Below are positions 1-64,000 of a stretch of 64,000 nucleotides of DNA, one piece after another. Below the pieces are notes generated by a model. That model was not told where the DNA came from, made no database searches, and saw only the letters and a program-made list of their open reading frames with translations. Position numbers and translations under genes: made by a program. Origin of the DNA: Sagittula sp. P11 (GTDB lineage: Bacteria; Pseudomonadota; Alphaproteobacteria; Rhodobacterales; Rhodobacteraceae); NCBI RefSeq assembly GCF_002814095.1, contig NZ_CP021913.1, forward strand, positions 1,860,001 through 1,924,000. Reading direction: 5' to 3'. Numbering within the stretch: position 1 is the first letter of the stretch; every line of letters begins with the position of its first letter.

Positions 1-710
1 ACATCTTCTGGCGCGATCAGGGCGAGGGCATGGAAGCCGCCGGTCCGCTGGCCAAGAACATCGGGCCGGAGCGCACTGAGGCGATCCGCGAGCAGCTTGG
101 CCTTGGTGTCGGCGACGCGGCGTTCTTCCTTGGCGGCAAGCCCGCCTCCTTCCAGAAGGTCGCCGGCCGCGCGCGTGACGTGCTCGGCCATGACCTGGGC
201 CTCATCGACGAGAACCGCTTTGCCTTTGCGTGGATCGTGGACTTCCCGATCTACGAAAAGGACGAGGAAACCGGCGAGATCGACTTCGAGCACAACCCGT
301 TCTCCATGCCGCAGGGCGGGATGGAGGCGCTGCAAGGCGATCCGATGGCGGTGAAGGGCTACCAGTACGACCTCGCCTGCAACGGCTACGAACTGGTGTC
401 CGGCGCGATCCGGAACCACAAGCCGGAGGTGATGCTGAAAGCCTTCGAACTGGCGGGCTACGGCGCGGACGAGGTGAAGGCGCGCTTCGGTGCGCTGTTC
501 AACGCCTTCCACTACGGCGCCCCGCCGCACGGTGGCTGCGCCGCGGGCATCGACCGGATCGTGATGCTGCTGGCGGGTACGTCGAACATCCGCGAGGTCA
601 TCATGTTCCCGATGAACCAGCGCGCCGAGGACCTGATGATGAACGCGCCCTCCGATCCGACCAGCGATCAGCTGATGGAGCTGGGCCTGCGGATCATGCC
701 GCGCGAGTGA
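1..710 (+). CDS. aspS: Aspartyl-tRNA synthetase, C-terminal part
   Basis: Class II aminoacyl-tRNA synthetase that charges tRNA-Asp in the cytoplasm. Only the last 236 or so residues are here; the frame is open from base 3 and the start lies outside the window. The visible part holds the end of the bacterial GAD insert region, the catalytic stretch around HNPFSMPQ (near 292-315) and class II motif 3 with the invariant arginine in [11 protein letters not shown] (near 548-580). It ends in a TGA at 708-710 and is followed about 37 bases later by a strong intrinsic terminator, so it closes its transcription unit. I see nothing odd in the part present. Confidence 0.95.
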
Positions 711-746
711 GCCCGGGCCATAGGCCTCTGCCCATGTGACAAAGTG

Positions 747-776
747 AAAGGGTGCCTCCGGGGAGGCACCCTTTTT
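747..776 (+). terminator. Intrinsic terminator after aspS
   Basis: A G+C-rich hairpin with arms AAGGGTGCCTCC and GGAGGCACCCTT and a two-base loop, running directly into a T tract (TTTTTCGTT). It fits a Rho-independent terminator on the plus strand. Confidence 0.85.
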
Positions 777-1192
777 CGTTTACGGAGGGAGAGAGAGTAT
801 TCCGCCGGAGACCCCCCGGCACCCGCGGACATATGCGCCGGAAATCCGGCTGAATTTTTGAGGACTGCGACCTGCCCACCCAGTTGAAGCACATCTGGTC
901 GCAGTCCTCGCTGCTGATCGGTCCGAAAGCGATCACGGTGATATCCGTCAACTCGTTCGATCCGAACACGGCTGCATAACTGTTGTCCCGGTGCCGGAAG
1001 CGCCCGCCATGGGGCGCCTTGGCACCTGCGACGTCACGCCGGTGCATGAGGTCGCGTATCCTTCCTTGTCTGCGTCCCGGGCTGGCCTGCCGCCTGCCCC
1101 GGCTTTCGTTTTCCGTCCGCCGCACCCGCGCCGGGCCGTCTGTACGTCCGACCCGTGCCAACCCCCGTTGCACGCATCGCAGGCGCAGCCCG
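777..1192. other. Gap without a convincing gene; long inverted repeat
   Basis: About 415 bases with no gene I can defend. A minus-strand frame (near 1040 down to 850) has plausible codon usage but runs on through the aspS terminator and has no ribosome site, so it may be a gene remnant. The stretch holds a perfect 13-base inverted repeat (860-872 and 897-909, arms GAGGACTGCGACC and GGTCGCAGTCCTC) around a 24-base loop. Confidence 0.4.
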
Positions 1193-1429
1193 TCAGTGCA
1201 GGCCGCTGCCCGGCGCCAGGATCTGCGGGTCGAGCGTCAGCACCGCGAAGACCATCGCCAGCGTTGCGGTGGTGACGAGCGCGAAGCGCATCTTGTCGTT
1301 GCAGCTTTCCGCAGCCTCGGGACCGTACTTCCGCATGAAGGCCCGTTTGACGAAACACTTCAGCATGAAGAGCGGAAACATCAGCGCCAGAATTGCCCCC
1401 GAAACCATCAGAGCGACTTGAGTTGCCAT
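1193..1429 (-). CDS. Small two-helix membrane protein, unknown function
   Basis: A 78-residue protein I cannot assign to a family. It has two hydrophobic segments (about residues 5-25 and 48-66) joined by a basic, cysteine-containing loop (LKCFVKRAFMRKYG...SCNDK), so it should sit in the inner membrane as a hairpin. The start was set at the ATG at 1429 because GGAG lies seven bases upstream; the frame stays open further upstream, but that extension is arginine-rich with no ribosome site. It stands alone, with a gap on the 3' side and the hemerythrin gene upstream on the same strand. Confidence 0.6.
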   Translation of the reverse strand: MATQVALMVSGAILALMFPLFMLKCFVKRAFMRKYGPEAAESCNDKMRFALVTTATLAMVFAVLTLDPQILAPGSGLH

Positions 1430-1563
1430 TTCATAACTCCGTCTGCGGTTGTATCTGCAATTGGAGATTGTAAGGCAATTGTGGCGCGATTGCGGCAAAA
1501 GGGTGCGGAAATAGCGGTTTGTTAACTTTTGTATAGCCCGCACCCCAATCGTATAGGTTTCGC

Positions 1564-2040
1564 TCAGTCTTCGAGCGAATCCTCGCGCTTCTCGTCGATC
1601 AGACCGGCCTCTTCCTGCTTCCGCTTGAGGAAGCGCTCGCCGTATCCCTTGATCTCCGAGTCGTCGATAACCTCTTTTGCGCGCGAGAAAACTTCGTCTT
1701 CTTCCTCGTCGACGTGGTGTTCGTAGTCGTGCCGGAGGGTCTTGAACTTGGTCAGCCAGCCAGAGGACGACATGTCCATCTCGTTGAGCTCTTCCATCAG
1801 GTCGTCGAGCTGCTGGTGCTCGTGGACGGAGTGCCGTGCGGCGTCCTGACCCCAGGTCTTGGAGATCAGCTTGGAGTAGAATGTCTCTTCTTCCGCCGCG
1901 GCGTGAGCCTTCACGTCATGGTAGAACTCGTCCCATGCCGCCTTGCGCTCGTCCGAGGCGCCGGAGGTGTCGGAGATCTTCTCCAGCAGGTCCCGATGCC
2001 TGTCGTGGTCGGACTTGATGGCGGTGTAGATGTCGGTCAT
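1564..2040 (-). CDS. Hemerythrin HHE domain protein
   Basis: A 158-residue, highly acidic four-helix protein of the hemerythrin HHE type, expected to bind a di-iron centre and so sense or carry O2, NO or iron in the cytoplasm. Candidate ligands match the family pattern: His12 in SDHDRHRDLL, His46 and Glu50 in KAHAAAEEETFY, His70/73/75 in HSVHEH, His104/108 and Glu112-114 in RHDYEHHVDEEEDEVF. The last 30 residues are charged and probably disordered. GGGGAG sits just before the ATG. It is monocistronic. Stress-related di-iron proteins of this size are common in alphaproteobacteria; the actual ligand is not known from sequence. Confidence 0.85.
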   Translation of the reverse strand: MTDIYTAIKSDHDRHRDLLEKISDTSGASDERKAAWDEFYHDVKAHAAAEEETFYSKLISKTWGQDAARHSVHEHQQLDDLMEELNEMDMSSSGWLTKFKTLRHDYEHHVDEEEDEVFSRAKEVIDDSEIKGYGERFLKRKQEEAGLIDEKREDSLED

Positions 2041-2322
2041 TTGGCTCCCCTGGCTGTTGTCGCTTTCATGCCGCGGCTCATTCGCGCGTTTTCGCGTTCA
2101 GAACGCACAAACCCGCGTCAGGTTCCGGATGTGCAGGCGAATTCCCGCCTTGGCCCGGAGGGGCGTATTGGCGGGCGGCCCGGGCGGGTCTAGATTCAGG
2201 ACTGTGCCGGCCCAGCCGGAATGGCCCGCCGGGGGATGGCGACCCCGGGCACCCGAACGCCCTGCCGACCAACGATGCAGGACACGCCGGGCCGGGTGAG
2301 GCGCTACGAGCAGGAGGCTTCC
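2041..2322. other. Divergent intergenic region
   Basis: About 280 bases between the divergent hemerythrin and DUF1800 genes. It must hold both promoters but I cannot pick convincing boxes. A small inverted repeat, GCGTT-CAG-AACGC, lies near 2092-2107. Confidence 0.4.
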
Positions 2323-3711
2323 ATGTCCTTCGATGCAGTCCTTGCAGAAAAACGATTCGGTTGCGGGCTGTCGCCCCGCATCGCGCCCCCGGCGGACGTG
2401 GCGGCGATGATGGCCGGGCTGCGCGCGCCGGACGTCATGTCCGAGCGGTTCCCGATCGAGCCGTTCCCCGCCTTCCTGAGCCGGATGGCCGAATACCGCC
2501 AGCTGGCGAAGCGTGCGCGCAAGCAGGGCGAGACGCAGGAAGGCACCGGCCTGAAGAAGCAGACCCGGCTGATGCAGCGCGAGGCGCGCGAGGCCTGGCT
2601 GCACTGGATGGCGGCGCATATCTCGCGCCGGGTGCACACCGAGTCGGGCTTCCGCGAACGGCTGGAGTTCTTCTGGGCCGACCATTTCACCGCGACGGGC
2701 AAGAACGCGCTGATGCGGCGGTCGTCCTCGCCCTACATGCAAAGCGCGCTGCGCCCGCGGATCATGGGCCGGTTCGAGGACCTGCTGGTGGAGGCGGTGA
2801 CGCACCCGGTGATGGTGGATTACCTCGACCAGACGCGGTCCACCGGGCCGGGATCGCCGGCGACGCTGAAGCGGCCCGACAAGCGCGGCATGAACGAGAA
2901 CCTCGCCCGCGAGGTGCTGGAGCTGCACACGCTGGGCGTCGGCGCGCCCTACACCCAGACCGACGTGCGCGAGCTGGCCGAGCTGATGACCGGCCTGACC
3001 TTTGACCCGCAGAACGGACGCAAGTTCGTCAAGGGCTGGGCGGAGCCGGGCGCCGAGACGGTGCTGGGCAAGACCTACGGCGGCACGAAGAACGCGACCT
3101 TCCGGGATCTGGAGGCGGCGCTGCGCGACATCGCCAACCACCCCTCGGTCGCCGGGCACCTGGCGTGGAAGCTGGCGATGCATTTCGTGTCGGACACCCC
3201 CGACCCCGCGCTGGTGGCCGAGCTGGAGGGCGTCTGGACGGAGACCTCGGGCGACCTGCCCTCGGTCTACGAGGCGCTGTTGCGGCACCCGGCGGCCTGG
3301 CGGCCGGAGGGCGCGAACGTCAAGCAGCCGTTCGACTTCATCTCGTCCGCGTGCCGGGCGCTCGACGTGCCGCACGCGGCGCTGGCAGACCTGAGCGAGC
3401 GCGATTTCCGGCTGCGCATCCAGCGGCCGCTGATGCTGATGGGCCATGTCTGGCAGAAGCCCGACGGCCCGGACGGCCTGCCGGAAGAGGACGACGCGTG
3501 GATCAAGCCGCAGGGTATCGCGGCGCGGCTGCAATGGGCGGTGACCATGCCGCAGATCATGCTGGACGACCTGCCCGACCCGCGTGACTTCGTCGAGGTG
3601 GCGCTGGGACCGGATGCGCCGGAGGCGGTGCGCTTTGCCGCCTCTGCCGCCGAAAGCCGGGCGGACGGAATCGGGCTGGTGCTGGCAAGCCCGGCGTTTC
3701 AGAGGATGTGA
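2323..3711 (+). CDS. DUF1800 domain protein
   Basis: A 462-residue DUF1800 protein. The family hallmark NENLAREVLELHTLG is present at about residues 191-205. The family usually travels with a DUF1501 partner, as here, and the pair is thought to act in export or assembly of secreted material; the biochemical role is unknown. The start was chosen at 2323 because AGGAGG lies five bases upstream; an in-frame ATG at 2221 would add 34 low-complexity residues with no ribosome site. No obvious signal peptide. Four bases separate it from the DUF1501 gene, so the two are an operon. Confidence 0.85.
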   Translation: MSFDAVLAEKRFGCGLSPRIAPPADVAAMMAGLRAPDVMSERFPIEPFPAFLSRMAEYRQLAKRARKQGETQEGTGLKKQTRLMQREAREAWLHWMAAHISRRVHTESGFRERLEFFWADHFTATGKNALMRRSSSPYMQSALRPRIMGRFEDLLVEAVTHPVMVDYLDQTRSTGPGSPATLKRPDKRGMNENLAREVLELHTLGVGAPYTQTDVRELAELMTGLTFDPQNGRKFVKGWAEPGAETVLGKTYGGTKNATFRDLEAALRDIANHPSVAGHLAWKLAMHFVSDTPDPALVAELEGVWTETSGDLPSVYEALLRHPAAWRPEGANVKQPFDFISSACRALDVPHAALADLSERDFRLRIQRPLMLMGHVWQKPDGPDGLPEEDDAWIKPQGIAARLQWAVTMPQIMLDDLPDPRDFVEVALGPDAPEAVRFAASAAESRADGIGLVLASPAFQRM

Positions 3712-3715
3712 GCGG

Positions 3716-4930
3716 ATGGATCGGCGCGGATTTCTGACGGGTCTTGTGGGATGTTCGCTGGCGGCCTCGCCGCTGGTGACCCCGGTGAGTTTTGCCTCGG
3801 TCCCCGGGGACCGGCGGCTGGTGGTGATCCTGCTGCGCGGCGGGATGGACGGCATGGGGCTGGTCGCGCCCTACGGCGACCCGGGCTATGCCGCCCTGCG
3901 CGGCGCGCCCGGCATCGGACCGAAGGGGGCGGCGGACCTCGACGGGTTCTTTGCCCTGCACCGGGGCGCGCGGCGGCTGCTGCCGCTCTGGACCGCGGGC
4001 GAGCTGAGCTTCGTGCACGCGGTGTCGACTCCCTACCGTGACAAGCGCAGCCATTTCGACGGGCAGGACCTGCTTGAGGCGGGCTTGGGCGAAGGCAATG
4101 TCGGGCAGGCCCGCGACGGCTGGCTGAACCGGCTGACCGGCCTCCTGCCCGGTGCGGTGGCCGAGACCGCCTATGCGGTCGGCAACGATCCCCTCGCCAT
4201 CCTGAACGGGCCCGCCCCGATGACGCGCTGGACGCCGGATGCCGACCTCGCCCTGTCGCCGCAGGCGATCCGGCTGGCGGAGCTGGTGATGCGCGACGAC
4301 CCGATGATGAGCGCCGCGCTGGCCGAGGCCTTTGCGCTGGCCGGCAGCGACGGCGACGGCGTTGCCTTCGACGGCGACGCAGAGGCGATGATGGGCGGCA
4401 TGGTCGAGGACATGAAGGCCGCACGCAATTCCGATGCGGTGGCCCGCATGGCGGAATTCGCGGGCAAGAAGCTGCGCAACGACGCGGCGATCGCCACCTT
4501 CTCGATCAACGGGTGGGACACGCATGCCCGGCAGGACAAGCTGCTGGAGGCGGCGCTGGAGCAGCTTTCGACCGCGGTGCTGACGCTGAAGGAGCACATG
4601 GGCGCGGCGACATGGGGCAAGACCGTGGTGGCCGCCGTGACGGAGTTCGGGCGCACCGCCCGGCTGAACGGCAACGCGGGCACCGACCACGGGACGGCGG
4701 GGGCGATGCTGCTGGCGGGCGGCGCGCTGCGCGGCGGCAAGGTCCATGGCGACTGGCCGGGGCTGGCGGAGGCCGACCTTTACGCCCGGCGCGACCTGAT
4801 GCCGACGCGCGACCTGCGCGCCCACCTGGGCTGGCTGATCCGCGGCCTGTACGGCACCGGGATCACGGACGTGGAGCGCACGATCTTCCCCGGGCTCGAC
4901 ATGGGCGCCGATCCGGGGCTGCTGCTTTAG
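3716..4930 (+). CDS. DUF1501 domain protein, Tat-exported
   Basis: A 404-residue DUF1501 protein, a family of the alkaline-phosphatase/sulfatase-like fold. The N-terminus MDRRGFLTGL followed by a hydrophobic stretch and a small-residue cleavage region is a twin-arginine signal, so export of a folded, perhaps metal-containing protein is expected. Family-type stretches visible are LVVILLRGGMDGM (about 34-46), NGWDTHARQ (about 263-271) and TEFGRTARLNGNAGTDHG near 308. It starts four bases after the DUF1800 stop. Substrate unknown. Confidence 0.85.
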   Translation: MDRRGFLTGLVGCSLAASPLVTPVSFASVPGDRRLVVILLRGGMDGMGLVAPYGDPGYAALRGAPGIGPKGAADLDGFFALHRGARRLLPLWTAGELSFVHAVSTPYRDKRSHFDGQDLLEAGLGEGNVGQARDGWLNRLTGLLPGAVAETAYAVGNDPLAILNGPAPMTRWTPDADLALSPQAIRLAELVMRDDPMMSAALAEAFALAGSDGDGVAFDGDAEAMMGGMVEDMKAARNSDAVARMAEFAGKKLRNDAAIATFSINGWDTHARQDKLLEAALEQLSTAVLTLKEHMGAATWGKTVVAAVTEFGRTARLNGNAGTDHGTAGAMLLAGGALRGGKVHGDWPGLAEADLYARRDLMPTRDLRAHLGWLIRGLYGTGITDVERTIFPGLDMGADPGLLL

Positions 4931-4952
4931 GGCTTCGGCGTCGCCTGACGGC

Positions 4953-5669
4953 CTACATCGCCAGCCGGTCGGTCAGCCGGTCCTGCACAAGTGCCGCGAC
5001 GCGGGCGAGGCTGGTTTGCGTCGGCCGGCCGGAGCGGCGGGCGTCGGCCAGATCCTCTGCCGCGCTTTGCAGCGCCCGGTCCCCGGCGCTGCGCGCCACC
5101 CCGGTCAGGAACTGCGTGACATAGCGGATGGAGCGTTCGTCGTCCCGGTCGTCCAGCACGTCGGCGGCATGGGCCATGTCGTCGCGATAGGCCAGCGGGT
5201 CGGGCAGGATCGGGTCGTCGATCACCAGCCGCGGGCCGGTGGGCTGCCGTTCGGGCGGCAGGGCCGAGAGGATCGCGTTCTGGAACCCCGTCACCGACGA
5301 GATGGGCTTCGCCAGGAAACCGTCTGCCCCGGCGGCCAGCGCCACCTCCTCTGCAAAGCTGTCGCCGGAGGTGCCGAGCAGCACGTCCACCCGCGGGCAG
5401 GCGATGGCCAGTTCCGAGATCAGCTCTGCCCCCGAGCCGTCGGGCAGGCCGAGGTCGACGATCACCACGCTGGGCCGGTAGACCTGCAGGTGGCGGCGGG
5501 CGGATTTCAGGCAGTCGGCCCGGCGGATGCGCGCGCCGGAGCGCAGGCACAAGAGCCGCATGGCGTCGCAGGCAAAACGGCTGTCCTCGACCACGAGGAT
5601 GGTGAGGCCGAGAAGCGGCCGGGTGGCGGTGGGCCGCCTGTGCGCGGCGAGGTGGTCGTTGCGGTCCAT
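4953..5669 (-). CDS. Response regulator, receiver domain with helical C-terminus
   Basis: A 238-residue protein with a receiver domain at about residues 21-138: acidic pocket VVEDS (Glu28, Asp29), phosphoacceptor Asp72 in IVDLGLPDG, Thr/Ser at 99-100 and conserved Lys120 in LAKPIS. The remaining 95 residues are helical and match no DNA-binding domain I recognise, so it may act by protein contact. No histidine kinase is adjacent. AGGAGG lies four bases before the ATG. It converges on the DUF1501 gene with a 22-base gap. Confidence 0.8.
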   Translation of the reverse strand: MDRNDHLAAHRRPTATRPLLGLTILVVEDSRFACDAMRLLCLRSGARIRRADCLKSARRHLQVYRPSVVIVDLGLPDGSGAELISELAIACPRVDVLLGTSGDSFAEEVALAAGADGFLAKPISSVTGFQNAILSALPPERQPTGPRLVIDDPILPDPLAYRDDMAHAADVLDDRDDERSIRYVTQFLTGVARSAGDRALQSAAEDLADARRSGRPTQTSLARVAALVQDRLTDRLAM

Positions 5670-5869
5670 TCGTCCCTCCTGTTGATCGAGTCGCCGGTCA
5701 TGATGCCGCCTGGCTGGTGAACAAGCGGTTAAGCACGGTTGCGGGGCGGTACAGGGCGGGGCGAGCCGGGGCGCGGGGGTGGCGCCTGTTGTCGCGGGGC
5801 GCCGGGTGGCGCTTGTCTTGCGCGGGTCCGCACGGGCATAAGATGGCAGCCCAAGACAGGAGTTCAGGA

Positions 5870-6274
5870 ATGATCGGTCGTCTCAACCATGTCGCCATTG
5901 CCGTCCCGGATCTGGAGGCGGCCTCTGAACAGTACCGCAGCGCGCTGGGCGCCAAGGTCGGCGCGCCGCAGGACGAGCCCGATCACGGGGTCACGGTGGT
6001 CTTCATCGAGCTGCCCAACACCAAGATCGAACTGCTGTATCCGCTGGGCGACGACAGCCCGATCAAGGGGTTCCTGGACAAGAACCCCTCTGGCGGCATT
6101 CACCATGTCTGCTACGAGGTCGAAGACATCCTTGCCGCGCGCGATCACCTGAAGGCGTCGGGCGCGCGGGTGCTGGGAACGGGCGAGCCGAAGATCGGCG
6201 CCCACGGCAAGCCGGTGCTGTTCCTGCATCCCAAGGACTTCAACGGCTGCCTCGTGGAACTGGAGCAGGTCTGA
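5870..6274 (+). CDS. mce: Methylmalonyl-CoA epimerase
   Basis: A 134-residue vicinal-oxygen-chelate protein that interconverts the 2R and 2S forms of methylmalonyl-CoA in propionyl-CoA breakdown. Metal-site residues fit the family: His7 in LNHVAIAVPDL, Glu54 in IELLYPLG, His79 in GIHHVCYEV and Glu130 in LVELEQV. Length is typical. AGGAG lies seven bases before the ATG at 5870; the upstream in-frame extension lacks such a site. The stop overlaps the next ATG by one base, pairing it with DUF1467, a common arrangement in alphaproteobacteria. Confidence 0.93.
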   Translation: MIGRLNHVAIAVPDLEAASEQYRSALGAKVGAPQDEPDHGVTVVFIELPNTKIELLYPLGDDSPIKGFLDKNPSGGIHHVCYEVEDILAARDHLKASGARVLGTGEPKIGAHGKPVLFLHPKDFNGCLVELEQV

Positions 6275-6561
6275 TGGGTGTCACCTCCGGACTGGTGCTG
6301 TTCGCCGTCATCTGGTTCATGACGTTCCTCTGCGTGATCCCGGTGCGGCTGAAGACGCAGGGCGACGTGGGCCAGGTGGTCGAGGGCACCCACGCGGGCA
6401 GCCCCGAGGTCCATAACCTGAAGAAGAAGGCGCTGATCACCACGGGGATCTCGCTGGTGCTCTGGGCGGTGATCGCGGGCACCATCCTCTCCGGCGCGAT
6501 CACGGTGCGCGACATCGACGGCTGGATGTTCAACCGGATGGCGCCGCTGGACGGCCAGTAA
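6274..6561 (+). CDS. DUF1467 family membrane protein
   Basis: A 95-residue DUF1467 protein with two membrane helices (about 4-24 and 55-77) and the conserved IPVRLKTQGD...GTHAGSPEVHNLKKKALITT loop. Function unknown; it is commonly found next to methylmalonyl-CoA epimerase in alphaproteobacteria. Its start overlaps the epimerase stop by one base, so translation is probably coupled. A copy of a dispersed G+C-rich repeat begins at its stop codon. Confidence 0.9.
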   Translation: MGVTSGLVLFAVIWFMTFLCVIPVRLKTQGDVGQVVEGTHAGSPEVHNLKKKALITTGISLVLWAVIAGTILSGAITVRDIDGWMFNRMAPLDGQ

Positions 6562-6590
6562 GGCGGCGCGGAGCCCCGCCCTGCATGGCG
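6562..6590 (+). repeat. Dispersed GGCGGCGC-AGCCCCGCCC repeat, copy 1
   Basis: GGCGGCGCGGAGCCCCGCCC, then TGCATGGCG. One of four copies in this window of a roughly 27-base motif (others near 6633, 6762 and 25329). Confidence 0.6.
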
Positions 6591-6632
6591 TATCGCGGGG
6601 CGGTCTGCTGAGTGTGGTGACCTTCGGGCGGT

Positions 6633-6660
6633 GGCGGCGCAGAGCCCCGCCCTACGGCGG
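6633..6660 (+). repeat. Dispersed GGCGGCGC-AGCCCCGCCC repeat, copy 2
   Basis: GGCGGCGCAGAGCCCCGCCC followed by TACGGCGG. Same orientation as copy 1, 71 bases downstream. Confidence 0.65.
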
Positions 6661-6761
6661 TTCCGCAGTTGGCGGTTGGCACGCGATGCCCCGGACGGGG
6701 GCGCGCCAGCCTGCGACGTCCTCCGGTCATGCTCCCCCCTTTCGTTCCGGGACCGGCGGGT

Positions 6762-6788
6762 TGTAGGGCGGGGCTATGCGCCGCCCCT
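6762..6788 (-). repeat. Dispersed GGCGGCGC-AGCCCCGCCC repeat, copy 3
   Basis: The reverse-complement copy: on the minus strand it reads GGGGCGGCGCATAGCCCCGC then CCTACAA. It contains the last codons and the TAG stop of the CysZ-like gene, so the repeat forms the end of that reading frame. Confidence 0.65.
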
Positions 6789-7475
6789 GCCCCGGTTCAG
6801 CCCGTGGAAGATGTGGGTGAAGGTCGCCGCGCCCAGCACCGGGATCAGCAGGTTCACCACCGGCACCGACAGCGGCATCGCCATCAGCACGCCTCCGGCC
6901 CAGATCGTCGTCAGGTGTCTGCGCCAGAGCCGCTTCGCCTCCACCCGGCCGACGCGGCGCATGGCGGCGAGGATGAAGTATTCCCGGCCCAGCAGGAACC
7001 CGTTCAGCCCCCAGAAGATGAACGGCGCGAAGGGGGCGAACAGCAGGTAGAGCACCAGCGCCACCACGTTCGCCAGCACCATCGTGCCCAGGAACCCCAG
7101 CCCGTCCATCACGCTTTCCGAGAACGGGACGGAGGCGGCGCGGCCGGCCTCCGGGTAGTGCACGTCCTCCACCGCCTGCGCGACCTCTTCGAGGAAGAGC
7201 CCCGTCACGGCGGAGGCCACGGGCACCATCAGGAAGACGGAGGCGATCATCGTCACCGGCACCATGGCCCAGCTCAGCACGTTGTCGACCCAGGTGATCG
7301 TGCCGATCCACGGCAGGGTCAGGCTGTCGCCCACCAGCCAGCCCGCGCCCCAGACCATCAGCGCGGCGAAGGCGAAGAGCACCAGCACGGTGATCCCCAC
7401 CCCGCGCAGCAGCACGGAGCGGAAGCGCGGGTCGCCCATCTGGCCCACCGCCTTGAAGAAGGCGTCGAAGATCAT
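6774..7475 (-). CDS. EI24/CysZ-like integral membrane protein
   Basis: A 233-residue protein of the EI24 domain family, which includes the sulfate transporter CysZ. It has several hydrophobic segments (about 23-48, 66-92, 133-166 and 190-222) and the family-like WGLNGFLLGREYFILAAMRR stretch. Transport of sulfate is possible, but no cys genes are near, so I keep the call general. Its ATG overlaps the nitroreductase stop in an ATGA, so it is the second gene of that operon. Its last four residues (RGGA) and stop codon lie inside a dispersed repeat. Confidence 0.8.
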   Translation of the reverse strand: MIFDAFFKAVGQMGDPRFRSVLLRGVGITVLVLFAFAALMVWGAGWLVGDSLTLPWIGTITWVDNVLSWAMVPVTMIASVFLMVPVASAVTGLFLEEVAQAVEDVHYPEAGRAASVPFSESVMDGLGFLGTMVLANVVALVLYLLFAPFAPFIFWGLNGFLLGREYFILAAMRRVGRVEAKRLWRRHLTTIWAGGVLMAMPLSVPVVNLLIPVLGAATFTHIFHGLNRGRGGA

Positions 7476-8050
7476 GCGTCGACCCAAGTGGTGATGGCGC
7501 CGAGGTCCGGGCGCGGCCGGTCCGGCGGCGTGGAGGTTTCCGTGCCGATGTGGACGAAGCCCGCGATGGTCTCGTTCTCGGCCAGTCCCAGCGCGTCGCG
7601 GCGGAAGTCCGCGTCGTGGCTCGCCCAGCCCGACAGCCAGTTCGCGCCCCAGCCGCTGGCCAGCGACGCGTTCAGCAGCGCGAGGCAGACAGCCCCCGCG
7701 GAATAGGTCTGTTCGATGGCGGGGATCTTGTCGGAGGGTTTCTGCACTTCGATCACCGCAACGCAGAGCGGGCTGTCGTCGAAGGCCGCGCGCGCCTTGG
7801 TGATGGTGGGTTCGTCCTTTCCAAGCCGCTGGCCGGTGGCCTCCACCGCGCCGGCCATGCGCTTCAGCGCGTCGCCGGACAGCACGATGAAGCGCCACGG
7901 CTCCAGCTTGCCGTGATCGGGCGAGCGGGCGGCGGCGGTCAGCAGCGTCTCCAGCGTGGCGCGGTCGGGGGCGGGGGTGGTCAGCGTCTTGGAGGGGCGA
8001 GAGCGGCGGGTGAGAAGGAAGTCCATGGCTTCCGGGTTCGGGGTGGGCAT
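7472..8050 (-). CDS. Nitroreductase family protein
   Basis: A 192-residue FMN-dependent nitroreductase of the short YdjA-like type, expected to reduce nitro compounds or quinones with NAD(P)H in the cytoplasm. Visible family marks: the FMN-contacting RRSRPSK start (16-21), AARSPDHGKLEPWRFIVL (about 40-57) and GWGANWLSGW near 133. The start at 8050 has AAGGAG seven bases upstream; an ATG 11 codons earlier does not. It is followed in ATGA overlap by the CysZ-like gene. Physiological substrate unknown. Confidence 0.88.
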   Translation of the reverse strand: MPTPNPEAMDFLLTRRSRPSKTLTTPAPDRATLETLLTAAARSPDHGKLEPWRFIVLSGDALKRMAGAVEATGQRLGKDEPTITKARAAFDDSPLCVAVIEVQKPSDKIPAIEQTYSAGAVCLALLNASLASGWGANWLSGWASHDADFRRDALGLAENETIAGFVHIGTETSTPPDRPRPDLGAITTWVDA

Positions 8051-8150
8051 GTGACGTCTCCTTGTCCTGTCGGATGGTATCAAAGCCCTGAGCGCCCGGG
8101 ATTCAACCGGGAAAGTTGCGGGTTTGTCGTCAGGATGCTAGCGCCGTCCC

Positions 8151-8405
8151 ATGAAACCGCCCGATCTCTCCGACCTTGCCGTGCCCGGCGCGACCCTTGC
8201 GGTGCGCGTCACGCCCAAGGCGTCGCGCAACGCGGTCGAACGGGACGGCGTCGCGCTCCGGGTCTACGTGACCACGGTGCCAGAAGGCGGCAAGGCGACG
8301 GCGGCGGTGGTGAAGCTGCTGGCCAAGGCGCTTGGCGTGCCGAAGTCGCGGCTGGAGCTGGTGCGCGGAGAGACCTCGCGCGACAAGGTGTTCCGGGTGC
8401 TGTGA
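8151..8405 (+). CDS. YggU/DUF167 family protein
   Basis: An 84-residue DUF167 protein with the family core VRVTPKASRNAVERDG, TTVPEGGKATAAVVKLLAKAL and LVRGETSRDKVFRV. Function unknown, very widely conserved. There is no clear ribosome site; a -10-like TAGCGC ends six bases before the ATG with TTGCGG 17 bases further up, which would give a leaderless transcript. It converges with acr3 across only ten bases. Confidence 0.88.
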   Translation: MKPPDLSDLAVPGATLAVRVTPKASRNAVERDGVALRVYVTTVPEGGKATAAVVKLLAKALGVPKSRLELVRGETSRDKVFRVL

Positions 8406-8415
8406 GCCCGGCCCG

Positions 8416-9459
8416 TCAGGCCGCGCCGGGAAAGCGCGCCCGCGTGCGGTTGGCGAAGGCCACGAGCGACAGCATCACCGGCACCTCGACCAGCACGCCG
8501 ACCACGGTGGCCAGCGCCGCGCCGGAGTTCAGCCCGAAGAGCGAGATCGCCACGGCCACCGCCAGTTCGAAGAAGTTCGACGTGCCGATCATCGCGCAGG
8601 GGGCGGCGATGCGATGCGGGACCTTGAGCAGGAAGGCCGCGCCGTAGGCCAGCGCGAAGATGCCGTAGCTCTGGATCAGGATCGGCACGGCGATCAGGGC
8701 GATGACCACGGGACGGCTCAGGATGACCTCGCCCTGCAGGCCGAAGAGGATCGCGACCGTGGCGACGAGACCGATCATCGACAGCGGTTTGACCCGGGCC
8801 GAGAAGGAGTCGATCGCTGCGTCCGACCCCAGCACGCGGCGGGTGATCAGCCCGGCGATCAGCGGCAGCACGACGTAAAGCACCGTCGCCAGCACCAGCG
8901 TGTTCCAGGGCACCGCGATCTCCGTCACGCCCAGCAGCAGCGCCACGATGGGCGCGAAGGCCACGACCATGATGAGGTCGTTCACCGAGACCTGCACCAG
9001 CGTGTAGGTCGCATCCCCGCGCGTGAGCTGCGACCAGACGAAGACCATGGCCGTGCAGGGGGCGGCGCCCAGCAGGATCAGCCCGGCGATGTACTGGGAG
9101 GCATCCTCGGGCGCGATCCACGGCGCAAAGATGTGGTCGAAGAACAGCACCGCCAGCAGCGCCATGGTGAAGGGCTTGATCAGCCAGTTGACCGTCAGCG
9201 TCACCAGAAGGCCCTTCGGCTGCTTGGCCACGCCCGCCACCGCGCCGAAGTCGACGCCGACCATCATCGGGTAGACCATGGCCCAGATCAGCACCGCGAC
9301 GACAAGGTTGATGGAGGCGACCTCGGCCCCCGCAATGGCCTGCACCAGCCCCGGCGCCACCACGCCGACCGCGATGCCGGCGATCATGGCCAGCGCGACC
9401 CATAGGGTCAGCAGGCGTTCGAAGGGGCCCATGGGTTGCGGTTCGGCGGCGTCGCTCAT
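8416..9459 (-). CDS. acr3: ACR3 family arsenite efflux permease
   Basis: A 347-residue, ten-helix inner-membrane carrier of the ACR3 (bile/arsenite/riboflavin) family that expels As(III), driven by the proton gradient. The conserved cysteine motif [15 protein letters not shown] at about 130-144 and the [18 protein letters not shown] loop near 70-88 are diagnostic. It is transcribed away from arsR; the shared 125-base gap holds overlapping promoters and two copies of a likely ArsR operator. No arsenate reductase gene is adjacent, so arsenate reduction, if present, is encoded elsewhere. Confidence 0.93.
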
Positions 9460-9500
9460 CGTTCCCTCCGGCCCGGTCTGCGGGCTGTCATGATGGTGTC

Positions 9501-9520
9501 ATTTCGCGGAATCCCGAATT
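9501..9520. promoter_or_regulatory. Likely ArsR operator, acr3 side
   Basis: ATTTCGCGGAATCCCGAATT, a dyad (TTCG...CGAA) almost identical to the site at 9565-9583 next to arsR. It covers the predicted transcription start region of acr3. Confidence 0.65.
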
Positions 9521-9527
9521 GAGGGCG

Positions 9528-9556
9528 GTGTAGCCCCCGCCCGCCGATCTTGTCAA
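9528..9556 (-). promoter_or_regulatory. acr3 promoter
   Basis: On the minus strand, -35 TTGACA (9556-9551), 17 bases, then a -10-like CTACAC (9533-9528). The -35 element lies on the same bases as the arsR -35 on the other strand. Confidence 0.55.
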
Positions 9557-9578
9557 GATTCGTCATTTCGCGTATTCA
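9550..9578 (+). promoter_or_regulatory. arsR promoter, apparently leaderless
   Basis: -35 TTGTCA (9550-9555), 17 bases, -10 TATTCA (9573-9578). Transcription is predicted to begin at about 9585, which is the A of the arsR ATG, and no ribosome site precedes that ATG. Confidence 0.6.
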
Positions 9579-9583
9579 CGAAA
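9565..9583. promoter_or_regulatory. Likely ArsR operator, arsR side
   Basis: ATTTCGCGTATTCACGAAA, a dyad with arms TTTCG and CGAAA that spans the arsR -10 box. It shares the core ATTTCGCG-A-TC-CGAA with the site at 9501. Confidence 0.65.
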
Positions 9584-9584
9584 C

Positions 9585-9908
9585 ATGGATCAGGCCAAGG
9601 CAACGGACGCTTTCACCGCACTGGCGCACGATGTGCGGCTGTCGGTGTTCCGTCTGCTGGTAAAGCGCGGTCCGGAGGGGACGCCCGCGATGGAGGTGGG
9701 GCGGCTTCTGGATCTCAAGCCCTCGACCCTGTCGGGCCACCTGTCGGTGCTGAAACGCGCGGGCCTCGTGACGGCGACGCGCCAGCACCGCGAGGTGCTA
9801 TATGCACCGAACTTCGCGGCGGTTAACGGGCTGGTGACCTTCCTGCTGGAGGACTGCTGCGGCGGCGATGCGGCGGCCTGCGCCGGAATCGGCCTGCCGC
9901 TGCGCTGA
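9585..9908 (+). CDS. arsR: ArsR family arsenite-responsive repressor
   Basis: A 107-residue winged-helix repressor that should leave DNA when As(III) binds. The recognition helix is around LKPSTLSGHLSVLKRAGLV (44-62). The usual helix ELCVCD cysteines are absent; instead three cysteines lie at the C-terminal end (Cys91, Cys92, Cys99 in EDCCGGDAAAC), the arrangement known from the Acidithiobacillus ferrooxidans type of ArsR. It is divergent from acr3 with two matching dyads in between, so autoregulation plus control of acr3 is likely. The ATG follows the promoter without a leader. Confidence 0.9.
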   Translation: MDQAKATDAFTALAHDVRLSVFRLLVKRGPEGTPAMEVGRLLDLKPSTLSGHLSVLKRAGLVTATRQHREVLYAPNFAAVNGLVTFLLEDCCGGDAAACAGIGLPLR

Positions 9909-9997
9909 CCCCCGCGCCCGCCCGGAAGGACAGGCGGTTTGACGGCTGTGCCGCGCAGGGCCTAGCATGGCCGCGAGCAACCGGAAGGACCGCGGCC

Positions 9998-10627
9998 ATG
10001 CCGATGGAGACGTACCTGATCTACCTGGCCGCCGTGGCGGTGTTCTTTGCGACGCCACCCGACACCAGCCAGCTTCTCATCATCTCGAACAGCGTGCGCC
10101 ACGGGCTGCGGCGGAGCGTGTTCACCATCGCCGGGGACCTGACGGCCAACTGCCTGCAGATGACCGGAGCGGCCTTCGGGCTGGCCGCGATCATCGCCAC
10201 CTCGGCCAGCGCGTTCCTCTGGATCAAGTGGCTTGGCGTCGCCTACCTGCTGTGGATCGGTGTGCAGCTTGTCCTCGCGAAGGAGCGGGCCGGGGACGTG
10301 TCGGCCAATGCCTCCGGCCAGTCCTTCCGCCTGTTCCGGCAGGGCTTCGTCACCTCCATGGCGAACCCCTTCGCCGTGGTGTTCTTCGGCGCGCTCTTCC
10401 CGCAGTTCATCGACCCCGGCGCGCCGGTGCTGCCGCAGCTTCTGATCCTCGGGGTCACCTACCTGGCGGTCGACGGGGCGATCCTGCTGCTGTGGGGCTG
10501 GCTGGGCATCCGGGCGGCAGCCGTGCTGAAGCGGTATTCCTTCGGGCTGGTGAACAAGGTGTGCGGCGCGCTGATGATCGCCGCGGCCGGGCTGCTGGCC
10601 AGCAAGGATTTCCAGCCGCAGAAGTGA
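9998..10627 (+). CDS. LysE family exporter
   Basis: A 209-residue inner-membrane exporter of the LysE/RhtB family with about six helices. The family N-terminal pattern is visible in YLIYLAAVAVFFATPPDTSQLLIISNSV (note PPD, where PGP is usual) and the central GFVTSMANPFAVVFFGALFPQF near 124-145. Members export amino acids or related small molecules; the substrate cannot be read from sequence. AAGGA lies eight bases before the ATG at 9998. It stands alone, downstream of arsR with a 90-base gap. Confidence 0.88.
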   Translation: MPMETYLIYLAAVAVFFATPPDTSQLLIISNSVRHGLRRSVFTIAGDLTANCLQMTGAAFGLAAIIATSASAFLWIKWLGVAYLLWIGVQLVLAKERAGDVSANASGQSFRLFRQGFVTSMANPFAVVFFGALFPQFIDPGAPVLPQLLILGVTYLAVDGAILLLWGWLGIRAAAVLKRYSFGLVNKVCGALMIAAAGLLASKDFQPQK

Positions 10628-10835
10628 TCTGGGGCCATTGCGCAAGCGGGAGCACAGGGGAAGAGGCGGAGGGTCCCCCAGCCATTGGCTTAGGCTGATG
10701 CCGTGCATGCGGGATGACCTTTGGCCAGGACGTCATGCTCCCGGAGAAAGCTCCGGTATCTGGCTGCAGAGGTCGGCTTGGCGGACAATCCCGCCATTCA
10801 TCCGTTGGCTGCCTTGGTGCAATCCGTAGCGGTTC
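10628..10835. other. Convergent gap
   Basis: About 208 bases between two convergent genes. A small hairpin, CCGGAG-AAAG-CTCCGG, near 10741-10756 is the only structure I see. Confidence 0.3.
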
Positions 10836-11519
10836 TCAGTTCACCGGGAAGAGTTTGTTGAATTCCACTGCTCCATTCCGAGAGAAGGTCACGATCCGGG
10901 TTTTCTGATCCCGCTTGGCCCAGGACAGCTCCTCGAACCGACCGAGGAATGCGCGCCCCAAGCTGCCCGCCAGATGCGACCGCCGTTCACTCCAGTCGAG
11001 GCATTCTCGGCAAACAGGCGCGCGCGCCTTGCGCAGGCCCGCGACGTCGATGCCAAATTCGGCGGAGAATGCCGCCCCGGTCTCGGTCAGTCTCAGGTCT
11101 TCGCCACCCTGGACCAGATGCCCCTGCGCGATAAGGCTGTCGAACATCTGTGTGCCCATATCCCCGGCGAGATGGTTGTAGCAGACACGCGCCTGGCGCA
11201 GTTCCGCATCCCGCGGGCCGGTGCGTTTGCGCAAATGACCCGACCCCGCCGCGAGACCCATCAAACCTTCGAGCACATGGGCCACCTCGTCACTGGCAAG
11301 CGCGAAGTACTTGTGTCGTCCTTGTTTCCGGGGCCTCAACAAGCCGCCATCATCGAGCTTCGACAGGTGCGAGCTGGCGGTCTGGACCGTCACTCCCGCT
11401 TCTTCCGCCAGTTCGCTGACCGTCAGGGCTTTCCCGCTCATGAGCGCGGTCAGCATGTTGGCGCGGGCGGGATCGCCGATCAAAGCAGCTATTCGCGCGA
11501 TATCCGGACCTTCTTTCAT
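10836..11519 (-). CDS. ArsR-type winged-helix transcriptional regulator
   Basis: A 227-residue regulator, about twice the length of a simple ArsR. The N-terminal 90 residues carry the winged helix (ALTVSELAEEAGVTVQTASSHLSKL with a GRHKYFAL wing); the C-terminal half is a separate domain with cysteines at CYNHLAGD and PVCRECLDW that could bind a metal or a ligand. It is divergent from a NIPSNAP/ABM gene pair and a perfect palindrome sits two bases from its start codon, so it probably represses itself and that pair. The signal is unknown. Confidence 0.85.
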   Translation of the reverse strand: MKEGPDIARIAALIGDPARANMLTALMSGKALTVSELAEEAGVTVQTASSHLSKLDDGGLLRPRKQGRHKYFALASDEVAHVLEGLMGLAAGSGHLRKRTGPRDAELRQARVCYNHLAGDMGTQMFDSLIAQGHLVQGGEDLRLTETGAAFSAEFGIDVAGLRKARAPVCRECLDWSERRSHLAGSLGRAFLGRFEELSWAKRDQKTRIVTFSRNGAVEFNKLFPVN

Positions 11520-11521
11520 AG

Positions 11522-11537
11522 TTCGATCTTGATCGAA
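11522..11537. promoter_or_regulatory. Palindromic operator between ArsR-type gene and NIPSNAP gene
   Basis: TTCGATC-TT-GATCGAA, a perfect seven-base inverted repeat with a two-base centre, two bases upstream of the regulator ATG. On the minus strand TTGCTT lies 17 bases from a weak -10 (CAAGAT) inside the site, so this regulator mRNA may also be leaderless. Confidence 0.6.
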
Positions 11538-11592
11538 GCATCTGCAGAAAGCAACCGGCTATGGTCGGAGGACACGCTGCAAGGAGTCCATC

Positions 11593-11916
11593 ATGCTGAC
11601 ATGCGTAATCCGCTACCATATCGATCCGACGAAAAAAGCCCAGTTTGAGGAGTATTCCCGCAATTGGGGGCAGGCGATCCCGCGCTGTGGAGCCGACCTG
11701 ATCGGCTACTACGCCCCGCACGAAGGGTCATCCACGCTCGCTTACGGCATCTACAATGTCGCGAGCCTTGCAGACTACGAAGCCTACCGCGCGCGTCTTG
11801 CCGCCGACCCGCTAGGCCGCGAGAACTACGAGTTCGCCCAGAAGGAGAAGTTCCTGCTCCGGGAAGACAGGACCTGGCTCAAACTCGCTTCCGCGTCGCA
11901 TGGAGACGGCGCATGA
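11593..11916 (+). CDS. NIPSNAP family protein
   Basis: A 107-residue ferredoxin-like (dimeric alpha-beta barrel) protein of the NIPSNAP family. It opens with MLTCVIRYHIDPTKKAQFEEYSRNW and carries the family-like DYEAYRARLAADPLGRENYEFA region. Such small proteins often act in oxidation of small molecules or are of unknown role. AAGGAG lies six bases before the ATG. Its stop overlaps the ABM gene start (ATGA), and both lie divergent from an ArsR-type regulator, suggesting an inducible stress or detoxification pair. Confidence 0.85.
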   Translation: MLTCVIRYHIDPTKKAQFEEYSRNWGQAIPRCGADLIGYYAPHEGSSTLAYGIYNVASLADYEAYRARLAADPLGRENYEFAQKEKFLLREDRTWLKLASASHGDGA

Positions 11917-12260
11917 TCGCCGTCATTTTCGAGGTCGAACCGGCGGAGGGTCGCAAGGACGAGTACCTCGACATCGCTGCCGAGATGCGTCCGATGCTCG
12001 ATGATGTCGAAGGTTTCATCTCGGTCGAGCGGTTCCAGAGCCTGACCGATCCGCGCAAGATCCTGTCCCTGTCGTTCTTCGAGGATGAAGACGCGATCAC
12101 ACACTGGCGCACCCTCAATGCCCATCGAGGCGCACAAACGAAGGGGCGCAGTGGGGTCTTCGATGACTACCGCTTGCGGATCGCCAGCGTGATCCGGGAC
12201 TACGGCATGTTCGACCGGGCCCAAGCTCCGGCTGACAGCAGCAAAGCGCATGCGACCTGA
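11913..12260 (+). CDS. Antibiotic biosynthesis monooxygenase (ABM) domain protein
   Basis: A 115-residue ABM-type protein of the dimeric alpha-beta barrel fold. MIAVIFEVEPAEGRKDEYLDIA and the FISVERFQSLTDPRKILSLSFFEDEDAITHWR core are typical; the last 25 residues are an extra tail. Members include cofactor-free quinone-forming monooxygenases and heme degraders, but the catalytic residues vary, so the reaction is open. It starts within the NIPSNAP stop (ATGA at 11913). Confidence 0.85.
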   Translation: MIAVIFEVEPAEGRKDEYLDIAAEMRPMLDDVEGFISVERFQSLTDPRKILSLSFFEDEDAITHWRTLNAHRGAQTKGRSGVFDDYRLRIASVIRDYGMFDRAQAPADSSKAHAT

Positions 12261-12325
12261 GTTCGGTCCACTCACTGACCAAGCCCACGTTCGCGGCACA
12301 GCGGAAACCTAACCGAAATGGGCTC

Positions 12326-12354
12326 GAAGCGGTCATTGGAGTACGAACCGCTTC
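12326..12354 (+). terminator. Hairpin after NIPSNAP-ABM operon
   Basis: Arms GAAGCGGT and ACCGCTTC around a 13-base loop, about 65 bases after the ABM stop. There is no T tract, so termination here is a guess. Confidence 0.3.
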
Positions 12355-12375
12355 CTGGATTGCAGGAGTACTTTG

Positions 12376-12406
12376 CATGAAAAAAGGCGGGGTTTCCCCC
12401 GCCTTT
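12376..12406 (-). terminator. Intrinsic terminator after clpB
   Basis: Arms AAAGGCGGGG and CCCCGCCTTT with a four-base loop. On the minus strand the stem ends in TTTTTTC, so it terminates clpB; the plus-strand T run is shorter but may also stop the ABM transcript. Confidence 0.85.
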
Positions 12407-12429
12407 CTCGTAGCTTTCCGGCGTCCGGA

Positions 12430-15042
12430 TCAGTGCACCACGGCATCGTCCGGCTTGGGCCGGTTGGTGGCGCCGACGCGGTCGCCGATCAGGAGGCCTT
12501 CTGCCCCGGCAGAGACCGGAACCACGTCGCCGTCGTTCACGTCGCCGGACAGGAGCATCTCTGCCAGCGGGTCCTGCAGGGCGCGCTGGATCACCCGCTT
12601 GAGCGGACGCGCACCGAACACCGGGTCGTAGCCCTCGTCCGCCAGCCACGCCTTGGCCGCATCGTCCAGCTCCAGCCGGATCTTGCGGGCCGCGAGGCGC
12701 TTCAGCAGACGGCGGAGCTGGATCTCCACGATGCCGCCCATGTCCTCGCGCTTCAGCCGGTCGAAGATGATCGTCTCGTCGAGACGATTCAGGAACTCCG
12801 GCCGGAAATGGGCGCGCACGGCGTCCATCACGTCACGCTTGGCCTGGCCGCCGTCAGCGCCGTCGGGCAATTGGCTGAGGGCCTGGGAGCCGAGGTTCGA
12901 CGTCAGCACGATCAGCGTCTGCTTGAAGTCCACGGTGCGGCCCTGACCGTCGGTCAGCATGCCGTCATCGAGGACCTGCAACAGCACGTTGAACACGTCC
13001 GGGTGCGCCTTCTCGACCTCGTCGAACAGCACGACCTGATACGGACGCCGCCGCACGGCTTCGGTCAGGACACCGCCCTCGTCGTAGCCCACGTAGCCCG
13101 GAGGCGCGCCGATCAGGCGGGCCACCGCGTGCTTCTCCATGAACTCCGACATGTCGATGCGGACCATCGCCGAGTCGTCGTCGAACAGGAACTCTGCCAC
13201 GGCCTTCGTCAGCTCGGTCTTGCCGACGCCGGTGGGGCCGAGGAACAGGAAGCTGCCCAGCGGACGGTTCTCGTCGTTGAGACCCGCACGCGCCCGGCGC
13301 ACGGCATTCGCAACGGCGGTCACCGCCTGGTTCTGGCCGACAACCCGGCGATGCAGGTTCTCTTCCATGCCCAGCAGCTTCTCGCGCTCGCCTTCCAGCA
13401 TCTTGCCGGCGGGGATACCGGTCCAGCGCTCCACGACAGAGGCGATCTGGTCCGGGCGCACCGCTTCCTCGACCATGACGTCGTCGGACGCCTCGGCCTC
13501 GGCAAGCTGCTTCTCCAGCCCCGGGATGATGCCGTAGGACAGTTCCCCGGCGCGGGCGAGGTTGCCCTGCCGCTTCACCTGCTCCAGTTCGGCGCGGGCC
13601 CGGTCGAGCTGCTCCTTCAGGTCGTTGGCCGAGGCCAGCTTGTCACGCTCCGCCTGCCAGCGCGCGGTCATCTCCGCGCTCTGTTCCTGCAGGTCGGCCA
13701 GGTCCTTCTCCAGCTTCTCGAGCCGGTCCTTCGAGGCCTGGTCATCCTCGGACCGCAGGGCTTCGACCTCGATCTGCTTCTGCAGGATGTCGCGGTCGAG
13801 CGCGTCGAGTTCCTCCGGCTTCGAGTCCACCTCCATCCGCAGACGGCTGGCGGCCTCGTCCATCAGGTCGATGGCCTTGTCCGGCAGGAAGCGGTCGGTG
13901 ATGTAGCGGTGAGACAGCTGTGCCGCCGCCACCAGCGCGGAGTCGGCGATCCGCACGCCGTGGTGCAGTTCGTACTTCTCCTTGATGCCGCGCAGGATCG
14001 AGATGGTGTCGTCGACCGTCGGTTCCTCGACCATGACCGGCTGGAAACGCCGCGCCAGCGCCGCGTCCTTCTCGACGTGCTTGCGGTACTCGTCCAGCGT
14101 GGTCGCGCCGACGCAGTGCAGCTCGCCCCGCGCCAGGGCCGGCTTCAGCAGGTTCGACGCATCCATCGCGCCGTCCGCCTTGCCCGCGCCGACCAGCGTG
14201 TGCATCTCGTCGATGAAGAGCACGATCTCACCGGCGGCCGAGGTGACCTCCGACAGGATCGACTTGAGCCGCTCCTCGAATTCGCCGCGGTACTTCGCAC
14301 CGGCAATGAGCGCACCCATGTCGAGCGCCAGAAGACGCTTGTTCTTCAGGCTTTCGGGCACGTCGCCGTTGATGATGCGCAGGGCGAGGCCTTCCGCGAT
14401 CGCGGTCTTGCCGACGCCCGGCTCACCGATGAGCACCGGGTTGTTCTTGGTCCGGCGGCTGAGCACCTGCATGGTCCGGCGGATTTCCTCGTCCCGTCCG
14501 ATGATCGGGTCGATCTTGCCCTCGCGGGCGCGCTCCGTCAGGTCCAGCGTGTACTTCTTCAGCGCCTCATAGCTGTCTTCGGCATTGGCGCTGTCCGCCG
14601 TGCGCCCCTTGCGCACGTCGTTGATGGCCGTGTTCAGGCCCTGCGGCGTGACCTTGCCCGCTTCCAGCGCTTCCTTGGCGGGGGATTTCACCATGGCCAG
14701 CGCCATGAGCATCCGCTCCACCGGGACAAAGCTGTCGCCGGCCTTCTTGGCGATCTTCTCTGCCTCGTCCAGCACCTTGCCGGTGGCGGAATCGAGGTAC
14801 ACCTGCCCGGCATCGCCGGACACCTTGGGGATCTTCGCCAGCTTGGTATCCAGCACCTGCACAACGCGCTTCGGCTCTCCGCCGGAAGCTGCGATCAGGT
14901 TGGGTGCAAGCCCCTGCTCATCGTCCATAAGCGCCTTGAGAAGGTGCTCCGGGGCCAGCTTCTGGTGGCTCTCCCGCATCGCGATGGTCTGCGCCGCCTG
15001 AATGAAGCCGCGCGCACGCTCCGTGAACTTGTCCAAGTTCAT
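12430..15042 (-). CDS. clpB: ATP-dependent chaperone ClpB
   Basis: An 870-residue AAA+ disaggregase that, with DnaK, pulls proteins out of aggregates after heat stress. Domains in order: N-domain (1-145), first AAA+ module with Walker A GEPGVGKT near 204, the coiled-coil middle domain (about 400-530), second AAA+ module with GPTGVGKT near 600 and a small C-terminal domain. The start at 15042 has AAAGGAG six bases upstream; the frame is open further up, but that region carries the promoter. A sigma-32-type promoter lies about 80 bases upstream. Monocistronic, with its own terminator. Confidence 0.97.
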
Positions 15043-15120
15043 CTTACTCTCCTTTGCACAAGCACCCTGTTGCGACCGCGCCTGCACAAGGCAGCGCCCG
15101 GCCTTCTGGGCCTCACATCC

Positions 15121-15150
15121 TAAATGGGCGTGTTTGCGCAGCCCTTCAAG
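15121..15150 (-). promoter_or_regulatory. Sigma-32 heat-shock promoter of clpB
   Basis: Minus strand: CTTGAA (15150-15145) and CCCATTTA (15128-15121) with 16 bases between, a good match to the RpoH pattern CTTGAA/CCCATnT. It leaves a leader of roughly 70 bases before the clpB ATG. Confidence 0.75.
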
Positions 15151-15155
15151 ATATT

Positions 15156-15173
15156 CGTTGCAAAAATGCAACG
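15156..15173. repeat. Palindrome upstream of the clpB -35 box
   Basis: CGTTGCA-AAAA-TGCAACG, a perfect seven-base inverted repeat about five bases upstream of the clpB -35 element, flanked by ATTCG and CGAAT. It may be a regulator site shared by clpB and pyrF. Confidence 0.5.
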
Positions 15174-15314
15174 CGAATGGTGCGGTCGATACGGCGGGCC
15201 GCGGGCGCCCCGGCCCGGTCGGCAAACCCGCGGCGCCCGGGCCGTCAGGACCCCCGGCGTGCTTGACGCGACTCGTCGGGGCGGTCACATGGGGAAAACC
15301 TCAGGAGCCCCGCC

Positions 15315-16070
15315 ATGACCCTTGCCCGTGCCACCGAACAGAACGCCCCCACCGCCGCCGACGACCGGCTGATCGTGGCGCTGGACGTCCCGAACGTGCT
15401 GGAGGGCATCGACCTCGTGCAGAAGCTGGGGGATGCGGTGTCCTTCTACAAGATCGGGCTCGGGATGCTGACCGGCGGCGGGCTGGCGCTGGCCAACGAG
15501 CTGAAGGCCGAGCACGGCAAGCGCATCTTCCTCGACATGAAGCTGTTCGACATCGGCGCCACGATCGAGGCGGCGGTGCGGGGCATCGCGCAGTTCGACC
15601 TCGACTTCCTCACGGTGCACGGCGACCCCTACGTGGTGCGCGCCGCCAAGGAGGGCGCCGCCGGGTCGGACCTGAAGATCCTTGCTGTCACGGTGCTGAC
15701 CTCGCTGGACCGCGACGACCTCGATTCCGCGCTCATCAAGGATGGCGTCATCCCGGACCTCGTGACCGAACGGGCCGGGCGCGCCTTCGACGCCGGAGCG
15801 GACGGGGTGATCTGTTCGCCGAACGAGGCGGCGTTGGTCCGCGCCCTGCCGGAGGCCGATGGCCGCCTGATCGTCACGCCGGGCGTGCGCCCCTTCGGGG
15901 CCGACGTGGGCGACCAGAAACGCATCGCAACCCCGGCCCAGGCGATTCGCGACGGCGCGGATCACATCGTGGTCGGCCGCCCAGTGCACCGCGCCGCATC
16001 GCCCCGGAAGGCCGCCGAGGCCATCGTGGCCGAGCTCCGCTCGCCCCAGGCGCAGCGCGCGAACTCCTGA
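15315..16070 (+). CDS. pyrF: Orotidine 5'-phosphate decarboxylase
   Basis: A 251-residue TIM-barrel enzyme that decarboxylates OMP to UMP, the last step of pyrimidine synthesis. The signature FLDMKLFDIGAT (about 74-85) carries the catalytic Asp-Lys-Asp set, and the C-terminal TPGVRPFGADVGDQKR and DHIVVGRPVHRA stretches bind the phosphate. The N-terminal 17 residues are an extra tail. AGGAG-like sequence (CAGGAG) precedes the ATG. Divergent from clpB across 272 bases. Confidence 0.95.
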   Translation: MTLARATEQNAPTAADDRLIVALDVPNVLEGIDLVQKLGDAVSFYKIGLGMLTGGGLALANELKAEHGKRIFLDMKLFDIGATIEAAVRGIAQFDLDFLTVHGDPYVVRAAKEGAAGSDLKILAVTVLTSLDRDDLDSALIKDGVIPDLVTERAGRAFDAGADGVICSPNEAALVRALPEADGRLIVTPGVRPFGADVGDQKRIATPAQAIRDGADHIVVGRPVHRAASPRKAAEAIVAELRSPQAQRANS

Positions 16071-16097
16071 TCATTTCAATCACGCCCTGAAACATGT

Positions 16098-16141
16098 GAG
16101 CCGCCTAGATCCAGCAGGATTCAGGCGGCTCTATCGCTATA
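16098..16141 (+). terminator. Hairpin after pyrF
   Basis: Outer arms GAGCCGCCT and AGGCGGCTC plus inner GATCC/GGATT give a long stem 28 bases after the pyrF stop. The following bases are T-poor, so this is a probable but weak terminator. Confidence 0.5.
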
Positions 16142-16226
16142 TCTGGTCGATTTTGGAACCGATTCGCGAAGGTTCGCGTTTTTCCACCGTAAGAAGTGCA
16201 GAAATGCCGGTCTGACGGAGATAAAC

Positions 16227-16454
16227 GTGGCTCAGGTTCGAAATAATTTGACACGTGGTCGTGATGCAACGGCTGTCGTCCGGTCAACGATGGGCAAAAA
16301 GGCGCCGAATCCTGCGCTGACTTCCGCTTACACATTGGAGTCATGGGGAAATTCCATACCTGATTCCGTGATGAAACTTATCCACAACTTCTTACGTTAT
16401 GTATACACAGGGGCCGAAAGTGGGGCCCGTTACAAAAAAGGGTTGAGGTTATGA
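16227..16454 (+). CDS. Candidate 75-residue ORF before the small conserved-looking ORF
   Basis: A possible small gene with a GTG start; GGAG lies six bases upstream. It ends in an ATGA overlap with the next ORF, which argues for translation. Against it, the stretch is clearly lower in G+C than the window average, I recognise no family, and it contains a perfect TTATCCACA (16378-16386) and a near match GTATACACA (16401-16409), so it may be a regulatory leader rather than a gene. Confidence 0.3.
   Translation: MAQVRNNLTRGRDATAVVRSTMGKKAPNPALTSAYTLESWGNSIPDSVMKLIHNFLRYVYTGAESGARYKKGLRL
16378..16409 (+). promoter_or_regulatory. DnaA-box-like pair
   Basis: TTATCCACA (16378-16386) is a perfect DnaA box and GTATACACA (16401-16409) differs from the consensus at the first base. 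With only two boxes this looks like a possible regulatory site, not an origin. Confidence 0.35.
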
Positions 16455-16729
16455 GCGATATGACACCCCGAATTCACGACGTCCGTTACAACGCCGCCGA
16501 ACAGTGCTTCGAGGCCCTTGTGACCCTTCACACGCCGGGTGGACGGGTGCGCGTGGCCAGCACCTTCTCCGCGCCGATGACCACCGATTTCGAGGCCGCG
16601 TCGCGCGGACTGCTGAACACGGCACTGATGGCGATGGGCGACCGCGCCGCGCTGAAGTCGCGCGAGTTGCGCAAGCCGATCGTTCCGCCGCGCAGCCCGA
16701 TGGCGTCGCACATGCCGCACGCCGCCTGA
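16451..16729 (+). CDS. Hypothetical 92-residue protein upstream of tandem sRNAs
   Basis: A small cytoplasmic protein I cannot assign. The first 60 residues look folded (IHDVRYNAAEQCFEALVTLH with a beta-type alternation, then FEAASRGLLNTALMAMGDRAALKSRELR helix), and the tail PIVPPRSPMASHMPHAA is probably disordered. A weak GAGG precedes the ATG. Sixteen bases after its stop begins the first of two homologous structured RNAs, so the RNAs may be cut from its 3' untranslated region, much as the CcsR RNAs of R. sphaeroides follow a small ORF. Confidence 0.65.
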   Translation: MSDMTPRIHDVRYNAAEQCFEALVTLHTPGGRVRVASTFSAPMTTDFEAASRGLLNTALMAMGDRAALKSRELRKPIVPPRSPMASHMPHAA

Positions 16730-16744
16730 TCCGTTTCCGTCTTT

Positions 16745-16896
16745 CGTCGCGCTGTCGATGGCATCCGGCGCGACGCCTGCTGCCTGCCGCTCATACGCCT
16801 GTATGAGCCTGCCTGACCGAACCCCTTCTGTCCCTCGGGGAGCGGTCTTACTGCCGGGGCGCCGCACGCTGCCTTTCGCGGCCCCCGGCCTTTTCT
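16745..16896 (+). ncRNA. Structured small RNA, copy 1 of a tandem pair
   Basis: About 152 bases with four stems in order: an 8-bp stem (16745-16752/16768-16775), an 8-bp stem GCTCATAC-GCCT-GTATGAGC (16789-16808), a stem GACCG/CGGTC plus CCCC/GGGG (16815-16847) whose loop holds CTGTCCC, and an intrinsic terminator GCCGGGG.../...CCCCGGC (16853-16889) followed by CTTTTCT. Copy 2, about 176 bases downstream, has the same order, the same loops and compensating changes in the stems. The T tract sets the strand as plus. No promoter is visible between it and the preceding ORF, so processing from that mRNA is likely. I do not recognise the family. Confidence 0.7.
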
Positions 16897-16919
16897 CCCC
16901 CAGGGGGAGACCCATTCCC

Positions 16920-17071
16920 GCCGCGCCTTCCGTCCCCGGCATTGCGCGGCACGATCTGCCTGCAGCCCATGCGCCTGTATGGGCCTGCCTTCCGGGATCT
17001 CTACTGTCCCCTTGAGACCCGGACAAACTGCCGGGGCGTGCCAATTCAGGCACGTCCCGGTTTTTTCTTTT
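16920..17071 (+). ncRNA. Structured small RNA, copy 2 of a tandem pair
   Basis: About 152 bases, homologous to copy 1. Stems: GCCGCGC/GCGCGGC (16920-16926/16944-16950), GCCCATGC-GCCT-GTATGGGC (16965-16984), TCCGGG-A-TCTC/GAGACCCGGA (16991-17023) with CTGTCCC in the loop, and the terminator CCGGGGCGTGCC/GGCACGTCCCGG (17031-17060) followed by TTTTTTCTTTT. Shared single-stranded blocks are CTGCCTGC before stem 2, CTGCCT after it and ACTGCCGGGGCG before the terminator. The terminator overlaps the 3' end of the opposing NUDIX gene. Short C/U-rich single-stranded blocks suggest base pairing with G-rich target sites, but that is inference. Confidence 0.72.
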
Positions 17072-17477
17072 CCGAAGCAAGGTAGCTGGCGAGGATGCCG
17101 CGGAACGGCCAGACGGCATCCGGGGCGTTGACCAAATCCATGGGCGGTATGGCGGCCCATTCCAACCCTTCGCCACCGAAACGCACCTCGTCCACCAGAC
17201 CGGCCGGGCCGTGGGCCGCGAAGAACCAGCTTCTGCGCCCGCCTGCGTCGCGCAGGTGCACCCAGCGCAGCAGGTCGGGGTCGAGGGTCAGGCCCAGCTC
17301 TTCGCGGGTTTCGCGCAGGACGCAGGCGACGGGGTCCTCGTCGCCCTCTGCCACCCCGCCGGGGAAGTCCAGCATCCCCGGCCACGCCAGCCCCGGCGCG
17401 AAGTCGCGGCGCAGGACCAGAAGGTCGTCCCCGGCGAACAGCATCACCTTCGCGCCATAGAACCGGCGGCTATTCAT
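17046..17477 (-). CDS. NUDIX hydrolase
   Basis: A 143-residue NUDIX protein that hydrolyses a nucleoside diphosphate linked to another moiety. The Nudix box is complete: GGVAEGDEDPVACVLRETRE then ELG (about 40-62). Substrate cannot be read. It starts inside the NfeD gene (eight-base overlap), so it is the last gene of the SPFH-NfeD-NUDIX operon. Its stop codon lies within the terminator of the opposing small RNA. Confidence 0.9.
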   Translation of the reverse strand: MNSRRFYGAKVMLFAGDDLLVLRRDFAPGLAWPGMLDFPGGVAEGDEDPVACVLRETREELGLTLDPDLLRWVHLRDAGGRRSWFFAAHGPAGLVDEVRFGGEGLEWAAIPPMDLVNAPDAVWPFRGILASYLASEKKKPGRA

Positions 17478-17736
17478 TGATGTCGGTGGTCCAGATCTTC
17501 ACCTGGCCCTTGCGCTCTCCGGCGAGCTTGCGGATCACCAGCCACGCGACAAGCGAGGCCACGGCCCAGATCAGCAGCGTCAGCGGCAGAGAGCCCAGAC
17601 CCGTGACCAGCAGCAGGAACCCGACGATGAAGGCGCCGACCGCCAGCCCGAGGGCGATGAACCCCGGCGCCAGCACCTCGACGATCAGGAGGACGATGCC
17701 CCCCGCGATCCAGAGCCACCAGGTGTCCCAGCTCAT
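17470..17736 (-). CDS. NfeD-like short membrane protein
   Basis: An 88-residue NfeD-type protein: three hydrophobic segments (about 7-26, 28-46, 50-70) and a short soluble tail. The OB-fold domain of longer NfeD proteins is reduced to a few residues. NfeD proteins partner with SPFH (stomatin-like) membrane proteins; the SPFH gene lies directly upstream and its stop overlaps this ATG (ATGA at 17733-17736). Confidence 0.88.
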   Translation of the reverse strand: MSWDTWWLWIAGGIVLLIVEVLAPGFIALGLAVGAFIVGFLLLVTGLGSLPLTLLIWAVASLVAWLVIRKLAGERKGQVKIWTTDINE

Positions 17737-18629
17737 GACGTGCCTCCCTTGAATAGCTTGAACGCGTTGCCGAAGGCCTCGATTGCGCTCGACGGCAGGA
17801 CGATGGTCTGCGTGCCGCCCTTCTCGGCCATGCGGCGCAGGGCGTCGACCTGCTTCAGCGCGACCTCGTACTGCGCGGCCTCGACGCCGTTTTCGCGGAT
17901 GACCTTGGCCACGACCTCGGTGGCGTAGGCCTCGGCGTCGGCGGTGATGCGGCGCGCCTCGGCCTCCTGCTTGGCGGCGTAAAGCTGGGCGTCGGCGGCC
18001 AGTTCGACCGCGCGGCGCTTGCCCTCGGCCTCCGTCACCTGCGCGCGGCGGGCGCGTTCGGCGTTGAGCTGCTGGAGCATCGCGTCGCGCGTCGCCTGGT
18101 CGAGGTTCACGTCGAGGATCTCGGCCCGCGTCACCTCGATCCCCCAGTTGTCGACAGCGTCCTCCACCAGCATCTTGATCTCGGCGATCAGGCGGGCGCG
18201 GTTCGACTGTACCTCGTCCAGTTCCATCTTGCCGATCTCGGCGCGGACGATGCCCGCCACGGTGGTCGCGATGGCCGCGTCCACGTCACGGATGCGGTAG
18301 ACGGTCTTTTCCGGTTCGAGGATGCGGTAGAAGACCGAGGTCTCCACCTCCACCAGGACGTTGTCCATGGTGATCGCGTCCTGCGAGGCGGTGGGCAACT
18401 GGCGTTCGAGGATCGAGATCTTGTGCCGGACCTTGTCGAGGAAGGGCACGATGAAGTTTATCCCCGGCCCGAGGACCGCGCGCAGCCGCCCGAAGCGTTC
18501 GACCACGTGTTTTTCGGACTGCGGAACGATCCGCACGCCCAGGAAAATGCAAAGCAGGATAAAGACCGCCAGCAGGAGGAACACGATGTTCCCGCCGAGG
18601 AATTCGGCGATCAGCGACTCAATGGGCAT
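17733..18629 (-). CDS. SPFH/band 7 membrane protein, QmcA-like
   Basis: A 298-residue stomatin-type protein with one N-terminal membrane helix (about 14-34), an SPFH domain (about 35-210, with GINFIVPFLDKVRHKISILERQ) and a long coiled coil rich in Ala/Glu/Arg (about 185-270). Members form oligomeric rings in membrane microdomains and affect membrane protein turnover. It heads an operon with NfeD and a NUDIX gene. The QmcA/NfeD pairing is standard; the precise role is unknown. Confidence 0.9.
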   Translation of the reverse strand: MPIESLIAEFLGGNIVFLLLAVFILLCIFLGVRIVPQSEKHVVERFGRLRAVLGPGINFIVPFLDKVRHKISILERQLPTASQDAITMDNVLVEVETSVFYRILEPEKTVYRIRDVDAAIATTVAGIVRAEIGKMELDEVQSNRARLIAEIKMLVEDAVDNWGIEVTRAEILDVNLDQATRDAMLQQLNAERARRAQVTEAEGKRRAVELAADAQLYAAKQEAEARRITADAEAYATEVVAKVIRENGVEAAQYEVALKQVDALRRMAEKGGTQTIVLPSSAIEAFGNAFKLFKGGTS

Positions 18630-18724
18630 CGAAGGACCTTTCTCGGAAATAATCTTCGACTTATGTAAGCATGGCCGGAGATTTGCGCCAGATTATCCGG
18701 TGACCCGGCAAGGATAACCCGACC

Positions 18725-19978
18725 ATGCCCGCGCTGTGCCGCGACTGCCTGACCCTCTTTGACAGCGGACCGCGCTGCCCCGCCTGCGGGCGGCCGCGCG
18801 TGATCGCCCATCCGGAGCTGGCCGAGCTGAGCATCGCGCACATGGATTGCGACGCCTTCTATGCCTCGGTCGAAAAGCGCGACAATCCGGAGCTGGCCGA
18901 CAAGCCGGTGATCATCGGCGGCGGGCGGCGCGGGGTGGTGTCGACGGCCTGCTACGTGGCGCGCATCCGCGGCGTGCGTTCGGCCATGCCGATGTTCAAG
19001 GCGCTGCAGCTCTGCCCCGACGCGGTCATCATCAGGCCCCGGATGGAGGTCTATGTCGGCGTCTCGCGCCAGATCCGAGCCATGATGGAAGAGCTGACCC
19101 CGGCGATCGAGCCCTTGTCGCTGGACGAGGCCTTCATGGACCTGTCGGGCACCACGCGGCTGCACGGCGCGCCGCCCGCCGTCATGCTGGCGCGTCTGGT
19201 CAAGCGGATGCAGGCGGAGCTGGGGGTGACCGGCTCCATAGGGCTTTCGCACAACAAGTTCCTGGCCAAGATCGCCTCCGACCTCGACAAGCCGCGCGGG
19301 TTTGCCGTGATCGGCAAGGCGGAGACGCAGGCGTTTCTCAGGCCGAAATCGGTGCGCATGTTGTGGGGTGTGGGTCAGGCCGGGCAGGAGAGCCTCGACC
19401 GCGCGGGCATCCGCACCTTCGAGGACCTCTTGCGCTGGGACCGCCGCGATCTCGAGGCGCGGTTCGGCGCCATGGGCACGCGGCTGTGGCACCTTGCGCG
19501 GGGCGAGGATCACAGGCGGGTCACGCGCAACGCGCCGGTGAAGTCGATCTCGAACGAGACGACCTTCAACGAGGACACCGCCGATGCGGATATCCTCGAC
19601 GGGCATCTGTGGCGGCTGTCGGAAAAGACCACGGACCGCGCCAAGGCGAAGGGCATGGCCGGCCGCACCGTCACGCTGAAGCTGCGGCGCACGAATTTCA
19701 GCATCCTCACCCGGCGGATGACCCTGCCGGACGCGACGCAGATGGCCGACCGGCTTTACCGGGCGTCCCGTGCACTGTTCGACCAGGTGAAGGAACCGGG
19801 GCCGTGGCGGCTGATCGGCGTGGGTCTGTCGGACCTCGTCCCCGAGGCCCAGGCGGATCGTGCGGGCGATCTGCTCGATCCGCAGGCCGGTGCGCGGGCA
19901 AAGGCGGAGCGTGCCGCCGACGAGATCCGCGCCCGTTTCGGCAGCGAGGCGATCCTGAAGGGCCGCGCGCTGCGCTGA
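18725..19978 (+). CDS. dinB: DNA polymerase IV with N-terminal zinc ribbon
   Basis: A 417-residue Y-family polymerase that copies past damaged bases. Catalytic acids are Asp41 in HMDCDAFYASVE and Asp134/Glu135 in SLDEAF; the helix-hairpin-helix thumb and the little-finger domain follow. The first 25 residues add a Cys4 zinc ribbon (Cys5, Cys8, Cys18, Cys21), about 30 residues longer than Escherichia coli DinB at this end. The upstream AAGGA is ten bases from the ATG. I see no LexA box of the GTTC-N7-GTTC type just upstream. Confidence 0.93.
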   Translation: MPALCRDCLTLFDSGPRCPACGRPRVIAHPELAELSIAHMDCDAFYASVEKRDNPELADKPVIIGGGRRGVVSTACYVARIRGVRSAMPMFKALQLCPDAVIIRPRMEVYVGVSRQIRAMMEELTPAIEPLSLDEAFMDLSGTTRLHGAPPAVMLARLVKRMQAELGVTGSIGLSHNKFLAKIASDLDKPRGFAVIGKAETQAFLRPKSVRMLWGVGQAGQESLDRAGIRTFEDLLRWDRRDLEARFGAMGTRLWHLARGEDHRRVTRNAPVKSISNETTFNEDTADADILDGHLWRLSEKTTDRAKAKGMAGRTVTLKLRRTNFSILTRRMTLPDATQMADRLYRASRALFDQVKEPGPWRLIGVGLSDLVPEAQADRAGDLLDPQAGARAKAERAADEIRARFGSEAILKGRALR

Positions 19979-20003
19979 CGGCGTGCGGGGCGGTGTGCCC
20001 CTG

Positions 20004-20333
20004 TCAGGCGCCGCGCCGCATCAGGTCGTCTTCTTCCTCGGTGACGCTGTACCCCAGCGCGTCCAGCCCGGCCTCAAGGTTGTCGGCGAGGTGCGGCGTG
20101 CCGATCAGGTAGTCCGACGTGGGCGCCGTCGCCTCTGCCAGCGCGGTGCGGTAGGCCTCGTCGAATTCCTCCGGCTCGAACGAGCCGCGCCCGATCCACA
20201 TGATCGCGGTCAGCGCCGCGGCTTCCTCTTCGTCCATCCGGTCGATCAGGCCGCGCAGCTCGCCCTCGCCCCGTTCGATTTCGCGCGCCATGAGAATCAC
20301 GGCCGCCACTTGTCTTGTGCTGATCTGGTCCAT
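20004..20333 (-). CDS. DUF3775 family protein
   Basis: A 109-residue acidic protein of the DUF3775 type, with the family feature ALTAIMWIGRGSFEPEEFDEA (about 41-61) and NLEAGLDALGYSVTEEE at the end. Function unknown. GAAGGA lies seven bases before the ATG. It lies 65 bases downstream of the SDR gene and could be the last gene of the sigma-E-linked operon, or be transcribed alone. Confidence 0.8.
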   Translation of the reverse strand: MDQISTRQVAAVILMAREIERGEGELRGLIDRMDEEEAAALTAIMWIGRGSFEPEEFDEAYRTALAEATAPTSDYLIGTPHLADNLEAGLDALGYSVTEEEDDLMRRGA

Positions 20334-20398
20334 GCGGTCATCCTTCACTGTCTGATCAGGGCGGACACTGCACCGAAAAGAGGTACGGCACCTTGATC

Positions 20399-21130
20399 TT
20401 AAGCAAACAGCCGGAAATAGAGCCAATCCGGCAAAAACTGGCTGCCGCGGAACAACAGGCTGAACATGCGAGGAAACGCGCGCTGGAAGCTGTTGCCGCT
20501 CATGTGGCGGAAGACGATGTCCGCCGCCTCTTCGGGCTCCATGATGAAGGGCATCCTGAAGTCGTTCTTTTCGGTCAGCTGCGTGCGGATGAAGCCCGGG
20601 TTCACAAGCTGCACGTCGACGCCGGTGCCCTTGAGGTCGGCGTAAAGCGATTCCGCCAGCGCCATGATGCCCGACTTGGTCGCGACATAGGCCGCGGCCC
20701 CCGGCAGGCCGCGATAGCCAGACAGCGACCCGGTCAGCACGATGTGCCCGGACCCGCGCGCCACGAAGCGCGGCACCACCACGCCCACCAGCCGCATCGC
20801 CCCGCCGAAGTTGACGTCGGCCATGAGATTGGCGTGCTCCGCCTCCCATTCCTTGCCGCCGAAGGGCCAGTAGACCGCCGCAAGCTGCACCACGCCGTCG
20901 AACGTCCCGATCTTCTGCGCGGCCTCTTCCAGCGCCTCGGCGTCGGTGACATCCACGGGGACCACCTCGGCCTTGCCGGGCAGCTTGTCGGCCAGCGCGC
21001 GCAGCTTGTCCTCCGACCGGGCCGAGAGGATCAGTTCGGCGCCCGCCTCGCTCAGCCTGTGGGCCAGTGCGGCGCCCAGTCCTTCGCTTGCGCCCACGAT
21101 CCAGTAGCGCTTTCCGTTCCAGTCTCTCAC
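20399..21130 (-). CDS. SDR family oxidoreductase, furan fatty acid cluster
   Basis: A 243-residue short-chain dehydrogenase. The NAD(P) motif is GASEGLG (13-19) and the catalytic Tyr/Lys lie in AAYVATKSG with Ser in LTGSLSGY. It follows DUF3833 in ATGA overlap. By content and order the group matches RSP_1091 to RSP_1087 of R. sphaeroides, a sigma-E operon needed for furan fatty acid formation; this gene would be the RSP_1087 counterpart. That correspondence is from memory of the locus and needs alignment. Confidence 0.88.
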   Translation of the reverse strand: MRDWNGKRYWIVGASEGLGAALAHRLSEAGAELILSARSEDKLRALADKLPGKAEVVPVDVTDAEALEEAAQKIGTFDGVVQLAAVYWPFGGKEWEAEHANLMADVNFGGAMRLVGVVVPRFVARGSGHIVLTGSLSGYRGLPGAAAYVATKSGIMALAESLYADLKGTGVDVQLVNPGFIRTQLTEKNDFRMPFIMEPEEAADIVFRHMSGNSFQRAFPRMFSLLFRGSQFLPDWLYFRLFA

Positions 21131-21693
21131 ACAACCTCCTTGCGGCGCATGACCGCCACGAGTTCAGCAACCTTCAGACCCAACTTCCGAAACTGCGAGC
21201 GGTTCACGATGGTCCCGTCGGGGGTGAGATACATCCAGTCCGTGGCGTTCAGCACGATGCCGCCCTTGTCCTCCGGCAGGCGCAGCCGGTAGCGCATCTG
21301 CACGGACGGGCCGCTCTGCCGGCCGCTGCCCTCGCCCACCACGTCCGCTGCCGTGGCGCGGATGCGGCCGTCGTTGCCGAGCGTGAGGTGCCAGGCGCGC
21401 TCTTCCTCCACGCCGGAGGCATAGAGGTAGCGTTCGTGCAGGACGCAGGTGTTGCCCTCCCACGTGGCGACGAAATCGCCCCTGAAGCGGGATGTGACGC
21501 GGCCGGTGGGTCCGTAGATCACGCCCTCCGCTTCCAGCGCGCCGTTCAGATGGCGGCGGATGTCCATCGCTTCGCCGGGGGCATCGGCATAGTCGGCGGG
21601 GCGCTGTGCGGAGAAGCCCGCCAGCCGGTCGCGCAGCCAGACGAGGGCCAGCGCCACGAACGCGCCGGTCAGGAGCCAGACGGCCGTCATCAT
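21127..21693 (-). CDS. DUF3833 family lipid-cluster protein
   Basis: A 188-residue DUF3833 protein. It begins with a hydrophobic segment (about 4-20) that is either a membrane anchor or an uncleaved signal, followed by a beta-rich lipocalin-like domain (ALEAEGVIYGPTGRVTSRF, DWMYLTPDGTIVNRS). Function unknown; it belongs to the cluster that modifies membrane fatty acids. Two in-frame ATGs (21693, 21690) are possible; AAAGGAAA lies eight bases before the first. Overlaps its neighbours at both ends. Confidence 0.85.
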   Translation of the reverse strand: MMTAVWLLTGAFVALALVWLRDRLAGFSAQRPADYADAPGEAMDIRRHLNGALEAEGVIYGPTGRVTSRFRGDFVATWEGNTCVLHERYLYASGVEEERAWHLTLGNDGRIRATAADVVGEGSGRQSGPSVQMRYRLRLPEDKGGIVLNATDWMYLTPDGTIVNRSQFRKLGLKVAELVAVMRRKEVV

Positions 21694-22463
21694 GCGGCTT
21701 TCCTTTCGTGATGCGGGCCGGAGACCTCGGGCTTCGGCGGTTCGGGGCGGTTGCGGTAGCGCGCGCCCTTCCACCACAGCTTCAGCGCCTGCCAGTGGAT
21801 CAGCGCCAGCACACGGCGCGACCCGAACGGACGGCGCAGCAGGGTCCAGAGCAGGTGCCCGCTGGTCAGCGGCCGGCGCGGGCCGACCAGCGTGGCGATC
21901 AGGCCGCCGCCGTCGTGGTCGAGGTCGATCCAGATGCCGATCCGCTTGGCCGTGATGTCGAAGCGGAAGGTGTAGCCCCCGGCAATCGGCTGGAACGGCG
22001 AGACGTGGAAGACCTTCTCTGCCGCCAGTTCGTCGCCCGGCCCGATGGGCGCGCCGTCCGGCTTGTGGCAGAGGTAGGAATGCCGGTCGCCGAAGGTGTT
22101 GCTGACCTCGGCGATCACCGCCTTCAGCGCGTCGCCGTCATAGGCCAGCCAGAAGGACACCGGGTTGAACACGTGGCCAAGGATGCGCGGCTGGGTCAGC
22201 AGCATCAGCGGCCCCTTCGCCGCGATGCCGTAACGGTCCAGTACCTCGCGCGCCCAAGGGGCACCGCGCCCGTGCTTCGGCGGGCCGCCGTGGTCGCTGT
22301 CCTGAACGGAGGCGACGTTGCGCCGGTTGCGGGAAAACAGCCGCGGGCCCTTCACCTTCGCCTCCGCATCGAAGAGCACGTAGTCGACGGAATAGCGGAA
22401 GGCGTTTTCCAGCGCCCCCTTCCGCCCGTGCCACGTATGGGCCTGGATGAGGTCGACGGTCAT
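21690..22463 (-). CDS. DUF1365 family protein, fatty-acid modification
   Basis: A 257-residue DUF1365 protein. Family stretches are HTWHGRKGALENAFRYSVDY near the start, RILGHVFNPVSFWLAYD near 97-112 and EVSNTFGDRHSYL. Such proteins accompany cyclopropane fatty acid synthases and are annotated as cyclopropane fatty acid-associated; in R. sphaeroides the sigma-E operon carries related genes required for furan fatty acids. It starts in ATGA overlap with the FAD oxidase stop. Confidence 0.88.
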   Translation of the reverse strand: MTVDLIQAHTWHGRKGALENAFRYSVDYVLFDAEAKVKGPRLFSRNRRNVASVQDSDHGGPPKHGRGAPWAREVLDRYGIAAKGPLMLLTQPRILGHVFNPVSFWLAYDGDALKAVIAEVSNTFGDRHSYLCHKPDGAPIGPGDELAAEKVFHVSPFQPIAGGYTFRFDITAKRIGIWIDLDHDGGGLIATLVGPRRPLTSGHLLWTLLRRPFGSRRVLALIHWQALKLWWKGARYRNRPEPPKPEVSGPHHERKAA

Positions 22464-23755
22464 GCCACCGCCCCGAGCCGGTTGCCCGCGCGGATCGCCT
22501 CTGCCACGTCGGCGGCGCTGGCCAGACCGTCCTCGTGGAAACCGTTGCGCATCCATGCGCCGCAGAACCACGTGTTCTGCGCACCGTTGAAGCGGGCGAC
22601 CTGAGCCTGCGCCTGCAACATGCCCTCGTCGTAGACCGGGTGCCGCAGGATGACCTCGTCGTAGATCAGGTCCTCGCGGATCGGGCGGGTGCTGTTGAGG
22701 GTGACGAACATCGGGTCCTCTTCCGGGATCGGCTGGAGGCGGTTCATCCAGTAGGTGAGGTCGATGGTCTCCACCGTCTTGTCGGCGGCTTCGGTGTAGT
22801 TCCACGACGACCACGCGGCGCGGCGCTTGGGCATCAAAGTCTCGTCGGCGTGCAGGACGACGCGGTTCGGCTGGTAGGCGACCTTCGACAGGGCGGCGCG
22901 TTCCTCGACGCTCGGGTCTTCGAGCAGGCGCAGGGAGGTGTCGCCATGGGTGGCCATCACCACCTCGTCGAAGGTGTCCCAGTCGGCGCCGGGCACCTTG
23001 ATCCGCACCTTGCCGCCCGCGCGCCGCACCGCCTGCACCGGCGTGTCGGGGCGGAGCGTCGCACCGCGCGCCACAAGCGCCGCGGTCAGCCGCCGCACGT
23101 ATTCCACCGATCCGCCCTGCACCGTCCACCACTGGTGCTGGCCGGTGGCGCTGAGCAGCGCGTGGTTCTGGAAGAAGGTGACAAGCGCGTGGGCGGGGAA
23201 ATCCATGATCTTCTCGGTCGGGGTCGACCAGATCGCGCCGGACAGCGGCAAGAGGTAGTAGTCGCGGAACCACACCCCGGTGCCCAGCACGTCGAGGAAC
23301 TGGCCCAGCGTCAGGCTGCGGTCGCGGGCGACCTCGACCGCGCGGGCGTTGAACCGCATCACGTCGCGCAGCATCCCCCAGAACTTCGGGTTCCCCAGGT
23401 TGCGCTTCTGGGCGAAGATCGCCTTCAGGTTCCGCAGCCCGTATTCCATGCGCCCGCCGCCGAGCGAGGCGGAAAAGCTCATGTCCGAAGGGGTCACCGG
23501 CACGTCCAGGTCGTCGAAGAGGCGCGTCAGAAGGGGGTAGTTGGCATAGTTGAACACGATGAAGCCGGTGTCGACCGGCTGGTCGCCCCGCTTGCCCGCC
23601 ATCCGGGTCCGGGCGTGCCCGCCAAGGCGCGGCTCTGCCTCGAACACGGTGACATGCGCGTCCTCCGCCAGCATGTACGCCGCGCCGAGGCCGGAGATGC
23701 CGCCTCCGATGACGGCGATGCGGCGTGGCGCGAGCGGGCTGTTTTCGAACGGCAT
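22460..23755 (-). CDS. FAD-dependent amine-oxidase-type protein, furan fatty acid cluster
   Basis: A 431-residue flavoprotein with the dinucleotide fold RIAVIGGGISGLGAAYMLAE (12-31), LGGHARTR for FAD, and a C-terminal GAWMRNGFHEDGLASA that closes over the flavin. It resembles the RSP_1091-type protein first in the sigma-E operon and probably oxidises a membrane fatty acyl chain on the way to a furan ring. The start at 23755 has AAGGA seven bases upstream. It is the first gene of a leftward operon, divergent from rpoE-chrR. Confidence 0.88.
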   Translation of the reverse strand: MPFENSPLAPRRIAVIGGGISGLGAAYMLAEDAHVTVFEAEPRLGGHARTRMAGKRGDQPVDTGFIVFNYANYPLLTRLFDDLDVPVTPSDMSFSASLGGGRMEYGLRNLKAIFAQKRNLGNPKFWGMLRDVMRFNARAVEVARDRSLTLGQFLDVLGTGVWFRDYYLLPLSGAIWSTPTEKIMDFPAHALVTFFQNHALLSATGQHQWWTVQGGSVEYVRRLTAALVARGATLRPDTPVQAVRRAGGKVRIKVPGADWDTFDEVVMATHGDTSLRLLEDPSVEERAALSKVAYQPNRVVLHADETLMPKRRAAWSSWNYTEAADKTVETIDLTYWMNRLQPIPEEDPMFVTLNSTRPIREDLIYDEVILRHPVYDEGMLQAQAQVARFNGAQNTWFCGAWMRNGFHEDGLASAADVAEAIRAGNRLGAVA

Positions 23756-23784
23756 GGGCAGGTCCTTCTTGATGACTGGCCTGT

Positions 23785-23814
23785 TGTCTACGCAACAGCC
23801 CTCTGGACGGATGA
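23785..23814 (-). promoter_or_regulatory. Possible sigma-E promoter of the leftward operon
   Basis: Minus strand: TCATCC (23814-23809), exactly 18 bases, TAGACA (23790-23785). It differs from the TGATCC-N18-TAAGA pattern of the rpoE promoter at one -35 base and at the -10. The exact 18-base spacing is the reason to keep it. Confidence 0.4.
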
Positions 23815-23903
23815 CTTTAAGCCGTGACTTGCAAGGAAAAACTGACGCCGCCCGCGTGGCGCGGCCTGCGCCGCAAGCTCCGCACGCGGTGATGAAAAAA
23901 ATG

Positions 23904-23932
23904 TGATCCGGGTGGCGCACACCTCCGTAAGA
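23904..23932 (+). promoter_or_regulatory. Sigma-E (RpoE/ECF11) promoter of rpoE-chrR
   Basis: TGATCC (23904-23909), 18 bases, TAAGA (23928-23932): an exact match to the R. sphaeroides sigma-E promoter pattern, showing autoregulation. Confidence 0.88.
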
Positions 23933-24039
23933 TGGGCATGTTCACCGCAACCGACACCGCCGACCCTTGCGACTCCCTGCCCCCTGCCATCCCGGCGGGC
24001 GGCGGGCGATCAAGGGTGAGACGACCGAAGAGGACCGCC

Positions 24040-24618
24040 GTGAACAGACAGTCCGACAGCGAACGCGAAGAGGAGCAGGCCACCTGGGCCGCGCTTCTGA
24101 TCCGCATTCGCGACCATCGGGACGAAGCCGCCTTTGCCGCGCTGTTCGCGCATTTCGCGCCGCGGCTGAAGGGCTTCCTGATCCGCAGCGGCGCCGACGC
24201 CGCGCAGGCGGAGGAATGCGTGCAGGAGGTGATGACGACGCTCTGGCAGAAGGCCGCGCAGTTCGACCCCGACCGCGCCTCTGCCGCGACGTGGCTGTTC
24301 ACCATCGCGCGGAACAAGCGCATCGACCTGCTGCGCCGCGCCCGCCGCCCGGAACCGGAGGACCTGCCCTGGGGGCCGGAACCGGACCCCGACCAGGCGG
24401 AGATGCTGGGGCTTCAACAGGAGACGGAGGCCCTGGGTGCCGCCGTGGCCGCGCTGCCGCCGAAACAGCGCGACCTGATCCACAAGGCCTATTTCGGCGA
24501 GATGACACACAGCGAGATCGCCGCCGAGACCGGCCTTCCGCTGGGCACGATAAAATCACGTATTCGGCTCGCGCTGGACCGCCTGCGCCATGCCATGGAC
24601 GGAAAGAACGAGAGATGA
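24040..24618 (+). CDS. rpoE: ECF sigma factor RpoE (ECF11, singlet oxygen response)
   Basis: A 192-residue extracytoplasmic-function sigma factor. Region 2 runs through LFAHFAPRLKGFLIRSGADA and FDPDRASAATWLFTIARNKRIDLLRR, and region 4 through LPPKQRDLIHKAYFGEMTHSEIAAETGLPLGTIKSRIRLAL. The GTG at 24040 was taken as start: GAGGA lies six bases upstream and the length fits the family. An ATG at 23932 in frame sits inside the promoter -10 and cannot be used. It overlaps chrR in ATGA and is held inactive by ChrR until singlet oxygen releases it. Confidence 0.92.
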   Translation: MNRQSDSEREEEQATWAALLIRIRDHRDEAAFAALFAHFAPRLKGFLIRSGADAAQAEECVQEVMTTLWQKAAQFDPDRASAATWLFTIARNKRIDLLRRARRPEPEDLPWGPEPDPDQAEMLGLQQETEALGAAVAALPPKQRDLIHKAYFGEMTHSEIAAETGLPLGTIKSRIRLALDRLRHAMDGKNER

Positions 24619-25265
24619 CGGAGATCACGCACCACCTGACCGAGAGCCTCGTGATGGGCTATGCCGCGGGCACCCTGCCCGAGGCGGTGAACCTGATTGT
24701 CGCCGCGCATGTGTCGATGTGCGACACCTGCCGTGCCGCCGTGGAGGCGCATGAGGCAGTCGGCGGCGCGCTGCTGGACGACACCGACGCCGTGGCGATG
24801 GACGACGGCGCGCTGGACCGCGCGCTGGCCGCCGTGCGCGGCGCCGCTCCCGAGGAGCGCCCGATCCACATGCCGAAGACCGACCCGGTCGTTCCGGCCC
24901 CGCTGGTCGACTACATCGGCGGCGGGCTGGAGGACGTGCGCTGGCGTCCGCTGGGCATGGGCGTGAAGCAGGCGATCCTGCCCACCGCTCCGGGCGCCAC
25001 CGCACGGCTGCTGTATATCCCGGCGGGCACCGCCGTGCCGGACCACGGCCACAACGGGCTGGAGCTGACGCTGGTCCTGCAGGGCGCGTTTTCAGACGAG
25101 GACGGCCGCTATGCCCGCGGCGACGTGGAGGTCGCCGACGGCGACACCCAGCACATGCCCGTGGCCGACATCTCGGGCGACTGCATCTGCCTTGCCGTGA
25201 CCGACGCGCCGCTGAAATTCCGCAGCTTCCTCCCGCGTCTGCTGCAGCCCTTGTTCCGTATCTAG
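24615..25265 (+). CDS. chrR: ChrR zinc-binding cupin anti-sigma factor
   Basis: A 216-residue ChrR-type anti-sigma factor. The N-terminal anti-sigma domain binds zinc through His6 (or His7), His32, Cys36 and Cys39 in HVSMCDTC; the C-terminal cupin carries a second metal site with His144, His146, Glu150 and His180, the set required for the singlet oxygen response in R. sphaeroides. It is translationally coupled to rpoE by ATGA overlap. A G+C-rich hairpin follows the stop. Confidence 0.94.
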   Translation: MTEITHHLTESLVMGYAAGTLPEAVNLIVAAHVSMCDTCRAAVEAHEAVGGALLDDTDAVAMDDGALDRALAAVRGAAPEERPIHMPKTDPVVPAPLVDYIGGGLEDVRWRPLGMGVKQAILPTAPGATARLLYIPAGTAVPDHGHNGLELTLVLQGAFSDEDGRYARGDVEVADGDTQHMPVADISGDCICLAVTDAPLKFRSFLPRLLQPLFRI

Positions 25266-25285
25266 TGACAGGGTTCGACGAAGAA

Positions 25286-25312
25286 GGGGCGCGCCGGTGA
25301 TCGGCGCGCCCC
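25286..25312. terminator. Hairpin between convergent chrR and lpdA
   Basis: Arms GGGGCGCGCC and GGCGCGCCCC with a seven-base loop, extended by CGAAG/CTTCG outside. There is little T tract on either side, but the position between convergent genes suits a two-way terminator. Confidence 0.6.
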
Positions 25313-25328
25313 GCTTCGTTCGGAAGGA

Positions 25329-25355
25329 GGGTGGCGCAAAGCCCCACCCTACAGG
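25329..25355 (+). repeat. Dispersed GGCGGCGC-AGCCCCGCCC repeat, copy 4
   Basis: GGGTGGCGCAAAGCCCCACC then CTACAGG, the fourth copy of the motif found three times near 6.6 kb, here four bases from the lpdA stop. Confidence 0.6.
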
Positions 25356-25358
25356 ATC

Positions 25359-27110
25359 TCAGTGCTTCTTCTTCCGGGGCGGCATGAGGTCCGTGATGGT
25401 GCCCTCGAACATCTCCGCCGCGAAGTTCACCGTCTCCGACAGGGTCGGATGCGGGTGGATCGTGTGGCCCAGGTCGACCGCATCGGCGCCCATCTCGATG
25501 GCCAGCGCCACTTCGGCGATCAGGTCGCCCGCGCTGGGGCCGACGATGCAGCCGCCGACGACGCGCTGATCCTCCGGATCGAAGAGCAGCTTGGTCATGC
25601 CCTCGCTCCGGCCCAGCGACAGGGACCGCCCCGAGGCCGCCCATGGGAACACGCCCTTCTCGACCTTGATGCCCTGCTCCTTGGCCTGCGTTTCCGTCAG
25701 GCCGACCCATGCGACCTCCGGATCGGTATAGGCCACCGACGGGATCACCAAGGCGTCGAAGTGGCGCTTCTCTCCGGCGCAGACCTCTGCCGCGACCTTG
25801 CCTTCGTGCACCGCCTTGTGCGCCAGCATCGGCTGGCCCACCACGTCGCCGATGGCGAAGATATGCGACACGCCGGTGCGCTGCTGGCTGTCCACGGCGA
25901 TGAAGCCGCGGTCGTCCACCGCCACGCCCGCCTTGTCGGCGTCGATCTTCTTGCCGTTCGGACGGCGGCCCACCGACACCAGGACCTTGTCGAAGGTGTC
26001 GGAGAAGGACTCGCCCTTCTCGTCCTCGAAGGTGACGTGCAGGCCGTCGTCCTTCGCCTCGACCCCGGTGACCTTGGTCTTGAGGAAGATGTTCTCGTAC
26101 CGGCCCTTGATGCGCTGCATCAGCGGCTTGACCACGTCCTTGTCGGCGCCCGGGATGATCTGGTCCATCAGTTCGACGACCGTGATCTTCGACCCCAGCG
26201 CGTCGTAGACGCAGGCCATCTCCAGCCCGATGATCCCGCCGCCCAGCACCAGCATCCGCTTCGGGATGTCGGCCAGTTCCAGCGCGCCGGTGGAGTCGAT
26301 CACCCGCGGATCGTCATGCGGGATGAAGGGCAGCGCCACAGGTTCCGATCCGGCGGCGATGATGCACTGGTCGAAGCTGACCGAGGTGCCCTCGACGTCG
26401 ATCATGTTCGGCCCGGTGAACTTGCCGAAGCCCTTCACCACCTTGACCTTGCGCTGCTTGGCCAGCCCGTCGAGGCCGCCGGTCAGCTTGCCGACCACCT
26501 CGTTCTTGAAGCCGCGCAGCGCGTCGAGGTCGATCTCCGGCTTGCCGAACTTGAGCCCGTGGTGCGCGGTCTCCTCCGCCTCCGTGATGACCTTGGCCAT
26601 GTGCAGAAGCGCCTTCGAGGGGATGCAGCCGACGTTGAGGCAGACGCCGCCTAGGCTGTCGTACTTCTCGATCAGCACCACCGACTTGCCGAGGTCCGCC
26701 GCACGGAACGCAGCCGTGTAGCCGCCGGGGCCGGAGCCCAGAACGACCACCTCGGCGTGGACATCGCCGGGGCCTGTGGCGGTGCCGCTGGCCTCGACGG
26801 CCTTCGGCGCCTCCTTGGCGGGGGCCTTCTCCTCGGACTTGCCTTCGCTGTCGCCGGACTCCGGGCCGCCGGAGCCGCCCGACGCGCCTTCGAGCACGAC
26901 GATCACGTCGCCCTCGGACACGCGGTCGCCTTCCTTCACCTTGATTTCCTTGACCTTGCCGGCGCCCGAAGAGGGCACCTCCATGGTCGCCTTGTCGGAT
27001 TCCAGTTCGATCAGGGCGTCCTCTTCCGCCACGGTGTCGCCCACCGAGACGAGGACCGTGACCACGGGAACGTCCTTGAAATCGCCGATATCGGGTACCT
27101 TGATGTCCAT
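25359..27110 (-). CDS. lpdA: Dihydrolipoyl dehydrogenase with N-terminal lipoyl domain
   Basis: A 583-residue E3 of pyruvate dehydrogenase that reoxidises dihydrolipoamide with NAD+. An N-terminal lipoyl domain (about 1-80, lipoyl lysine in ESDKATMEVPS), a Gly/Ser/Glu/Lys-rich linker (about 82-118), then the flavoprotein: FAD fold LGSGPGGYTAAFRAADLG, redox disulfide CLNVGC, NAD fold LGGGIIGLEMA and the catalytic HPHPTLSE. The extra lipoyl domain is typical of E3 encoded beside a homodimeric E1. ATG at 27110 chosen; two GTG codons lie just upstream. Last gene of the operon, five bases after aceF. Confidence 0.95.
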   Translation of the reverse strand: MDIKVPDIGDFKDVPVVTVLVSVGDTVAEEDALIELESDKATMEVPSSGAGKVKEIKVKEGDRVSEGDVIVVLEGASGGSGGPESGDSEGKSEEKAPAKEAPKAVEASGTATGPGDVHAEVVVLGSGPGGYTAAFRAADLGKSVVLIEKYDSLGGVCLNVGCIPSKALLHMAKVITEAEETAHHGLKFGKPEIDLDALRGFKNEVVGKLTGGLDGLAKQRKVKVVKGFGKFTGPNMIDVEGTSVSFDQCIIAAGSEPVALPFIPHDDPRVIDSTGALELADIPKRMLVLGGGIIGLEMACVYDALGSKITVVELMDQIIPGADKDVVKPLMQRIKGRYENIFLKTKVTGVEAKDDGLHVTFEDEKGESFSDTFDKVLVSVGRRPNGKKIDADKAGVAVDDRGFIAVDSQQRTGVSHIFAIGDVVGQPMLAHKAVHEGKVAAEVCAGEKRHFDALVIPSVAYTDPEVAWVGLTETQAKEQGIKVEKGVFPWAASGRSLSLGRSEGMTKLLFDPEDQRVVGGCIVGPSAGDLIAEVALAIEMGADAVDLGHTIHPHPTLSETVNFAAEMFEGTITDLMPPRKKKH

Positions 27111-27115
27111 GTCGC

Positions 27116-28408
27116 TCACCACATCAGCTTGCGCATGTCGCCGAGCAGCGTCTTGAGCGTCACGCAGAAGCGTGCGGCAAGCGCGCCGTCGATGGCACGG
27201 TGGTCATAGGACAGCGACAGCGGCTGCATGAGGCGCGGGACGAACTGTTCGCCGTCCCAGACCGGGGCCATCTTCGACCGGGTGAGGCCGAGGATCGCCA
27301 CCTCCGGCGCGTTCACGATGGGGGTGAAGGACGTGCCGCCGATCCCGCCGAGCGACGAGATGGTGAAGGTCGCGCCCTGCATGTCGCCGGACTTCAGCTC
27401 CCCCTTGCGGGCCTTGGAGCTGAGCTCCATCAGGTCCTTGGATATCTCCACCAGGCCCTTGCGGTCGGCGTCCTTGATGACCGGCACCATCAGGCCGTTC
27501 GGCGTGTCCGCCGCGAAGCCGATGTTGTAGAAGTCCTTCTTGATCAGCTTGTCGCCGTCCGGGTGGATCGACGAGTTCACTTCCCAGTGCTCCTTCAGCG
27601 CCGAGACCGAGGCCTTGATCACGAAGGACAGCAGCGTGACGCGATAGCCGTCTTCCTTGGCCATCGTGTCCATTTCCTTGCGGTACTTGTCCAGCTCGGT
27701 GATGTCGGCTTCGTCGTTGTGGGTGACATGCGGGATGTTCAGCCACGAGCGGTGCAGCGCGGGGCCGGAGATCTTCTTGATCCGCGGCATTTCCACGTCC
27801 TCAACAGGCCCGAACTTCGAGAAGTCGACCTTCGGGATCGGCGGAATGCCCATGCCACCGGACGCCGCGGGTGCACCCGCAGCCGGAGCAGCCTGGCCCT
27901 TCAGCGCCTTTTCCACGTCCTCGCGCAGGATGCGGCCCTTGCGGCCCGACCCGTTCACATGGGCGAGGTCGACCTCGACCCGGCGGGCGAATGCCCGGAC
28001 GGACGGCGAGGCGTGGACCTTGTTGAACCCCTTGTCGGTCACGGCAGAGGGCGCCGGGGCGGCCTGCTGTCCGGCAGAGGACTCCTTCGGCGCGTCCTTG
28101 GATTCGCTCTTGGAGGTGTCCTTCGACTCTTCCTTGGGCGCCTCGGACTTCTCTTCCTTGGCGGCGCCCGCGTCGTCGCCTTCCAGCAGGATGATGACGG
28201 TGCCTTCGGACACCTTGTCGCCTTCGGAGACCAGGATCTCCTTCACCTTGCCCGCGGCGGACGACGGCACTTCCATCGTCGCCTTGTCGGATTCCAGTTC
28301 GATCAGCGCGTCCTCTTCCGCGACGGTGTCGCCGACGCTCACAAGGATGCTGACCACCGGGACATCGGTGAAATCGCCGATGTCCGGCACTTTAACTTCG
28401 GTTGCCAT
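27116..28408 (-). CDS. aceF: Dihydrolipoyl acetyltransferase, pyruvate dehydrogenase E2
   Basis: A 430-residue E2 core protein that passes the acetyl group from lipoamide to CoA. Order: one lipoyl domain (1-80, lysine in ESDKATMEVPS), a Lys/Ser/Asp/Ala-rich linker (about 85-130), the E1/E3-binding domain (HASPSVRAFARRVEVDLAHV, about 132-168) and the catalytic domain ending in DHRAIDGALAARF with the active-site His. One lipoyl domain is fewer than the three of Escherichia coli. It sits between aceE and lpdA. Confidence 0.95.
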   Translation of the reverse strand: MATEVKVPDIGDFTDVPVVSILVSVGDTVAEEDALIELESDKATMEVPSSAAGKVKEILVSEGDKVSEGTVIILLEGDDAGAAKEEKSEAPKEESKDTSKSESKDAPKESSAGQQAAPAPSAVTDKGFNKVHASPSVRAFARRVEVDLAHVNGSGRKGRILREDVEKALKGQAAPAAGAPAASGGMGIPPIPKVDFSKFGPVEDVEMPRIKKISGPALHRSWLNIPHVTHNDEADITELDKYRKEMDTMAKEDGYRVTLLSFVIKASVSALKEHWEVNSSIHPDGDKLIKKDFYNIGFAADTPNGLMVPVIKDADRKGLVEISKDLMELSSKARKGELKSGDMQGATFTISSLGGIGGTSFTPIVNAPEVAILGLTRSKMAPVWDGEQFVPRLMQPLSLSYDHRAIDGALAARFCVTLKTLLGDMRKLMW

Positions 28409-28429
28409 TCGTATTCCCTCCTCGTGCCG

Positions 28430-31090
28430 TCAAACCAAACGCGGGTTCGGCTTGCCGCCGTCGATGTCGTATTTCTTCATGGCCGCCTCGAGATCCTTGT
28501 CCGAGACGACGCCTTCGCGCCAAAGGTCCACCATCGCCGCGGCGGCGATGTGGTTGGCGTCCACCTCGAAGAACTTGCGCAGGTTCACCCGGCTGTCCGA
28601 GCGGCCGAAGCCGTCGGTGCCCAGCACGGTGAAGCGCTGCTTGACCGCACCGCGCACCTGTTCGGCGTAGTTCTTCATGTAGTCGGTCGCCACCACGATC
28701 GGGCCCTGCACGTTGGTCAGGGTCTGGGTGATGTAGGGCACCCGCTCTTCCGCGAACGGGTTGAGACGGTTGTGCCGCTCGCAGTCCTGGTAGTCGCGGG
28801 CGAGTTCGTTGAACGAGGTCGCCGACCAGATGTCGGAAGTGACGGCAAAGTCCTCCTCCAGCATCTTCGCTGCCTTGATCGCCTGCACGAGGATCGTGCC
28901 GGAGCCCATCAGGTTGACGTGCTTCTTGGCGGGCTTGTCGGCCTTCTTCATCCGGTAGAGGCCCTTGATGATGCCCTCTTCGGCGCCCATCGGCATTTCC
29001 GGGTGATGGTAGTTCTCGTTCATCAGGGTCAGGTAGAAGTAGACGTCCTCCTGGTCCACGAACATCCGCTGCAGGCCGTTCTGCACGATCACCGCCACCT
29101 CGTAGGAGAAGGTCGGGTCGTAGCTGATGCAGTTCGGGATGGTCCCGGCAAGGATGTGGCTGTGGCCGTCCTCGTGCTGCAGGCCCTCGCCGTTCAGCGT
29201 GGTCCGCCCGGCGGTGCCACCCAGCATGAAGCCGCGCGCACGGCTGTCACCGGCGGCCCAGGCGAGATCGCCGATCCGCTGGAAGCCGAACATCGAGTAG
29301 TAGATGTAGAACGGGATCATCGGGACGCCGTGGTTGGAATACGACGTTGCCGCCGCGATCCAGTCCGCCATGGCACCGGCCTCGTTGATGCCTTCCTGCA
29401 GCACCTGGCCGTCCTTCGATTCCTTGTAGTAGGACATCTGTTCACGGTCTTCGGGGGTATAAAGCTGCCCCTTCGGATTGTAGATGCCCACCGACCGGAA
29501 CAGCCCTTCCATCCCGAAGGTGCGGCTTTCGTCCGGCACGATCGGCACGACCTGCTTGCCCACCTTCTTGTCCCGCAGGAGCGTGGTCAGGATGCGGACA
29601 AAGGCCATCGTGGTCGAGAACTCGCGGTCGCCGGAATCCTGCAGCTCCTTCTTGAAAGCGTCGAGTTGCGGGATCTCCAGCTTCGGCGCGTCGGTGAACC
29701 GCTTGGGGAAGGCCCCGCCCAGTTCCTTGCGCTTCTCGGCAAGGTAGGCCTTCTGCGCGTTGTTCAGCGTCACGAAGGGCGCGTCGCCCTTTTCCAGTTC
29801 CTCGTCGGTCACCGGGATGCGGAAGCGGTCGCGCATCGCCTTGAGCTGGTCCACCTGCATCTTCTTCTGCTGGTGGGTGGTGTTCTGGCCCTCGCCGGCG
29901 GTGCCCATGCCGTAGCCCTTGACGGTCTTCACCAGCAGGACGGTCGGCTGACCTTCGGACTTCGTGGCGCGCAGGAAGGCGTTGTAGACCTTCTTCGGAT
30001 CGTGGCCGCCGCGGCGCAGCGCCCAGATCTGGTCGTCGGTCCAGTCCTTCACCAGTTCGGCGGTCTCCGGGTACTTGCCAAAGAAATGCTTGCGGATGTA
30101 GGCGCCGTCCTTCGACTTGAAGGTCTGGTAGTCGCCGTCGATGGTCTCGTCCATCAGCTGGCGCAGCTTGCCGGAGGTGTCCTGTTCCAGAAGCTCGTCC
30201 CAGCCCCGGCCCCAGAGCAGCTTGATGACATCCCAGCCGGAGCCGCGGAAGTTGCCCTCGAGCTCCTGCACGATCTTGGAGTTGCCGCGCACCGGACCGT
30301 CGAGGCGCTGCAGGTTGCAGTTCACCACGAAGATCAGGTTGTCGAGCCCTTCGCGGGCGGCCAGGTGGATGGCGCCCAGCGATTCCGGCTCGTCCATCTC
30401 GCCGTCGCCGAGGAAGGCCCAGACCTTGCGGTCGCCCATGTCGATGTGGCCGCGGTTGTGCATGTATTTCATGAACCGTGCCTGGTAGATCGCCATCAGC
30501 GGGCCGAGGCCCATGCTGACCGTCGGGAACTGCCAGTAGTCGGGCATCAGCCAGGGGTGCGGGTAGGAGGAAAGACCCTCGCCGCCGACTTCGGAACGGA
30601 ACAGCTTCAGCTGCTCCTCGCTGATCCGGCCCTCCATGAAGGAGCGCGCGTAGATGCCGGGGATCACGTGGCCCTGGAAGAACACCAGATCGCCGCCGTG
30701 GATCGCGCTCTTGGAGCGCCAGAAGTGGTTGAGGCCCACGTCATAGAGCGCGGCAGAGGACGCGAACGATGCGATGTGGCCGCCGTATTCGGAGGATTCC
30801 TTGTTCCGCTTCACCACCGTCGCCATGGCGTTCCAGCGGTTGATGGTGCGGATGCGCCATTCCATCTCCGCATCGCCGGGCATGTCGACCTCGTCGTCCG
30901 GCGAAATGGTGTTCTGGTAAGGGGTCGTCGCAGAAAAGGGCAGCCTTGCCCCGGCTGCCCTTGCGCGCTGAACCGCCTTGTCCAACAGGAAATGCGCACG
31001 GTCCGCACCGTCGCGCTCGATCACATCCTCGATGGCTTCCTGCCATTCCTGGGATTCGACCGGATCAAGATCCTGGGGAGCGTCTTTCAT
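28430..31090 (-). CDS. aceE: Pyruvate dehydrogenase E1, homodimeric type
   Basis: An 886-residue thiamine-diphosphate E1 that decarboxylates pyruvate and acetylates lipoamide. The TPP motif GDGEMDEPES lies near residue 230 and the rest follows the homodimeric AceE plan, not the split alpha/beta E1 also found in alphaproteobacteria. AGGAGG lies close before the ATG at 31090. It heads the aceE-aceF-lpdA operon. Upstream are a 17-base palindrome, a second palindrome and three spaced direct repeats, pointing to controlled expression. Confidence 0.96.
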   Translation of the reverse strand: MKDAPQDLDPVESQEWQEAIEDVIERDGADRAHFLLDKAVQRARAAGARLPFSATTPYQNTISPDDEVDMPGDAEMEWRIRTINRWNAMATVVKRNKESSEYGGHIASFASSAALYDVGLNHFWRSKSAIHGGDLVFFQGHVIPGIYARSFMEGRISEEQLKLFRSEVGGEGLSSYPHPWLMPDYWQFPTVSMGLGPLMAIYQARFMKYMHNRGHIDMGDRKVWAFLGDGEMDEPESLGAIHLAAREGLDNLIFVVNCNLQRLDGPVRGNSKIVQELEGNFRGSGWDVIKLLWGRGWDELLEQDTSGKLRQLMDETIDGDYQTFKSKDGAYIRKHFFGKYPETAELVKDWTDDQIWALRRGGHDPKKVYNAFLRATKSEGQPTVLLVKTVKGYGMGTAGEGQNTTHQQKKMQVDQLKAMRDRFRIPVTDEELEKGDAPFVTLNNAQKAYLAEKRKELGGAFPKRFTDAPKLEIPQLDAFKKELQDSGDREFSTTMAFVRILTTLLRDKKVGKQVVPIVPDESRTFGMEGLFRSVGIYNPKGQLYTPEDREQMSYYKESKDGQVLQEGINEAGAMADWIAAATSYSNHGVPMIPFYIYYSMFGFQRIGDLAWAAGDSRARGFMLGGTAGRTTLNGEGLQHEDGHSHILAGTIPNCISYDPTFSYEVAVIVQNGLQRMFVDQEDVYFYLTLMNENYHHPEMPMGAEEGIIKGLYRMKKADKPAKKHVNLMGSGTILVQAIKAAKMLEEDFAVTSDIWSATSFNELARDYQDCERHNRLNPFAEERVPYITQTLTNVQGPIVVATDYMKNYAEQVRGAVKQRFTVLGTDGFGRSDSRVNLRKFFEVDANHIAAAAMVDLWREGVVSDKDLEAAMKKYDIDGGKPNPRLV

Positions 31091-31110
31091 GTATTCTCCT
31101 CCTGCCACCG

Positions 31111-31127
31111 ATGCCGCAGTGCGGCAT
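31111..31127. promoter_or_regulatory. 17-base perfect palindrome in the aceE leader
   Basis: ATGCCGCA-G-TGCGGCAT, about 20 bases upstream of the aceE start and next to its ribosome site. It can act as an operator or as an RNA hairpin. Confidence 0.6.
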
Positions 31128-31129
31128 TG

Positions 31130-31143
31130 GTTTAGCTCTAAAC
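31130..31143. promoter_or_regulatory. Second palindrome upstream of aceE
   Basis: GTTTAG-CT-CTAAAC, two bases beyond the 17-base palindrome. The A+T-rich arms look like a regulator half-site pair. Confidence 0.55.
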
Positions 31144-31255
31144 AATTCCACAGCCTTGCCGAAGCAAACTGCCCATTGGGGAGAAGCCTAGCACAATCCT
31201 CCCATGGTTAAAGTGGGGTCTATCAGGGGGCGTGACGGAGCGGCAGATTACCCGC

Positions 31256-31306
31256 CGCATAACGTCCATGCGCGGGGCGCATAACTTGGGACGCGGAGCG
31301 CATAGC
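31256..31306. repeat. Three helically phased direct repeats upstream of aceE
   Basis: CGCATAAC at 31256-31263 and 31278-31285 and CGCATAGC at 31299-31306, with starts 22 and 21 bases apart, i.e. two helical turns. They lie 165-215 bases upstream of aceE and downstream of rmuC. Confidence 0.55.
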
Positions 31307-31324
31307 TAATAGTTCAGTGTTAAA

Positions 31325-32491
31325 CTACTTCTGCGGAACCGGCTGCGCGGTCCGGTCGGTCAGCACCAAAGGCTCTTCGGACAGTTCCTCGAAATCGAAA
31401 TTATCCAGTCTTCTCGCCCGCTTACCGGCCTTGTCGGCGCTGATGCGAATGTCTTCGATGTCCTTCGCGGCCATCCCGAAATGCCGGTCGAGGTTGCCGA
31501 CACGGATGCCCAGACGCTCCAGATCGCCGGACAGCGCGTGCAATTCCTTCCGGATCGCCCCCGCCTGCGCCCGCATCCGCGCATCCTTGAGAATCGCCCG
31601 CATCGTGTTCAGCGTCGCCATGCAGGTGGTCGGCGAAACGATCCAGACGCGGGCGGTGAACCCCTCCCGCACCAGCTCCGGGAAATTGGCGTGCAATTCC
31701 GCGTAGATCGCCTCGGACGGCAGGAACATCAGCGCGCCATCCGCCGTCTCGCCCTCGATCAGGTAGCGGTCGGAAATGTCGCGGATGTGCTTGCGGACAG
31801 ACATCCGGAAGGCCTGCGCGGCGCGGGTCACCTGCTCGGGCGTTTCGGCGCGGCGCATCGCCTCGTAGCCCTCCAGCGGGAACTTCGCGTCCACCACGAT
31901 CGGCCCCGGCGGGTTCGGCAGGTGGATCAGGCAATCCGCCCGCCGCCCGTTCGAAAGCGTGGCCTGCAGCGTGTAGCTGTCCGAGGGCAGCGCCTTCGAC
32001 ACGATATCGGTCAACTGGATCTCGCCGAAGGCGCCGCGCGTCTGCTTGTTCGACAGGATGTCCTGCAACGACAGCACGTCGCCCGAAAGACGCGTGATGT
32101 TGGCCTGCGCCTTGTCGATGACCTGCAACCGCTCCTGCAATTCGCCAAGCGAGCGGGCCGTGCGCCGGGCAGAGCCGTGCAGGTTCTCGGCCATGCGCTC
32201 CTGCACCTCGGCCAGCCGCTGCTCCATCAACTGGATCATCGCCGACTGGCTCGCCGCCTGCGCCTCGCTGACGTGATGCAGACCGCCGGCCAGCCGCTCC
32301 TGTCCGTCCGACAGGGCCTGCACCCGGCGCGCCAACTGGCCCAGCGGCTCCACCGCCCGGGCAGACCGCCCCGCCGCGCGCACCGTCATCACCAGCAGAA
32401 GCAGGATCAGCAGCACCACCGCCACACCCGCCAGCCCGGCCAGCACCAGCGGATCGATCAGGTCCAGCGTCACCCCGCCCAACGCGATCAT
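31325..32491 (-). CDS. rmuC: DNA recombination protein RmuC
   Basis: A 388-residue RmuC protein, a family with a nuclease-like fold that limits inversion and rearrangement at short inverted repeats. One N-terminal membrane helix (about 15-37), a coiled coil (about 40-135) and the RmuC domain (about 140-350, with RGAFGEIQLTDIVSKAL, VDAKFPLEGYEAM and IVSPTTCMATLNTM). Its ATG overlaps the stop of the preceding small ORF (ATGA), which itself overlaps mutL, so the three are coupled. Confidence 0.93.
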   Translation of the reverse strand: MIALGGVTLDLIDPLVLAGLAGVAVVLLILLLLVMTVRAAGRSARAVEPLGQLARRVQALSDGQERLAGGLHHVSEAQAASQSAMIQLMEQRLAEVQERMAENLHGSARRTARSLGELQERLQVIDKAQANITRLSGDVLSLQDILSNKQTRGAFGEIQLTDIVSKALPSDSYTLQATLSNGRRADCLIHLPNPPGPIVVDAKFPLEGYEAMRRAETPEQVTRAAQAFRMSVRKHIRDISDRYLIEGETADGALMFLPSEAIYAELHANFPELVREGFTARVWIVSPTTCMATLNTMRAILKDARMRAQAGAIRKELHALSGDLERLGIRVGNLDRHFGMAAKDIEDIRISADKAGKRARRLDNFDFEELSEEPLVLTDRTAQPVPQK

Positions 32492-32772
32492 GTTCGTTCA
32501 ATCGATCCGAACGAAATAACGCCGGTGCCTCCGATTTTTCGATCTTTTTTGTCCAAGGAGTCAATTCGCGCACCGACCACATCGACGTCAATCGGAACTC
32601 CGCCGACGTTGAGCTGGCAGGAAAGCCGTCCTCGATTTGAGACCGCCATGGCCATCAAATTTAGAGCTTCCGAATGCAAGAGCTCAATCTCCAGTTTTGC
32701 TGTGTTGTCGTATTTATGAAGAACAGCTCTTGCACCTGCTTTCTTTCCATCGGTCCTTTTATAGCGCGGCAT
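32488..32772 (-). CDS. Orphan 94-residue ORF between mutL and rmuC
   Basis: I do not recognise a family. The protein begins with a basic stretch (MPRYKRTDGKKAGARAV) and continues with a beta-rich, evenly mixed sequence including GRLSCQLNVGGVPIDVDVVG. Both ends use overlaps: its ATG shares bases with the mutL stop (TGATG) and its stop overlaps the rmuC ATG (ATGA), so it is very likely translated. Its G+C content is near 50%, well below its neighbours, with A+T-rich third positions, suggesting recent arrival or different selection. Confidence 0.7.
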   Translation of the reverse strand: MPRYKRTDGKKAGARAVLHKYDNTAKLEIELLHSEALNLMAMAVSNRGRLSCQLNVGGVPIDVDVVGARIDSLDKKDRKIGGTGVISFGSIERT

Positions 32773-34667
32773 CAAGATCTCCCAAAAAGCCGTTCGATGT
32801 CAGACAGTTTCAGTTCCACGTAGGTCGGGCGGCCATGGTTGCACTGGCCGGAATGGGGGGTCGCCTCCATCTCGCGCAGCAGCGCATTCATTTCCTCGGC
32901 CCGCATAACGCGCCCCGACCGGATGGAGCCGTGGCAGGCGACCCGGCTCAGGATCGCCTCGATCTTTTCCTGCACGAGGGAGGTTTCGCCCATGTCGTCC
33001 AGCTCGTCGAGGATGTCACGGATCAGGCCCTGGCTGTCCACCTCGCCGAGGATCGCGGGGGTTTCGCGCACCGCGATGGCGCCCGCGCCGAAGGGTTCCA
33101 CCGTCAGGCCCATGCGCGACAGGTCGTCCGCCACGGCAAGCAGCCGCGCCGCGTCGTCCGAGGACAGGTCGACCACGTCCGGGATCAGCAGCGCCTGCGC
33201 GGGCACGCCGTTTTCCGCCATCTGGCGCTTCAGCTTTTCATAGACCAGCCGTTCGTGCGCCGCGTGCTGGTCGACGATCACCACACCGTCCTCGGTCTGG
33301 GCGATGATGTAGTTCTCGTGCACCTGCCCGCGCGCAGCGCCCAGCGGGCGGCGTGTCACATCCTCGGCGGGCGCTTCGGCCACAGGCGCCGTCTCCACCA
33401 CGCGGCCGGAATAGCTGTCGCCCAGATCGGCGAAGCCCGGCGCCGGGGCCTGCGCCCGGTAGGCCGCCGCGCGTGCGCCAAGCGAGGGGCGGTCCATCTG
33501 GTAGACGCGCGGGCCGCTCACCGGCTCGGGCGCCGCGCCAAGCGCCGCATGCGGGTGCGACGCGTAGGACTGCCCGGCCTCCGGGCGCATCGCGTCCAGC
33601 GTCGCCGCCGCCACGGTGGACGAGGCCCGGTGCCCCGCCTGCGCCAGCGCGTGACGGAGGGTCGTCACGATCAGGCCACGCACCACGCCGGGATCGCGAA
33701 AGCGCACTTCGGATTTCGCCGGGTGCACGTTCACGTCCACCTTGTGCGGGTCGCAATCGACGAACAGCGCCACCGCAGGGTGCCGTTCGCGCGACAGGAA
33801 GTCTTGGTAGGCGCCGCGCAGCGCGCCGATCAGCATCTTGTCGCGGACGGGGCGGCCATTGACGAAGAGGTACTGCGCCACCGCCGTGCCGCGCGAATAT
33901 GTCGGCAGCGCGGCATAGCCGGTCAGGCGGAAACCCTCGCGCTCCGACTCCACCGCCAGCGCGTTGTCGGTGAACTCCGCCCCCATGATCCGCGACAGCC
34001 GCCCGCGCAGCGCATCGAAGAGGTCGCCGGTCTCCGGCTCAACCCGGAAGGTGACGCGGTCGCCCCCGCCGGACACGTCGCGCAGGGTGAAGCCCACCGC
34101 CGGTTCCGCCATCGCCAGCCGCTTCACCGTGTCGGAGATCGCCTGCGTCTCCGCCCGGTCGGTGCGCAGGAACTTCAGCCGCGCGGGGGTGGCGTAGAAC
34201 AGGTCGCGCAGCGTGACCACCGTGCCGCCGTTCAGCGCGCAGGGTTTCACGGCGCTCATCACGCCGCCCTCGACCGAAAGCTCCACCCCGGCCTCGCCGC
34301 GCACCCGGCTTTGCAGCGTCAGCCGCCCCACCGCGCCCAGCGAGGGCAGCGCCTCTCCGCGGAACCCGAAGGAGTGGATGTCCAGCAAATCGGAGCCGTC
34401 GATCTTCGACGTGGCATGGCGCGACAGGGCCAGGGGCAGCTCCGCCCCGGTCATGCCGCAGCCGTCGTCGGTGACCCGGATCAGGGTCTTGCCGCCATCC
34501 GCGATCTCGATTCCCACCCGGCGCGCGCCCGCGTCTATAGCGTTTTCCACCAGTTCCTTGACCGCCGAGGCAGGCCGTTCGACAACCTCGCCCGCCGCAA
34601 TACGGTTGACAGCCGCGTCGTCGAGTTGTCGGATAACCGGGCGCATATTGGGGTCATGGGTATTCAT
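32772..34667 (-). CDS. mutL: DNA mismatch repair protein MutL
   Basis: A 631-residue MutL. The GHKL ATPase half shows NRIAAGEVVERPASAVKELV, DDGCGM, SRHATSKI and GFRGEALPS; a Pro/Ala-rich linker spans about 340-430. The C-terminal half carries the endonuclease motif DQHAAHERLVYEKL, plus ACHGSIRSG and CNHGRPT, so this is the nicking type found in bacteria that lack MutH. The start at 34667 fits the usual N-terminus; the frame is open further up. It heads a coupled set with the orphan ORF and rmuC. Confidence 0.95.
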   Translation of the reverse strand: MNTHDPNMRPVIRQLDDAAVNRIAAGEVVERPASAVKELVENAIDAGARRVGIEIADGGKTLIRVTDDGCGMTGAELPLALSRHATSKIDGSDLLDIHSFGFRGEALPSLGAVGRLTLQSRVRGEAGVELSVEGGVMSAVKPCALNGGTVVTLRDLFYATPARLKFLRTDRAETQAISDTVKRLAMAEPAVGFTLRDVSGGGDRVTFRVEPETGDLFDALRGRLSRIMGAEFTDNALAVESEREGFRLTGYAALPTYSRGTAVAQYLFVNGRPVRDKMLIGALRGAYQDFLSRERHPAVALFVDCDPHKVDVNVHPAKSEVRFRDPGVVRGLIVTTLRHALAQAGHRASSTVAAATLDAMRPEAGQSYASHPHAALGAAPEPVSGPRVYQMDRPSLGARAAAYRAQAPAPGFADLGDSYSGRVVETAPVAEAPAEDVTRRPLGAARGQVHENYIIAQTEDGVVIVDQHAAHERLVYEKLKRQMAENGVPAQALLIPDVVDLSSDDAARLLAVADDLSRMGLTVEPFGAGAIAVRETPAILGEVDSQGLIRDILDELDDMGETSLVQEKIEAILSRVACHGSIRSGRVMRAEEMNALLREMEATPHSGQCNHGRPTYVELKLSDIERLFGRS

Positions 34668-34796
34668 GCCACCAGACCTAGCAGGGCCATGCCGATTCTG
34701 GAACCATGCGCCGCGCGTAGCGTGACGAAATCTTAACGGTGATACGTGATACAGGGGCAACATATGTACCTTTGTATCATGTCCCACGAAACTTTC

Positions 34797-34825
34797 TTGC
34801 GTTAATAAAGTTTAAAGAATATGTT
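34797..34825 (+). promoter_or_regulatory. Promoter of the 32-codon ORF
   Basis: -35 TTGCGT (34797-34802), 17 bases, -10 TATGTT (34820-34825), in a clearly A+T-rich stretch. An inverted repeat, TGATACA/TGTATCA (34747-34753/34773-34779), lies just upstream and may be an activator or repressor site. Confidence 0.55.
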
Positions 34826-34852
34826 AGCGTTCACAAGGGAAAGGAAACGAAG

Positions 34853-34951
34853 ATGCTAGTGCCCCTGATTGCGTTCGAAACGATTTCGTCTCTGTACGGC
34901 GAAGCCTTCGCAAAGACCTGGTTCCAGCCGGTTTCTGTCGCGCGCAAATAA
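34853..34951 (+). CDS. Candidate 32-residue small protein
   Basis: A free-standing small gene candidate: MLVPLIAFETISS followed by LYGEAFAKTWFQPVSVARK. AAGGA lies seven bases before the ATG, a good promoter is 28 bases upstream, and a G+C-rich hairpin follows the TAA within ten bases. The peptide starts hydrophobic and ends basic, so it may lie on or in the membrane. Its neighbours point away (mutL) or towards it (puuD), so it is not part of another operon. I know no family for it. Confidence 0.55.
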   Translation: MLVPLIAFETISSLYGEAFAKTWFQPVSVARK

Positions 34952-34957
34952 AGACGA

Positions 34958-34975
34958 CCCGCGCAGAGACGCGGG
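34958..34975 (+). terminator. Hairpin after the 32-codon ORF
   Basis: CCCGCG-CAGAGA-CGCGGG followed by CCGTTTC, seven bases after the TAA. A modest intrinsic terminator. Confidence 0.5.
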
Positions 34976-35035
34976 CCGTTTCATCAAGACCGGGGCAAGA
35001 CGGCGACGCCTGGCCCCAGCCGGACCTCTTGTCGC

Positions 35036-36259
35036 TCAGCCCTCTTCCGCCGCCCTGAACCAGCGACGGATGGCAGCGCGCTCTTCTTCTTCCATGTAGG
35101 ACAGGTTGGCCGGCGGCATCGCATGCGTCACGCCAGCCTGAAGGTAGATCGCCCGCGCCTGCCGCGCGATCTGATCCGCGGTTTCCAGCCGCACGTTCTT
35201 TGGCGGCCAGAGGAACGGACCGTATCCAGGTTCCGCCGCGTGGCACATCGAACAGCGGCCCAGCACGATGTCGTGCACCTCGTCGAAGCCCTCCGCCTCG
35301 GCATAGCGCAACGCCGCGCCCTGCGCCTCTTCCACCGGATCGTCGCGGTAGAGCGGCGCGGTCGACAGCCACATCACGATGATGAACAGGATCGCCGTGG
35401 CCAGCCACGTCCAGTGCGGATTGCCCTTCCGCGCGTGCATCGTGTTGAAGAAGTGCCGGATCGTGACCCCCATCAGGAACACCAGCGACGCGATCAACCA
35501 GTTGTATTCGCTCGCAAAGGCCAGCGGGTAGTGGTTCGACAGCATCAGGAACAGCACCGGCAGCGTCAGGTAGTTGTTGTGCGTCGACCGCTGCTTGGCG
35601 ATGTAGCCGTACTTCGGATCGGGTTTCCGCCCGGCCAGCAGGTCCGCCACCACGATCTTCTGGTTCGGAATGATGATGTTGACCACGTTTCCGGTCATGA
35701 TCGTCGCGGTGAAGGCGCCGAGGTGCAGCATCGCCGCCCGCCCGCTGAAGACCGAGGTGTAGAACAGCGCCATCAGCACGATGATGACGAACAGCACGAC
35801 CATCAGCAGGTTCATGTTCTTGCCGATGGGCGACTTGCAGATCTGGTCGTAGGCCACCCAGCCCAGCACCAGCGACAGTATCGAGATGCCGATCGCCTGC
35901 CACCCGGCAATATCCGCGACGCTCGGGTCGACAAGGTAGAATTCCGCCCCGAAGTAATAGACGATGGTCAGCAGGGCAAAGCCCGAGATCCACGTCCAGT
36001 AGCTTTCCCATTTGAACCACACGAGGTCGCCGGGCATCTGGTCCGGCGCCACGAGGTACTTCTGGATGTGGTAGAAACCGCCGCCGTGCACCTGCCATTC
36101 CTCGCCGTCCGCGCCCGAGGCGAGGTTGCGGTCCCGGTGCAGCCCGAGGTCCAGCGCGATGAAATAGAACGACGACCCGATCCAGGCGATGGCGGTGATG
36201 ACATGCAGCCATCGGACGGCGAACTCCATCCAGGCGCCGATGGTGGCGAAATCGTACAT
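35036..36259 (-). CDS. puuD: Urate hydroxylase PuuD, membrane-bound with cytochrome c domain
   Basis: A 407-residue PuuD that oxidises urate to 5-hydroxyisourate and passes electrons to the respiratory chain. The N-terminal 300 residues form a multi-helix membrane domain (WLHVITAIAWIGSSFYFIALD, YTSVFSGRAAMLHLGAFTATIM, STHNNYLTLPVLFLMLSNHY) and the C-terminal 80 form a cytochrome c domain with the heme motif CSMCH near 336 and a likely Met ligand in HAMPPANLS. GAGGGA precedes the ATG. No other purine genes are in the window, so it stands apart from the rest of the pathway. Confidence 0.93.
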   Translation of the reverse strand: MYDFATIGAWMEFAVRWLHVITAIAWIGSSFYFIALDLGLHRDRNLASGADGEEWQVHGGGFYHIQKYLVAPDQMPGDLVWFKWESYWTWISGFALLTIVYYFGAEFYLVDPSVADIAGWQAIGISILSLVLGWVAYDQICKSPIGKNMNLLMVVLFVIIVLMALFYTSVFSGRAAMLHLGAFTATIMTGNVVNIIIPNQKIVVADLLAGRKPDPKYGYIAKQRSTHNNYLTLPVLFLMLSNHYPLAFASEYNWLIASLVFLMGVTIRHFFNTMHARKGNPHWTWLATAILFIIVMWLSTAPLYRDDPVEEAQGAALRYAEAEGFDEVHDIVLGRCSMCHAAEPGYGPFLWPPKNVRLETADQIARQARAIYLQAGVTHAMPPANLSYMEEEERAAIRRWFRAAEEG

Positions 36260-36414
36260 GCCGTGTCCCTCTTTTTCGTATTTTCCACGAAGTTAGCCCG
36301 CCGCCGCGCCGGCTGCAAAGCCCCGTTAAGTGCCTTGCGACGACAGGTCTTTTCGCCTGCGCAGAAAAAGGGCAGCGATCCGCCGTGGAACCGGCCCCCT
36401 TGTTCCCCGTTTAT

Positions 36415-36430
36415 ATTCGACTACGTGAAT
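36415..36430. promoter_or_regulatory. SqrR/BigR-type sulfide-response operator
   Basis: ATTC-GACTACGT-GAAT, an exact ATTC-N8-GAAT dyad of the type bound by the persulfide-sensing ArsR proteins SqrR and BigR. It overlaps a possible promoter (TTGTTC at 36400) for the persulfide dioxygenase gene. Confidence 0.6.
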
Positions 36431-36475
36431 GTCAAACACGCCAACGACACAACGCAAAGACACAAGGAGACACCC

Positions 36476-37372
36476 ATGTTCACCCGAACCAGCCCATCGA
36501 CCGGCACAGGTTCGCCCGAGGTCACAGGCTTCTACGACTCCGACACCGGTTCCATCATGTACGTGGCCGCGGACCCCGCGACGAAGAAGGCCGCGCTGAT
36601 CGACGTGGTGCTCGACTTCGACGCACCGGCGGGCCGCACCCGCACGGACAGCGCGCAGGAAGTGCTGGATTTCGTCAGGGACAAGGGGCTCAGCGTCGAG
36701 TGGATCCTCGACACCCACCCGCATGCCGATCACCTCATGGCCTCTGCATGGCTGAAGGAACAGACCGGCGCGCCCACCGCCATCGGCGAGAAGGTGCACG
36801 AGATCGCCGAACTTTGGCGCAAGCTCTACAACCTGCCCGATGCCTTCGACCCGGACCGCGACTTCGACCGGCTCTTCGCCGACGGCGACACCTTCAGGCT
36901 GGGCGAGATCGACGTGAAGGTCATGCTGTCCCCCGGCCACACGCTGGGCTCGATCACCTATGTCATGGGCGACGCCGCCTTCGTGCACGACACCTTCATG
37001 CACGTCGATTCCGGCACCTCGCGCGCCGACTTCCCCGGCGGCTCGTCGAAGGATCTGTGGGACTCGCTGCAGGCGATCCTGTCCTTGCCCGACGACACCC
37101 GCCTGAACGTCGGCCACGACTATCCCCCGGTGGACGGGCGAGAGGACCCGGCGTGGGAGGCCACCGTGGCCGAGCACCGCGCCCGCAACAAGCACATCGG
37201 CGGCAACGTGACCGAGGCCGAGTACCGCAAGCTGCGCGACGAACGCGACGCAACGCTGTCCCTGCCCGACCGGATGCTGCACGCGCTGCAGGTCAACCTC
37301 CGGGGCGGGCGCTTGCCCCCCGCCGAGTCCGACGGCAACCATTATTTCAAGATCCCCGCGAACAGGTTCTGA
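36476..37372 (+). CDS. MBL-fold persulfide dioxygenase-like hydrolase
   Basis: A 298-residue metallo-beta-lactamase protein. The metal motif is THPHADH (about 80-86), with further ligands in LSPGHTLGS, VHDTFMHVDSG and VGHDYPP. The layout matches the persulfide dioxygenase (ETHE1/Blh) group, which oxidises glutathione persulfide to sulfite. The rhodanese gene 11 bases downstream and the upstream sulfide-type operator support this. AAGGAGA lies five bases before the ATG. A glyoxalase II role is the main alternative. Confidence 0.85.
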   Translation: MFTRTSPSTGTGSPEVTGFYDSDTGSIMYVAADPATKKAALIDVVLDFDAPAGRTRTDSAQEVLDFVRDKGLSVEWILDTHPHADHLMASAWLKEQTGAPTAIGEKVHEIAELWRKLYNLPDAFDPDRDFDRLFADGDTFRLGEIDVKVMLSPGHTLGSITYVMGDAAFVHDTFMHVDSGTSRADFPGGSSKDLWDSLQAILSLPDDTRLNVGHDYPPVDGREDPAWEATVAEHRARNKHIGGNVTEAEYRKLRDERDATLSLPDRMLHALQVNLRGGRLPPAESDGNHYFKIPANRF

Positions 37373-37383
37373 GGAGACAGATC

Positions 37384-37764
37384 ATGAAGACCGAAACCAT
37401 AAACGACGCCACGTTCGAGACATGGACCCCCGACGAGGTCGAGACCGCGATGCAGAAGGGCGAGATCGTCCTGATCGACGTCCGCACCCCGCAGGAATAC
37501 ATGTTCGAACACATCGAGGGCGCGCTGCTGATGCCCATGGCCTTCTTCAGGGCCGATGCGCTGCCCGGCCAGTCCGACAAGCGCATCGTGTTCCACTGCG
37601 GCTCCGGCGTGCGGTCCGAGAAGGTCAGCCGCGCCGCCATCGAGGCCGGCGTGAAGACCATCGCCCATATGGAGGGCGGCTTCGGCGCCTGGAAGCAGGC
37701 AAAGAAGGCCTACACCGGCACCGACATGGGCTCCGGCGCGCCGAAGAAGGTGCCCGCCGGCTGA
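37384..37764 (+). CDS. Rhodanese-like sulfurtransferase
   Basis: A 126-residue single-domain rhodanese with the catalytic Cys72 in FHCGSGVRSEK and the CH2A-like LIDVRTPQEYMFEHIEGA. It moves a sulfane sulfur, probably forming or consuming the persulfide handled by the dioxygenase encoded 11 bases upstream; GAGGAGA serves as the ribosome site between the two. The tail GTDMGSGAPKKVPAG is disordered. Confidence 0.9.
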   Translation: MKTETINDATFETWTPDEVETAMQKGEIVLIDVRTPQEYMFEHIEGALLMPMAFFRADALPGQSDKRIVFHCGSGVRSEKVSRAAIEAGVKTIAHMEGGFGAWKQAKKAYTGTDMGSGAPKKVPAG

Positions 37765-37891
37765 GCGCCCGATGGCCGCCGCCCGGGCGGCCACATGATC
37801 CAGCGCAACGTCACGCGGCTTGCGCAATGGCATGCTGAAACCAGAAGGTCCCCCGGGCGTTGTCCGGGGGTCCCCCAGAAGGAGAGGCACC

Positions 37892-38614
37892 ATGATCACC
37901 ATCACCCCCCTGCCCCCGAAGGGCCACTACGAAGTCCGCATGTCCGGCCGCATCCGCGAGGACGACTACGAGGACCGGCTCATCCCCGCGCTCGACAAGG
38001 CGATCGAGGAACACGACCGCATCCGCATCCTGACCGTCATCGAGGACGACGCCGAGTTTTCCATCGGCGCGATGCTCGACGACGCGGAACTCGGGATGCG
38101 CCACTGGAAGGGCTTCGACCGCGTCGCGGTCGTGGGCAAGCCCGGCTGGATGATGCGCCTCGTGCGCGGTTTCGGCCCGGTCATGCCCTGCCCCGTCCGC
38201 ACCTTCGCGCCGGGCCAGGAAGACGACGCGCGCCGCTGGCTGCAGGAATCGCTGGGCGCCATGCACCAGACCGACCTCGGCGACGGCGTGCTGCATGTCC
38301 AGCTGGTCGGCAAGCTCGACCCGGCGGTGATGGAGGAGGAAGAGCGCGACATGGACGCCTTCGTGCGCGCCAACCCGCGCTTCCGCCTGCTCCTCGACCT
38401 GACGGAGTTCGACGGCTGGCAGGGGCTGGCCGCGCTGAACCAGCACTTCCGCATCGCCCGCAACCACTACGACCTGATCGACAAGGCTGCGGTGGTGGGC
38501 AAGGCGTCCTGGCAGAAACTCGCCGCCCGCGGTCTCGGCCACCTCTCGGGCGCGAAGGTCAAGCACTTCGACCCGGACGATCTCGACGCCGCCAAGACCT
38601 GGATCAAGGCCTGA
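37892..38614 (+). CDS. Tandem SpoIIAA-like (STAS/SEC14 type) protein
   Basis: A 240-residue protein made of two copies of a SpoIIAA-like domain (about 3-118 and 125-240). Shared marks are HYEVRMSGRIREDDYEDRL against VLHVQLVGKLDPAVMEEEE, FDRVAVVGKPGWMM against IDKAAVVGKASWQKL, and matching ends DDARRWLQ and DAAKTWIK. Single-domain members are common; a fused pair is less so. Role unknown, perhaps lipid or nucleotide binding or stress signalling. AAGGAG lies seven bases before the ATG. Confidence 0.85.
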   Translation: MITITPLPPKGHYEVRMSGRIREDDYEDRLIPALDKAIEEHDRIRILTVIEDDAEFSIGAMLDDAELGMRHWKGFDRVAVVGKPGWMMRLVRGFGPVMPCPVRTFAPGQEDDARRWLQESLGAMHQTDLGDGVLHVQLVGKLDPAVMEEEERDMDAFVRANPRFRLLLDLTEFDGWQGLAALNQHFRIARNHYDLIDKAAVVGKASWQKLAARGLGHLSGAKVKHFDPDDLDAAKTWIKA

Positions 38615-38710
38615 GCCGGCACGCTCGCGACGAACAGGCCCCGGCGGGAACCGGGGCCGCCTCGCCGGGCCGCCACGCGATCCCCGCTGCAAGGGACCAG
38701 ACCCCGGTCC

Positions 38711-38737
38711 CTTCATCTTGGTGATAAATACCTGATC
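38711..38737 (+). repeat. CTTCATCTTGG intergenic motif, copy A
   Basis: CTTCATCTTGG, four variable bases, AAATACCTGATC. The same motif occurs at 40409 and 45133. Confidence 0.6.
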
Positions 38738-38831
38738 CCCGGCCTGTCCCGGGACACTCCGCCGGGCCCCGCGGCGATCCCCGCGACAAACGCAATAGGC
38801 GCGGCGCGTCCCACACGCCGCGCCCGACCCT

Positions 38832-40235
38832 TCAGGCCGTGGGCATCGCCACCATCAGGCCCTGTGCCTGCAGCGCCTCATGCGCCTCGTCGAGGCTCTT
38901 CCAAGCCCGCTCGATCAGCGTGTCGATCTCCTCGTGGGAAATCACCAGCGGCGGAGAGATGATCATCCGGTCGTTCACGTGCCGCATGATCAGGTTGTTG
39001 GCAAAGCACCGCTCCCGGCAGATGTAGCCGGCCTGCCCCGCCTCGCCCGCGAACTCCGCCCGCGACGCCTTGTCCGGCGTCAGCGCGATGGACCCCATCA
39101 GCCCGACAATCGTCGCCTCGCCCACCAGCGGATGTTCGGTCAGCGATTCGAAGCGCTCCTTGAGGTAGGGCGCCACGTGGTCGCGCGCCCGCGTCACGAT
39201 GCCTTCCTCGTCCAGCAGGCGCAGGTTCTCCAGCGCCACGGCACAGGCCACCGGGTGGCCGGAATAGGTGTAGCCGTGGTTGAACTCCACGTCGCCGATC
39301 ACCGCCTCGACCGCGTCCGACACGATGGACGCGCCGATCGGCTGGTAGCCCGAGGACAGCCCCTTCGCGACGGTCATGATGTCGGGACGGATGTCCATGG
39401 TCTGCGACCCGAACCACTCGCCGGTCCGGCCGAAGCCGCAGATCACCTCGTCGGCGATCAGCAGGACCCCGTACTTGTCGACGATGCGCTGGATCTCCGG
39501 CCAGTAGGTCGAGGGCGGCACGATCACCCCGCCCGCACCCTGGATCGGCTCGGCGATGAAGGCCGCGACCTTGTCCTGCCCGATCTCGAGGATCTTCTCC
39601 TCCAGCAGACGCGCCCGCGCCAGCCCGAACTCCTCCGGCGTCATGTCGCCGCCCTCGAGGTACCAGTACGGCTGGTCGATGTGGTGGATGCCGGGGATCG
39701 GCAGGCCGCCCTGCGCGTGGATGCCCTTCATCCCGCCAAGGCTGCCCGACCCCACCGAGGACCCGTGGTAGCCGTTCCACCGCGCGATGATCTGGTCGCG
39801 CTGCGGCTGGCCCTTCTCGGCCCAGTAGGTCCGCACCATGCGCAGGTTGGTGTCGTTTGCCTCCGACCCGGAGTTGGCGAAGAACACGTGGTTCAGATCG
39901 CCCGGCGCCAGCTCCGCCAGCCGCGCGGCCAGGTTGATCGCCGGCACGTGGCTGGTCTGGAAGAAGGTGTTGTAGAACGGCAGGTCGCGCATCTGCCGGG
40001 CGGCGACCTCGGCCAGTTCCTCGCGCCCGTATCCCACGTTCACGCACCAAAGCCCCGCCATGGCGTCGAGGATGCGGTTGCCCTCGCTGTCCTGCAGCCA
40101 GCAGCCCTCGGCCCGGGTGATGATCCGCGCGCCCTTGTCCTTCAGCCCGCTCGCATGGGTGAAGGGGTGGATGTGGTGTGCCGCGTCCAGGGCCTGCAGC
40201 TCGGCGGTGGGGGAATTGATGGTCAGGATGTTCAT
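38832..40235 (-). CDS. Class III aminotransferase, putrescine-pyruvate type
   Basis: A 467-residue PLP enzyme of the omega-aminotransferase group. The PLP lysine lies in TVAKGLSSGYQPIGA (about 290-303), with GSEANDTNLRMVR (about 121-134) and the ADEVICGFGRTG cofactor loop. The position beside a polyamine regulator, transporter and PuuB-like oxidase supports putrescine-pyruvate (SpuC-like) transamination; other omega-amino acids are possible. GGAGG lies seven bases before the ATG. A TATGATCAAA motif shared with the transporter promoter lies 32 bases upstream. Confidence 0.9.
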   Translation of the reverse strand: MNILTINSPTAELQALDAAHHIHPFTHASGLKDKGARIITRAEGCWLQDSEGNRILDAMAGLWCVNVGYGREELAEVAARQMRDLPFYNTFFQTSHVPAINLAARLAELAPGDLNHVFFANSGSEANDTNLRMVRTYWAEKGQPQRDQIIARWNGYHGSSVGSGSLGGMKGIHAQGGLPIPGIHHIDQPYWYLEGGDMTPEEFGLARARLLEEKILEIGQDKVAAFIAEPIQGAGGVIVPPSTYWPEIQRIVDKYGVLLIADEVICGFGRTGEWFGSQTMDIRPDIMTVAKGLSSGYQPIGASIVSDAVEAVIGDVEFNHGYTYSGHPVACAVALENLRLLDEEGIVTRARDHVAPYLKERFESLTEHPLVGEATIVGLMGSIALTPDKASRAEFAGEAGQAGYICRERCFANNLIMRHVNDRMIISPPLVISHEEIDTLIERAWKSLDEAHEALQAQGLMVAMPTA

Positions 40236-40266
40236 GAAACGCCTCCGGTCAGAGTTGGCGCCAGAA

Positions 40267-40276
40267 TATGATCAAA
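40267..40276. promoter_or_regulatory. Shared TATGATCAAA site, aminotransferase side
   Basis: TATGATCAAA, identical to the site at 41304-41313. It has a TGATCA core and probably binds the GntR regulator encoded between the two sites. Confidence 0.5.
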
Positions 40277-40408
40277 TTTTGCGAAGTCAATCGACTCGCC
40301 CCGGAACGACCGATCCCGACCAGAGACCCGGACACCCCGATGGCCCGACGCCGGGACCACCCAAACGCCCCCGTCTTCCCGACACGCACGGACAGGCAAA
40401 CCCTGCTC

Positions 40409-40434
40409 CTTCATCTTGGCAAAAATACCTGACT
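40409..40434 (+). repeat. CTTCATCTTGG intergenic motif, copy B
   Basis: CTTCATCTTGG, then CAAAAATACCTGACTC. Same motif as at 38711 and 45133. Confidence 0.6.
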
Positions 40435-40549
40435 CCACACCGCCACACGCGCCGAACCCGCCGCTCCTCACCCGAAAAGGGATGGCCGGGGCGGGCGGGC
40501 CGACTTCCGCAGGAAGAGGTACGCCCCGCCCCGGCCCGAAGCCCCGGCA

Positions 40550-41209
40550 TCAAAGGCTCTGCGCGATCAGCTCCATGCCCTGCCGCACGTCGCCCGCCAT
40601 CGCGGCAGAGGCCGCCGCGGCATCCCGCGCCAGAAGCGCCTTCAGCAGGTCCTTGTGGCGGTCGGGCAGGTTGCGCGTGCCGGTCTGGCCGCAGACCACC
40701 CGCAGCGACGGGCCGAATCGCAGCCACAGCCCCTCGGTCATCGACGTCAGGATCGGCGCGCTGGCCTCGGCGTTCAGGGCCGCGTGGAAGGCGAAGTTCT
40801 CCCGCAGGTAGGCCTCCACGTCGCCACGGGCTATGGCCTGGTCCAGACGGGCGTCGATCGCGGCCAGCGCCGTCACCGCCTCCGCGCCGATGCGTTCCGC
40901 CGCGCGCTCCGCCAGCCGTGTCTCGACGGTCAGCCGCGCCTCCGTCAGGTCGGCCACCGCCGCCGCGTCCAGCACCGGCACCATGATCCGCCGGTTGCCG
41001 AGCGCGGCCAGCGCGCCCTCCGCCGTCAGGCGCCGCAGGGCCTCCCGCACCGGTGTCATGCCCGCGCCCATGCGGTCCACCAGCCCCTGGATGGTCACCG
41101 GCTCGCCCGGGGCCAGCGCGCCGAACAGCACCATCTCGCGCAAGGCGCGGTAGACTTGTTCATGCGCCGGAAGGCCCGCACCGTCGCGTATATCTGCCGC
41201 TTTCGTCAC
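40550..41209 (-). CDS. GntR family regulator with FCD domain
   Basis: A 219-residue FadR-subfamily regulator. The winged helix spans about 10-75 (LPAHEQVYRALREMVLFGAL, then a MTPVREALRRLTAEGAL recognition part) and the FCD ligand domain fills the rest with likely metal ligands in ENFAFHAAL and the DRHKDLLKALL helix. The GTG at 41209 is preferred because GGGGAGG lies six bases upstream; an in-frame ATG at 41224 would place that site inside the gene. It is divergent from the polyamine transporter operon and likely senses a polyamine or a breakdown product. Confidence 0.88.
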   Translation of the reverse strand: MTKAADIRDGAGLPAHEQVYRALREMVLFGALAPGEPVTIQGLVDRMGAGMTPVREALRRLTAEGALAALGNRRIMVPVLDAAAVADLTEARLTVETRLAERAAERIGAEAVTALAAIDARLDQAIARGDVEAYLRENFAFHAALNAEASAPILTSMTEGLWLRFGPSLRVVCGQTGTRNLPDRHKDLLKALLARDAAAASAAMAGDVRQGMELIAQSL

Positions 41210-41282
41210 CACGTGCCTCCCCATTACGCATCCGGCGGCCAGAGCCGCTTGCACCCGTCATCAGGCCATGGAAACATCGCGC

Positions 41283-41313
41283 AAGTTGCCTCTCAGCGCA
41301 ACTTATGATCAAA
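41283..41313. promoter_or_regulatory. Operator region of the polyamine transporter operon
   Basis: An inverted repeat AAGTTGC-N8-GCAACTT (41283-41304) abuts TATGATCAAA (41304-41313), the second copy of the ten-base site found before the aminotransferase gene. Confidence 0.5.
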
Positions 41314-41361
41314 ATCCTGGCACGGGGGCGCCGAAGACCCCCCGACCAACGGGAGAAAGAG

Positions 41362-42459
41362 ATGACCAAGACCCCTATGACGACCCTGGCGAGCCTGACC
41401 GCCTCCGCGGCGCTGCTGGCCACCATGGCTGCCGCCGAAGAGGTGCGAGTCTACAACTGGTCGGACTACATCGACGAAAGCCTGCTCGAGAAGTTCGAGC
41501 AGGAAACCGGCATCGACCTGATCTACGACGTCTTCGACTCCAACGAACTGCTGGAGACCAAGATGCTCGCCGGCAACTCCGGCTATGACGTGGTGGTGCC
41601 CACCGGCACCTTCCTGCAGCGCCAGATCGCAGCCGGCGCCTTCCAGAAGCTCGACAAGGAGCAGCTGCCCAACCTCGACAACATGTGGGACACCATCGAG
41701 GAGCGCACGGCGAAGTACGACCCCGGCAACGAATACGCCATCAACTACATGTGGGGCACCACCGGCATCGGCGTGAACGTCCCCAAGGTCAAGGAACTGC
41801 TGGGCGAGGACGCCCCGCTCGACAGCTGGGACCTGGTGTTCAAGCCGGAGAACATGGAAAAGCTCGCCGAATGCGGCGTCCATTTCCTCGACGCCCCGGC
41901 CGAGATGCTGCCCGCCGCGCTGAACTACATCGGCGAGGACCCGGACAGCCATGACCCGGACGTGATCGCCAAGGCCGAAGAGGTCTACGCCCCGATCCGC
42001 CCCTACATCCAGAAGTTCCACTCGTCCGAGTACATCAACGCGCTCGCCAACGGCGAGATCTGCGTGGCCGTCGGCTGGTCCGGCGACGTGCTTCAGGCCC
42101 GCGACCGCGCCGCCGAGGCCGACAACGGCGTCGAGGTGGCCTACATCATCCCGAAGGAAGGCGCGCAGATGTGGTTCGACCAGATGGCGATCCCGGTCGA
42201 CGCCCCGAACCCGGAGGGCGCGATGAAGTTCCTGAACTTCATCATGGACCCCGAGAACATGGCCGCAGCGTCGAACTACGTCTACTACGCCAACGGCAAC
42301 AAGGCCTCGCAGGAATTCCTGAACGAGGACGTGATCGGCGATACCGCGATCTACCCGGACGAGGAGACGCTGGACAACACCTACACCACGACTCCCTACG
42401 ATCCGAAGGTGCAGCGCGTGGTCACGCGCCTGTGGACCTCGATCAAGTCGGGCACCTGA
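41362..42459 (+). CDS. potF: Polyamine ABC transporter substrate-binding protein
   Basis: A 365-residue periplasmic binding protein of the PotF/SpuD type. A Sec signal peptide (MTKTPMTTLASLTASAALLA, cleavage near 25) precedes the mature start EEVRVYNWSDYIDESLLEKF, a hallmark of the family; GWSGDVLQARDRA near 240 and the acidic pocket residues fit putrescine or spermidine. GGGAG lies close before the ATG. First gene of a five-gene set with potG, potH, potI and a PuuB-like oxidase. Confidence 0.93.
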   Translation: MTKTPMTTLASLTASAALLATMAAAEEVRVYNWSDYIDESLLEKFEQETGIDLIYDVFDSNELLETKMLAGNSGYDVVVPTGTFLQRQIAAGAFQKLDKEQLPNLDNMWDTIEERTAKYDPGNEYAINYMWGTTGIGVNVPKVKELLGEDAPLDSWDLVFKPENMEKLAECGVHFLDAPAEMLPAALNYIGEDPDSHDPDVIAKAEEVYAPIRPYIQKFHSSEYINALANGEICVAVGWSGDVLQARDRAAEADNGVEVAYIIPKEGAQMWFDQMAIPVDAPNPEGAMKFLNFIMDPENMAAASNYVYYANGNKASQEFLNEDVIGDTAIYPDEETLDNTYTTTPYDPKVQRVVTRLWTSIKSGT

Positions 42460-42531
42460 CACGCTGATCCCAACGAACGGCCCGCGCCCGACGACCCTGG
42501 CGCGGGTCACCTCACCTGCGGAAAGAACCAC

Positions 42532-43980
42532 ATGGCCCAGACCGTCTTTGCCCCTTGGGAGAACCCCGAGGAAAAACCGCTTATCCGGTTCCGGAACGTC
42601 ACCAAGCGCTTCGGCGATTTCACCGCCATCGACGATCTGACGCAGGACATCTACGCGCGGGAATTCTTCGCGCTGCTCGGCCCCTCGGGCTGCGGCAAGA
42701 CCACCCTGATGCGGATGCTCGCGGGCTTCGAACAGCCGACCGAGGGGCAGATCCTTCTCGACGGTCAGGACATCGCGAAGATCCCCGCCAACAAGCGCTC
42801 GGTGAACATGATGTTTCAGAGCTACGCGCTGTTTCCGCATCTTTCCGTCTGGGAAAACATCGCCTTCGGCCTGAAGCGCGCAAAGAAGCCCAAGGCCGAG
42901 ATCGAGAGCCGCGTGAGCGAGATGCTCCGCCTCACGCACCTCGAGAAGTTCGCCCAGCGCAAGCCCCACCAGATTTCCGGCGGCCAGCGCCAGCGCGTGG
43001 CCCTCGCCCGCTCGCTCGCCCGGGCACCGAAACTCCTGCTCCTCGACGAACCGCTCGGCGCGCTCGACCGCAAGCTGCGCGAGGAAACCCAGTTCGAGCT
43101 GATGGACATCCAGGAGAAGACCGGGACCACCTTCATCATCGTGACCCACGACCAGGAAGAGGCGATGACCGTCGCCTCCCGCGTGGCGGTCATGGACCAC
43201 GGCAAGATCATCCAGGTCGACACGCCCGACCGCATCTACGAGGCGCCCGTCTCGGTCTACGTGGCCGACTTCATCGGCGACGTGAACCTGTTCCGCGGCA
43301 TAGCCGAGGCGCGCCCGGCCCCGACCCCCGCCACGCCCGGGCCCGCGACCCAGCCCGAATCGAAGCTCCCCATGCCGGAGCCAGACACGCCGGAGGCCGA
43401 GGCCGCCCTGCAGGAAGCCGCAGAGGAACACGCCCGCCGCCCGCAGCCCAACGAACTGGGACAGAAGCTGCACGACAAGGTGCTGGCGCCCATCGTCGGC
43501 AAGTGGCTGGACGAACCGCAGAAGGCCCTGCCCCTGCCCGACGCCGCGCCGCAGACCGGCACCACCGCGGACCCCGTGACCGCCTCCGCTCCCGCGACGC
43601 AGACCGTTCCGCCCCCCGCCGTGGCGGACGTGCCCCCCGGCGGCCTCGCCATCGCCTGGGCCGAAGGCCAGCCCAGGCTGATCGCCGTCAACGGCCCCGA
43701 GGAAAAGGCCGGCCAGAAGGTCGTCCTCTCGCTCCGCCCGGAAAAGATCGCGATCTCCAAGACACCGCCCGACGCCGTGAACGTGCTGAAGGGCAAGGTG
43801 ATCGACATCGCTTACCTCGGCAACATCTCCACCTACCACGTCGAGCTTGCCGGCGGGCTGATGGTCAAGGCGCAGGCCACCAACACCCGCCGCGTCGCCA
43901 ACCGCGACATCACCTGGGAGGACGAGGTCTACCTCTCCTTCACCACGACGGCGGGCGTCGTGCTGGAGGATGACGCGTGA
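42532..43980 (+). CDS. potG: Polyamine ABC transporter ATPase with long linker insert
   Basis: A 482-residue ATPase, about 100 longer than usual. The nucleotide domain has Walker A GPSGCGKT (50-57), signature SGGQRQR near 150 and Walker B LLLLDEP; the TOBE domain occupies about 385-475. Between them (about 262-372) lies a Pro/Ala-rich segment, with the helix-like NELGQKLHDKVLAPIVGKWL in its middle, that I do not know from PotG or PotA. Its stop overlaps the potH start (ATGA). Confidence 0.92.
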   Translation: MAQTVFAPWENPEEKPLIRFRNVTKRFGDFTAIDDLTQDIYAREFFALLGPSGCGKTTLMRMLAGFEQPTEGQILLDGQDIAKIPANKRSVNMMFQSYALFPHLSVWENIAFGLKRAKKPKAEIESRVSEMLRLTHLEKFAQRKPHQISGGQRQRVALARSLARAPKLLLLDEPLGALDRKLREETQFELMDIQEKTGTTFIIVTHDQEEAMTVASRVAVMDHGKIIQVDTPDRIYEAPVSVYVADFIGDVNLFRGIAEARPAPTPATPGPATQPESKLPMPEPDTPEAEAALQEAAEEHARRPQPNELGQKLHDKVLAPIVGKWLDEPQKALPLPDAAPQTGTTADPVTASAPATQTVPPPAVADVPPGGLAIAWAEGQPRLIAVNGPEEKAGQKVVLSLRPEKIAISKTPPDAVNVLKGKVIDIAYLGNISTYHVELAGGLMVKAQATNTRRVANRDITWEDEVYLSFTTTAGVVLEDDA

Positions 43981-45077
43981 TCGACGAGGCCGCCAACCGG
44001 CGCAACGCCGCGCTGATGATCGCGCTGCTCGTCGCCGCGCTCTACTTCGCGGTGCGTACGGCGCTCCTGCTGGCGGGCCCCGGTCTGGACGATCCCGCCC
44101 TGCCCGTGCATGTCGCGGGGCTCGTCGCCACGCTGGGCGGCTTCCTCGCACTCCTGAACAAGAGCGACGCAGACCAGCGCCGCGCCTTCCTCGGCAACGG
44201 GGTGATCGGCCTGCCCTACTTCTGGCTTCTGGCGCTGTTCCTCGTGCCCTTCCTGATCGTCCTGAAGATCTCGCTCTCGGACGTGGCGCTGGCCCGCCCG
44301 CCCTACATGCCGCAACTGGACCTCTCCGGCGGCTGGACGGCGATCGTCGACTTCCTGTCGGAACTCGACTTCGAGAACTTCGTCTTCCTGACCAGCGACG
44401 ACCTCTACTGGAAAGCCTACCTCAGCTCGCTCCAGATCGCGTTGATCGCCACCTTCGCGACCCTGCTGGTGGGCTACCCGATGGCCTACGGCATGGCGCG
44501 CGCGCCCAAGGAATGGCAGGCGACGCTGCTGATGCTGGTCATCCTGCCGTTCTGGACGTCCTTCCTGATCCGCGTCTACTCGCTGATGGGCATCCTCGGG
44601 AACGAGGGGCTGCTGAACCAGCTCCTGCTCTGGACCGGCCTCATCTCCACGCCGCTGCAGATCCTCAACACCAAGATCGCGGTCTACATCGGCATCGTCT
44701 ACACCTACCTGCCGTTCATGATCCTGCCGATCTACGCCGCGCTCGAGAAGATGGACGAAAGCCTGCTCGAAGCCGCCGAGGACCTCGGCTGCTCGCGGCT
44801 CGAAGCCTTCTGGCTCGTCACCTTCCCGCTCTCGCGCGGCGGCATCGTGGCCGGCTGCTTCCTCGTCTTCATCCCGACGATCGGCGAATTCGTCATCCCC
44901 TCGCTGCTCGGCGGCTCCGGCACGCTGATGATCGGCAAGGTGCTGTGGGAAGAGTTCTTCAACAACCGCGACTGGCCCGTGGCCTCCGCGGTGGCGGTCA
45001 TCCTGCTGCTGATCCTGATCGTCCCGATCATCCTCTTCCAGCGCTCCGAGGAACGCGCAAGGCAGGCCGAGAAATGA
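43977..45077 (+). CDS. potH: Polyamine ABC transporter permease
   Basis: A 366-residue inner-membrane permease. The permease core (about 75-360) has the EAA loop EAAEDLGCSRLEAFWLVTFP that contacts the ATPase. The first 70 residues add two extra hydrophobic segments (about 12-31 and 44-60), more than usual for PotH. Starts in ATGA overlap with potG. Confidence 0.92.
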   Translation: MIDEAANRRNAALMIALLVAALYFAVRTALLLAGPGLDDPALPVHVAGLVATLGGFLALLNKSDADQRRAFLGNGVIGLPYFWLLALFLVPFLIVLKISLSDVALARPPYMPQLDLSGGWTAIVDFLSELDFENFVFLTSDDLYWKAYLSSLQIALIATFATLLVGYPMAYGMARAPKEWQATLLMLVILPFWTSFLIRVYSLMGILGNEGLLNQLLLWTGLISTPLQILNTKIAVYIGIVYTYLPFMILPIYAALEKMDESLLEAAEDLGCSRLEAFWLVTFPLSRGGIVAGCFLVFIPTIGEFVIPSLLGGSGTLMIGKVLWEEFFNNRDWPVASAVAVILLLILIVPIILFQRSEERARQAEK

Positions 45078-45261
45078 CCCGCCCCGCCCGCCGTTCCCCC
45101 GCCCCCCTCCGGCCCGGCACATGCCCGCGCGCCTTCATCTTGGCCGAAATACCTCGGGGGGAGCCGAAGGCGGGGGGCAGCGCCCCCCTCCCCGCCCGCC
45201 ACCGCACCAAACCGCCGGAACCGGCGCGCCACGCAAGGCACAACCCCTCGGGAGCCGCCGC
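45078..45261 (+). other. Gap inside the pot operon
   Basis: A 184-base gap in an otherwise tight operon, filled by a full copy of the CTTCATCTTGG motif and a G+C hairpin. No gene. Confidence 0.5.
45133..45188 (+). repeat. CTTCATCTTGG intergenic motif, copy C with hairpin
   Basis: CTTCATCTTGG then CCGAAATACCTCGGGGGG, followed by the hairpin GGGGGGC-AGC-GCCCCCC (45172-45188). It is the longest of the three copies and sits between potH and potI, where it could reduce read-through. Confidence 0.65.
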
Positions 45262-46080
45262 ATGAAACGCTTCTCCTGGTTCAACGCCACCGCCCTGACG
45301 CTGGGCTTCGCCTTCCTCTACCTGCCGATGGTCGTGCTGGTCATCTACTCGTTCAATGCCAGCCGCCTCGTCACCGTCTGGGCCGGCTTCTCGACGCAAT
45401 GGTACGCGGAACTCTTCCGCGACCAGGAATTCCTCGACGCGGCCTGGGTCACGCTGCGGGTCGCCTTCTTCTCCTCGACCATCGCCACGGTGCTGGGAAC
45501 CATGGCCGCCCACGTGCTGATCCGCGCCGGGCGGTTCCGGGGGCGGACGCTCTTCTCCGGCATGATCTACGCGCCGCTCGTCATGCCCGAAGTCATCACC
45601 GGCCTCTCGTTGCTTCTGCTGTTCATCGGCATCGGGCTGGACCGCGGCGTGCTGACCGTGGTGCTGGCGCACACCACCTTCGCCATGTGCTACGTCTCGG
45701 TCGTGGTCTCGTCGCGCCTCGCCACCTTCGACACCGCGCTGGAAGAGGCGGCGCTCGACCTCGGCGCCACCCCGTTCGAGGCCTTCCGCCTCGTGACGCT
45801 GCCGATCATCGCACCCGCGGTGATCTCCGGCTGGCTGCTCGCCTTCACCCTGTCGCTCGACGACCTCGTGATCGCCAGCTTCACCACCGGCCCCGGCGCC
45901 ACGACCCTGCCGATCAAGATCTTCTCGGCCGTCCGCCTCGGCGTCAGCCCGCAGATCAACGCGCTCTCGACCCTGCTGATCGTCTTCGTCACCATCGGCG
46001 TGATCACCGCCTCGCTGGTGACCAAACGGGGCGCGGTCCAGCGCGCGCGCGAGGAGCGCGCCGCCGAAGCCACCGCGTGA
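45262..46080 (+). CDS. potI: Polyamine ABC transporter permease
   Basis: A 272-residue permease with about six helices and the EAA loop EEAALDLGATPFEAFRLVTLP (about 158-178). The start at 45262 has GGGAG eight bases upstream; the frame is open for 47 codons further up, but that part is the intergenic motif. Its stop overlaps the GTG start of the oxidase gene (GTGA). Confidence 0.92.
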   Translation: MKRFSWFNATALTLGFAFLYLPMVVLVIYSFNASRLVTVWAGFSTQWYAELFRDQEFLDAAWVTLRVAFFSSTIATVLGTMAAHVLIRAGRFRGRTLFSGMIYAPLVMPEVITGLSLLLLFIGIGLDRGVLTVVLAHTTFAMCYVSVVVSSRLATFDTALEEAALDLGATPFEAFRLVTLPIIAPAVISGWLLAFTLSLDDLVIASFTTGPGATTLPIKIFSAVRLGVSPQINALSTLLIVFVTIGVITASLVTKRGAVQRAREERAAEATA

Positions 46081-47375
46081 TCCGGCTCTACGAACCGGCC
46101 GCCTACGCGCGCGATCCCGGCAGCTTCTGGACCGGCACGGTCACGCCCCCGGCGTGGCCGCGCCTCGACGCGCCCTTGAAGACGGATGTTGCCATCATCG
46201 GCGGCGGCTTCACCGGGCTGAACGCCGCGCTGACCCTGGCACAGGCCGGAACCCGCACCGCGCTGTTCGAGGCCGAGCCCCCCGGCTGGGGCGCCTCCAC
46301 CCGCAACGGCGGCTTCTGCTGCATCGGCGGCGCACTGGCGAGCGGGACAACCCTCGCCCGCCGCCACGGCGCCGCCCAGGCCGCCCTCTGGCACGACACG
46401 CAGGTCGCCGCGGTGGCCCATGTCCGCGACCTCCTCGACACCCACGGCATCGACGCCGACACCCATTCCGACGGCGAAACCGAACTGGCCCACACCGCCC
46501 GCGCCATGAAGGCCCTGCGGCAGGAGGCAGAGGCCGACCCGACCGCCCGCCTCACCGAGCGACACGACCTCGCCGCACAAGGCATGGCCGGTCCCTGGCA
46601 CGGAGCCCTGACCCGCGCGACGGGCTTCGCCCTCAACCCCGCCAGATACCACGCGGGCCTCGCCCGGGCCGCCGCTGACGCGGGCGCGACCCTCCATGCC
46701 GACAGCCCCGTCACGGCGCTCAGCCGCAACGGCACGTGGCGCCTCACCGTCAACGGCCAGACCGTCACCGCCGACCGCGTCATCCTCGCCACCAACGGCT
46801 ACTCGTCCGAGGACCTGCCCCCCTGGCTCCGCGCCCGCACCCTGCCGGTGCAAAGCTCCATCCTGCTGACCCGGCCGCTCACCGATGCCGAAGCCGAAGA
46901 CGCCGGCTGGACCACCGCGCAGATGGCCTACGACTCCCGCCGCCTGCTGCACTACTTCCGCCGCCTGCCGGACGGGCGGATGCTGTTCGGGATGCGCGGC
47001 GGGCTGACCGCGCGGCCCGCCGAACAGGCGGCCATCGCGAAACGCATCCGCAAGGACTTCGCCGCAGCCTTCCCGGCCTGGGCGGACGTGGAGATCACGC
47101 ACGAATGGTCCGGGCTGGTCTGCCTGATGGCCAGCGGCCACCCCTTCATCGGCGCCGTGCCGGACCACCCGGGCCTCGACGCGGCGCTGGGGTTCCACGG
47201 CAACGGCGTCGCCATGGGCAGCTACGCGGGCCACGCGCTGGCAAAGGCCCTGCTCGGCACGCCGACCGGCCTGCCCGACTTCCTCGCAAAGCCGCCGGCC
47301 CGTTTCCCGCTGGGCCGCCACAGGCGCGCCCTTCTGCGCCCGGCCTACCGGATCGCGGAAGCCTTCGACCTCTGA
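46077..47375 (+). CDS. FAD-dependent oxidase, PuuB-like
   Basis: A 432-residue DAO-type flavoprotein. The FAD fold is VAIIGGGFTGLNAALTLAQAG (about 38-58), with STRNGGFCCIGG and a C-terminal GFHGNGVAMGSYAGHALAK. It resembles gamma-glutamylputrescine oxidase (PuuB) and, as last gene of the pot operon, probably oxidises a polyamine derivative. Starts with GTG overlapping the potI stop. No gamma-glutamylputrescine synthetase is in the window, so the exact substrate is open. Confidence 0.88.
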   Translation: MIRLYEPAAYARDPGSFWTGTVTPPAWPRLDAPLKTDVAIIGGGFTGLNAALTLAQAGTRTALFEAEPPGWGASTRNGGFCCIGGALASGTTLARRHGAAQAALWHDTQVAAVAHVRDLLDTHGIDADTHSDGETELAHTARAMKALRQEAEADPTARLTERHDLAAQGMAGPWHGALTRATGFALNPARYHAGLARAAADAGATLHADSPVTALSRNGTWRLTVNGQTVTADRVILATNGYSSEDLPPWLRARTLPVQSSILLTRPLTDAEAEDAGWTTAQMAYDSRRLLHYFRRLPDGRMLFGMRGGLTARPAEQAAIAKRIRKDFAAAFPAWADVEITHEWSGLVCLMASGHPFIGAVPDHPGLDAALGFHGNGVAMGSYAGHALAKALLGTPTGLPDFLAKPPARFPLGRHRRALLRPAYRIAEAFDL

Positions 47376-47380
47376 CCCCC

Positions 47381-47437
47381 CAGATTTTTCGAAGAAAAAT
47401 CTGCCCGCCGGTAAAATCTTCGACCGAAGATTTTACC
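47381..47437. terminator. Two back-to-back hairpins between convergent genes
   Basis: First CAGATTTTTC-GAA-GAAAAATCTG (47381-47403), then GGTAAAATCTTCG-AC-CGAAGATTTTACC (47410-47437). Both are A+T-rich inside a G+C-rich genome. The second contains the stop codon of the opposing EamA gene. They should stop transcription from both sides. Confidence 0.65.
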
Positions 47438-48347
47438 CCTGCGGCGTCATGTTCGCCCGCGCCTGCCCGCGCTTCAGGCCCAGCTGCCGTTCGCGCCAGA
47501 TGATGAGCACGCCGGCCAGCACGACGATGGCCGCGCCGATCAGCACGCTGGCTGTCGGCACCTCGTCGAAGAACGCGTAGCCGAAGAGGATCGCGAACAG
47601 GATCGAGGCATATTCGAACGGCGCCAGCACCGCAGCGCCCGCGAACTTGTAGGACGAGGTCAGGAAGATCTGCGCCACGCCGCCGATCAGACCGGCGGCC
47701 ACCAGCATCCAGACCACAGCCCAGCCCGGCCATGTCCAGCCGAACGGCACGGTCGCCAGCGAAAACAGCGTCGCCGTCAGGGAGAAGTAGAACACGATGG
47801 CGGAGGTCTCCTCGCTCGACACCATGCGGCGGATCTGGATCTGCGCCAGCGCCCGCATCACCGTGGACACGCCGATGAAGATCAGGCCCAGCATCGCCGC
47901 CTCACTCCAGGCGTCAGGCGACAGTCGCGGCCACAGCGCGATGGTCACGCCGCCAAGCCCCAGCAGAACCGCCGACATCCGGAACAGCCGCAGGCGTTCG
48001 CCCAGCATCAGCGCGGCCAGAAGCACCGTCAGCATCGGCGCGGCGTAGCCCAGCACCGTGACCTCCGGCAGAGGCAGAAGCCCCAGCGCGGCAAAGTTGC
48101 AGCCCATGGCGGTGACCCCCACCAGCCCGCGCCAGACGTGCATCAGGGGGCGCGTGGCCTTGAACCCGGTGCGCAGGTCGCCGCGCAGGGTCAGCCACAG
48201 GACGATCACCGGCATGGCAAAGAACGAGCGGAAGAACACCGCCTGCCCCGCGGGCACCTCGGTCGAGCTGGCCTTGATGAGCGAGGCCATGATCGTGAAC
48301 AGGAAGACGGAGGCCAGCTTCAGCGCAATGCCGCGCATCGGTGACAT
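47433..48347 (-). CDS. EamA/DMT family transporter
   Basis: A 304-residue, ten-helix carrier of the drug/metabolite transporter superfamily with two EamA repeats (about 5-140 and 155-290). Typical marks are the early SLIKASSTEVPAGQAVFFRS, GYAAPMLTVLLAALMLGERL and FEYASILFAILFGYAFFDEV. Substrate unknown. AAAGGA lies nine bases before the ATG at 48347. Its TAA lies in a hairpin. Confidence 0.9.
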   Translation of the reverse strand: MSPMRGIALKLASVFLFTIMASLIKASSTEVPAGQAVFFRSFFAMPVIVLWLTLRGDLRTGFKATRPLMHVWRGLVGVTAMGCNFAALGLLPLPEVTVLGYAAPMLTVLLAALMLGERLRLFRMSAVLLGLGGVTIALWPRLSPDAWSEAAMLGLIFIGVSTVMRALAQIQIRRMVSSEETSAIVFYFSLTATLFSLATVPFGWTWPGWAVVWMLVAAGLIGGVAQIFLTSSYKFAGAAVLAPFEYASILFAILFGYAFFDEVPTASVLIGAAIVVLAGVLIIWRERQLGLKRGQARANMTPQG

Positions 48348-48751
48348 GTGAGAAGGTCCTTTCGCGTTGCCGCTACCGTGAACCCCGCCAGTCGGAAGGT
48401 CAATCTGCCTGCCCCGTTTTACATGCCTTCGGCATGGAAAAAATCGCAATGGGTTAACGCGGCAGAGGGCTACGCAACAGGCGCGCGGCGACGTCGGGAC
48501 GAAAAGGTTACCAACCGGCCGTTTCGACCCCCTCAACCGGCCGGTTCACCAGTAACGACGGTGCAAGCTGTGTGAAGATTGTCCTGCGGTGTTGTGGACA
48601 GCCAACTCCGCGGCACCATATCTGCACGGCGCACGCCCCGTTACCCTTCCGTGCGCCCCGTGCACGAAACCCGGTTGTCACCGCGCGTTAACGCCTCGGG
48701 ACCAAGGCTCAAGCGCGCGCCAATGTCTCCATACCGGAAACAGTCAGCGGG
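48348..48751. other. Gap of about 400 bases with dyad symmetries
   Basis: No gene seen. It holds a hairpin with a TTCG loop (CATGC/GCATG near 48423-48437) and a perfect nine-base inverted repeat AACCGGCCG/CGGCCGGTT (48513-48521/48538-48546) flanked by further GTTAC/GTAAC symmetry. Confidence 0.45.
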
Positions 48752-49138
48752 TCAGGTCGTCTCCAGACAATGCCGGCGGAAGGCCTTCTTCAGCATGTCG
48801 AGCTCGGCGCGCAGCAGGTCGACCTCTGCCCGGATGTCATCGCCCAGCGCCTCGCCCGAGATAAGCGAAAAGCTCTGCAACACGCCGTTGGTCGCCGCGT
48901 CGGTGATCAGGAAGGTCTGCACCCCGTCGCCGATCGCCTCTGCCGGGACCGGCACCTGAAGCAGCCACTGGGCGCCCGCCTCCCGTGCCTTGCCCGCCAC
49001 TTCGGTCACCATCACGCCGGTCACCGGCTGGTCGTTCAGCGTCACTTCGACGTCCGGCGCGGCGGTGCCTTCGGTGCTCAGCACCCCTTCCCAGAGCCCT
49101 TCCCGGAACCGCGTCTTCGTCAGGGTGAATGCGCTCAT
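48752..49138 (-). CDS. Hypothetical 128-residue protein
   Basis: I do not recognise the family. The first 90 residues look beta-rich (FREGLWEGVLSTEG, VEVTLNDQPVTGVMVTEV) and the last 30 form a likely coiled coil (IRAEVDLLRAELDMLKKAFRRH), which may mediate oligomerisation. AGGAGT-like sequence precedes the ATG. It lies 22 bases after the next entry on the same strand, so the two are probably an operon. Confidence 0.75.
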   Translation of the reverse strand: MSAFTLTKTRFREGLWEGVLSTEGTAAPDVEVTLNDQPVTGVMVTEVAGKAREAGAQWLLQVPVPAEAIGDGVQTFLITDAATNGVLQSFSLISGEALGDDIRAEVDLLRAELDMLKKAFRRHCLETT

Positions 49139-49160
49139 TCTCGGGACTCCTTCCGGCGGC

Positions 49161-49937
49161 TCACAGCGCCGCCCGCTTGCGGCGGCTGAACGTCAGGTCG
49201 CGGAGGATCACCTGGTTCATCTCCGGCCCTTCGAAGATCAGGTCGAGCCACATCTTCTCCACCCGCTTCTCGTTCAGCTTGGTGTAAGCGAGGTCGAACT
49301 CGACGTTGATCTCTTCCTCGTTCAGCGGCAGCTCACGGACGATCTGCTCCGTGTTCGGGCCGTGCTTGATGTTCAGTCTTGCAAAGATTTCAAGGGGTTT
49401 CTCCATCTCGACGATGGTGTCGATCCGGATCAGGTGGCTGCGCTTCAGGCCCTGCGACGCCTCCTGTGGCAGGTCGATGGCCAGCGACAGGTAGGACCCG
49501 TCGAAACGGAAGACGTCCAGCCGCAGGCCGTAGGCGGCAAGGTCGGCCTCCCGGGTGTTGCGGATCTGGCGCAGGGTCAGTTCGGAACGCGCGCAGTCGT
49601 GGAACAGCGTCGCCTCCCGACCCAGCATGCTTTGTGACTCGACCGAGGACATACCCGGCCGCGGCAGTGGTCCGCACCACAGCTCCGGCCGCCAGGCCCA
49701 GTCGGCATCCACGGGGCGCGGAAAGGCCTGGTTGCCGATCATCGGCAGCGCCAGCCGTTCCTCCGCGACGTGGATCAGACGGTCGAGGTGCGTGCGCAGG
49801 CGCCGGGCGCGGTTGCGGCTTTCCCGGAGGGCGGCAAGGTCCATGCCGGAGGCGGAGCGCGCGGCCTGCGACCAGCGTCTCAGGCCCGCGGCAAAGACCA
49901 TCTTGTCCAGCCATCCCTGCCGCTGCCCTGTCGTCAT
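49161..49937 (-). CDS. Rhodobacteraceae-type hypothetical protein, DUF6478-like
   Basis: A 258-residue cytoplasmic protein. An N-terminal helix-rich part (GWLDKMVFAAGLRRWSQAAR, then RARRLRTHLDRLIHVAEERL) is followed by a beta-rich half (LRLDVFRFDGSYLSLAIDLP, IVEMEKPLEIFARLNIKHGP). I associate it with DUF6478, but only tentatively. The ATG at 49937 is preferred over a TTG six codons earlier. Function unknown; coupled by position to the following 128-residue gene. Confidence 0.7.
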   Translation of the reverse strand: MTTGQRQGWLDKMVFAAGLRRWSQAARSASGMDLAALRESRNRARRLRTHLDRLIHVAEERLALPMIGNQAFPRPVDADWAWRPELWCGPLPRPGMSSVESQSMLGREATLFHDCARSELTLRQIRNTREADLAAYGLRLDVFRFDGSYLSLAIDLPQEASQGLKRSHLIRIDTIVEMEKPLEIFARLNIKHGPNTEQIVRELPLNEEEINVEFDLAYTKLNEKRVEKMWLDLIFEGPEMNQVILRDLTFSRRKRAAL

Positions 49938-50067
49938 GCCTTGCCGTGTCCCCAAATGTCTTTTGCGTCTCCCGAATACGACAGATCGTTTCGGGTTCGG
50001 AAACCATTATGGCTTACACCACGGTTCGAATAAACGCGAAAAACCACGATATCGTTACGCTTTTCCT

Positions 50068-50092
50068 TGAATCCGCCCGCGCGGCGGATTCA
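50068..50092. terminator. Hairpin downstream of the lipoprotein gene
   Basis: TGAATCCGCC-CGCGC-GGCGGATTCA, a ten-base perfect stem just after the lipoprotein stop (minus strand). No T tract. Confidence 0.45.
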
Positions 50093-50100
50093 CCCTTCCT

Positions 50101-50682
50101 TCACGGACTTGCGCGTACAATGAAGTCACGCACCTGCCCCAGCATCCGCGCCCCGTCACGGCCCGCCATCGCGTCGCCCTCCGGCGCATAAAGCGCCAGA
50201 CCGACCATGTGACCGCCCTGCAGGAAGGCCCCCCGCCAGTAGCGCTGATCGCCCTCGCTCAGCATCTTGTCGCCGCCGCTGCCGAGGTGGGCGAGGGTCA
50301 GCCCGTCGTCCTCGTAGGCCCCCAGCAGGGGCGCCCCCGCGGCCTTCGCCAGCGCGGCCGGATCGGGCACCGCGCCCCCCGGGTCCTTCGGGCCGACGGT
50401 CACCGTCACGATCACCGGCGGCACGTTGTAGCCCGCCTTGCCGCCCGACAGGATGTAACACGACGCGATCACGGCGACGCCCTGACCGTTCCGCGACCGC
50501 GAGGTTTCCGGGTCGATGCAGTAGCCCTCCGGCCCGTCCACGACGACGGAGCCCCCGGCAAGGGACACCTTTTCGAGCGGGGGCTTGCTGCCCGTTGACG
50601 CGCCCGCCAGATCGGTGGCGGGCATGTCGCAGGCGGCAAGCCACAGCGCCGCCGCGAGGACCGTGAAGATCGTTCCGCGCAT
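50101..50682 (-). CDS. Putative lipoprotein of unknown function
   Basis: A 193-residue protein with a lipoprotein signal: MRGTIFTVLAAALWLAAC, the cysteine at 18 being the lipid site. The mature part is compact, with cysteines in GYCIDPETS and IASCYILSGG that could pair. I recognise no family. It starts five bases after the ilvD stop, so it is co-transcribed with ilvD, although a link to branched-chain synthesis is not evident. Confidence 0.8.
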   Translation of the reverse strand: MRGTIFTVLAAALWLAACDMPATDLAGASTGSKPPLEKVSLAGGSVVVDGPEGYCIDPETSRSRNGQGVAVIASCYILSGGKAGYNVPPVIVTVTVGPKDPGGAVPDPAALAKAAGAPLLGAYEDDGLTLAHLGSGGDKMLSEGDQRYWRGAFLQGGHMVGLALYAPEGDAMAGRDGARMLGQVRDFIVRASP

Positions 50683-50687
50683 CGGCG

Positions 50688-52421
50688 TCAGAGATCGGCG
50701 TAGACGTGTTTCTCGGCCTTGCCGCCCGGATGGGTGACCGCGCCCTTGTAGGTCTCACCGACCAGTTGCGCATACTTCCAGAGCGACCCGGACGCATAGA
50801 TCGTGTCCCGCGGCCCGGCCCAGGCTTTCTTGCGTGCAGCCAACTGCTCGTCCGTCAGGTCCACGGACAGCTTGCCGGTCAGGGCGTTGATGGTGATGAC
50901 ATCGCCCGTCTCCACCAGCGCGATTGGCCCGCCGTGGGCTGCCTCGGGGCCAACGTGGCCCACGCAGAACCCGCGCGTCGCGCCCGAGAAGCGCCCGTCG
51001 GTGATAAGCGCGACCTTCTTGCCCATGCCCTGCCCGGACAGCGCGGCGGTGGTGGCCAGCATCTCGCGCATGCCGGGGCCGCCAGCGGGGCCCTCGTTGC
51101 GGATGACCAGCACCTCGCCTTCCTTGTAGGCGCGCATCTTGACCGCCTCGAAGCAGTCCTCCTCGCATTCGAAGACCCGCGCGGGGCCGGTGAAGACCTG
51201 GTCCTCCGCCGCGATGCCCGCGACCTTCACGATGGCGCCCTGCGGGGCGAGGTTGCCCTTCAGGCCCACGACGCCGCCGGTCTTGGTGATCGGCGTTTCG
51301 ATGGGATAGATCACCTTGCCGTCGGCCTCGCGCTCGATCAGGTCGAGCTCTTCGCCCATGGACCGCCCCGTTGCGGTCATGCAGTCCTCGTGGATCAGGC
51401 CCGCCTTGCGCAGCTCCTTCATCACGACCGGCACGCCGCCGACCTCGTAGAGGTCCTTGGCCACGTAGTTGCCGCCGGGCTTGAGGTCGACGAAGTAGGG
51501 CGTGTCCCGGAAGATCTCGCACACGTCGTCGAGGAAGAACTCCAGCCCTGCCTCATGCGCGATAGCGGGCAGGTGCAGACCGGCGTTGGTCGAGCCGCCG
51601 GTGCAGGCGACGACGCGCGCGGCGTTTTCCAGCGACTTCATGGTGACGATGTCGCGGGCGCGGATGTTGCGCTCCAGCAGGTTCATCACGGCGATGCCCG
51701 ACGCGGTGCCGTACTGGTCGCGGCTTTCGTAAGGCGCTGGCGCGCCGGAGGAATTCATCAGCGCAAGGCCGATGGCCTCGGACACGCAGGCCATGGTGTT
51801 GGCGGTGAACTGGCCGCCGCAGGCCCCGGCGGAGGGGCAGGCCGCCTTCTCGATGGCGCGCAGTTCCTCGTCGGAGTTGGCGCCCGCCTGGTGCCTGCCC
51901 ACGGCTTCGAACACGTCCTGCACGGTGATGTCGCGGCCCTGGTATTTGCCCGGCATGATCGACCCGCCGTAGATGAAGACCGACGGCACGTTGAGCCGCA
52001 CCATCGCCATCATCATCCCCGGCAGGGACTTGTCGCAACCCGCCAGCCCCACGAGCGCATCGTAGCAGTGTCCGCGCATGGTCAGCTCGACCGTGTCGGC
52101 GATGGCTTCGCGGGAGGCGAGCGAGGCGCGCATGCCCTCGTGTCCCATGGCGATGCCGTCGGTCACGGTGATGGTGGTGAATTCGCGCGGCGTGCCGGAG
52201 GCTTCCTTGACGCCCAGCTTCACCGCCTGCGCCTGCCGGCTCAGCGAGATGTTGCAGGGCGCGGCCTCGTTCCAGCAGGTCGCCACGCCGATCAGCGGCT
52301 GGTGGATCTCTTCCTCGCTGAGCCCCATGGCGTACATGAAGGAGCGATGCGGCGCACGGGCCGGGCCTTCGGTGACGTGACGGCTGGGCAGTTTGGTCTT
52401 GTCAAACGGACGCTTGAGCAC
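50688..52421 (-). CDS. ilvD: Dihydroxy-acid dehydratase
   Basis: A 577-residue iron-sulfur dehydratase in isoleucine, valine and pantothenate synthesis. Cluster cysteines are Cys49 in [12 protein letters not shown], the one in AGCDKSLPG near 121 and the one in [16 protein letters not shown] near 194. It starts with GTG; GGAGG lies close upstream. Length is typical of the shorter IlvD group. The lipoprotein gene follows after five bases. Confidence 0.95.
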
Positions 52422-52523
52422 GGCTATTTCCTCCCGGTAATTGTCCCATCCGGCATAGCCTCAGTCCCCCAACGGGGCAAGCGAGTCATGGTATACCAAA
52501 TGTGAAAGGGCGGGAGGTGCGCC

Positions 52524-53498
52524 CTAGCCCGCGCCGATCAGGGCGCCAGCACCGAACACCAGAGCCCCGCCCAGAACCACCTGGAAGGCCGCGCGCCAGA
52601 ACGGCGTTTCCATGAACCTGTTCTGGATCCACGCGATGGCCCAGAGCTCGACGAAGACGACGATGGTGGCCACGATGGTGGCGGTCCAGAAATGCGGGAT
52701 GAGGTAGGGCAGCGCGTGCCCGAGCCCGCCGAGCGCCGTCATGACACCGGCGGCGATGCCGCGCTTGACCGGCGAGCCGCGCCCCGAAAGCTGCCCGTCG
52801 TCCGACGCCGCTTCCGTGAACCCCATGGAGATGCCCGCGCCGACAGAAGCCGCCAGACCGACAAGGAAGGTCGTCCAGGTGTCCTGCGTCGCAAAGGCGG
52901 TGGCGAAGATCGGCGCCAGGGTCGAGACCGAGCCGTCCATCAGACCCGCAAGGCCCGGCTGTACCCATGTCAGGAGGAACTGGCGCTTGGCCATGTCGTC
53001 CTCGGACTGGCGGGAGTCGGCGTCGAGGTGTTCGGCCTCCAGCCCCTCGGCAGCCTTCTGGTGGCCTGCTTCGGCGGCGGCGAGGTAGCCCAGCAGCTTG
53101 CGGGTGCCAGCGTCCGTGGTCCGTTGCGCGGCGGCGGTGTAGAAGCGTTCGGCGTCGCGTTCCATCGCCTCCGCCTCGGTGCGGATGCGTTCGAGCGAGA
53201 GGTTTTCAACCAGCCAGACGGGTTTGCGCGCGTAGAAGCCGGCGACGTGCTCGCGGCGGATCAGAGGGATGACCTCGCCGAACCGCTGCCGGTGCAGTTC
53301 GATCAGGGAGGCGCGGTGATGATCCTCTTCCTCGGCCATGCCGTCGAAGATCGCGGCGGTGTCGGGATACTCCGCCCGCAGCCGTTCCGCGTAGCTCCGG
53401 TAGATCCGGGCGTCGTCCTCTTCGGACGAGATCGCCAGTGCCAGCACTTCCTGCTCTGAAAGATCGCCGAAACGCCGACGCTGCATCGAAAACCGCAT
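52524..53498 (-). CDS. mbfA: Membrane-bound ferritin-like iron exporter MbfA
   Basis: A 324-residue fusion of an N-terminal ferritin-like (rubrerythrin type) domain (about 10-165, with ISSEEDDARIYRSYAERLR and MAEEEDHHRASLIELHR) and a C-terminal VIT1/CCC1-like membrane domain (about 175-324, with LAGLMDGSVSTLAPIFATAF). MbfA exports iron and protects against peroxide in alphaproteobacteria. An Irr box lies 13 bases upstream of the ATG, so it is repressed when iron is low. Confidence 0.93.
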   Translation of the reverse strand: MRFSMQRRRFGDLSEQEVLALAISSEEDDARIYRSYAERLRAEYPDTAAIFDGMAEEEDHHRASLIELHRQRFGEVIPLIRREHVAGFYARKPVWLVENLSLERIRTEAEAMERDAERFYTAAAQRTTDAGTRKLLGYLAAAEAGHQKAAEGLEAEHLDADSRQSEDDMAKRQFLLTWVQPGLAGLMDGSVSTLAPIFATAFATQDTWTTFLVGLAASVGAGISMGFTEAASDDGQLSGRGSPVKRGIAAGVMTALGGLGHALPYLIPHFWTATIVATIVVFVELWAIAWIQNRFMETPFWRAAFQVVLGGALVFGAGALIGAG

Positions 53499-53510
53499 GT
53501 CACACCCTTC

Positions 53511-53527
53511 TTTAGATCGGTTCTAAA
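53511..53527. promoter_or_regulatory. Irr box (iron control element) of mbfA
   Basis: TTTAGATCGGTTCTAAA, extended by C/G on each side. It fits the ICE motif bound by Irr and sits directly before mbfA, as known in Agrobacterium and Bradyrhizobium. Confidence 0.85.
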
Positions 53528-53625
53528 GTAGTCATCGGCCCGCCCGCCGCAAGCCGGAATTCGTGACAGGGCCAATTCGCCGCATCGCTTCTACCCACCC
53601 TTGACGTTTTCTATCCGATGCGCCA

Positions 53626-53654
53626 TTTCTGAACCGAACAGTTTAGTTCAGAAA
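53626..53654. promoter_or_regulatory. Inverted repeat before the small secreted protein gene
   Basis: TTTCTGAAC and GTTCAGAAA, perfect nine-base arms around 11 bases. It shares CTGAACCG with the tetR promoter, so the TetR regulator encoded downstream may bind both. Confidence 0.6.
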
Positions 53655-53672
53655 GTGATCGGGAGATTCTTC

Positions 53673-53879
53673 ATGACACGTCTTGCCACTGCCGCGCTCC
53701 TTGCCGCCTCCGTCCTTGCCGCGCCCGCGTTTGCGGATGTCGGGCCGTCCTACCTGCCGAACCTCACCTTCCCGGACAACGGCCCGAAGCCTGCAACCTC
53801 GACCCAGGGGCAGGATCAGGACCAGCGCCCTGTCCAAGGTGAGGTCTGCACGCTGAACCAGCCCACGACCTGCCGGTAA
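53673..53879 (+). CDS. Small secreted protein
   Basis: A 68-residue protein with a Sec signal peptide (MTRLATAALLAASVLAAPAF, cleavage near 22). The mature 47 residues are Pro/Gln/Asp-rich (GPKPATSTQGQDQDQRPVQG) and end in EVCTLNQPTTCR, where the two cysteines could form a disulfide. Family unknown. GGGAG lies seven bases before the ATG; a perfect inverted repeat overlaps the region just upstream, so it is probably regulated by a TetR protein. Confidence 0.7.
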   Translation: MTRLATAALLAASVLAAPAFADVGPSYLPNLTFPDNGPKPATSTQGQDQDQRPVQGEVCTLNQPTTCR

Positions 53880-53901
53880 CCCGCTCTTGCATTGCGGCGG
53901 C

Positions 53902-53931
53902 TTGCCCGAACTGAACCGCGCGGTCTATACA
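53902..53931 (+). promoter_or_regulatory. tetR promoter with operator in the spacer
   Basis: -35 TTGCCC (53902-53907), 18 bases, -10 TATACA (53926-53931). The spacer holds CTGAACCGCGCGGTC, a small dyad sharing eight bases with the inverted repeat at 53626. Confidence 0.55.
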
Positions 53932-53956
53932 TGCGTTCTACGACAGGAGGGGCGAC

Positions 53957-54619
53957 ATGACCGCGGGACACACCGCAGAGGCCCGGGCTGACGAAGCAGC
54001 CCGGGATCGCGCACAGGACATCCGGAAGGGCCGCAAGTACGATCAGGTGCTCGCCGGCGCGCAGGAGGTCTTTATGCGCGACGGGTTCGAAGGTGCCTCG
54101 GTCGACGACATCGCCCGCGAGGCCGGAGTGTCCAAGGCGACGCTCTACAGCTACTTTCCGGACAAGCGCCTCCTGTTCCTCGAGGTGACCTCTGCCCAGT
54201 GCTGCAGGCAGGCGGACGAGGCGCTTCTGTCCATCGAGATGACCCACACGCCGGAACACGTTCTGCGCGACGCCGGTCACCGCATCCTGACCTTCATGCT
54301 GTCGGAGCTCGGCCAGCGCATCTTCCGGATCTGCGTGGCCGAAGCCGACCGTTTCCCGGAACTCGGGCGCCAGTTCTACCAGTCCGGCCCGATGATCGCC
54401 AAGCGCGCGCTGTCCGGCTATCTGGACGTCGCCCGCACCCGCGGCGAGATCGTCACCGACGACGTGTCGCTGGCCGCCGACCAGTTCGCCGAGCTGTGCA
54501 AGGCCGATCTCTGGCCCAAGGCGGTGTTCGGTCTGCAGACGGAGTTCACCCAATCCGAACGCGACCGGATTGTGGATGGCGCTGTCGCCACCTTCATGGC
54601 ACGTTACGGCGCAAAGTGA
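53957..54619 (+). CDS. TetR family regulator
   Basis: A 220-residue TetR protein. The helix-turn-helix is ASVDDIAREAGVSKATLYSYFPDKRLLF (about 49-76), preceded by an unusually long charged N-terminal arm of about 25 residues. The C-terminal ligand domain has cysteines in AQCCRQ and FRICVAEA. AGGAGG precedes the ATG. It is followed after 23 bases by fghA, so it may govern formaldehyde detoxification and, through a shared motif, the small secreted protein. Confidence 0.9.
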   Translation: MTAGHTAEARADEAARDRAQDIRKGRKYDQVLAGAQEVFMRDGFEGASVDDIAREAGVSKATLYSYFPDKRLLFLEVTSAQCCRQADEALLSIEMTHTPEHVLRDAGHRILTFMLSELGQRIFRICVAEADRFPELGRQFYQSGPMIAKRALSGYLDVARTRGEIVTDDVSLAADQFAELCKADLWPKAVFGLQTEFTQSERDRIVDGAVATFMARYGAK

Positions 54620-54642
54620 CCCCTTCGAAAGGAGCCGCCGCC

Positions 54643-55485
54643 ATGACACAGGCCATGAAAACCGTATCCGAAAACCGCTGCTTCGGCGGCGTTCAGGGTG
54701 TCTACAGCCACGCCTCCGAGGCCACCTCGTGCGAGATGACCTTTGGCCTCTTCCTGCCGGAGGAAGCGGCGCATGTTCCGGTCCCGGTGCTGTGGTACCT
54801 GTCCGGCCTGACCTGCACACACGAGAACGCCATGACCAAGGCCGGGGCGCAGGCCTGGGCCGCAGAACATGGCATCGCGCTGGTCTTTCCCGACACGTCG
54901 CCGCGCGGCGAGGGCGTTGCCAACGACGAGGCCTATGACCTCGGCCAGGGCGCCGGTTTCTACGTGAACGCCACGGAGGCTCCCTGGGCGCCGCATTTCC
55001 GCATGTGGGATTACGTGGCCGAGGAGCTGCCCGCGCTGATCGGTGCCAACTTCGCCATTGATCTGGAGCGGCAGGCGATCACCGGGCACTCGATGGGCGG
55101 GCACGGCGCGCTGACGCTGGCCATGTCGCTGCCGGGGCGCTTCGCCTCCGTCTCGGCGTTTTCGCCGATCGCCAACCCGACGCAGTCCGACTGGGGCACC
55201 AAGCAGCTGGGCGCCTACCTTGGCGACGACAAGGCGGCCTGGGAAAAGCACGACAGCTCCCTCCTGATGCGCGACAAGGGTTTCGACGGGCCGGTGCTGA
55301 TCGACCAGGGCTCGAAGGACCAGTTCCTCGATCTCCTGAAGCCCGAGGCGCTGGCGGAGGCGATGACCGCCAAGCGGCAGGACGGGGTCTTCCGGATGCA
55401 GAACGGCTATGACCACAGCTATTTCTTCGTCTCGACCTTCATGGAGGACCACGTGGCCTTCCACGCAGAGGCAATGCTGGGCTGA
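54643..55485 (+). CDS. fghA: S-formylglutathione hydrolase
   Basis: A 280-residue esterase-D family hydrolase that splits S-formylglutathione to formate and glutathione in formaldehyde detoxification. The nucleophile Ser lies in GHSMGGHG (about 147-154), with GSKDQF for the Asp and GYDHSYFF for the His. AAAGGAG lies close before the ATG. No adjacent glutathione-dependent formaldehyde dehydrogenase gene is in the window. It follows the TetR gene and leads into yaiI. Confidence 0.95.
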
Positions 55486-55490
55486 TCTCC

Positions 55491-55949
55491 GTGACCACAC
55501 TTTACATCGACGCCGACGCCTGCCCGGTGAAGGAAGAGGCCGAGCGCGTGACCACCCGCCACAAGGTGCCGATGAAGCTGGTGTCGAACGGCGGCATCCG
55601 CCCGTCGCGCAACCCGCTGGTGGACATCGTCGTGGTGTCCTCCGGCGCAGACGAAGCCGACAAGTGGATCGCCGATCAGGCCGGACGCGGCGACGTGGTG
55701 GTGACGAACGACATCCCGCTTGCCGCGAAATGCGTGGAGGCCGGGGCGCAAGTGTTGCGGCCCGACGGCTCTGCGCTGACCGGCGCCAACATCGGCGCGC
55801 AACTTGCGATGCGCGACCTCGCCGCTGACCTGCGCGCTGCCGATCCCTTCCGGCAGGGCGGCGGCAAGTCCTTCACGAAGGCCGACCGGAGCCGTTTCCT
55901 CGATGCGCTGGACCGGGCGCTGCGCATGGCCGCGAAGGAGCAGGGATGA
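55491..55949 (+). CDS. YaiI/YqxD family protein (DUF188)
   Basis: A 152-residue DUF188 protein related to PIN/NYN-type nucleases. Conserved stretches are [52 protein letters not shown] and [20 protein letters not shown]. Acidic residues such as Asp8 and Asp10 could bind a metal. Function not settled. It starts with GTG five bases after fghA and overlaps the next gene by four bases. Confidence 0.9.
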
Positions 55950-56566
55950 CCATCGAGGCCGTGATCTTCGACGTCGGCAACGTGCTGATCGAATGGCAGC
56001 CGGAGCGTTACTACGATCCGAAGATCGGCGCCGACCGCCGCGCGGCGATGTTCGCGGAGGTTGACCTGCACGGGATGAACGACCTTGTCGATCGCGGCGC
56101 CGACTTCCGTGAAACGATCTATGGCTGGGCAGAGAAGTACCCGCGCTGGCGCGATGAGATCCGGCTCTGGCACGACGACTGGCTGGAGATGGCGACACCG
56201 GCGATCCCCCACTCTGTCCGCTTACTGGAGGCGCTGAACGCAAAGGGCGTGACGACCTTCGCGCTGACGAACTTCGGCATCGGAACCTGGGCCATCGCGA
56301 CGCCGGTCTACGGTTTCCTCAACAGCTTCGGCCATGCCTACGTCTCCGGCCACATGGGTGTGACAAAGCCCGACGCACGCATTTACGAGATGGTCGAGGA
56401 GCACTCCGGCATCGCGCCCGGCAAGTTGCTGTTCACCGACGACCGGGCCGAGAACATCGAGGCCGCGGCGGCGCGCGGCTGGCAGACTCACCTGTTTAAC
56501 GGGCCGCAGGGCTGGGCCGATGCGCTGGTGTCCCACGGGCTGCTGACACCGGACGAGGCGCGGTGA
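55946..56566 (+). CDS. HAD-superfamily hydrolase
   Basis: A 206-residue HAD subfamily I hydrolase, likely a phosphatase or dehalogenase-like enzyme. Motif I is [12 protein letters not shown], where the nucleophile Asp is followed by VGN, as in the YihX-like group. Later parts include [10 protein letters not shown] (motif II), [10 protein letters not shown] (motif III) and [12 protein letters not shown] (motif IV). Starts in ATGA overlap with yaiI. Sugar phosphates are typical substrates for this group. Confidence 0.9.
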
Positions 56567-57492
56567 GCACGGCGGCGACACTCGCCGCACTGGCCCTCGC
56601 CGGGCTGCCCGCTGCGCGTGAACTGCGCCGCACACCGCGCAACGCACGTTTCCGCCAGCAGGCCCCGGGCCGTTTCGCGGAGCTGTCGCAGGGACACACG
56701 CATTACGACTGGCTCGGTCCCGAACGCGGCGCGGTCATGGTCTGCGTGCACGGGCTGACCACGCCCTCCTACGTCTGGCTCGGGCTGGCGCGGCACCTCG
56801 TCGCCATGGGATTTCGCGTGCTGGTCTACGACCTTTACGGGCGCGGCTATTCCGACGCGCCGAGGGGTCCGCAGACACCGGGCTTCTTCACGCGGCAACT
56901 GGAGGACCTGCTGGAGCACGAGGGCCTGACCGACGACCTGACGCTGGCAGGCTACTCCATGGGAGGCGCCATTGCCGCGCATTGGGGAGCTGCAAACCCG
57001 GACCGCCTGCGCCGCCTGATCCTGCTGGCACCCGCCGGCATGGGCCATCAGGTCGGACCCGTCGCACGCTTTTGCACGGAATGGCCGCTGGCCGGCGACT
57101 GGCTGTTCCACATGGCCTACCCGACCCAGTTTGCCCGCACCGCACGGGCCGCGGCCCATGCCGACAGCAACGTCGACGACATCGCCGGGCTTCAGATGGC
57201 AGAACTGCGGCGGCGCGGGTTTCTGAGGTCTGTCCTCTCCTCCCTGCGCGGCACGTTGCGGCGCGATACAGAGGAGGCACACCGCGCGCTGCACAAGGCA
57301 AGGGTGCCCGTCGCGGCTATATGGGGGCGCGACGACACGGTGATCCCTCTGCGTGCCATGGGGCGGTTGACCGAATGGAACCGCGACGCCCGCCACGTGG
57401 TGATCGACGGCGCCGGCCACGGGCTGCCGTGGACGCATACCGAACAGGTGGCCAAGGCGATCCGCGACACGTGGGAAGGGCCGACGGTCTGA
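56563..57492 (+). CDS. Alpha/beta hydrolase
   Basis: A 309-residue alpha/beta-fold hydrolase. The oxyanion region is VHGLTTPSYVW (about 63-73), the nucleophile elbow AGYSMGGAIA holds Ser at about 132, the acid is in GRDDTVIP and the His in GAGHGLPW. It starts with GTG overlapping the HAD stop. Together with the preceding genes it ends a five-gene set led by the TetR regulator. Substrate unknown; esterase or lipase-type activity is likely. Confidence 0.9.
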   Translation: MSTAATLAALALAGLPAARELRRTPRNARFRQQAPGRFAELSQGHTHYDWLGPERGAVMVCVHGLTTPSYVWLGLARHLVAMGFRVLVYDLYGRGYSDAPRGPQTPGFFTRQLEDLLEHEGLTDDLTLAGYSMGGAIAAHWGAANPDRLRRLILLAPAGMGHQVGPVARFCTEWPLAGDWLFHMAYPTQFARTARAAAHADSNVDDIAGLQMAELRRRGFLRSVLSSLRGTLRRDTEEAHRALHKARVPVAAIWGRDDTVIPLRAMGRLTEWNRDARHVVIDGAGHGLPWTHTEQVAKAIRDTWEGPTV

Positions 57493-57508
57493 CCGCCGTG
57501 CAGGCGGG

Positions 57509-58759
57509 TCAGGCGGCCAGCGCGCCCGCAGGCGGAGTGGTGCGGTTTTCCTTCACCGGCAGGTGCACCAGCGCGCTGAACGCGCCGACCCCGACGCCGA
57601 TCCACCAGACCATGGTGTAGTCGCCGAAGACGTCGTACATCCGCCCGCCCAGCCACACGCCGAGGAACCCGCCCAGCTGGTGGCTGAAGAATACGATGCC
57701 ATAGAGCGTGCCCATGTAGCGCAGCCCGTAGAGGTGCGCGATCAGGCCGGAGGTCAGCGGCACCGTCGCCAGCCACAGCGCGCCCATCACGGCCGAGAAC
57801 ACCAGCACCGACACCGGGGTGATCGGCAGCATGATGAAGGCCGCCGCCGCAACGGTGCGGGCGAGGTAGATGAAGGCCAGCAGGTACTTGCGCTGGAAAC
57901 GGTTGCCCAGCCAGCCCGCCGTCAGCGTGCCCGCGATGTTGAACAGCCCGATCAGCGAGATGGAGACCGCCCCGAGCGCCGACGTGGTTGTGATCCCCAT
58001 GCCCGACAGGATGCCCCCCGCCATGATCGGCGAGCAGAGCTCGGTCACGAGGGCGGGAAAGTGCGCGGTGACGAAGGCCAGCTGGTAGCCGCAGGAAAAG
58101 AAACCGAGGAAGATCATCGTGAAGGACGGGTCGCGGAAGGCCCGGCCGAGGATCTCGCCCATGGTCTCCTCCAGCTCGGCCTTGGAGGCCGCCGCCGGGG
58201 CGCGCATCATCGGCAGTGCCAGCAGCACAGCAAGCACCGCCACGGCGAAGACGATAAAGACCATCTGCCAGGACATCACGCCCAGCAGAGCCTCTGCCAC
58301 CGGCGCGCCGAAGACCTGCCCGGCACTGCCTGCCGCGGTGGCGATGGCCAGCGACATGGAGCGGTTCTCGGCACTCGACGCGCGGCCCACGACGGCAAGG
58401 ATCACGCCGAAGCCGGTGCCCGCCACGCCGAAGCCCACCAGCACTTCCCACGCCTGCATGGCAAACGGCGTCTCCGCGAAAGACGACATGACGAGGCCCG
58501 CTGCATAAATCACAGCGCCGATGATGATGGCCTTCCGGTCGCCGATCTTCTCGGCCACGGCGCCGAACAGCGGCTGGCCGATCCCCCATGCGAGGTTCTG
58601 GATGGCGATGGCGAGCGAGAACTCTGCCCGTGCCCAGCCGAATTCCTCGGCGATGGGGATCTGGAAGACACCGAAGCTGGCCCGGATCGCGAAGCTGACC
58701 ATGATGATCACGCAACCGACGATCAGCACGGGTGTGACAATGGGGGCCGGTCTGTCCAT
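57509..58759 (-). CDS. MFS transporter
   Basis: A 416-residue, twelve-helix carrier of the major facilitator superfamily, OFA/monocarboxylate-like by the look of the first helix (VSFAIRASFGVFQIPIAEEFG) and the GQPLFGAVAEKIGDRKAI loop between helices 2 and 3. Substrate may be an organic acid, not readable. GGAG lies nine bases before the ATG. It converges on the hydrolase gene (16-base gap). The upstream region has several GTGAT/ATCAC dyads. Confidence 0.88.
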   Translation of the reverse strand: MDRPAPIVTPVLIVGCVIIMVSFAIRASFGVFQIPIAEEFGWARAEFSLAIAIQNLAWGIGQPLFGAVAEKIGDRKAIIIGAVIYAAGLVMSSFAETPFAMQAWEVLVGFGVAGTGFGVILAVVGRASSAENRSMSLAIATAAGSAGQVFGAPVAEALLGVMSWQMVFIVFAVAVLAVLLALPMMRAPAAASKAELEETMGEILGRAFRDPSFTMIFLGFFSCGYQLAFVTAHFPALVTELCSPIMAGGILSGMGITTTSALGAVSISLIGLFNIAGTLTAGWLGNRFQRKYLLAFIYLARTVAAAAFIMLPITPVSVLVFSAVMGALWLATVPLTSGLIAHLYGLRYMGTLYGIVFFSHQLGGFLGVWLGGRMYDVFGDYTMVWWIGVGVGAFSALVHLPVKENRTTPPAGALAA

Positions 58760-58825
58760 GATCGTTACTCCTGCAGCGTTGCACGATCAGAACCGCAGAT
58801 GCGGAATTAGGTCAATTTCTCTTAC

Positions 58826-58877
58826 GTGATATTGCCCATCACAATGCGTGATGACCAAGGCCAAATACCGAACGGTA
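58826..58877. promoter_or_regulatory. Dyad cluster between the MFS gene and zapE
   Basis: GTGAT-ATTGCCC-ATCAC-AATGC-GTGAT (58826-58852) allows two alternative inverted repeats sharing the middle arm; TACCG-AA-CGGTA (58866-58877) follows. One or more regulators probably bind here. Confidence 0.45.
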
Positions 58878-58984
58878 AGGCATGGTTAGATCATTGCCCA
58901 TACGGAAATCAAGCTGGCATTTCGCGGCGTTCCGAGGTCCGTCCCCCTCTACACATCCGCCGCGGCCCGCGCTAAAGGCGAGGC

Positions 58985-60049
58985 ATGACAACTGTCCCCG
59001 ACCTCTATGCCAAGCGCGTTCAGGACGGCCGCCTGAAGCCCGACGAGGCACAGCGCGGCGCCCTTCCCGCCTTCGAACGCATCCGCGCCGAACTGGCCGA
59101 TCCGCCGAAGCGCGGCCTTTTCCGCAAGGCGCCGGAACCGCCGAAGGGCCTCTACCTTTGGGGGGGTGTCGGGCGCGGCAAGTCGATGCTGATGGATCTG
59201 TTTGTCGAAACGCTGAATGTCCCGGCCCGGCGCACGCATTTCCACAGCTTCATGCAGGAAATCCATTCGGAGATGCACCGCCTCCGCAAGGAGGGGGTCG
59301 AGGATCCGATCAAGCCGATCGCCAAGGCGGTGGCCGACTCGGCAAAGGTACTGGCCTTCGACGAGATGCAGATCACCGACATCACCGACGCGATGATCGT
59401 CGGGCGGCTGTTCGAACAGTTGTTCAGCGCGGGCACCGTGGTTGTCACCACGTCGAACCGCATACCCGACGACCTCTACAAGGACGGCCTGAACCGGCAG
59501 TTGTTCCTGCCGTTCATCGAGCTCATCAAGGACAAGCTGGAGGTCCGCGAGCTGGCCTCCAAGACCGACCACCGGCAGGACCGGCTGGCCGGGACGCAGG
59601 TCTTTTTTACCCCTGCAAACGCCGAGGCGCGCCAGAAGATCGACGAGATCTGGGAAGAGCTGACGCACGGCATCGAGGACACGCTGACGCTGCACGTGAA
59701 GGGCCGCGAGGTGGAACTGCCGCGCTACCGCAATGCCATGGCACGGGCGAGCTTCTTCGATCTGTGCGGCCGCGCGCTGGGGCCGGCGGACTACCTCGCG
59801 CTGGCCGACGCAGTGCGCGTTCTGGTGCTGGAGGACATTCCCCGACTCTCTCGTCACAATTTCAACGAGGCAAAGCGTTTCGTGACCCTGATCGACGCGC
59901 TCTACGAGGCCCGCGTCCGGCTGATCGCCACCGCCGCCGCCGAACCGGAGAGCCTTTACGTCGAAGGTGCGGGCAGTTTCGAATTCGAGCGCACCGCCTC
60001 CCGCCTGCGCGAGATGCAGGCCGCCGACTGGGCCGGCGAAGAGGGCTGA
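58985..60049 (+). CDS. zapE: Cell division ATPase ZapE (AFG1-like)
   Basis: A 354-residue AFG1/ZapE ATPase, associated with FtsZ ring function in gammaproteobacteria and with membrane protein turnover in mitochondria. Walker A is GGVGRGKSMLMD (about 60-71), Walker B is LAFDEMQITD with sensor TTSNRIPDDLY. A short helix-rich C-terminal domain follows. Length and layout are typical. In alphaproteobacteria the gene is often close to central metabolism genes; here it stands alone with a hairpin terminator after it. Confidence 0.93.
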   Translation: MTTVPDLYAKRVQDGRLKPDEAQRGALPAFERIRAELADPPKRGLFRKAPEPPKGLYLWGGVGRGKSMLMDLFVETLNVPARRTHFHSFMQEIHSEMHRLRKEGVEDPIKPIAKAVADSAKVLAFDEMQITDITDAMIVGRLFEQLFSAGTVVVTTSNRIPDDLYKDGLNRQLFLPFIELIKDKLEVRELASKTDHRQDRLAGTQVFFTPANAEARQKIDEIWEELTHGIEDTLTLHVKGREVELPRYRNAMARASFFDLCGRALGPADYLALADAVRVLVLEDIPRLSRHNFNEAKRFVTLIDALYEARVRLIATAAAEPESLYVEGAGSFEFERTASRLREMQAADWAGEEG

Positions 60050-60061
60050 CGCGACAAGGAA

Positions 60062-60081
60062 CAGGGCCCCTCGGGGCCCTG
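60062..60081 (+). terminator. Hairpin after zapE
   Basis: CAGGGCCC-CTCG-GGGCCCTG, 12 bases after the zapE stop; a TTTTT run follows only about 30 bases later. A moderate terminator. Confidence 0.55.
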
Positions 60082-60125
60082 CTTGGTACTGGCTGCTCGT
60101 TTTTGCTTCTCTGCCTTGAAAGGGG

Positions 60126-60737
60126 TCAGTCCGGGATGGTGAGCACCATGCCGGGCCTCAGTTCGCCCGGCGTGCGCAGCACGTCCTTGTTTGCCTCCAG
60201 GATCTGGAGGTAGGCGACGGTGGTTCCGAAATGCCGGAAGGCGATGCCGGGCAGGCTGTCGCCCGCCTGCACCGTGTAGGTCCTTGCTGCGGCGGCGACC
60301 GGGGTGGCCGGTTCGGGTGCCGCGATGCGCGCGGCCTTGATTGTTTCGGTCTGCGGCGCCGCAGATACGGGTTTCTGAAGCTCGCGGAGGATGCCGTAGC
60401 CCATGGCCTGCATGGCATCGTTGACGCGCTGTTCGGAGGTTGCGGGGACTGCCTGGCCGGTCCGTGAAACCGCGGCCGGTTCCGGCGTCAGCGCCGCCAC
60501 TTCGGACGGGCGCGCGACGGGCCGCAGGTCTGCGGAGGTGTCGGTCTCGCCAATCGGTTCGGAGGGACGCGGGGCAGCTAGCGGCTCCATCGCGGGTTGA
60601 AGGCCCATCGCATCGCGGGTGGCGCGGCTGACCTGATCGGAACGCCCCGTATCGTCCGGCATGGCGCCGCCAACCACCCAGACCAGCGCCACAGTGCTCA
60701 TCACGAAGCCAGCGGCCATCAGGATCGCGCGGATCAT
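60126..60737 (-). CDS. Membrane-anchored LysM protein, paralogue 1
   Basis: A 203-residue protein: one N-terminal membrane helix (MIRAILMAAGFVMSTVALVW), a long Pro/Ala/Thr-rich periplasmic stretch (about 30-150) and a single C-terminal LysM domain (TYTVQAGDSLPGIAFRHFGT to PGMVLTIPD) that should bind peptidoglycan. It has the same plan as the gene at 60953-61570. The ATG at 60737 matches the paralogue's start and has AGGA eight bases upstream; an ATG at 60806 with GGGGGA is a real alternative adding 23 residues. Confidence 0.8.
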   Translation of the reverse strand: MIRAILMAAGFVMSTVALVWVVGGAMPDDTGRSDQVSRATRDAMGLQPAMEPLAAPRPSEPIGETDTSADLRPVARPSEVAALTPEPAAVSRTGQAVPATSEQRVNDAMQAMGYGILRELQKPVSAAPQTETIKAARIAAPEPATPVAAAARTYTVQAGDSLPGIAFRHFGTTVAYLQILEANKDVLRTPGELRPGMVLTIPD

Positions 60738-60864
60738 CCGGCCCATCCTGCCCGGCGGGCCATCGCAGGCATACCGGGACGGTTCGCTGAAAGCGATGTC
60801 ATGCAAGAAATCCCCCGAGACTCCGCGCCGTGATGTTGCCAGTCCGCGCGGTTGCCGAGGACCA

Positions 60865-60909
60865 TAGGCGAATCACTTGCGCTGCGTCAACATCTAGGTG
60901 GTTCGCCTA
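60865..60909. repeat. Inverted repeat between the two LysM genes
   Basis: TAGGCGAATCAC (60865-60876) and GTGGTTCGCCTA (60898-60909) pair at 11 of 12 positions around 21 bases. Operator or mRNA hairpin. Confidence 0.5.
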
Positions 60910-60952
60910 GCTGTTCTGTATTAAGGCGCAGCTCCGTGCTAGAAGTGGTAGG

Positions 60953-61570
60953 TCACTTCTTCGGCAGGACGAGCGTCTGACCCGGACGCAGGTCGTCAGG
61001 CCTGCTCATGATCGACCGGTTCGCCGTGAACAGCGGCCCCGTCATGTTCACGTCGCCATAGATCTTCTCGGCAATCGACACGAGGCTGTCACCCGACACC
61101 ACCACATAGACCTGAGGCGCGCCCGGAGAGGTCGTGGCCCCTGACGCCTCGGCCGCCGTCGCAGGCGATCCGTCCAGCGACCGGCGCACAATGGCGTGCA
61201 GCAGGCTGCCGGGCTGGCCGGGCGCGGTTTCGCGGCCCGTCGCCTGGTTGAGGCTGGAGAGCGTATTCCACGTCATCCGGCGCATCTCCCGGTCGTCCGG
61301 TGTGCTGACGGCCCGTGTCACGGACAGTGTGGCGGGCTCGGCTTGCGGCAGGCTGGCCTGTTGCTGTGGCGAGGGGGCCGGTGCCGCTTCGGGCGTCACC
61401 GGCACGACGGGCACCTCAGCAGTTTCCGGCGTCGGCAGGTCGAGGTCGCTGCGAGTCACGGGTTCGGCTGCTGCGGCCTCGGACACGTCCCTGCGCGCGC
61501 CCGGTTGCACGACGATCAGCGCGACGGTGATCGCGATGAACCCGATTGCGAAAAGCACCATGCGGATCAT
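60953..61570 (-). CDS. Membrane-anchored LysM protein, paralogue 2
   Basis: A 205-residue protein with the same layout as the gene at 60126-60737: MIRMVLFAIGFIAITVALIV membrane helix, a Pro/Ala/Glu-rich stretch with PSPQQQASLPQAEP, and a C-terminal LysM domain (VYVVVSGDSLVSIAEKIYGD to PGQTLVLPKK). It lies 14 bases after the rhodanese-like gene and is probably co-transcribed with it. Both LysM proteins likely touch the cell wall; partners unknown. Confidence 0.82.
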   Translation of the reverse strand: MIRMVLFAIGFIAITVALIVVQPGARRDVSEAAAAEPVTRSDLDLPTPETAEVPVVPVTPEAAPAPSPQQQASLPQAEPATLSVTRAVSTPDDREMRRMTWNTLSSLNQATGRETAPGQPGSLLHAIVRRSLDGSPATAAEASGATTSPGAPQVYVVVSGDSLVSIAEKIYGDVNMTGPLFTANRSIMSRPDDLRPGQTLVLPKK

Positions 61571-61584
61571 ACCAAGGTTCCCAC

Positions 61585-62160
61585 TTACTGACCCGCGGCG
61601 AGGCTGAGACCAAGACCGTCCCACGCCTTCAGACCACCGCGGTAAAACTTCAGCTTTGTCGGGGGATAGCCTGCGTCCAGCAGGTTCCGCACCGCCGCAG
61701 CCGCCAGACCGTCGTCCGCCCCCCCGGCAAAAAGGACAAGGTCAAAGGCGCCGGAGAAATCCCCGCTCCGTACCCCGAGCGCCTCAAGAAGGTCGTCGCG
61801 GTACGGGTTCTCCGGCGCGAGCGTGGAGGCCGGGACATTCACCGCCCCCGGCACCGTGCCGGTCGAGAAGGCCTCGGGAAGGCGGGCATCGACCAGCAGG
61901 CCGCGGCCCTCCGACACGAACAGTTCGAGGAAATCCAGCACCTCCAGCTCGCCGACCGTCGCGACGCCGGAGGCCGCCTGCATCGGCGTCACGCAGGATG
62001 GCGGACAGACAGGCCCGCTCCGCGCGATGCGCAGCGGTTGTCCGTTCAGCGTCGTCTGGAACGCGGTCAGGTTCTCCGTGATGTGGCTGGACTGGGCGAA
62101 CGCGGGCACGGCTGCGCCCATCAAGGCGAAGCAAAGGGTCGGATAAAGACCTTTGGCCAT
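61585..62160 (-). CDS. Periplasmic rhodanese-like protein lacking the active cysteine
   Basis: A 191-residue protein with a signal peptide (MAKGLYPTLCFALMGAAVPA, cleavage near 22) and one rhodanese fold (about 75-185, with LLVDARLPEAFSTGTVPGAV). At the usual Cys loop it has LFAGGADDG, so no sulfurtransfer is expected; it may serve as a binding module. A separate CPPSC pair lies near residues 52-56, ahead of the domain. GAGGA precedes the ATG. Confidence 0.8.
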   Translation of the reverse strand: MAKGLYPTLCFALMGAAVPAFAQSSHITENLTAFQTTLNGQPLRIARSGPVCPPSCVTPMQAASGVATVGELEVLDFLELFVSEGRGLLVDARLPEAFSTGTVPGAVNVPASTLAPENPYRDDLLEALGVRSGDFSGAFDLVLFAGGADDGLAAAAVRNLLDAGYPPTKLKFYRGGLKAWDGLGLSLAAGQ

Positions 62161-62289
62161 GCTGCTCGTCCTCTGAGGCGCCTCTTGCGGGCCACCCGAT
62201 CTTTTCGTTTTGACGAAATATAGGCCGCGGGCGTCGAATCAGTCAACATCGGGGGCCTGTTCCGGGCGGATACTTGATCCCTCAAGGCA

Positions 62290-62724
62290 TCAGTCTGCGC
62301 CACCACCCGTCATCTGCGCGGCGATGGCGCGATCCAGTCCCAGCCAGTCGAGCGCATCCCCGACGGACCCCAACACGTGCGACGACAGGTAGGCGCTTTC
62401 GTTCAGCATGGCGACGTAGACCATGATCCCCGACAGGACAGCCGGATTGTCGGCGACGAAGGCAATCCTGCGGTGGACCTGACGCTTGGCCGCATCGGAC
62501 TTCACCATGTCCGTCATCATCTCGCTGCCGTTCGTCTGAAGCGAGAAATCTTCGGTTCCGCGCATGTCGTGCAGGGAAAAGCGCACGTCATCGGCGCCGG
62601 GCAGGGACAGGAACTCTTCGTAGCCGCGTGACATGTCACCCAGCGTGATGCGCTGCTGCCCCAGGATGCGGACGTGAAGGAGCCTGTGTTCCGCGAGAAT
62701 GTATTGATGAAACGGCAATTGCAT
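62290..62724 (-). CDS. Hypothetical protein, STAS/SpoIIAA-like fold suspected
   Basis: A 144-residue cytoplasmic protein I cannot place firmly. ILAEHRLLHVRILGQQRITLGDMSRGYEEFL and VKSDAAKRQVHRRIAFVADN alternate strands and helices as STAS-like proteins do. Start is uncertain: AAGGGAGG ends only two bases before the ATG at 62724, whereas a TTG at 62718 would have an eight-base spacing. It follows folC on the same strand after about 65 bases. Confidence 0.65.
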   Translation of the reverse strand: MQLPFHQYILAEHRLLHVRILGQQRITLGDMSRGYEEFLSLPGADDVRFSLHDMRGTEDFSLQTNGSEMMTDMVKSDAAKRQVHRRIAFVADNPAVLSGIMVYVAMLNESAYLSSHVLGSVGDALDWLGLDRAIAAQMTGGGAD

Positions 62725-62789
62725 CACCTCCCTTGCCCGGCATGGCCGGCGCTTCAGGAAAGATACTATAGGGATGCATGATTGCGCGA

Positions 62790-64000
62790 TCAACTATAGG
62801 AATTGAGCACCCTGCCTGCAAGATAGAGAGAGCCGCAGATCACCACGCGCGCGGCGGGATCGGTTTTCCCGATCCGGTGGATGGCCTCGGTGACATCCGT
62901 ACACACCTCGGCAGCGTGGCCGACCTCCGCCGCCATGCGCGCCGTTTCCTCCGCGGGAAGGGTATTGGCCTCCCCGGGGATGGACACCGCCAGAAGGCCC
63001 TTGGCGCGGGTGGCAAGCGGACGCAGGAAACCGCGCGCGTCCTTGGTGTTCAGCATGCCGCACACCAGCCACGTCGGGCGGTCCGGCAGGCGTGCGAGAT
63101 GCGCGGCGATGGCTTCTCCGGCGGCCGGGTTGTGGCCGCCGTCGAGCCAAAGCTCGATCCCCGGCAAGCTGTCGAGGTCCGGCCCATGCCGCAGCCTCTG
63201 CATACGTGCGGGCCAATAGGCTTGCGTCACGGCCGCTTCATGTGCCGCCTCTCCGGCGCCGAGATGCCGCAAGGCCGCCAGGGCCGCGCCTGCGTTCTGC
63301 ACCTGATGTGCGCCGGGCAGGTTCGGCATAGGCAGGTCCAGCAGGCCGGTTTCATCCTGATAGACCAGACGTCCCCGCTCTTCCCAGGCGTGCCACTGCT
63401 GGCCGTAGGCCAGAAGCGGTGCACCCAGTGCTTGCGCCCGTGCCTCGATCACGTCCATTGCCTCGTCCGGTTGCGGACCGACGACGCAGGGCACGCCGCG
63501 TTTCAGGATCCCGGCCTTCTCGCCCGCGATCTTCGCCAGCGTGTCGCCAAGAAAGCTTTCGTGATCCATCGAGATCGGCGTGATGATCGTCAGTTCCGGC
63601 TTCTCGACGACGTTCGTCGCGTCGAGGCGTCCGCCGAGGCCGGTCTCAAGCAGGGTGAAATCGGCGGGCGTGCGGGCCATGGCCAGAAGCGCGGCGCAGG
63701 TCGTGATCTCGAAATAGGTGATCGGCGCGCCGCCATTGGCGGCCTCGCATTCGTCCAGAACCGCGGCCAGCGCGTCTTCGGTGATCAGCGTCCCGGCCAG
63801 ACGGATACGTTCATGGAACCGGACGAGATGCGGAGAGGTATAGGCGTGGACGCGCTTGCCCTCGGCCTCCAGCCCGGCGCGGATCATCGCCTGGGTCGAC
63901 CCCTTGCCGTTGGTCCCGGCAAGATGGATCACGGGGGGCAGGTCGCGCTCCGGATGCCCCAGCGCCTCGAGCAGGCGCCAGACCCGGTCCAGAACGAGGT
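62790..64000 (-). CDS. folC: Folylpolyglutamate/dihydrofolate synthase, N-terminus cut off
   Basis: Bifunctional FolC that joins dihydropteroate to glutamate and extends the glutamate tail. About 400 residues are here; the first part lies past the window end. Visible are the P-loop HLAGTNGKGS, the LLETGLGGRLDATNVV omega region, ISMDHESFLGDTLAKIAGEK and the C-terminal domain with LWLDGGHNPAAGE. The frame stays open to the window end. Next gene on the strand is the suspected STAS protein. Confidence 0.95.
   Translation of the reverse strand, partial: LVLDRVWRLLEALGHPERDLPPVIHLAGTNGKGSTQAMIRAGLEAEGKRVHAYTSPHLVRFHERIRLAGTLITEDALAAVLDECEAANGGAPITYFEITTCAALLAMARTPADFTLLETGLGGRLDATNVVEKPELTIITPISMDHESFLGDTLAKIAGEKAGILKRGVPCVVGPQPDEAMDVIEARAQALGAPLLAYGQQWHAWEERGRLVYQDETGLLDLPMPNLPGAHQVQNAGAALAALRHLGAGEAAHEAAVTQAYWPARMQRLRHGPDLDSLPGIELWLDGGHNPAAGEAIAAHLARLPDRPTWLVCGMLNTKDARGFLRPLATRAKGLLAVSIPGEANTLPAEETARMAAEVGHAAEVCTDVTEAIHRIGKTDPAARVVICGSLYLAGRVLNSYS

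Follow-up and report, generated by a model that had tools for sequence, protein, structure and literature searches.

Tandem copies of a conserved structured RNA, probably the 3' end of a small gene's transcript and likely linked to the general stress response, in Rhodobacteraceae

The window, i.e., the whole stretch of 64,000 nucleotides analyzed here from a genome of 5.58 Mb in 7 contigs, carries two homologous structured units on the + strand, at 16745-16894 and 16920-17071, with four helices each. Are these units two independent small RNA (sRNA) genes, as a first-pass annotation supposed, or do they belong to the transcript of the gene in front of them? On the same strand they are preceded by pyrF (15315-16070) and by an open reading frame for a 92-amino-acid protein (16451-16729). 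Downstream lies a convergent Nudix gene on the - strand, whose end overlaps the second terminator. Both units share one layout: helix 1 is followed by helix 2, which closes the loop GCCT, then by helix 3, whose loop contains CTGTCCC, and finally by a terminator stem. The features of the locus are as follows.

16373-16398, + strand: EcfG-type promoter-like site GAAAC-N18-GTT (-35, -10), 78 bases before the ATG at 16451
16451-16729, + strand: 92-amino-acid gene of an unnamed small-protein family (YNxAxxxFEA), proposed host mRNA of the RNAs (open reading frame, profile search, codon-position pattern)
16745-16775, + strand: helix 1 of unit 1 (lone-unit and joint fold)
16789-16808, + strand: helix 2 of unit 1, GCTCATAC-GCCT-GTATGAGC (sequence, fold, covariation)
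16815-16847, + strand: helix 3 of unit 1, with CTGTCCC in the loop at 16828-16834 (fold, loop count, covariation)
16853-16894, + strand: terminator-like stem of unit 1 and short TTTT (fold; not called by the terminator scan)
about 16894-16910, + strand: small hairpin between the units (joint fold; absent from the first-pass description)
16920-16950, + strand: helix 1 of unit 2 (seen in the joint fold; in the minimum-free-energy fold of the unit alone this stretch pairs otherwise)
16965-16984, + strand: helix 2 of unit 2, GCCCATGC-GCCT-GTATGGGC (sequence, fold, covariation)
16991-17023, + strand: helix 3 of unit 2, with CTGTCCC in the loop at 17004-17010 (fold, covariation)
17030-17071, + strand: intrinsic terminator of unit 2, a 13-bp stem followed by TTTTTTCTTTT (scan, fold; overlaps the end of the convergent Nudix gene)

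Two homologous tandem units about 176 bases apart had been described before, and the units indeed form ungapped direct repeats with spacings of 176 and 177. The common helix order, the loops GCCT and CTGTCCC and the block CTGCCTGC were likewise found as described. A further block, ACTGCCGGGGCG, had been taken for single-stranded, but GCCGGGGCG within it forms the 5' arm of the terminator stem. Folded as single strands, unit 1 and unit 2 reach z scores of -3.90 and -5.76, and none of 200 shuffles equaled either. The opposite strand likewise folds well (z of -3.07 and -3.48, with 1/200 and 0/200 shuffles as good). As to the paired stem changes quoted between the two copies, the T-A to C-G replacements in helix 2 and in helix 1 are two-sided, and the A-T to G-T change in helix 2 turned out to be one-sided.

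The 92-amino-acid protein has no match in Pfam or NCBIfam, and its family has no relative in the PDB. Its codon-position pattern is typical of a real gene, with 15, 8 and 45 differences at positions 1, 2 and 3 over 90 codons in the comparison with genome G002 of the same genus. A profile search found the small protein in at least 76 of 394 genomes of the bacterial family, a lower bound because 14 candidates were scored per genome. A class-wide sample yielded it in 2/240 genomes, both of Rhodobacteraceae, and its named relatives are Rhodobacteraceae as well. The 76 genomes gave 82 placed matches, and 3' flanks were taken from 60 genomes and the rest of the genus; flanks of 15 genomes, mostly with weak matches and also including the strong match G044, were left out.

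To these flanks we applied a covariance model, R1, built from three sequences. All four genomes examined in the genus carry the second-unit sequence; G003 has both units, and G001 and G002 have one clear unit each. Units were found behind the same gene in other genera, too (G005 with 54.6 bits, G338 with 36.3, G348 with 34.9, G209 with 32.4 and G401 with 29.5). R1 returned 34 matches at E ≤ 10 over 63 sources. In 26 of them, the strand is right and the position falls within -40 to +330 relative to the stop of the gene, and the other 8 are on the wrong strand or at another place; without the three training sequences, 23 of 31 matches have the right strand and this position. Among the 59 loci from other genera, 20 show a match at this place at E ≤ 10 and 12 at E ≤ 0.01, never with more than one unit per locus. 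Used alone and genome-wide, R1 matched 18 of 394 genomes at E ≤ 0.01, belonging to few genera, and several of these matches lie at other places.

Among the 10 best R1 matches, a set that includes the model's own three sequences, 22 of 30 base pairs show a two-sided change. Pairing is kept in 98.2% of the cells of this alignment, compared to 80.2% in shuffles and at most 46% for a slid structure; the alignment was fitted to the structure, which favors the pairing score, and the covariation result is matched by the slid control and by changes that can be read directly from the sequence. From genus to genus, nearly the whole of helix 3 is replaced, and its loop mostly holds GTCCC in the nine sequences compared (9/9). 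Selection on RNA structure, which the first-pass annotation had proposed and made dependent on paired stem changes in related genomes, is thus borne out, since homologues in related genomes do carry such changes, and we consider it nearly certain that the units are structured RNA. G+C-rich repeats that fold by chance, or a dispersed REP-like repeat, would fit the good folding of this G+C-rich sequence on both strands. We judge such an origin very improbable in view of the covariation, of the site shared across genera and of the whole-genome R1 search, in which the window's two copies are the only matches at E ≤ 0.01 in their own genome.

The statement that no known family has this layout also stands, as Rfam 15 gave no match at gathering score in the window, nor in twelve relatives. 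When the threshold was relaxed for the Rfam search, five matches appeared, all far below their gathering scores, four on the - strand and one, an IRES fragment, on the + strand. The searched part of the published literature, with supplementary tables and most subscription papers outside its reach, holds no description of this RNA. Most likely, the tandem units are regulatory RNAs of an undescribed family.

The supposition of two independent sRNA genes with their own promoters draws on the completeness of each unit, with four helices and a T tract. A consensus scan for sigma-70-like promoters found none in 16000-17200, the motif G[GA]AAC-N16-19-GTT occurs on the + strand of 16000-17100 only before the small gene (16155 and 16373), and the linkage of the units to this gene is conserved, so that two free-standing genes appear improbable. 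The units are rather placed as 3'UTR-derived sRNAs are: they lie 3' of an open reading frame on the same strand, a terminator stands at their end, and consensus scans revealed no promoter of their own. Each unit had been said to end in a G+C stem and a T tract on the + strand only. The T tracts are confined to the + strand; the terminator scan of 16000-17200 called two sites (1.2 in shuffles), and of the two units it called only the second (17030-17061, then TTTTTTCTTTT), the first stem being followed by just TTTT. The terminator of unit 1 may therefore be leaky. What remains of two sRNAs with a terminator each is a weak first and a strong second terminator; together, the two units resemble a single 3'UTR behind a conserved small gene, and by the model loci outside the genus have at most one unit. 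Probably, the units are the 3' end of the transcript of the 92-amino-acid gene.

The Nudix gene, on the - strand, has its stop codon (17046-17048) within the terminator of unit 2, so that this terminator and the last codons of the gene share DNA. The canonical GGAAC-N18-GTT string at 16155-16180, 3' of pyrF, overlaps a small hairpin followed by T and is more likely the pyrF terminator than a promoter.

Which signal would drive such a transcript? Of 59 regions upstream of the small gene, 34 contain the motif G[GA]AAC-N16-19-GTT (0.8 expected), as do 27 of 40 in a second set of named loci (0.7 expected). The motif is close to the EcfG motif described in Sphingomonas, GGAAC-N17-20-GTT (PMC6599016), a consensus defined in that genus; the window's own site reads GAAAC and is weaker than the canonical GGAAC. 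NepR, the EcfG anti-sigma factor, is encoded in 51 of the 63 examined genomes with the small gene, and the promoter motif is present at 35/49 NepR-positive loci versus 0/11 NepR-negative loci (p = 1.3e-5). With the strict GGAAC the numbers are 25/49 versus 0/11 (p = 0.0016). The motif count covers 59 of 60 regions, leaving out G003, which is included in the NepR test; all promoter counts are without L081, L082 and L112, the three of 63 loci in which no start was found, and L080, with a short upstream stretch, and L071, with the chosen start inside the gene, were counted as motif-negative. Expected counts and shuffles for the upstream motif, as well as for the loop and stem tests below, come from first-order Markov samples, and the p-values are optimistic because the genera are not independent. 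In the window's own genome, one locus about 88 kb from the tandem units combines PhyR, NepR, an ECF sigma factor and two facing canonical sites. A link of the RNA units to the general stress response is therefore likely. For R. sphaeroides, PhyR, an EcfG and a NepR-like protein with a specialized role have been described (PMC5830050). Control by RpoH was considered and rejected, since the conserved element is GGAAC, unlike the published RpoH -35 element TTG (PMC3441632).

Upstream of the small gene, the 9-mer TTATCCACA occurs in 17 of 59 regions (0.02 expected); in the window it is found at 16378-16386, right after GAAAC. We take this sequence to be DnaA-box-like. It shows no association with NepR (p = 0.72).

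Counting k-mers over 60 of 63 loci (G002, G003 and L079 left out), we found TGTCCC within 150 nt 3' of the gene's stop in 27 of 60 loci (3.5 expected), and 22 of 29 sites lie in a hairpin loop (3.2 expected). A crude but stricter gap-free stem scorer supported 13 of 32 TGTCCC sites at p ≤ 0.05 and missed this level at the sites of the window (0.20), G003 (0.34) and G401 (0.09); for 70-nt windows around TGTCCC the mean folding z was only -0.6. The second set, of which 11 of 40 loci are also in the first and several species belong to one genus (eight of them Limimaricola), has TGTCCC in 22 of 40 loci (2.5 expected), in a loop at 15 of 22 (2.9 expected) and, in 17 of 22, with a run of at least four T that follows after 15-75 nt. 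TGTCCC is present in Loktanella, Wenxinia, Yoonia and Marivivens, and all eight Limimaricola loci are without it. The longer string TGCCTYTGTCCC, which joins two C-rich blocks that stand apart in the window, is present in 9 of the 40 loci (0.01 expected). The loop is thus common but not universal: in the stretch tested, 33 of 60 loci of the first set and 18 of 40 of the second, i.e., about half, have no TGTCCC.

This absence in about half of the loci, the location of 26 of 34 model matches right behind the gene and the terminator at the end of the units would also be expected if the helices were a structured 3'UTR with a double terminator that guards the mRNA of the small gene against decay or tunes its termination, with no trans-acting RNA at all. 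In line with this main rival, a target test based on AGGGACAG singles out no target: the pattern AGGGACAG-N3-9-ATG occurs at 58 sites in 4 genomes versus 22 for the reversed pattern, an excess to be expected from purine-rich ribosome-binding sites in any case. A stem for stability or termination, however, needs no kept loop, whereas UGUCCC, where present, persists on replaced stems, and TGCCTYTGTCCC recurs as well. We consider a purely structural 3'UTR unlikely, although it is the most serious of the rival explanations.

A kept loop on changing stems is a classic pattern of a protein-binding site. The constant loop could accordingly act in cis or be bound by an RNA-binding protein, for which the product of the small gene is a candidate, and serve autoregulation or sequestration. 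The predicted fold of the small protein, three strands and a helix with a mean pLDDT of 74, is weakly like RNA- or ribosome-binding proteins such as YfiA/HPF and a dsRBD. In the Foldseek search, the top matches included Rv1738 (best E of 0.09), Rv2632c and YfiA/HPF, and none reached E ≤ 0.001, so the resemblance is not significant. Rv1738, Rv2632c and YfiA/HPF are dormancy or ribosome-hibernation proteins. Against a protein site speaks further that C-rich loops are a usual pairing site of alphaproteobacterial sRNAs, as described for GsrN (PMC5869019), and this explanation, too, seems rather improbable to us.

We thus favor, with a probability of roughly 0.62, that the 3'UTR of a small general-stress gene in the window contains a conserved structured RNA in two tandem copies, which would act as 3'UTR-borne sRNAs in the manner of Caulobacter GsrN. 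This reading starts from what is observed: the structure and the loop are conserved, the units follow the small gene, and the promoter motif is associated with NepR. The transcription, processing, Hfq binding, base pairing and targets of the RNAs are predicted by analogy with GsrN and with UdsC of R. sphaeroides. EcfG-RNA polymerase would start at about 16405 and read through the 92-amino-acid gene, stopping partially at the first terminator and fully at the second. One or two sRNAs of about 115-150 nt would next be cut out of the 3'UTR by an endonuclease, and their helices 2 and 3 with the flanking stretches would display the C-rich CUGCCU and CUGUCCC. In trans, these C-rich sequences would base-pair with G-rich stretches close to the starts of mRNAs and alter translation or stability, as GsrN does. 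A trans-acting role of the units is plausible.

GsrN is described as an EcfG-dependent sRNA of Caulobacter with its own promoter, with homologues usually near the EcfG locus and BLAST hits confined to Caulobacteraceae (PMC5869019). Further GsrN-like RNAs were predicted in Rhizobium, Sinorhizobium, Brucella, Agrobacterium, Rhodopseudomonas and Bradyrhizobium; the section on GsrN-like RNAs of this 2018 survey of genomes with transcriptome data names none from Rhodobacterales, and the word 'rhodobacter' is absent from the main text of the paper (PMC5869019). Compared by description, the units resemble GsrN in the predicted EcfG-type control, the exposed C-rich loop (CUGUCCC), the intrinsic terminator and the proposed pairing with G-rich mRNA. 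They differ in being tandem units in a 3'UTR, about 88 kb from nepR and with two C-rich blocks, whereas GsrN has its own promoter; an EcfG-type promoter directly before the units, as in GsrN, was not found in 16000-17100. If the proposal holds, the RNA family would be new and its way of working already known, and the family would fill the Rhodobacterales gap among GsrN-like general-stress sRNAs in a large, ecologically important group. It would also offer a defined loop sequence that is open to testing and tied to a conserved uncharacterized small protein.

An analogue by origin is UdsC of Rhodobacter sphaeroides, an sRNA of 67 nt described as coming from the 3'UTR of a small hypothetical gene (host protein RSP_7527, mRNA of about 300 nt), with a promoter assigned to RpoHII (PMC9779115, PMC8625941, PMC6238624). 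Both cases would share the 3'UTR origin, a small hypothetical host gene, an alternative sigma factor and the mRNA terminator as end; by description UdsC is set apart by its RpoHII promoter and its length, the units here having an EcfG-type motif. UdsC is treated here as an analogue and not as a homologue. Five genomes of the presumed Cereibacter genus gave no convincing homologue of the window's small protein: two of the five match it at E ≤ 0.1, both partially and with a best E of 0.05. The assignment to Cereibacter is presumed from the best DNA match, 86% over 2.5 kb to the C. sphaeroides plasmid pA.

The CcsR1-4 or Cuckoo RNAs of the same bacterial family are tandem homologous stem-loops with C-rich motifs behind a small gene, features in which the units resemble them. 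Their loops carry the motif CCUCCUCCC, and their host protein is a DUF1127 protein. CCUCCUCCC is absent from 16700-17100, and the 92-amino-acid protein is not a DUF1127 protein, since it has no Pfam match. AbcR1 and AbcR2 of rhizobia, described as two tandem sRNAs alike in sequence and structure, share with the units the tandem arrangement and this likeness between copies; they belong to another bacterial group and another context, and the units have no Rfam match at gathering scores.

A wider proposal, which we put forward tentatively and hold to be rather doubtful, is a two-part effector of the general stress response that is peculiar to the bacterial family. One EcfG transcript would yield both a small ribosome- or RNA-binding protein with an HPF/Rv1738-like fold and a CUGCCU/CUGUCCC 'address' sRNA, the counterpart of GsrN, duplicated in the window's lineage. 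If true, translation would be slowed globally and re-targeted specifically at once.

With one weak and one strong terminator, the tandem copies would represent a natural case of sRNA duplication. In G001 (L079), an extra hairpin with CTGTCCC in its loop lies 5' of the single unit. G002 (L004, near 1394) has a hairpin 5' of its single unit, at the place expected for unit 1, and CTGTCCTCC lies partly in the loop of this hairpin and partly next to it. Both extra hairpins are perhaps remnants of a first copy. Among the four genomes of the genus, G002 is also the only one with photosynthetic reaction-center genes (contig C15).
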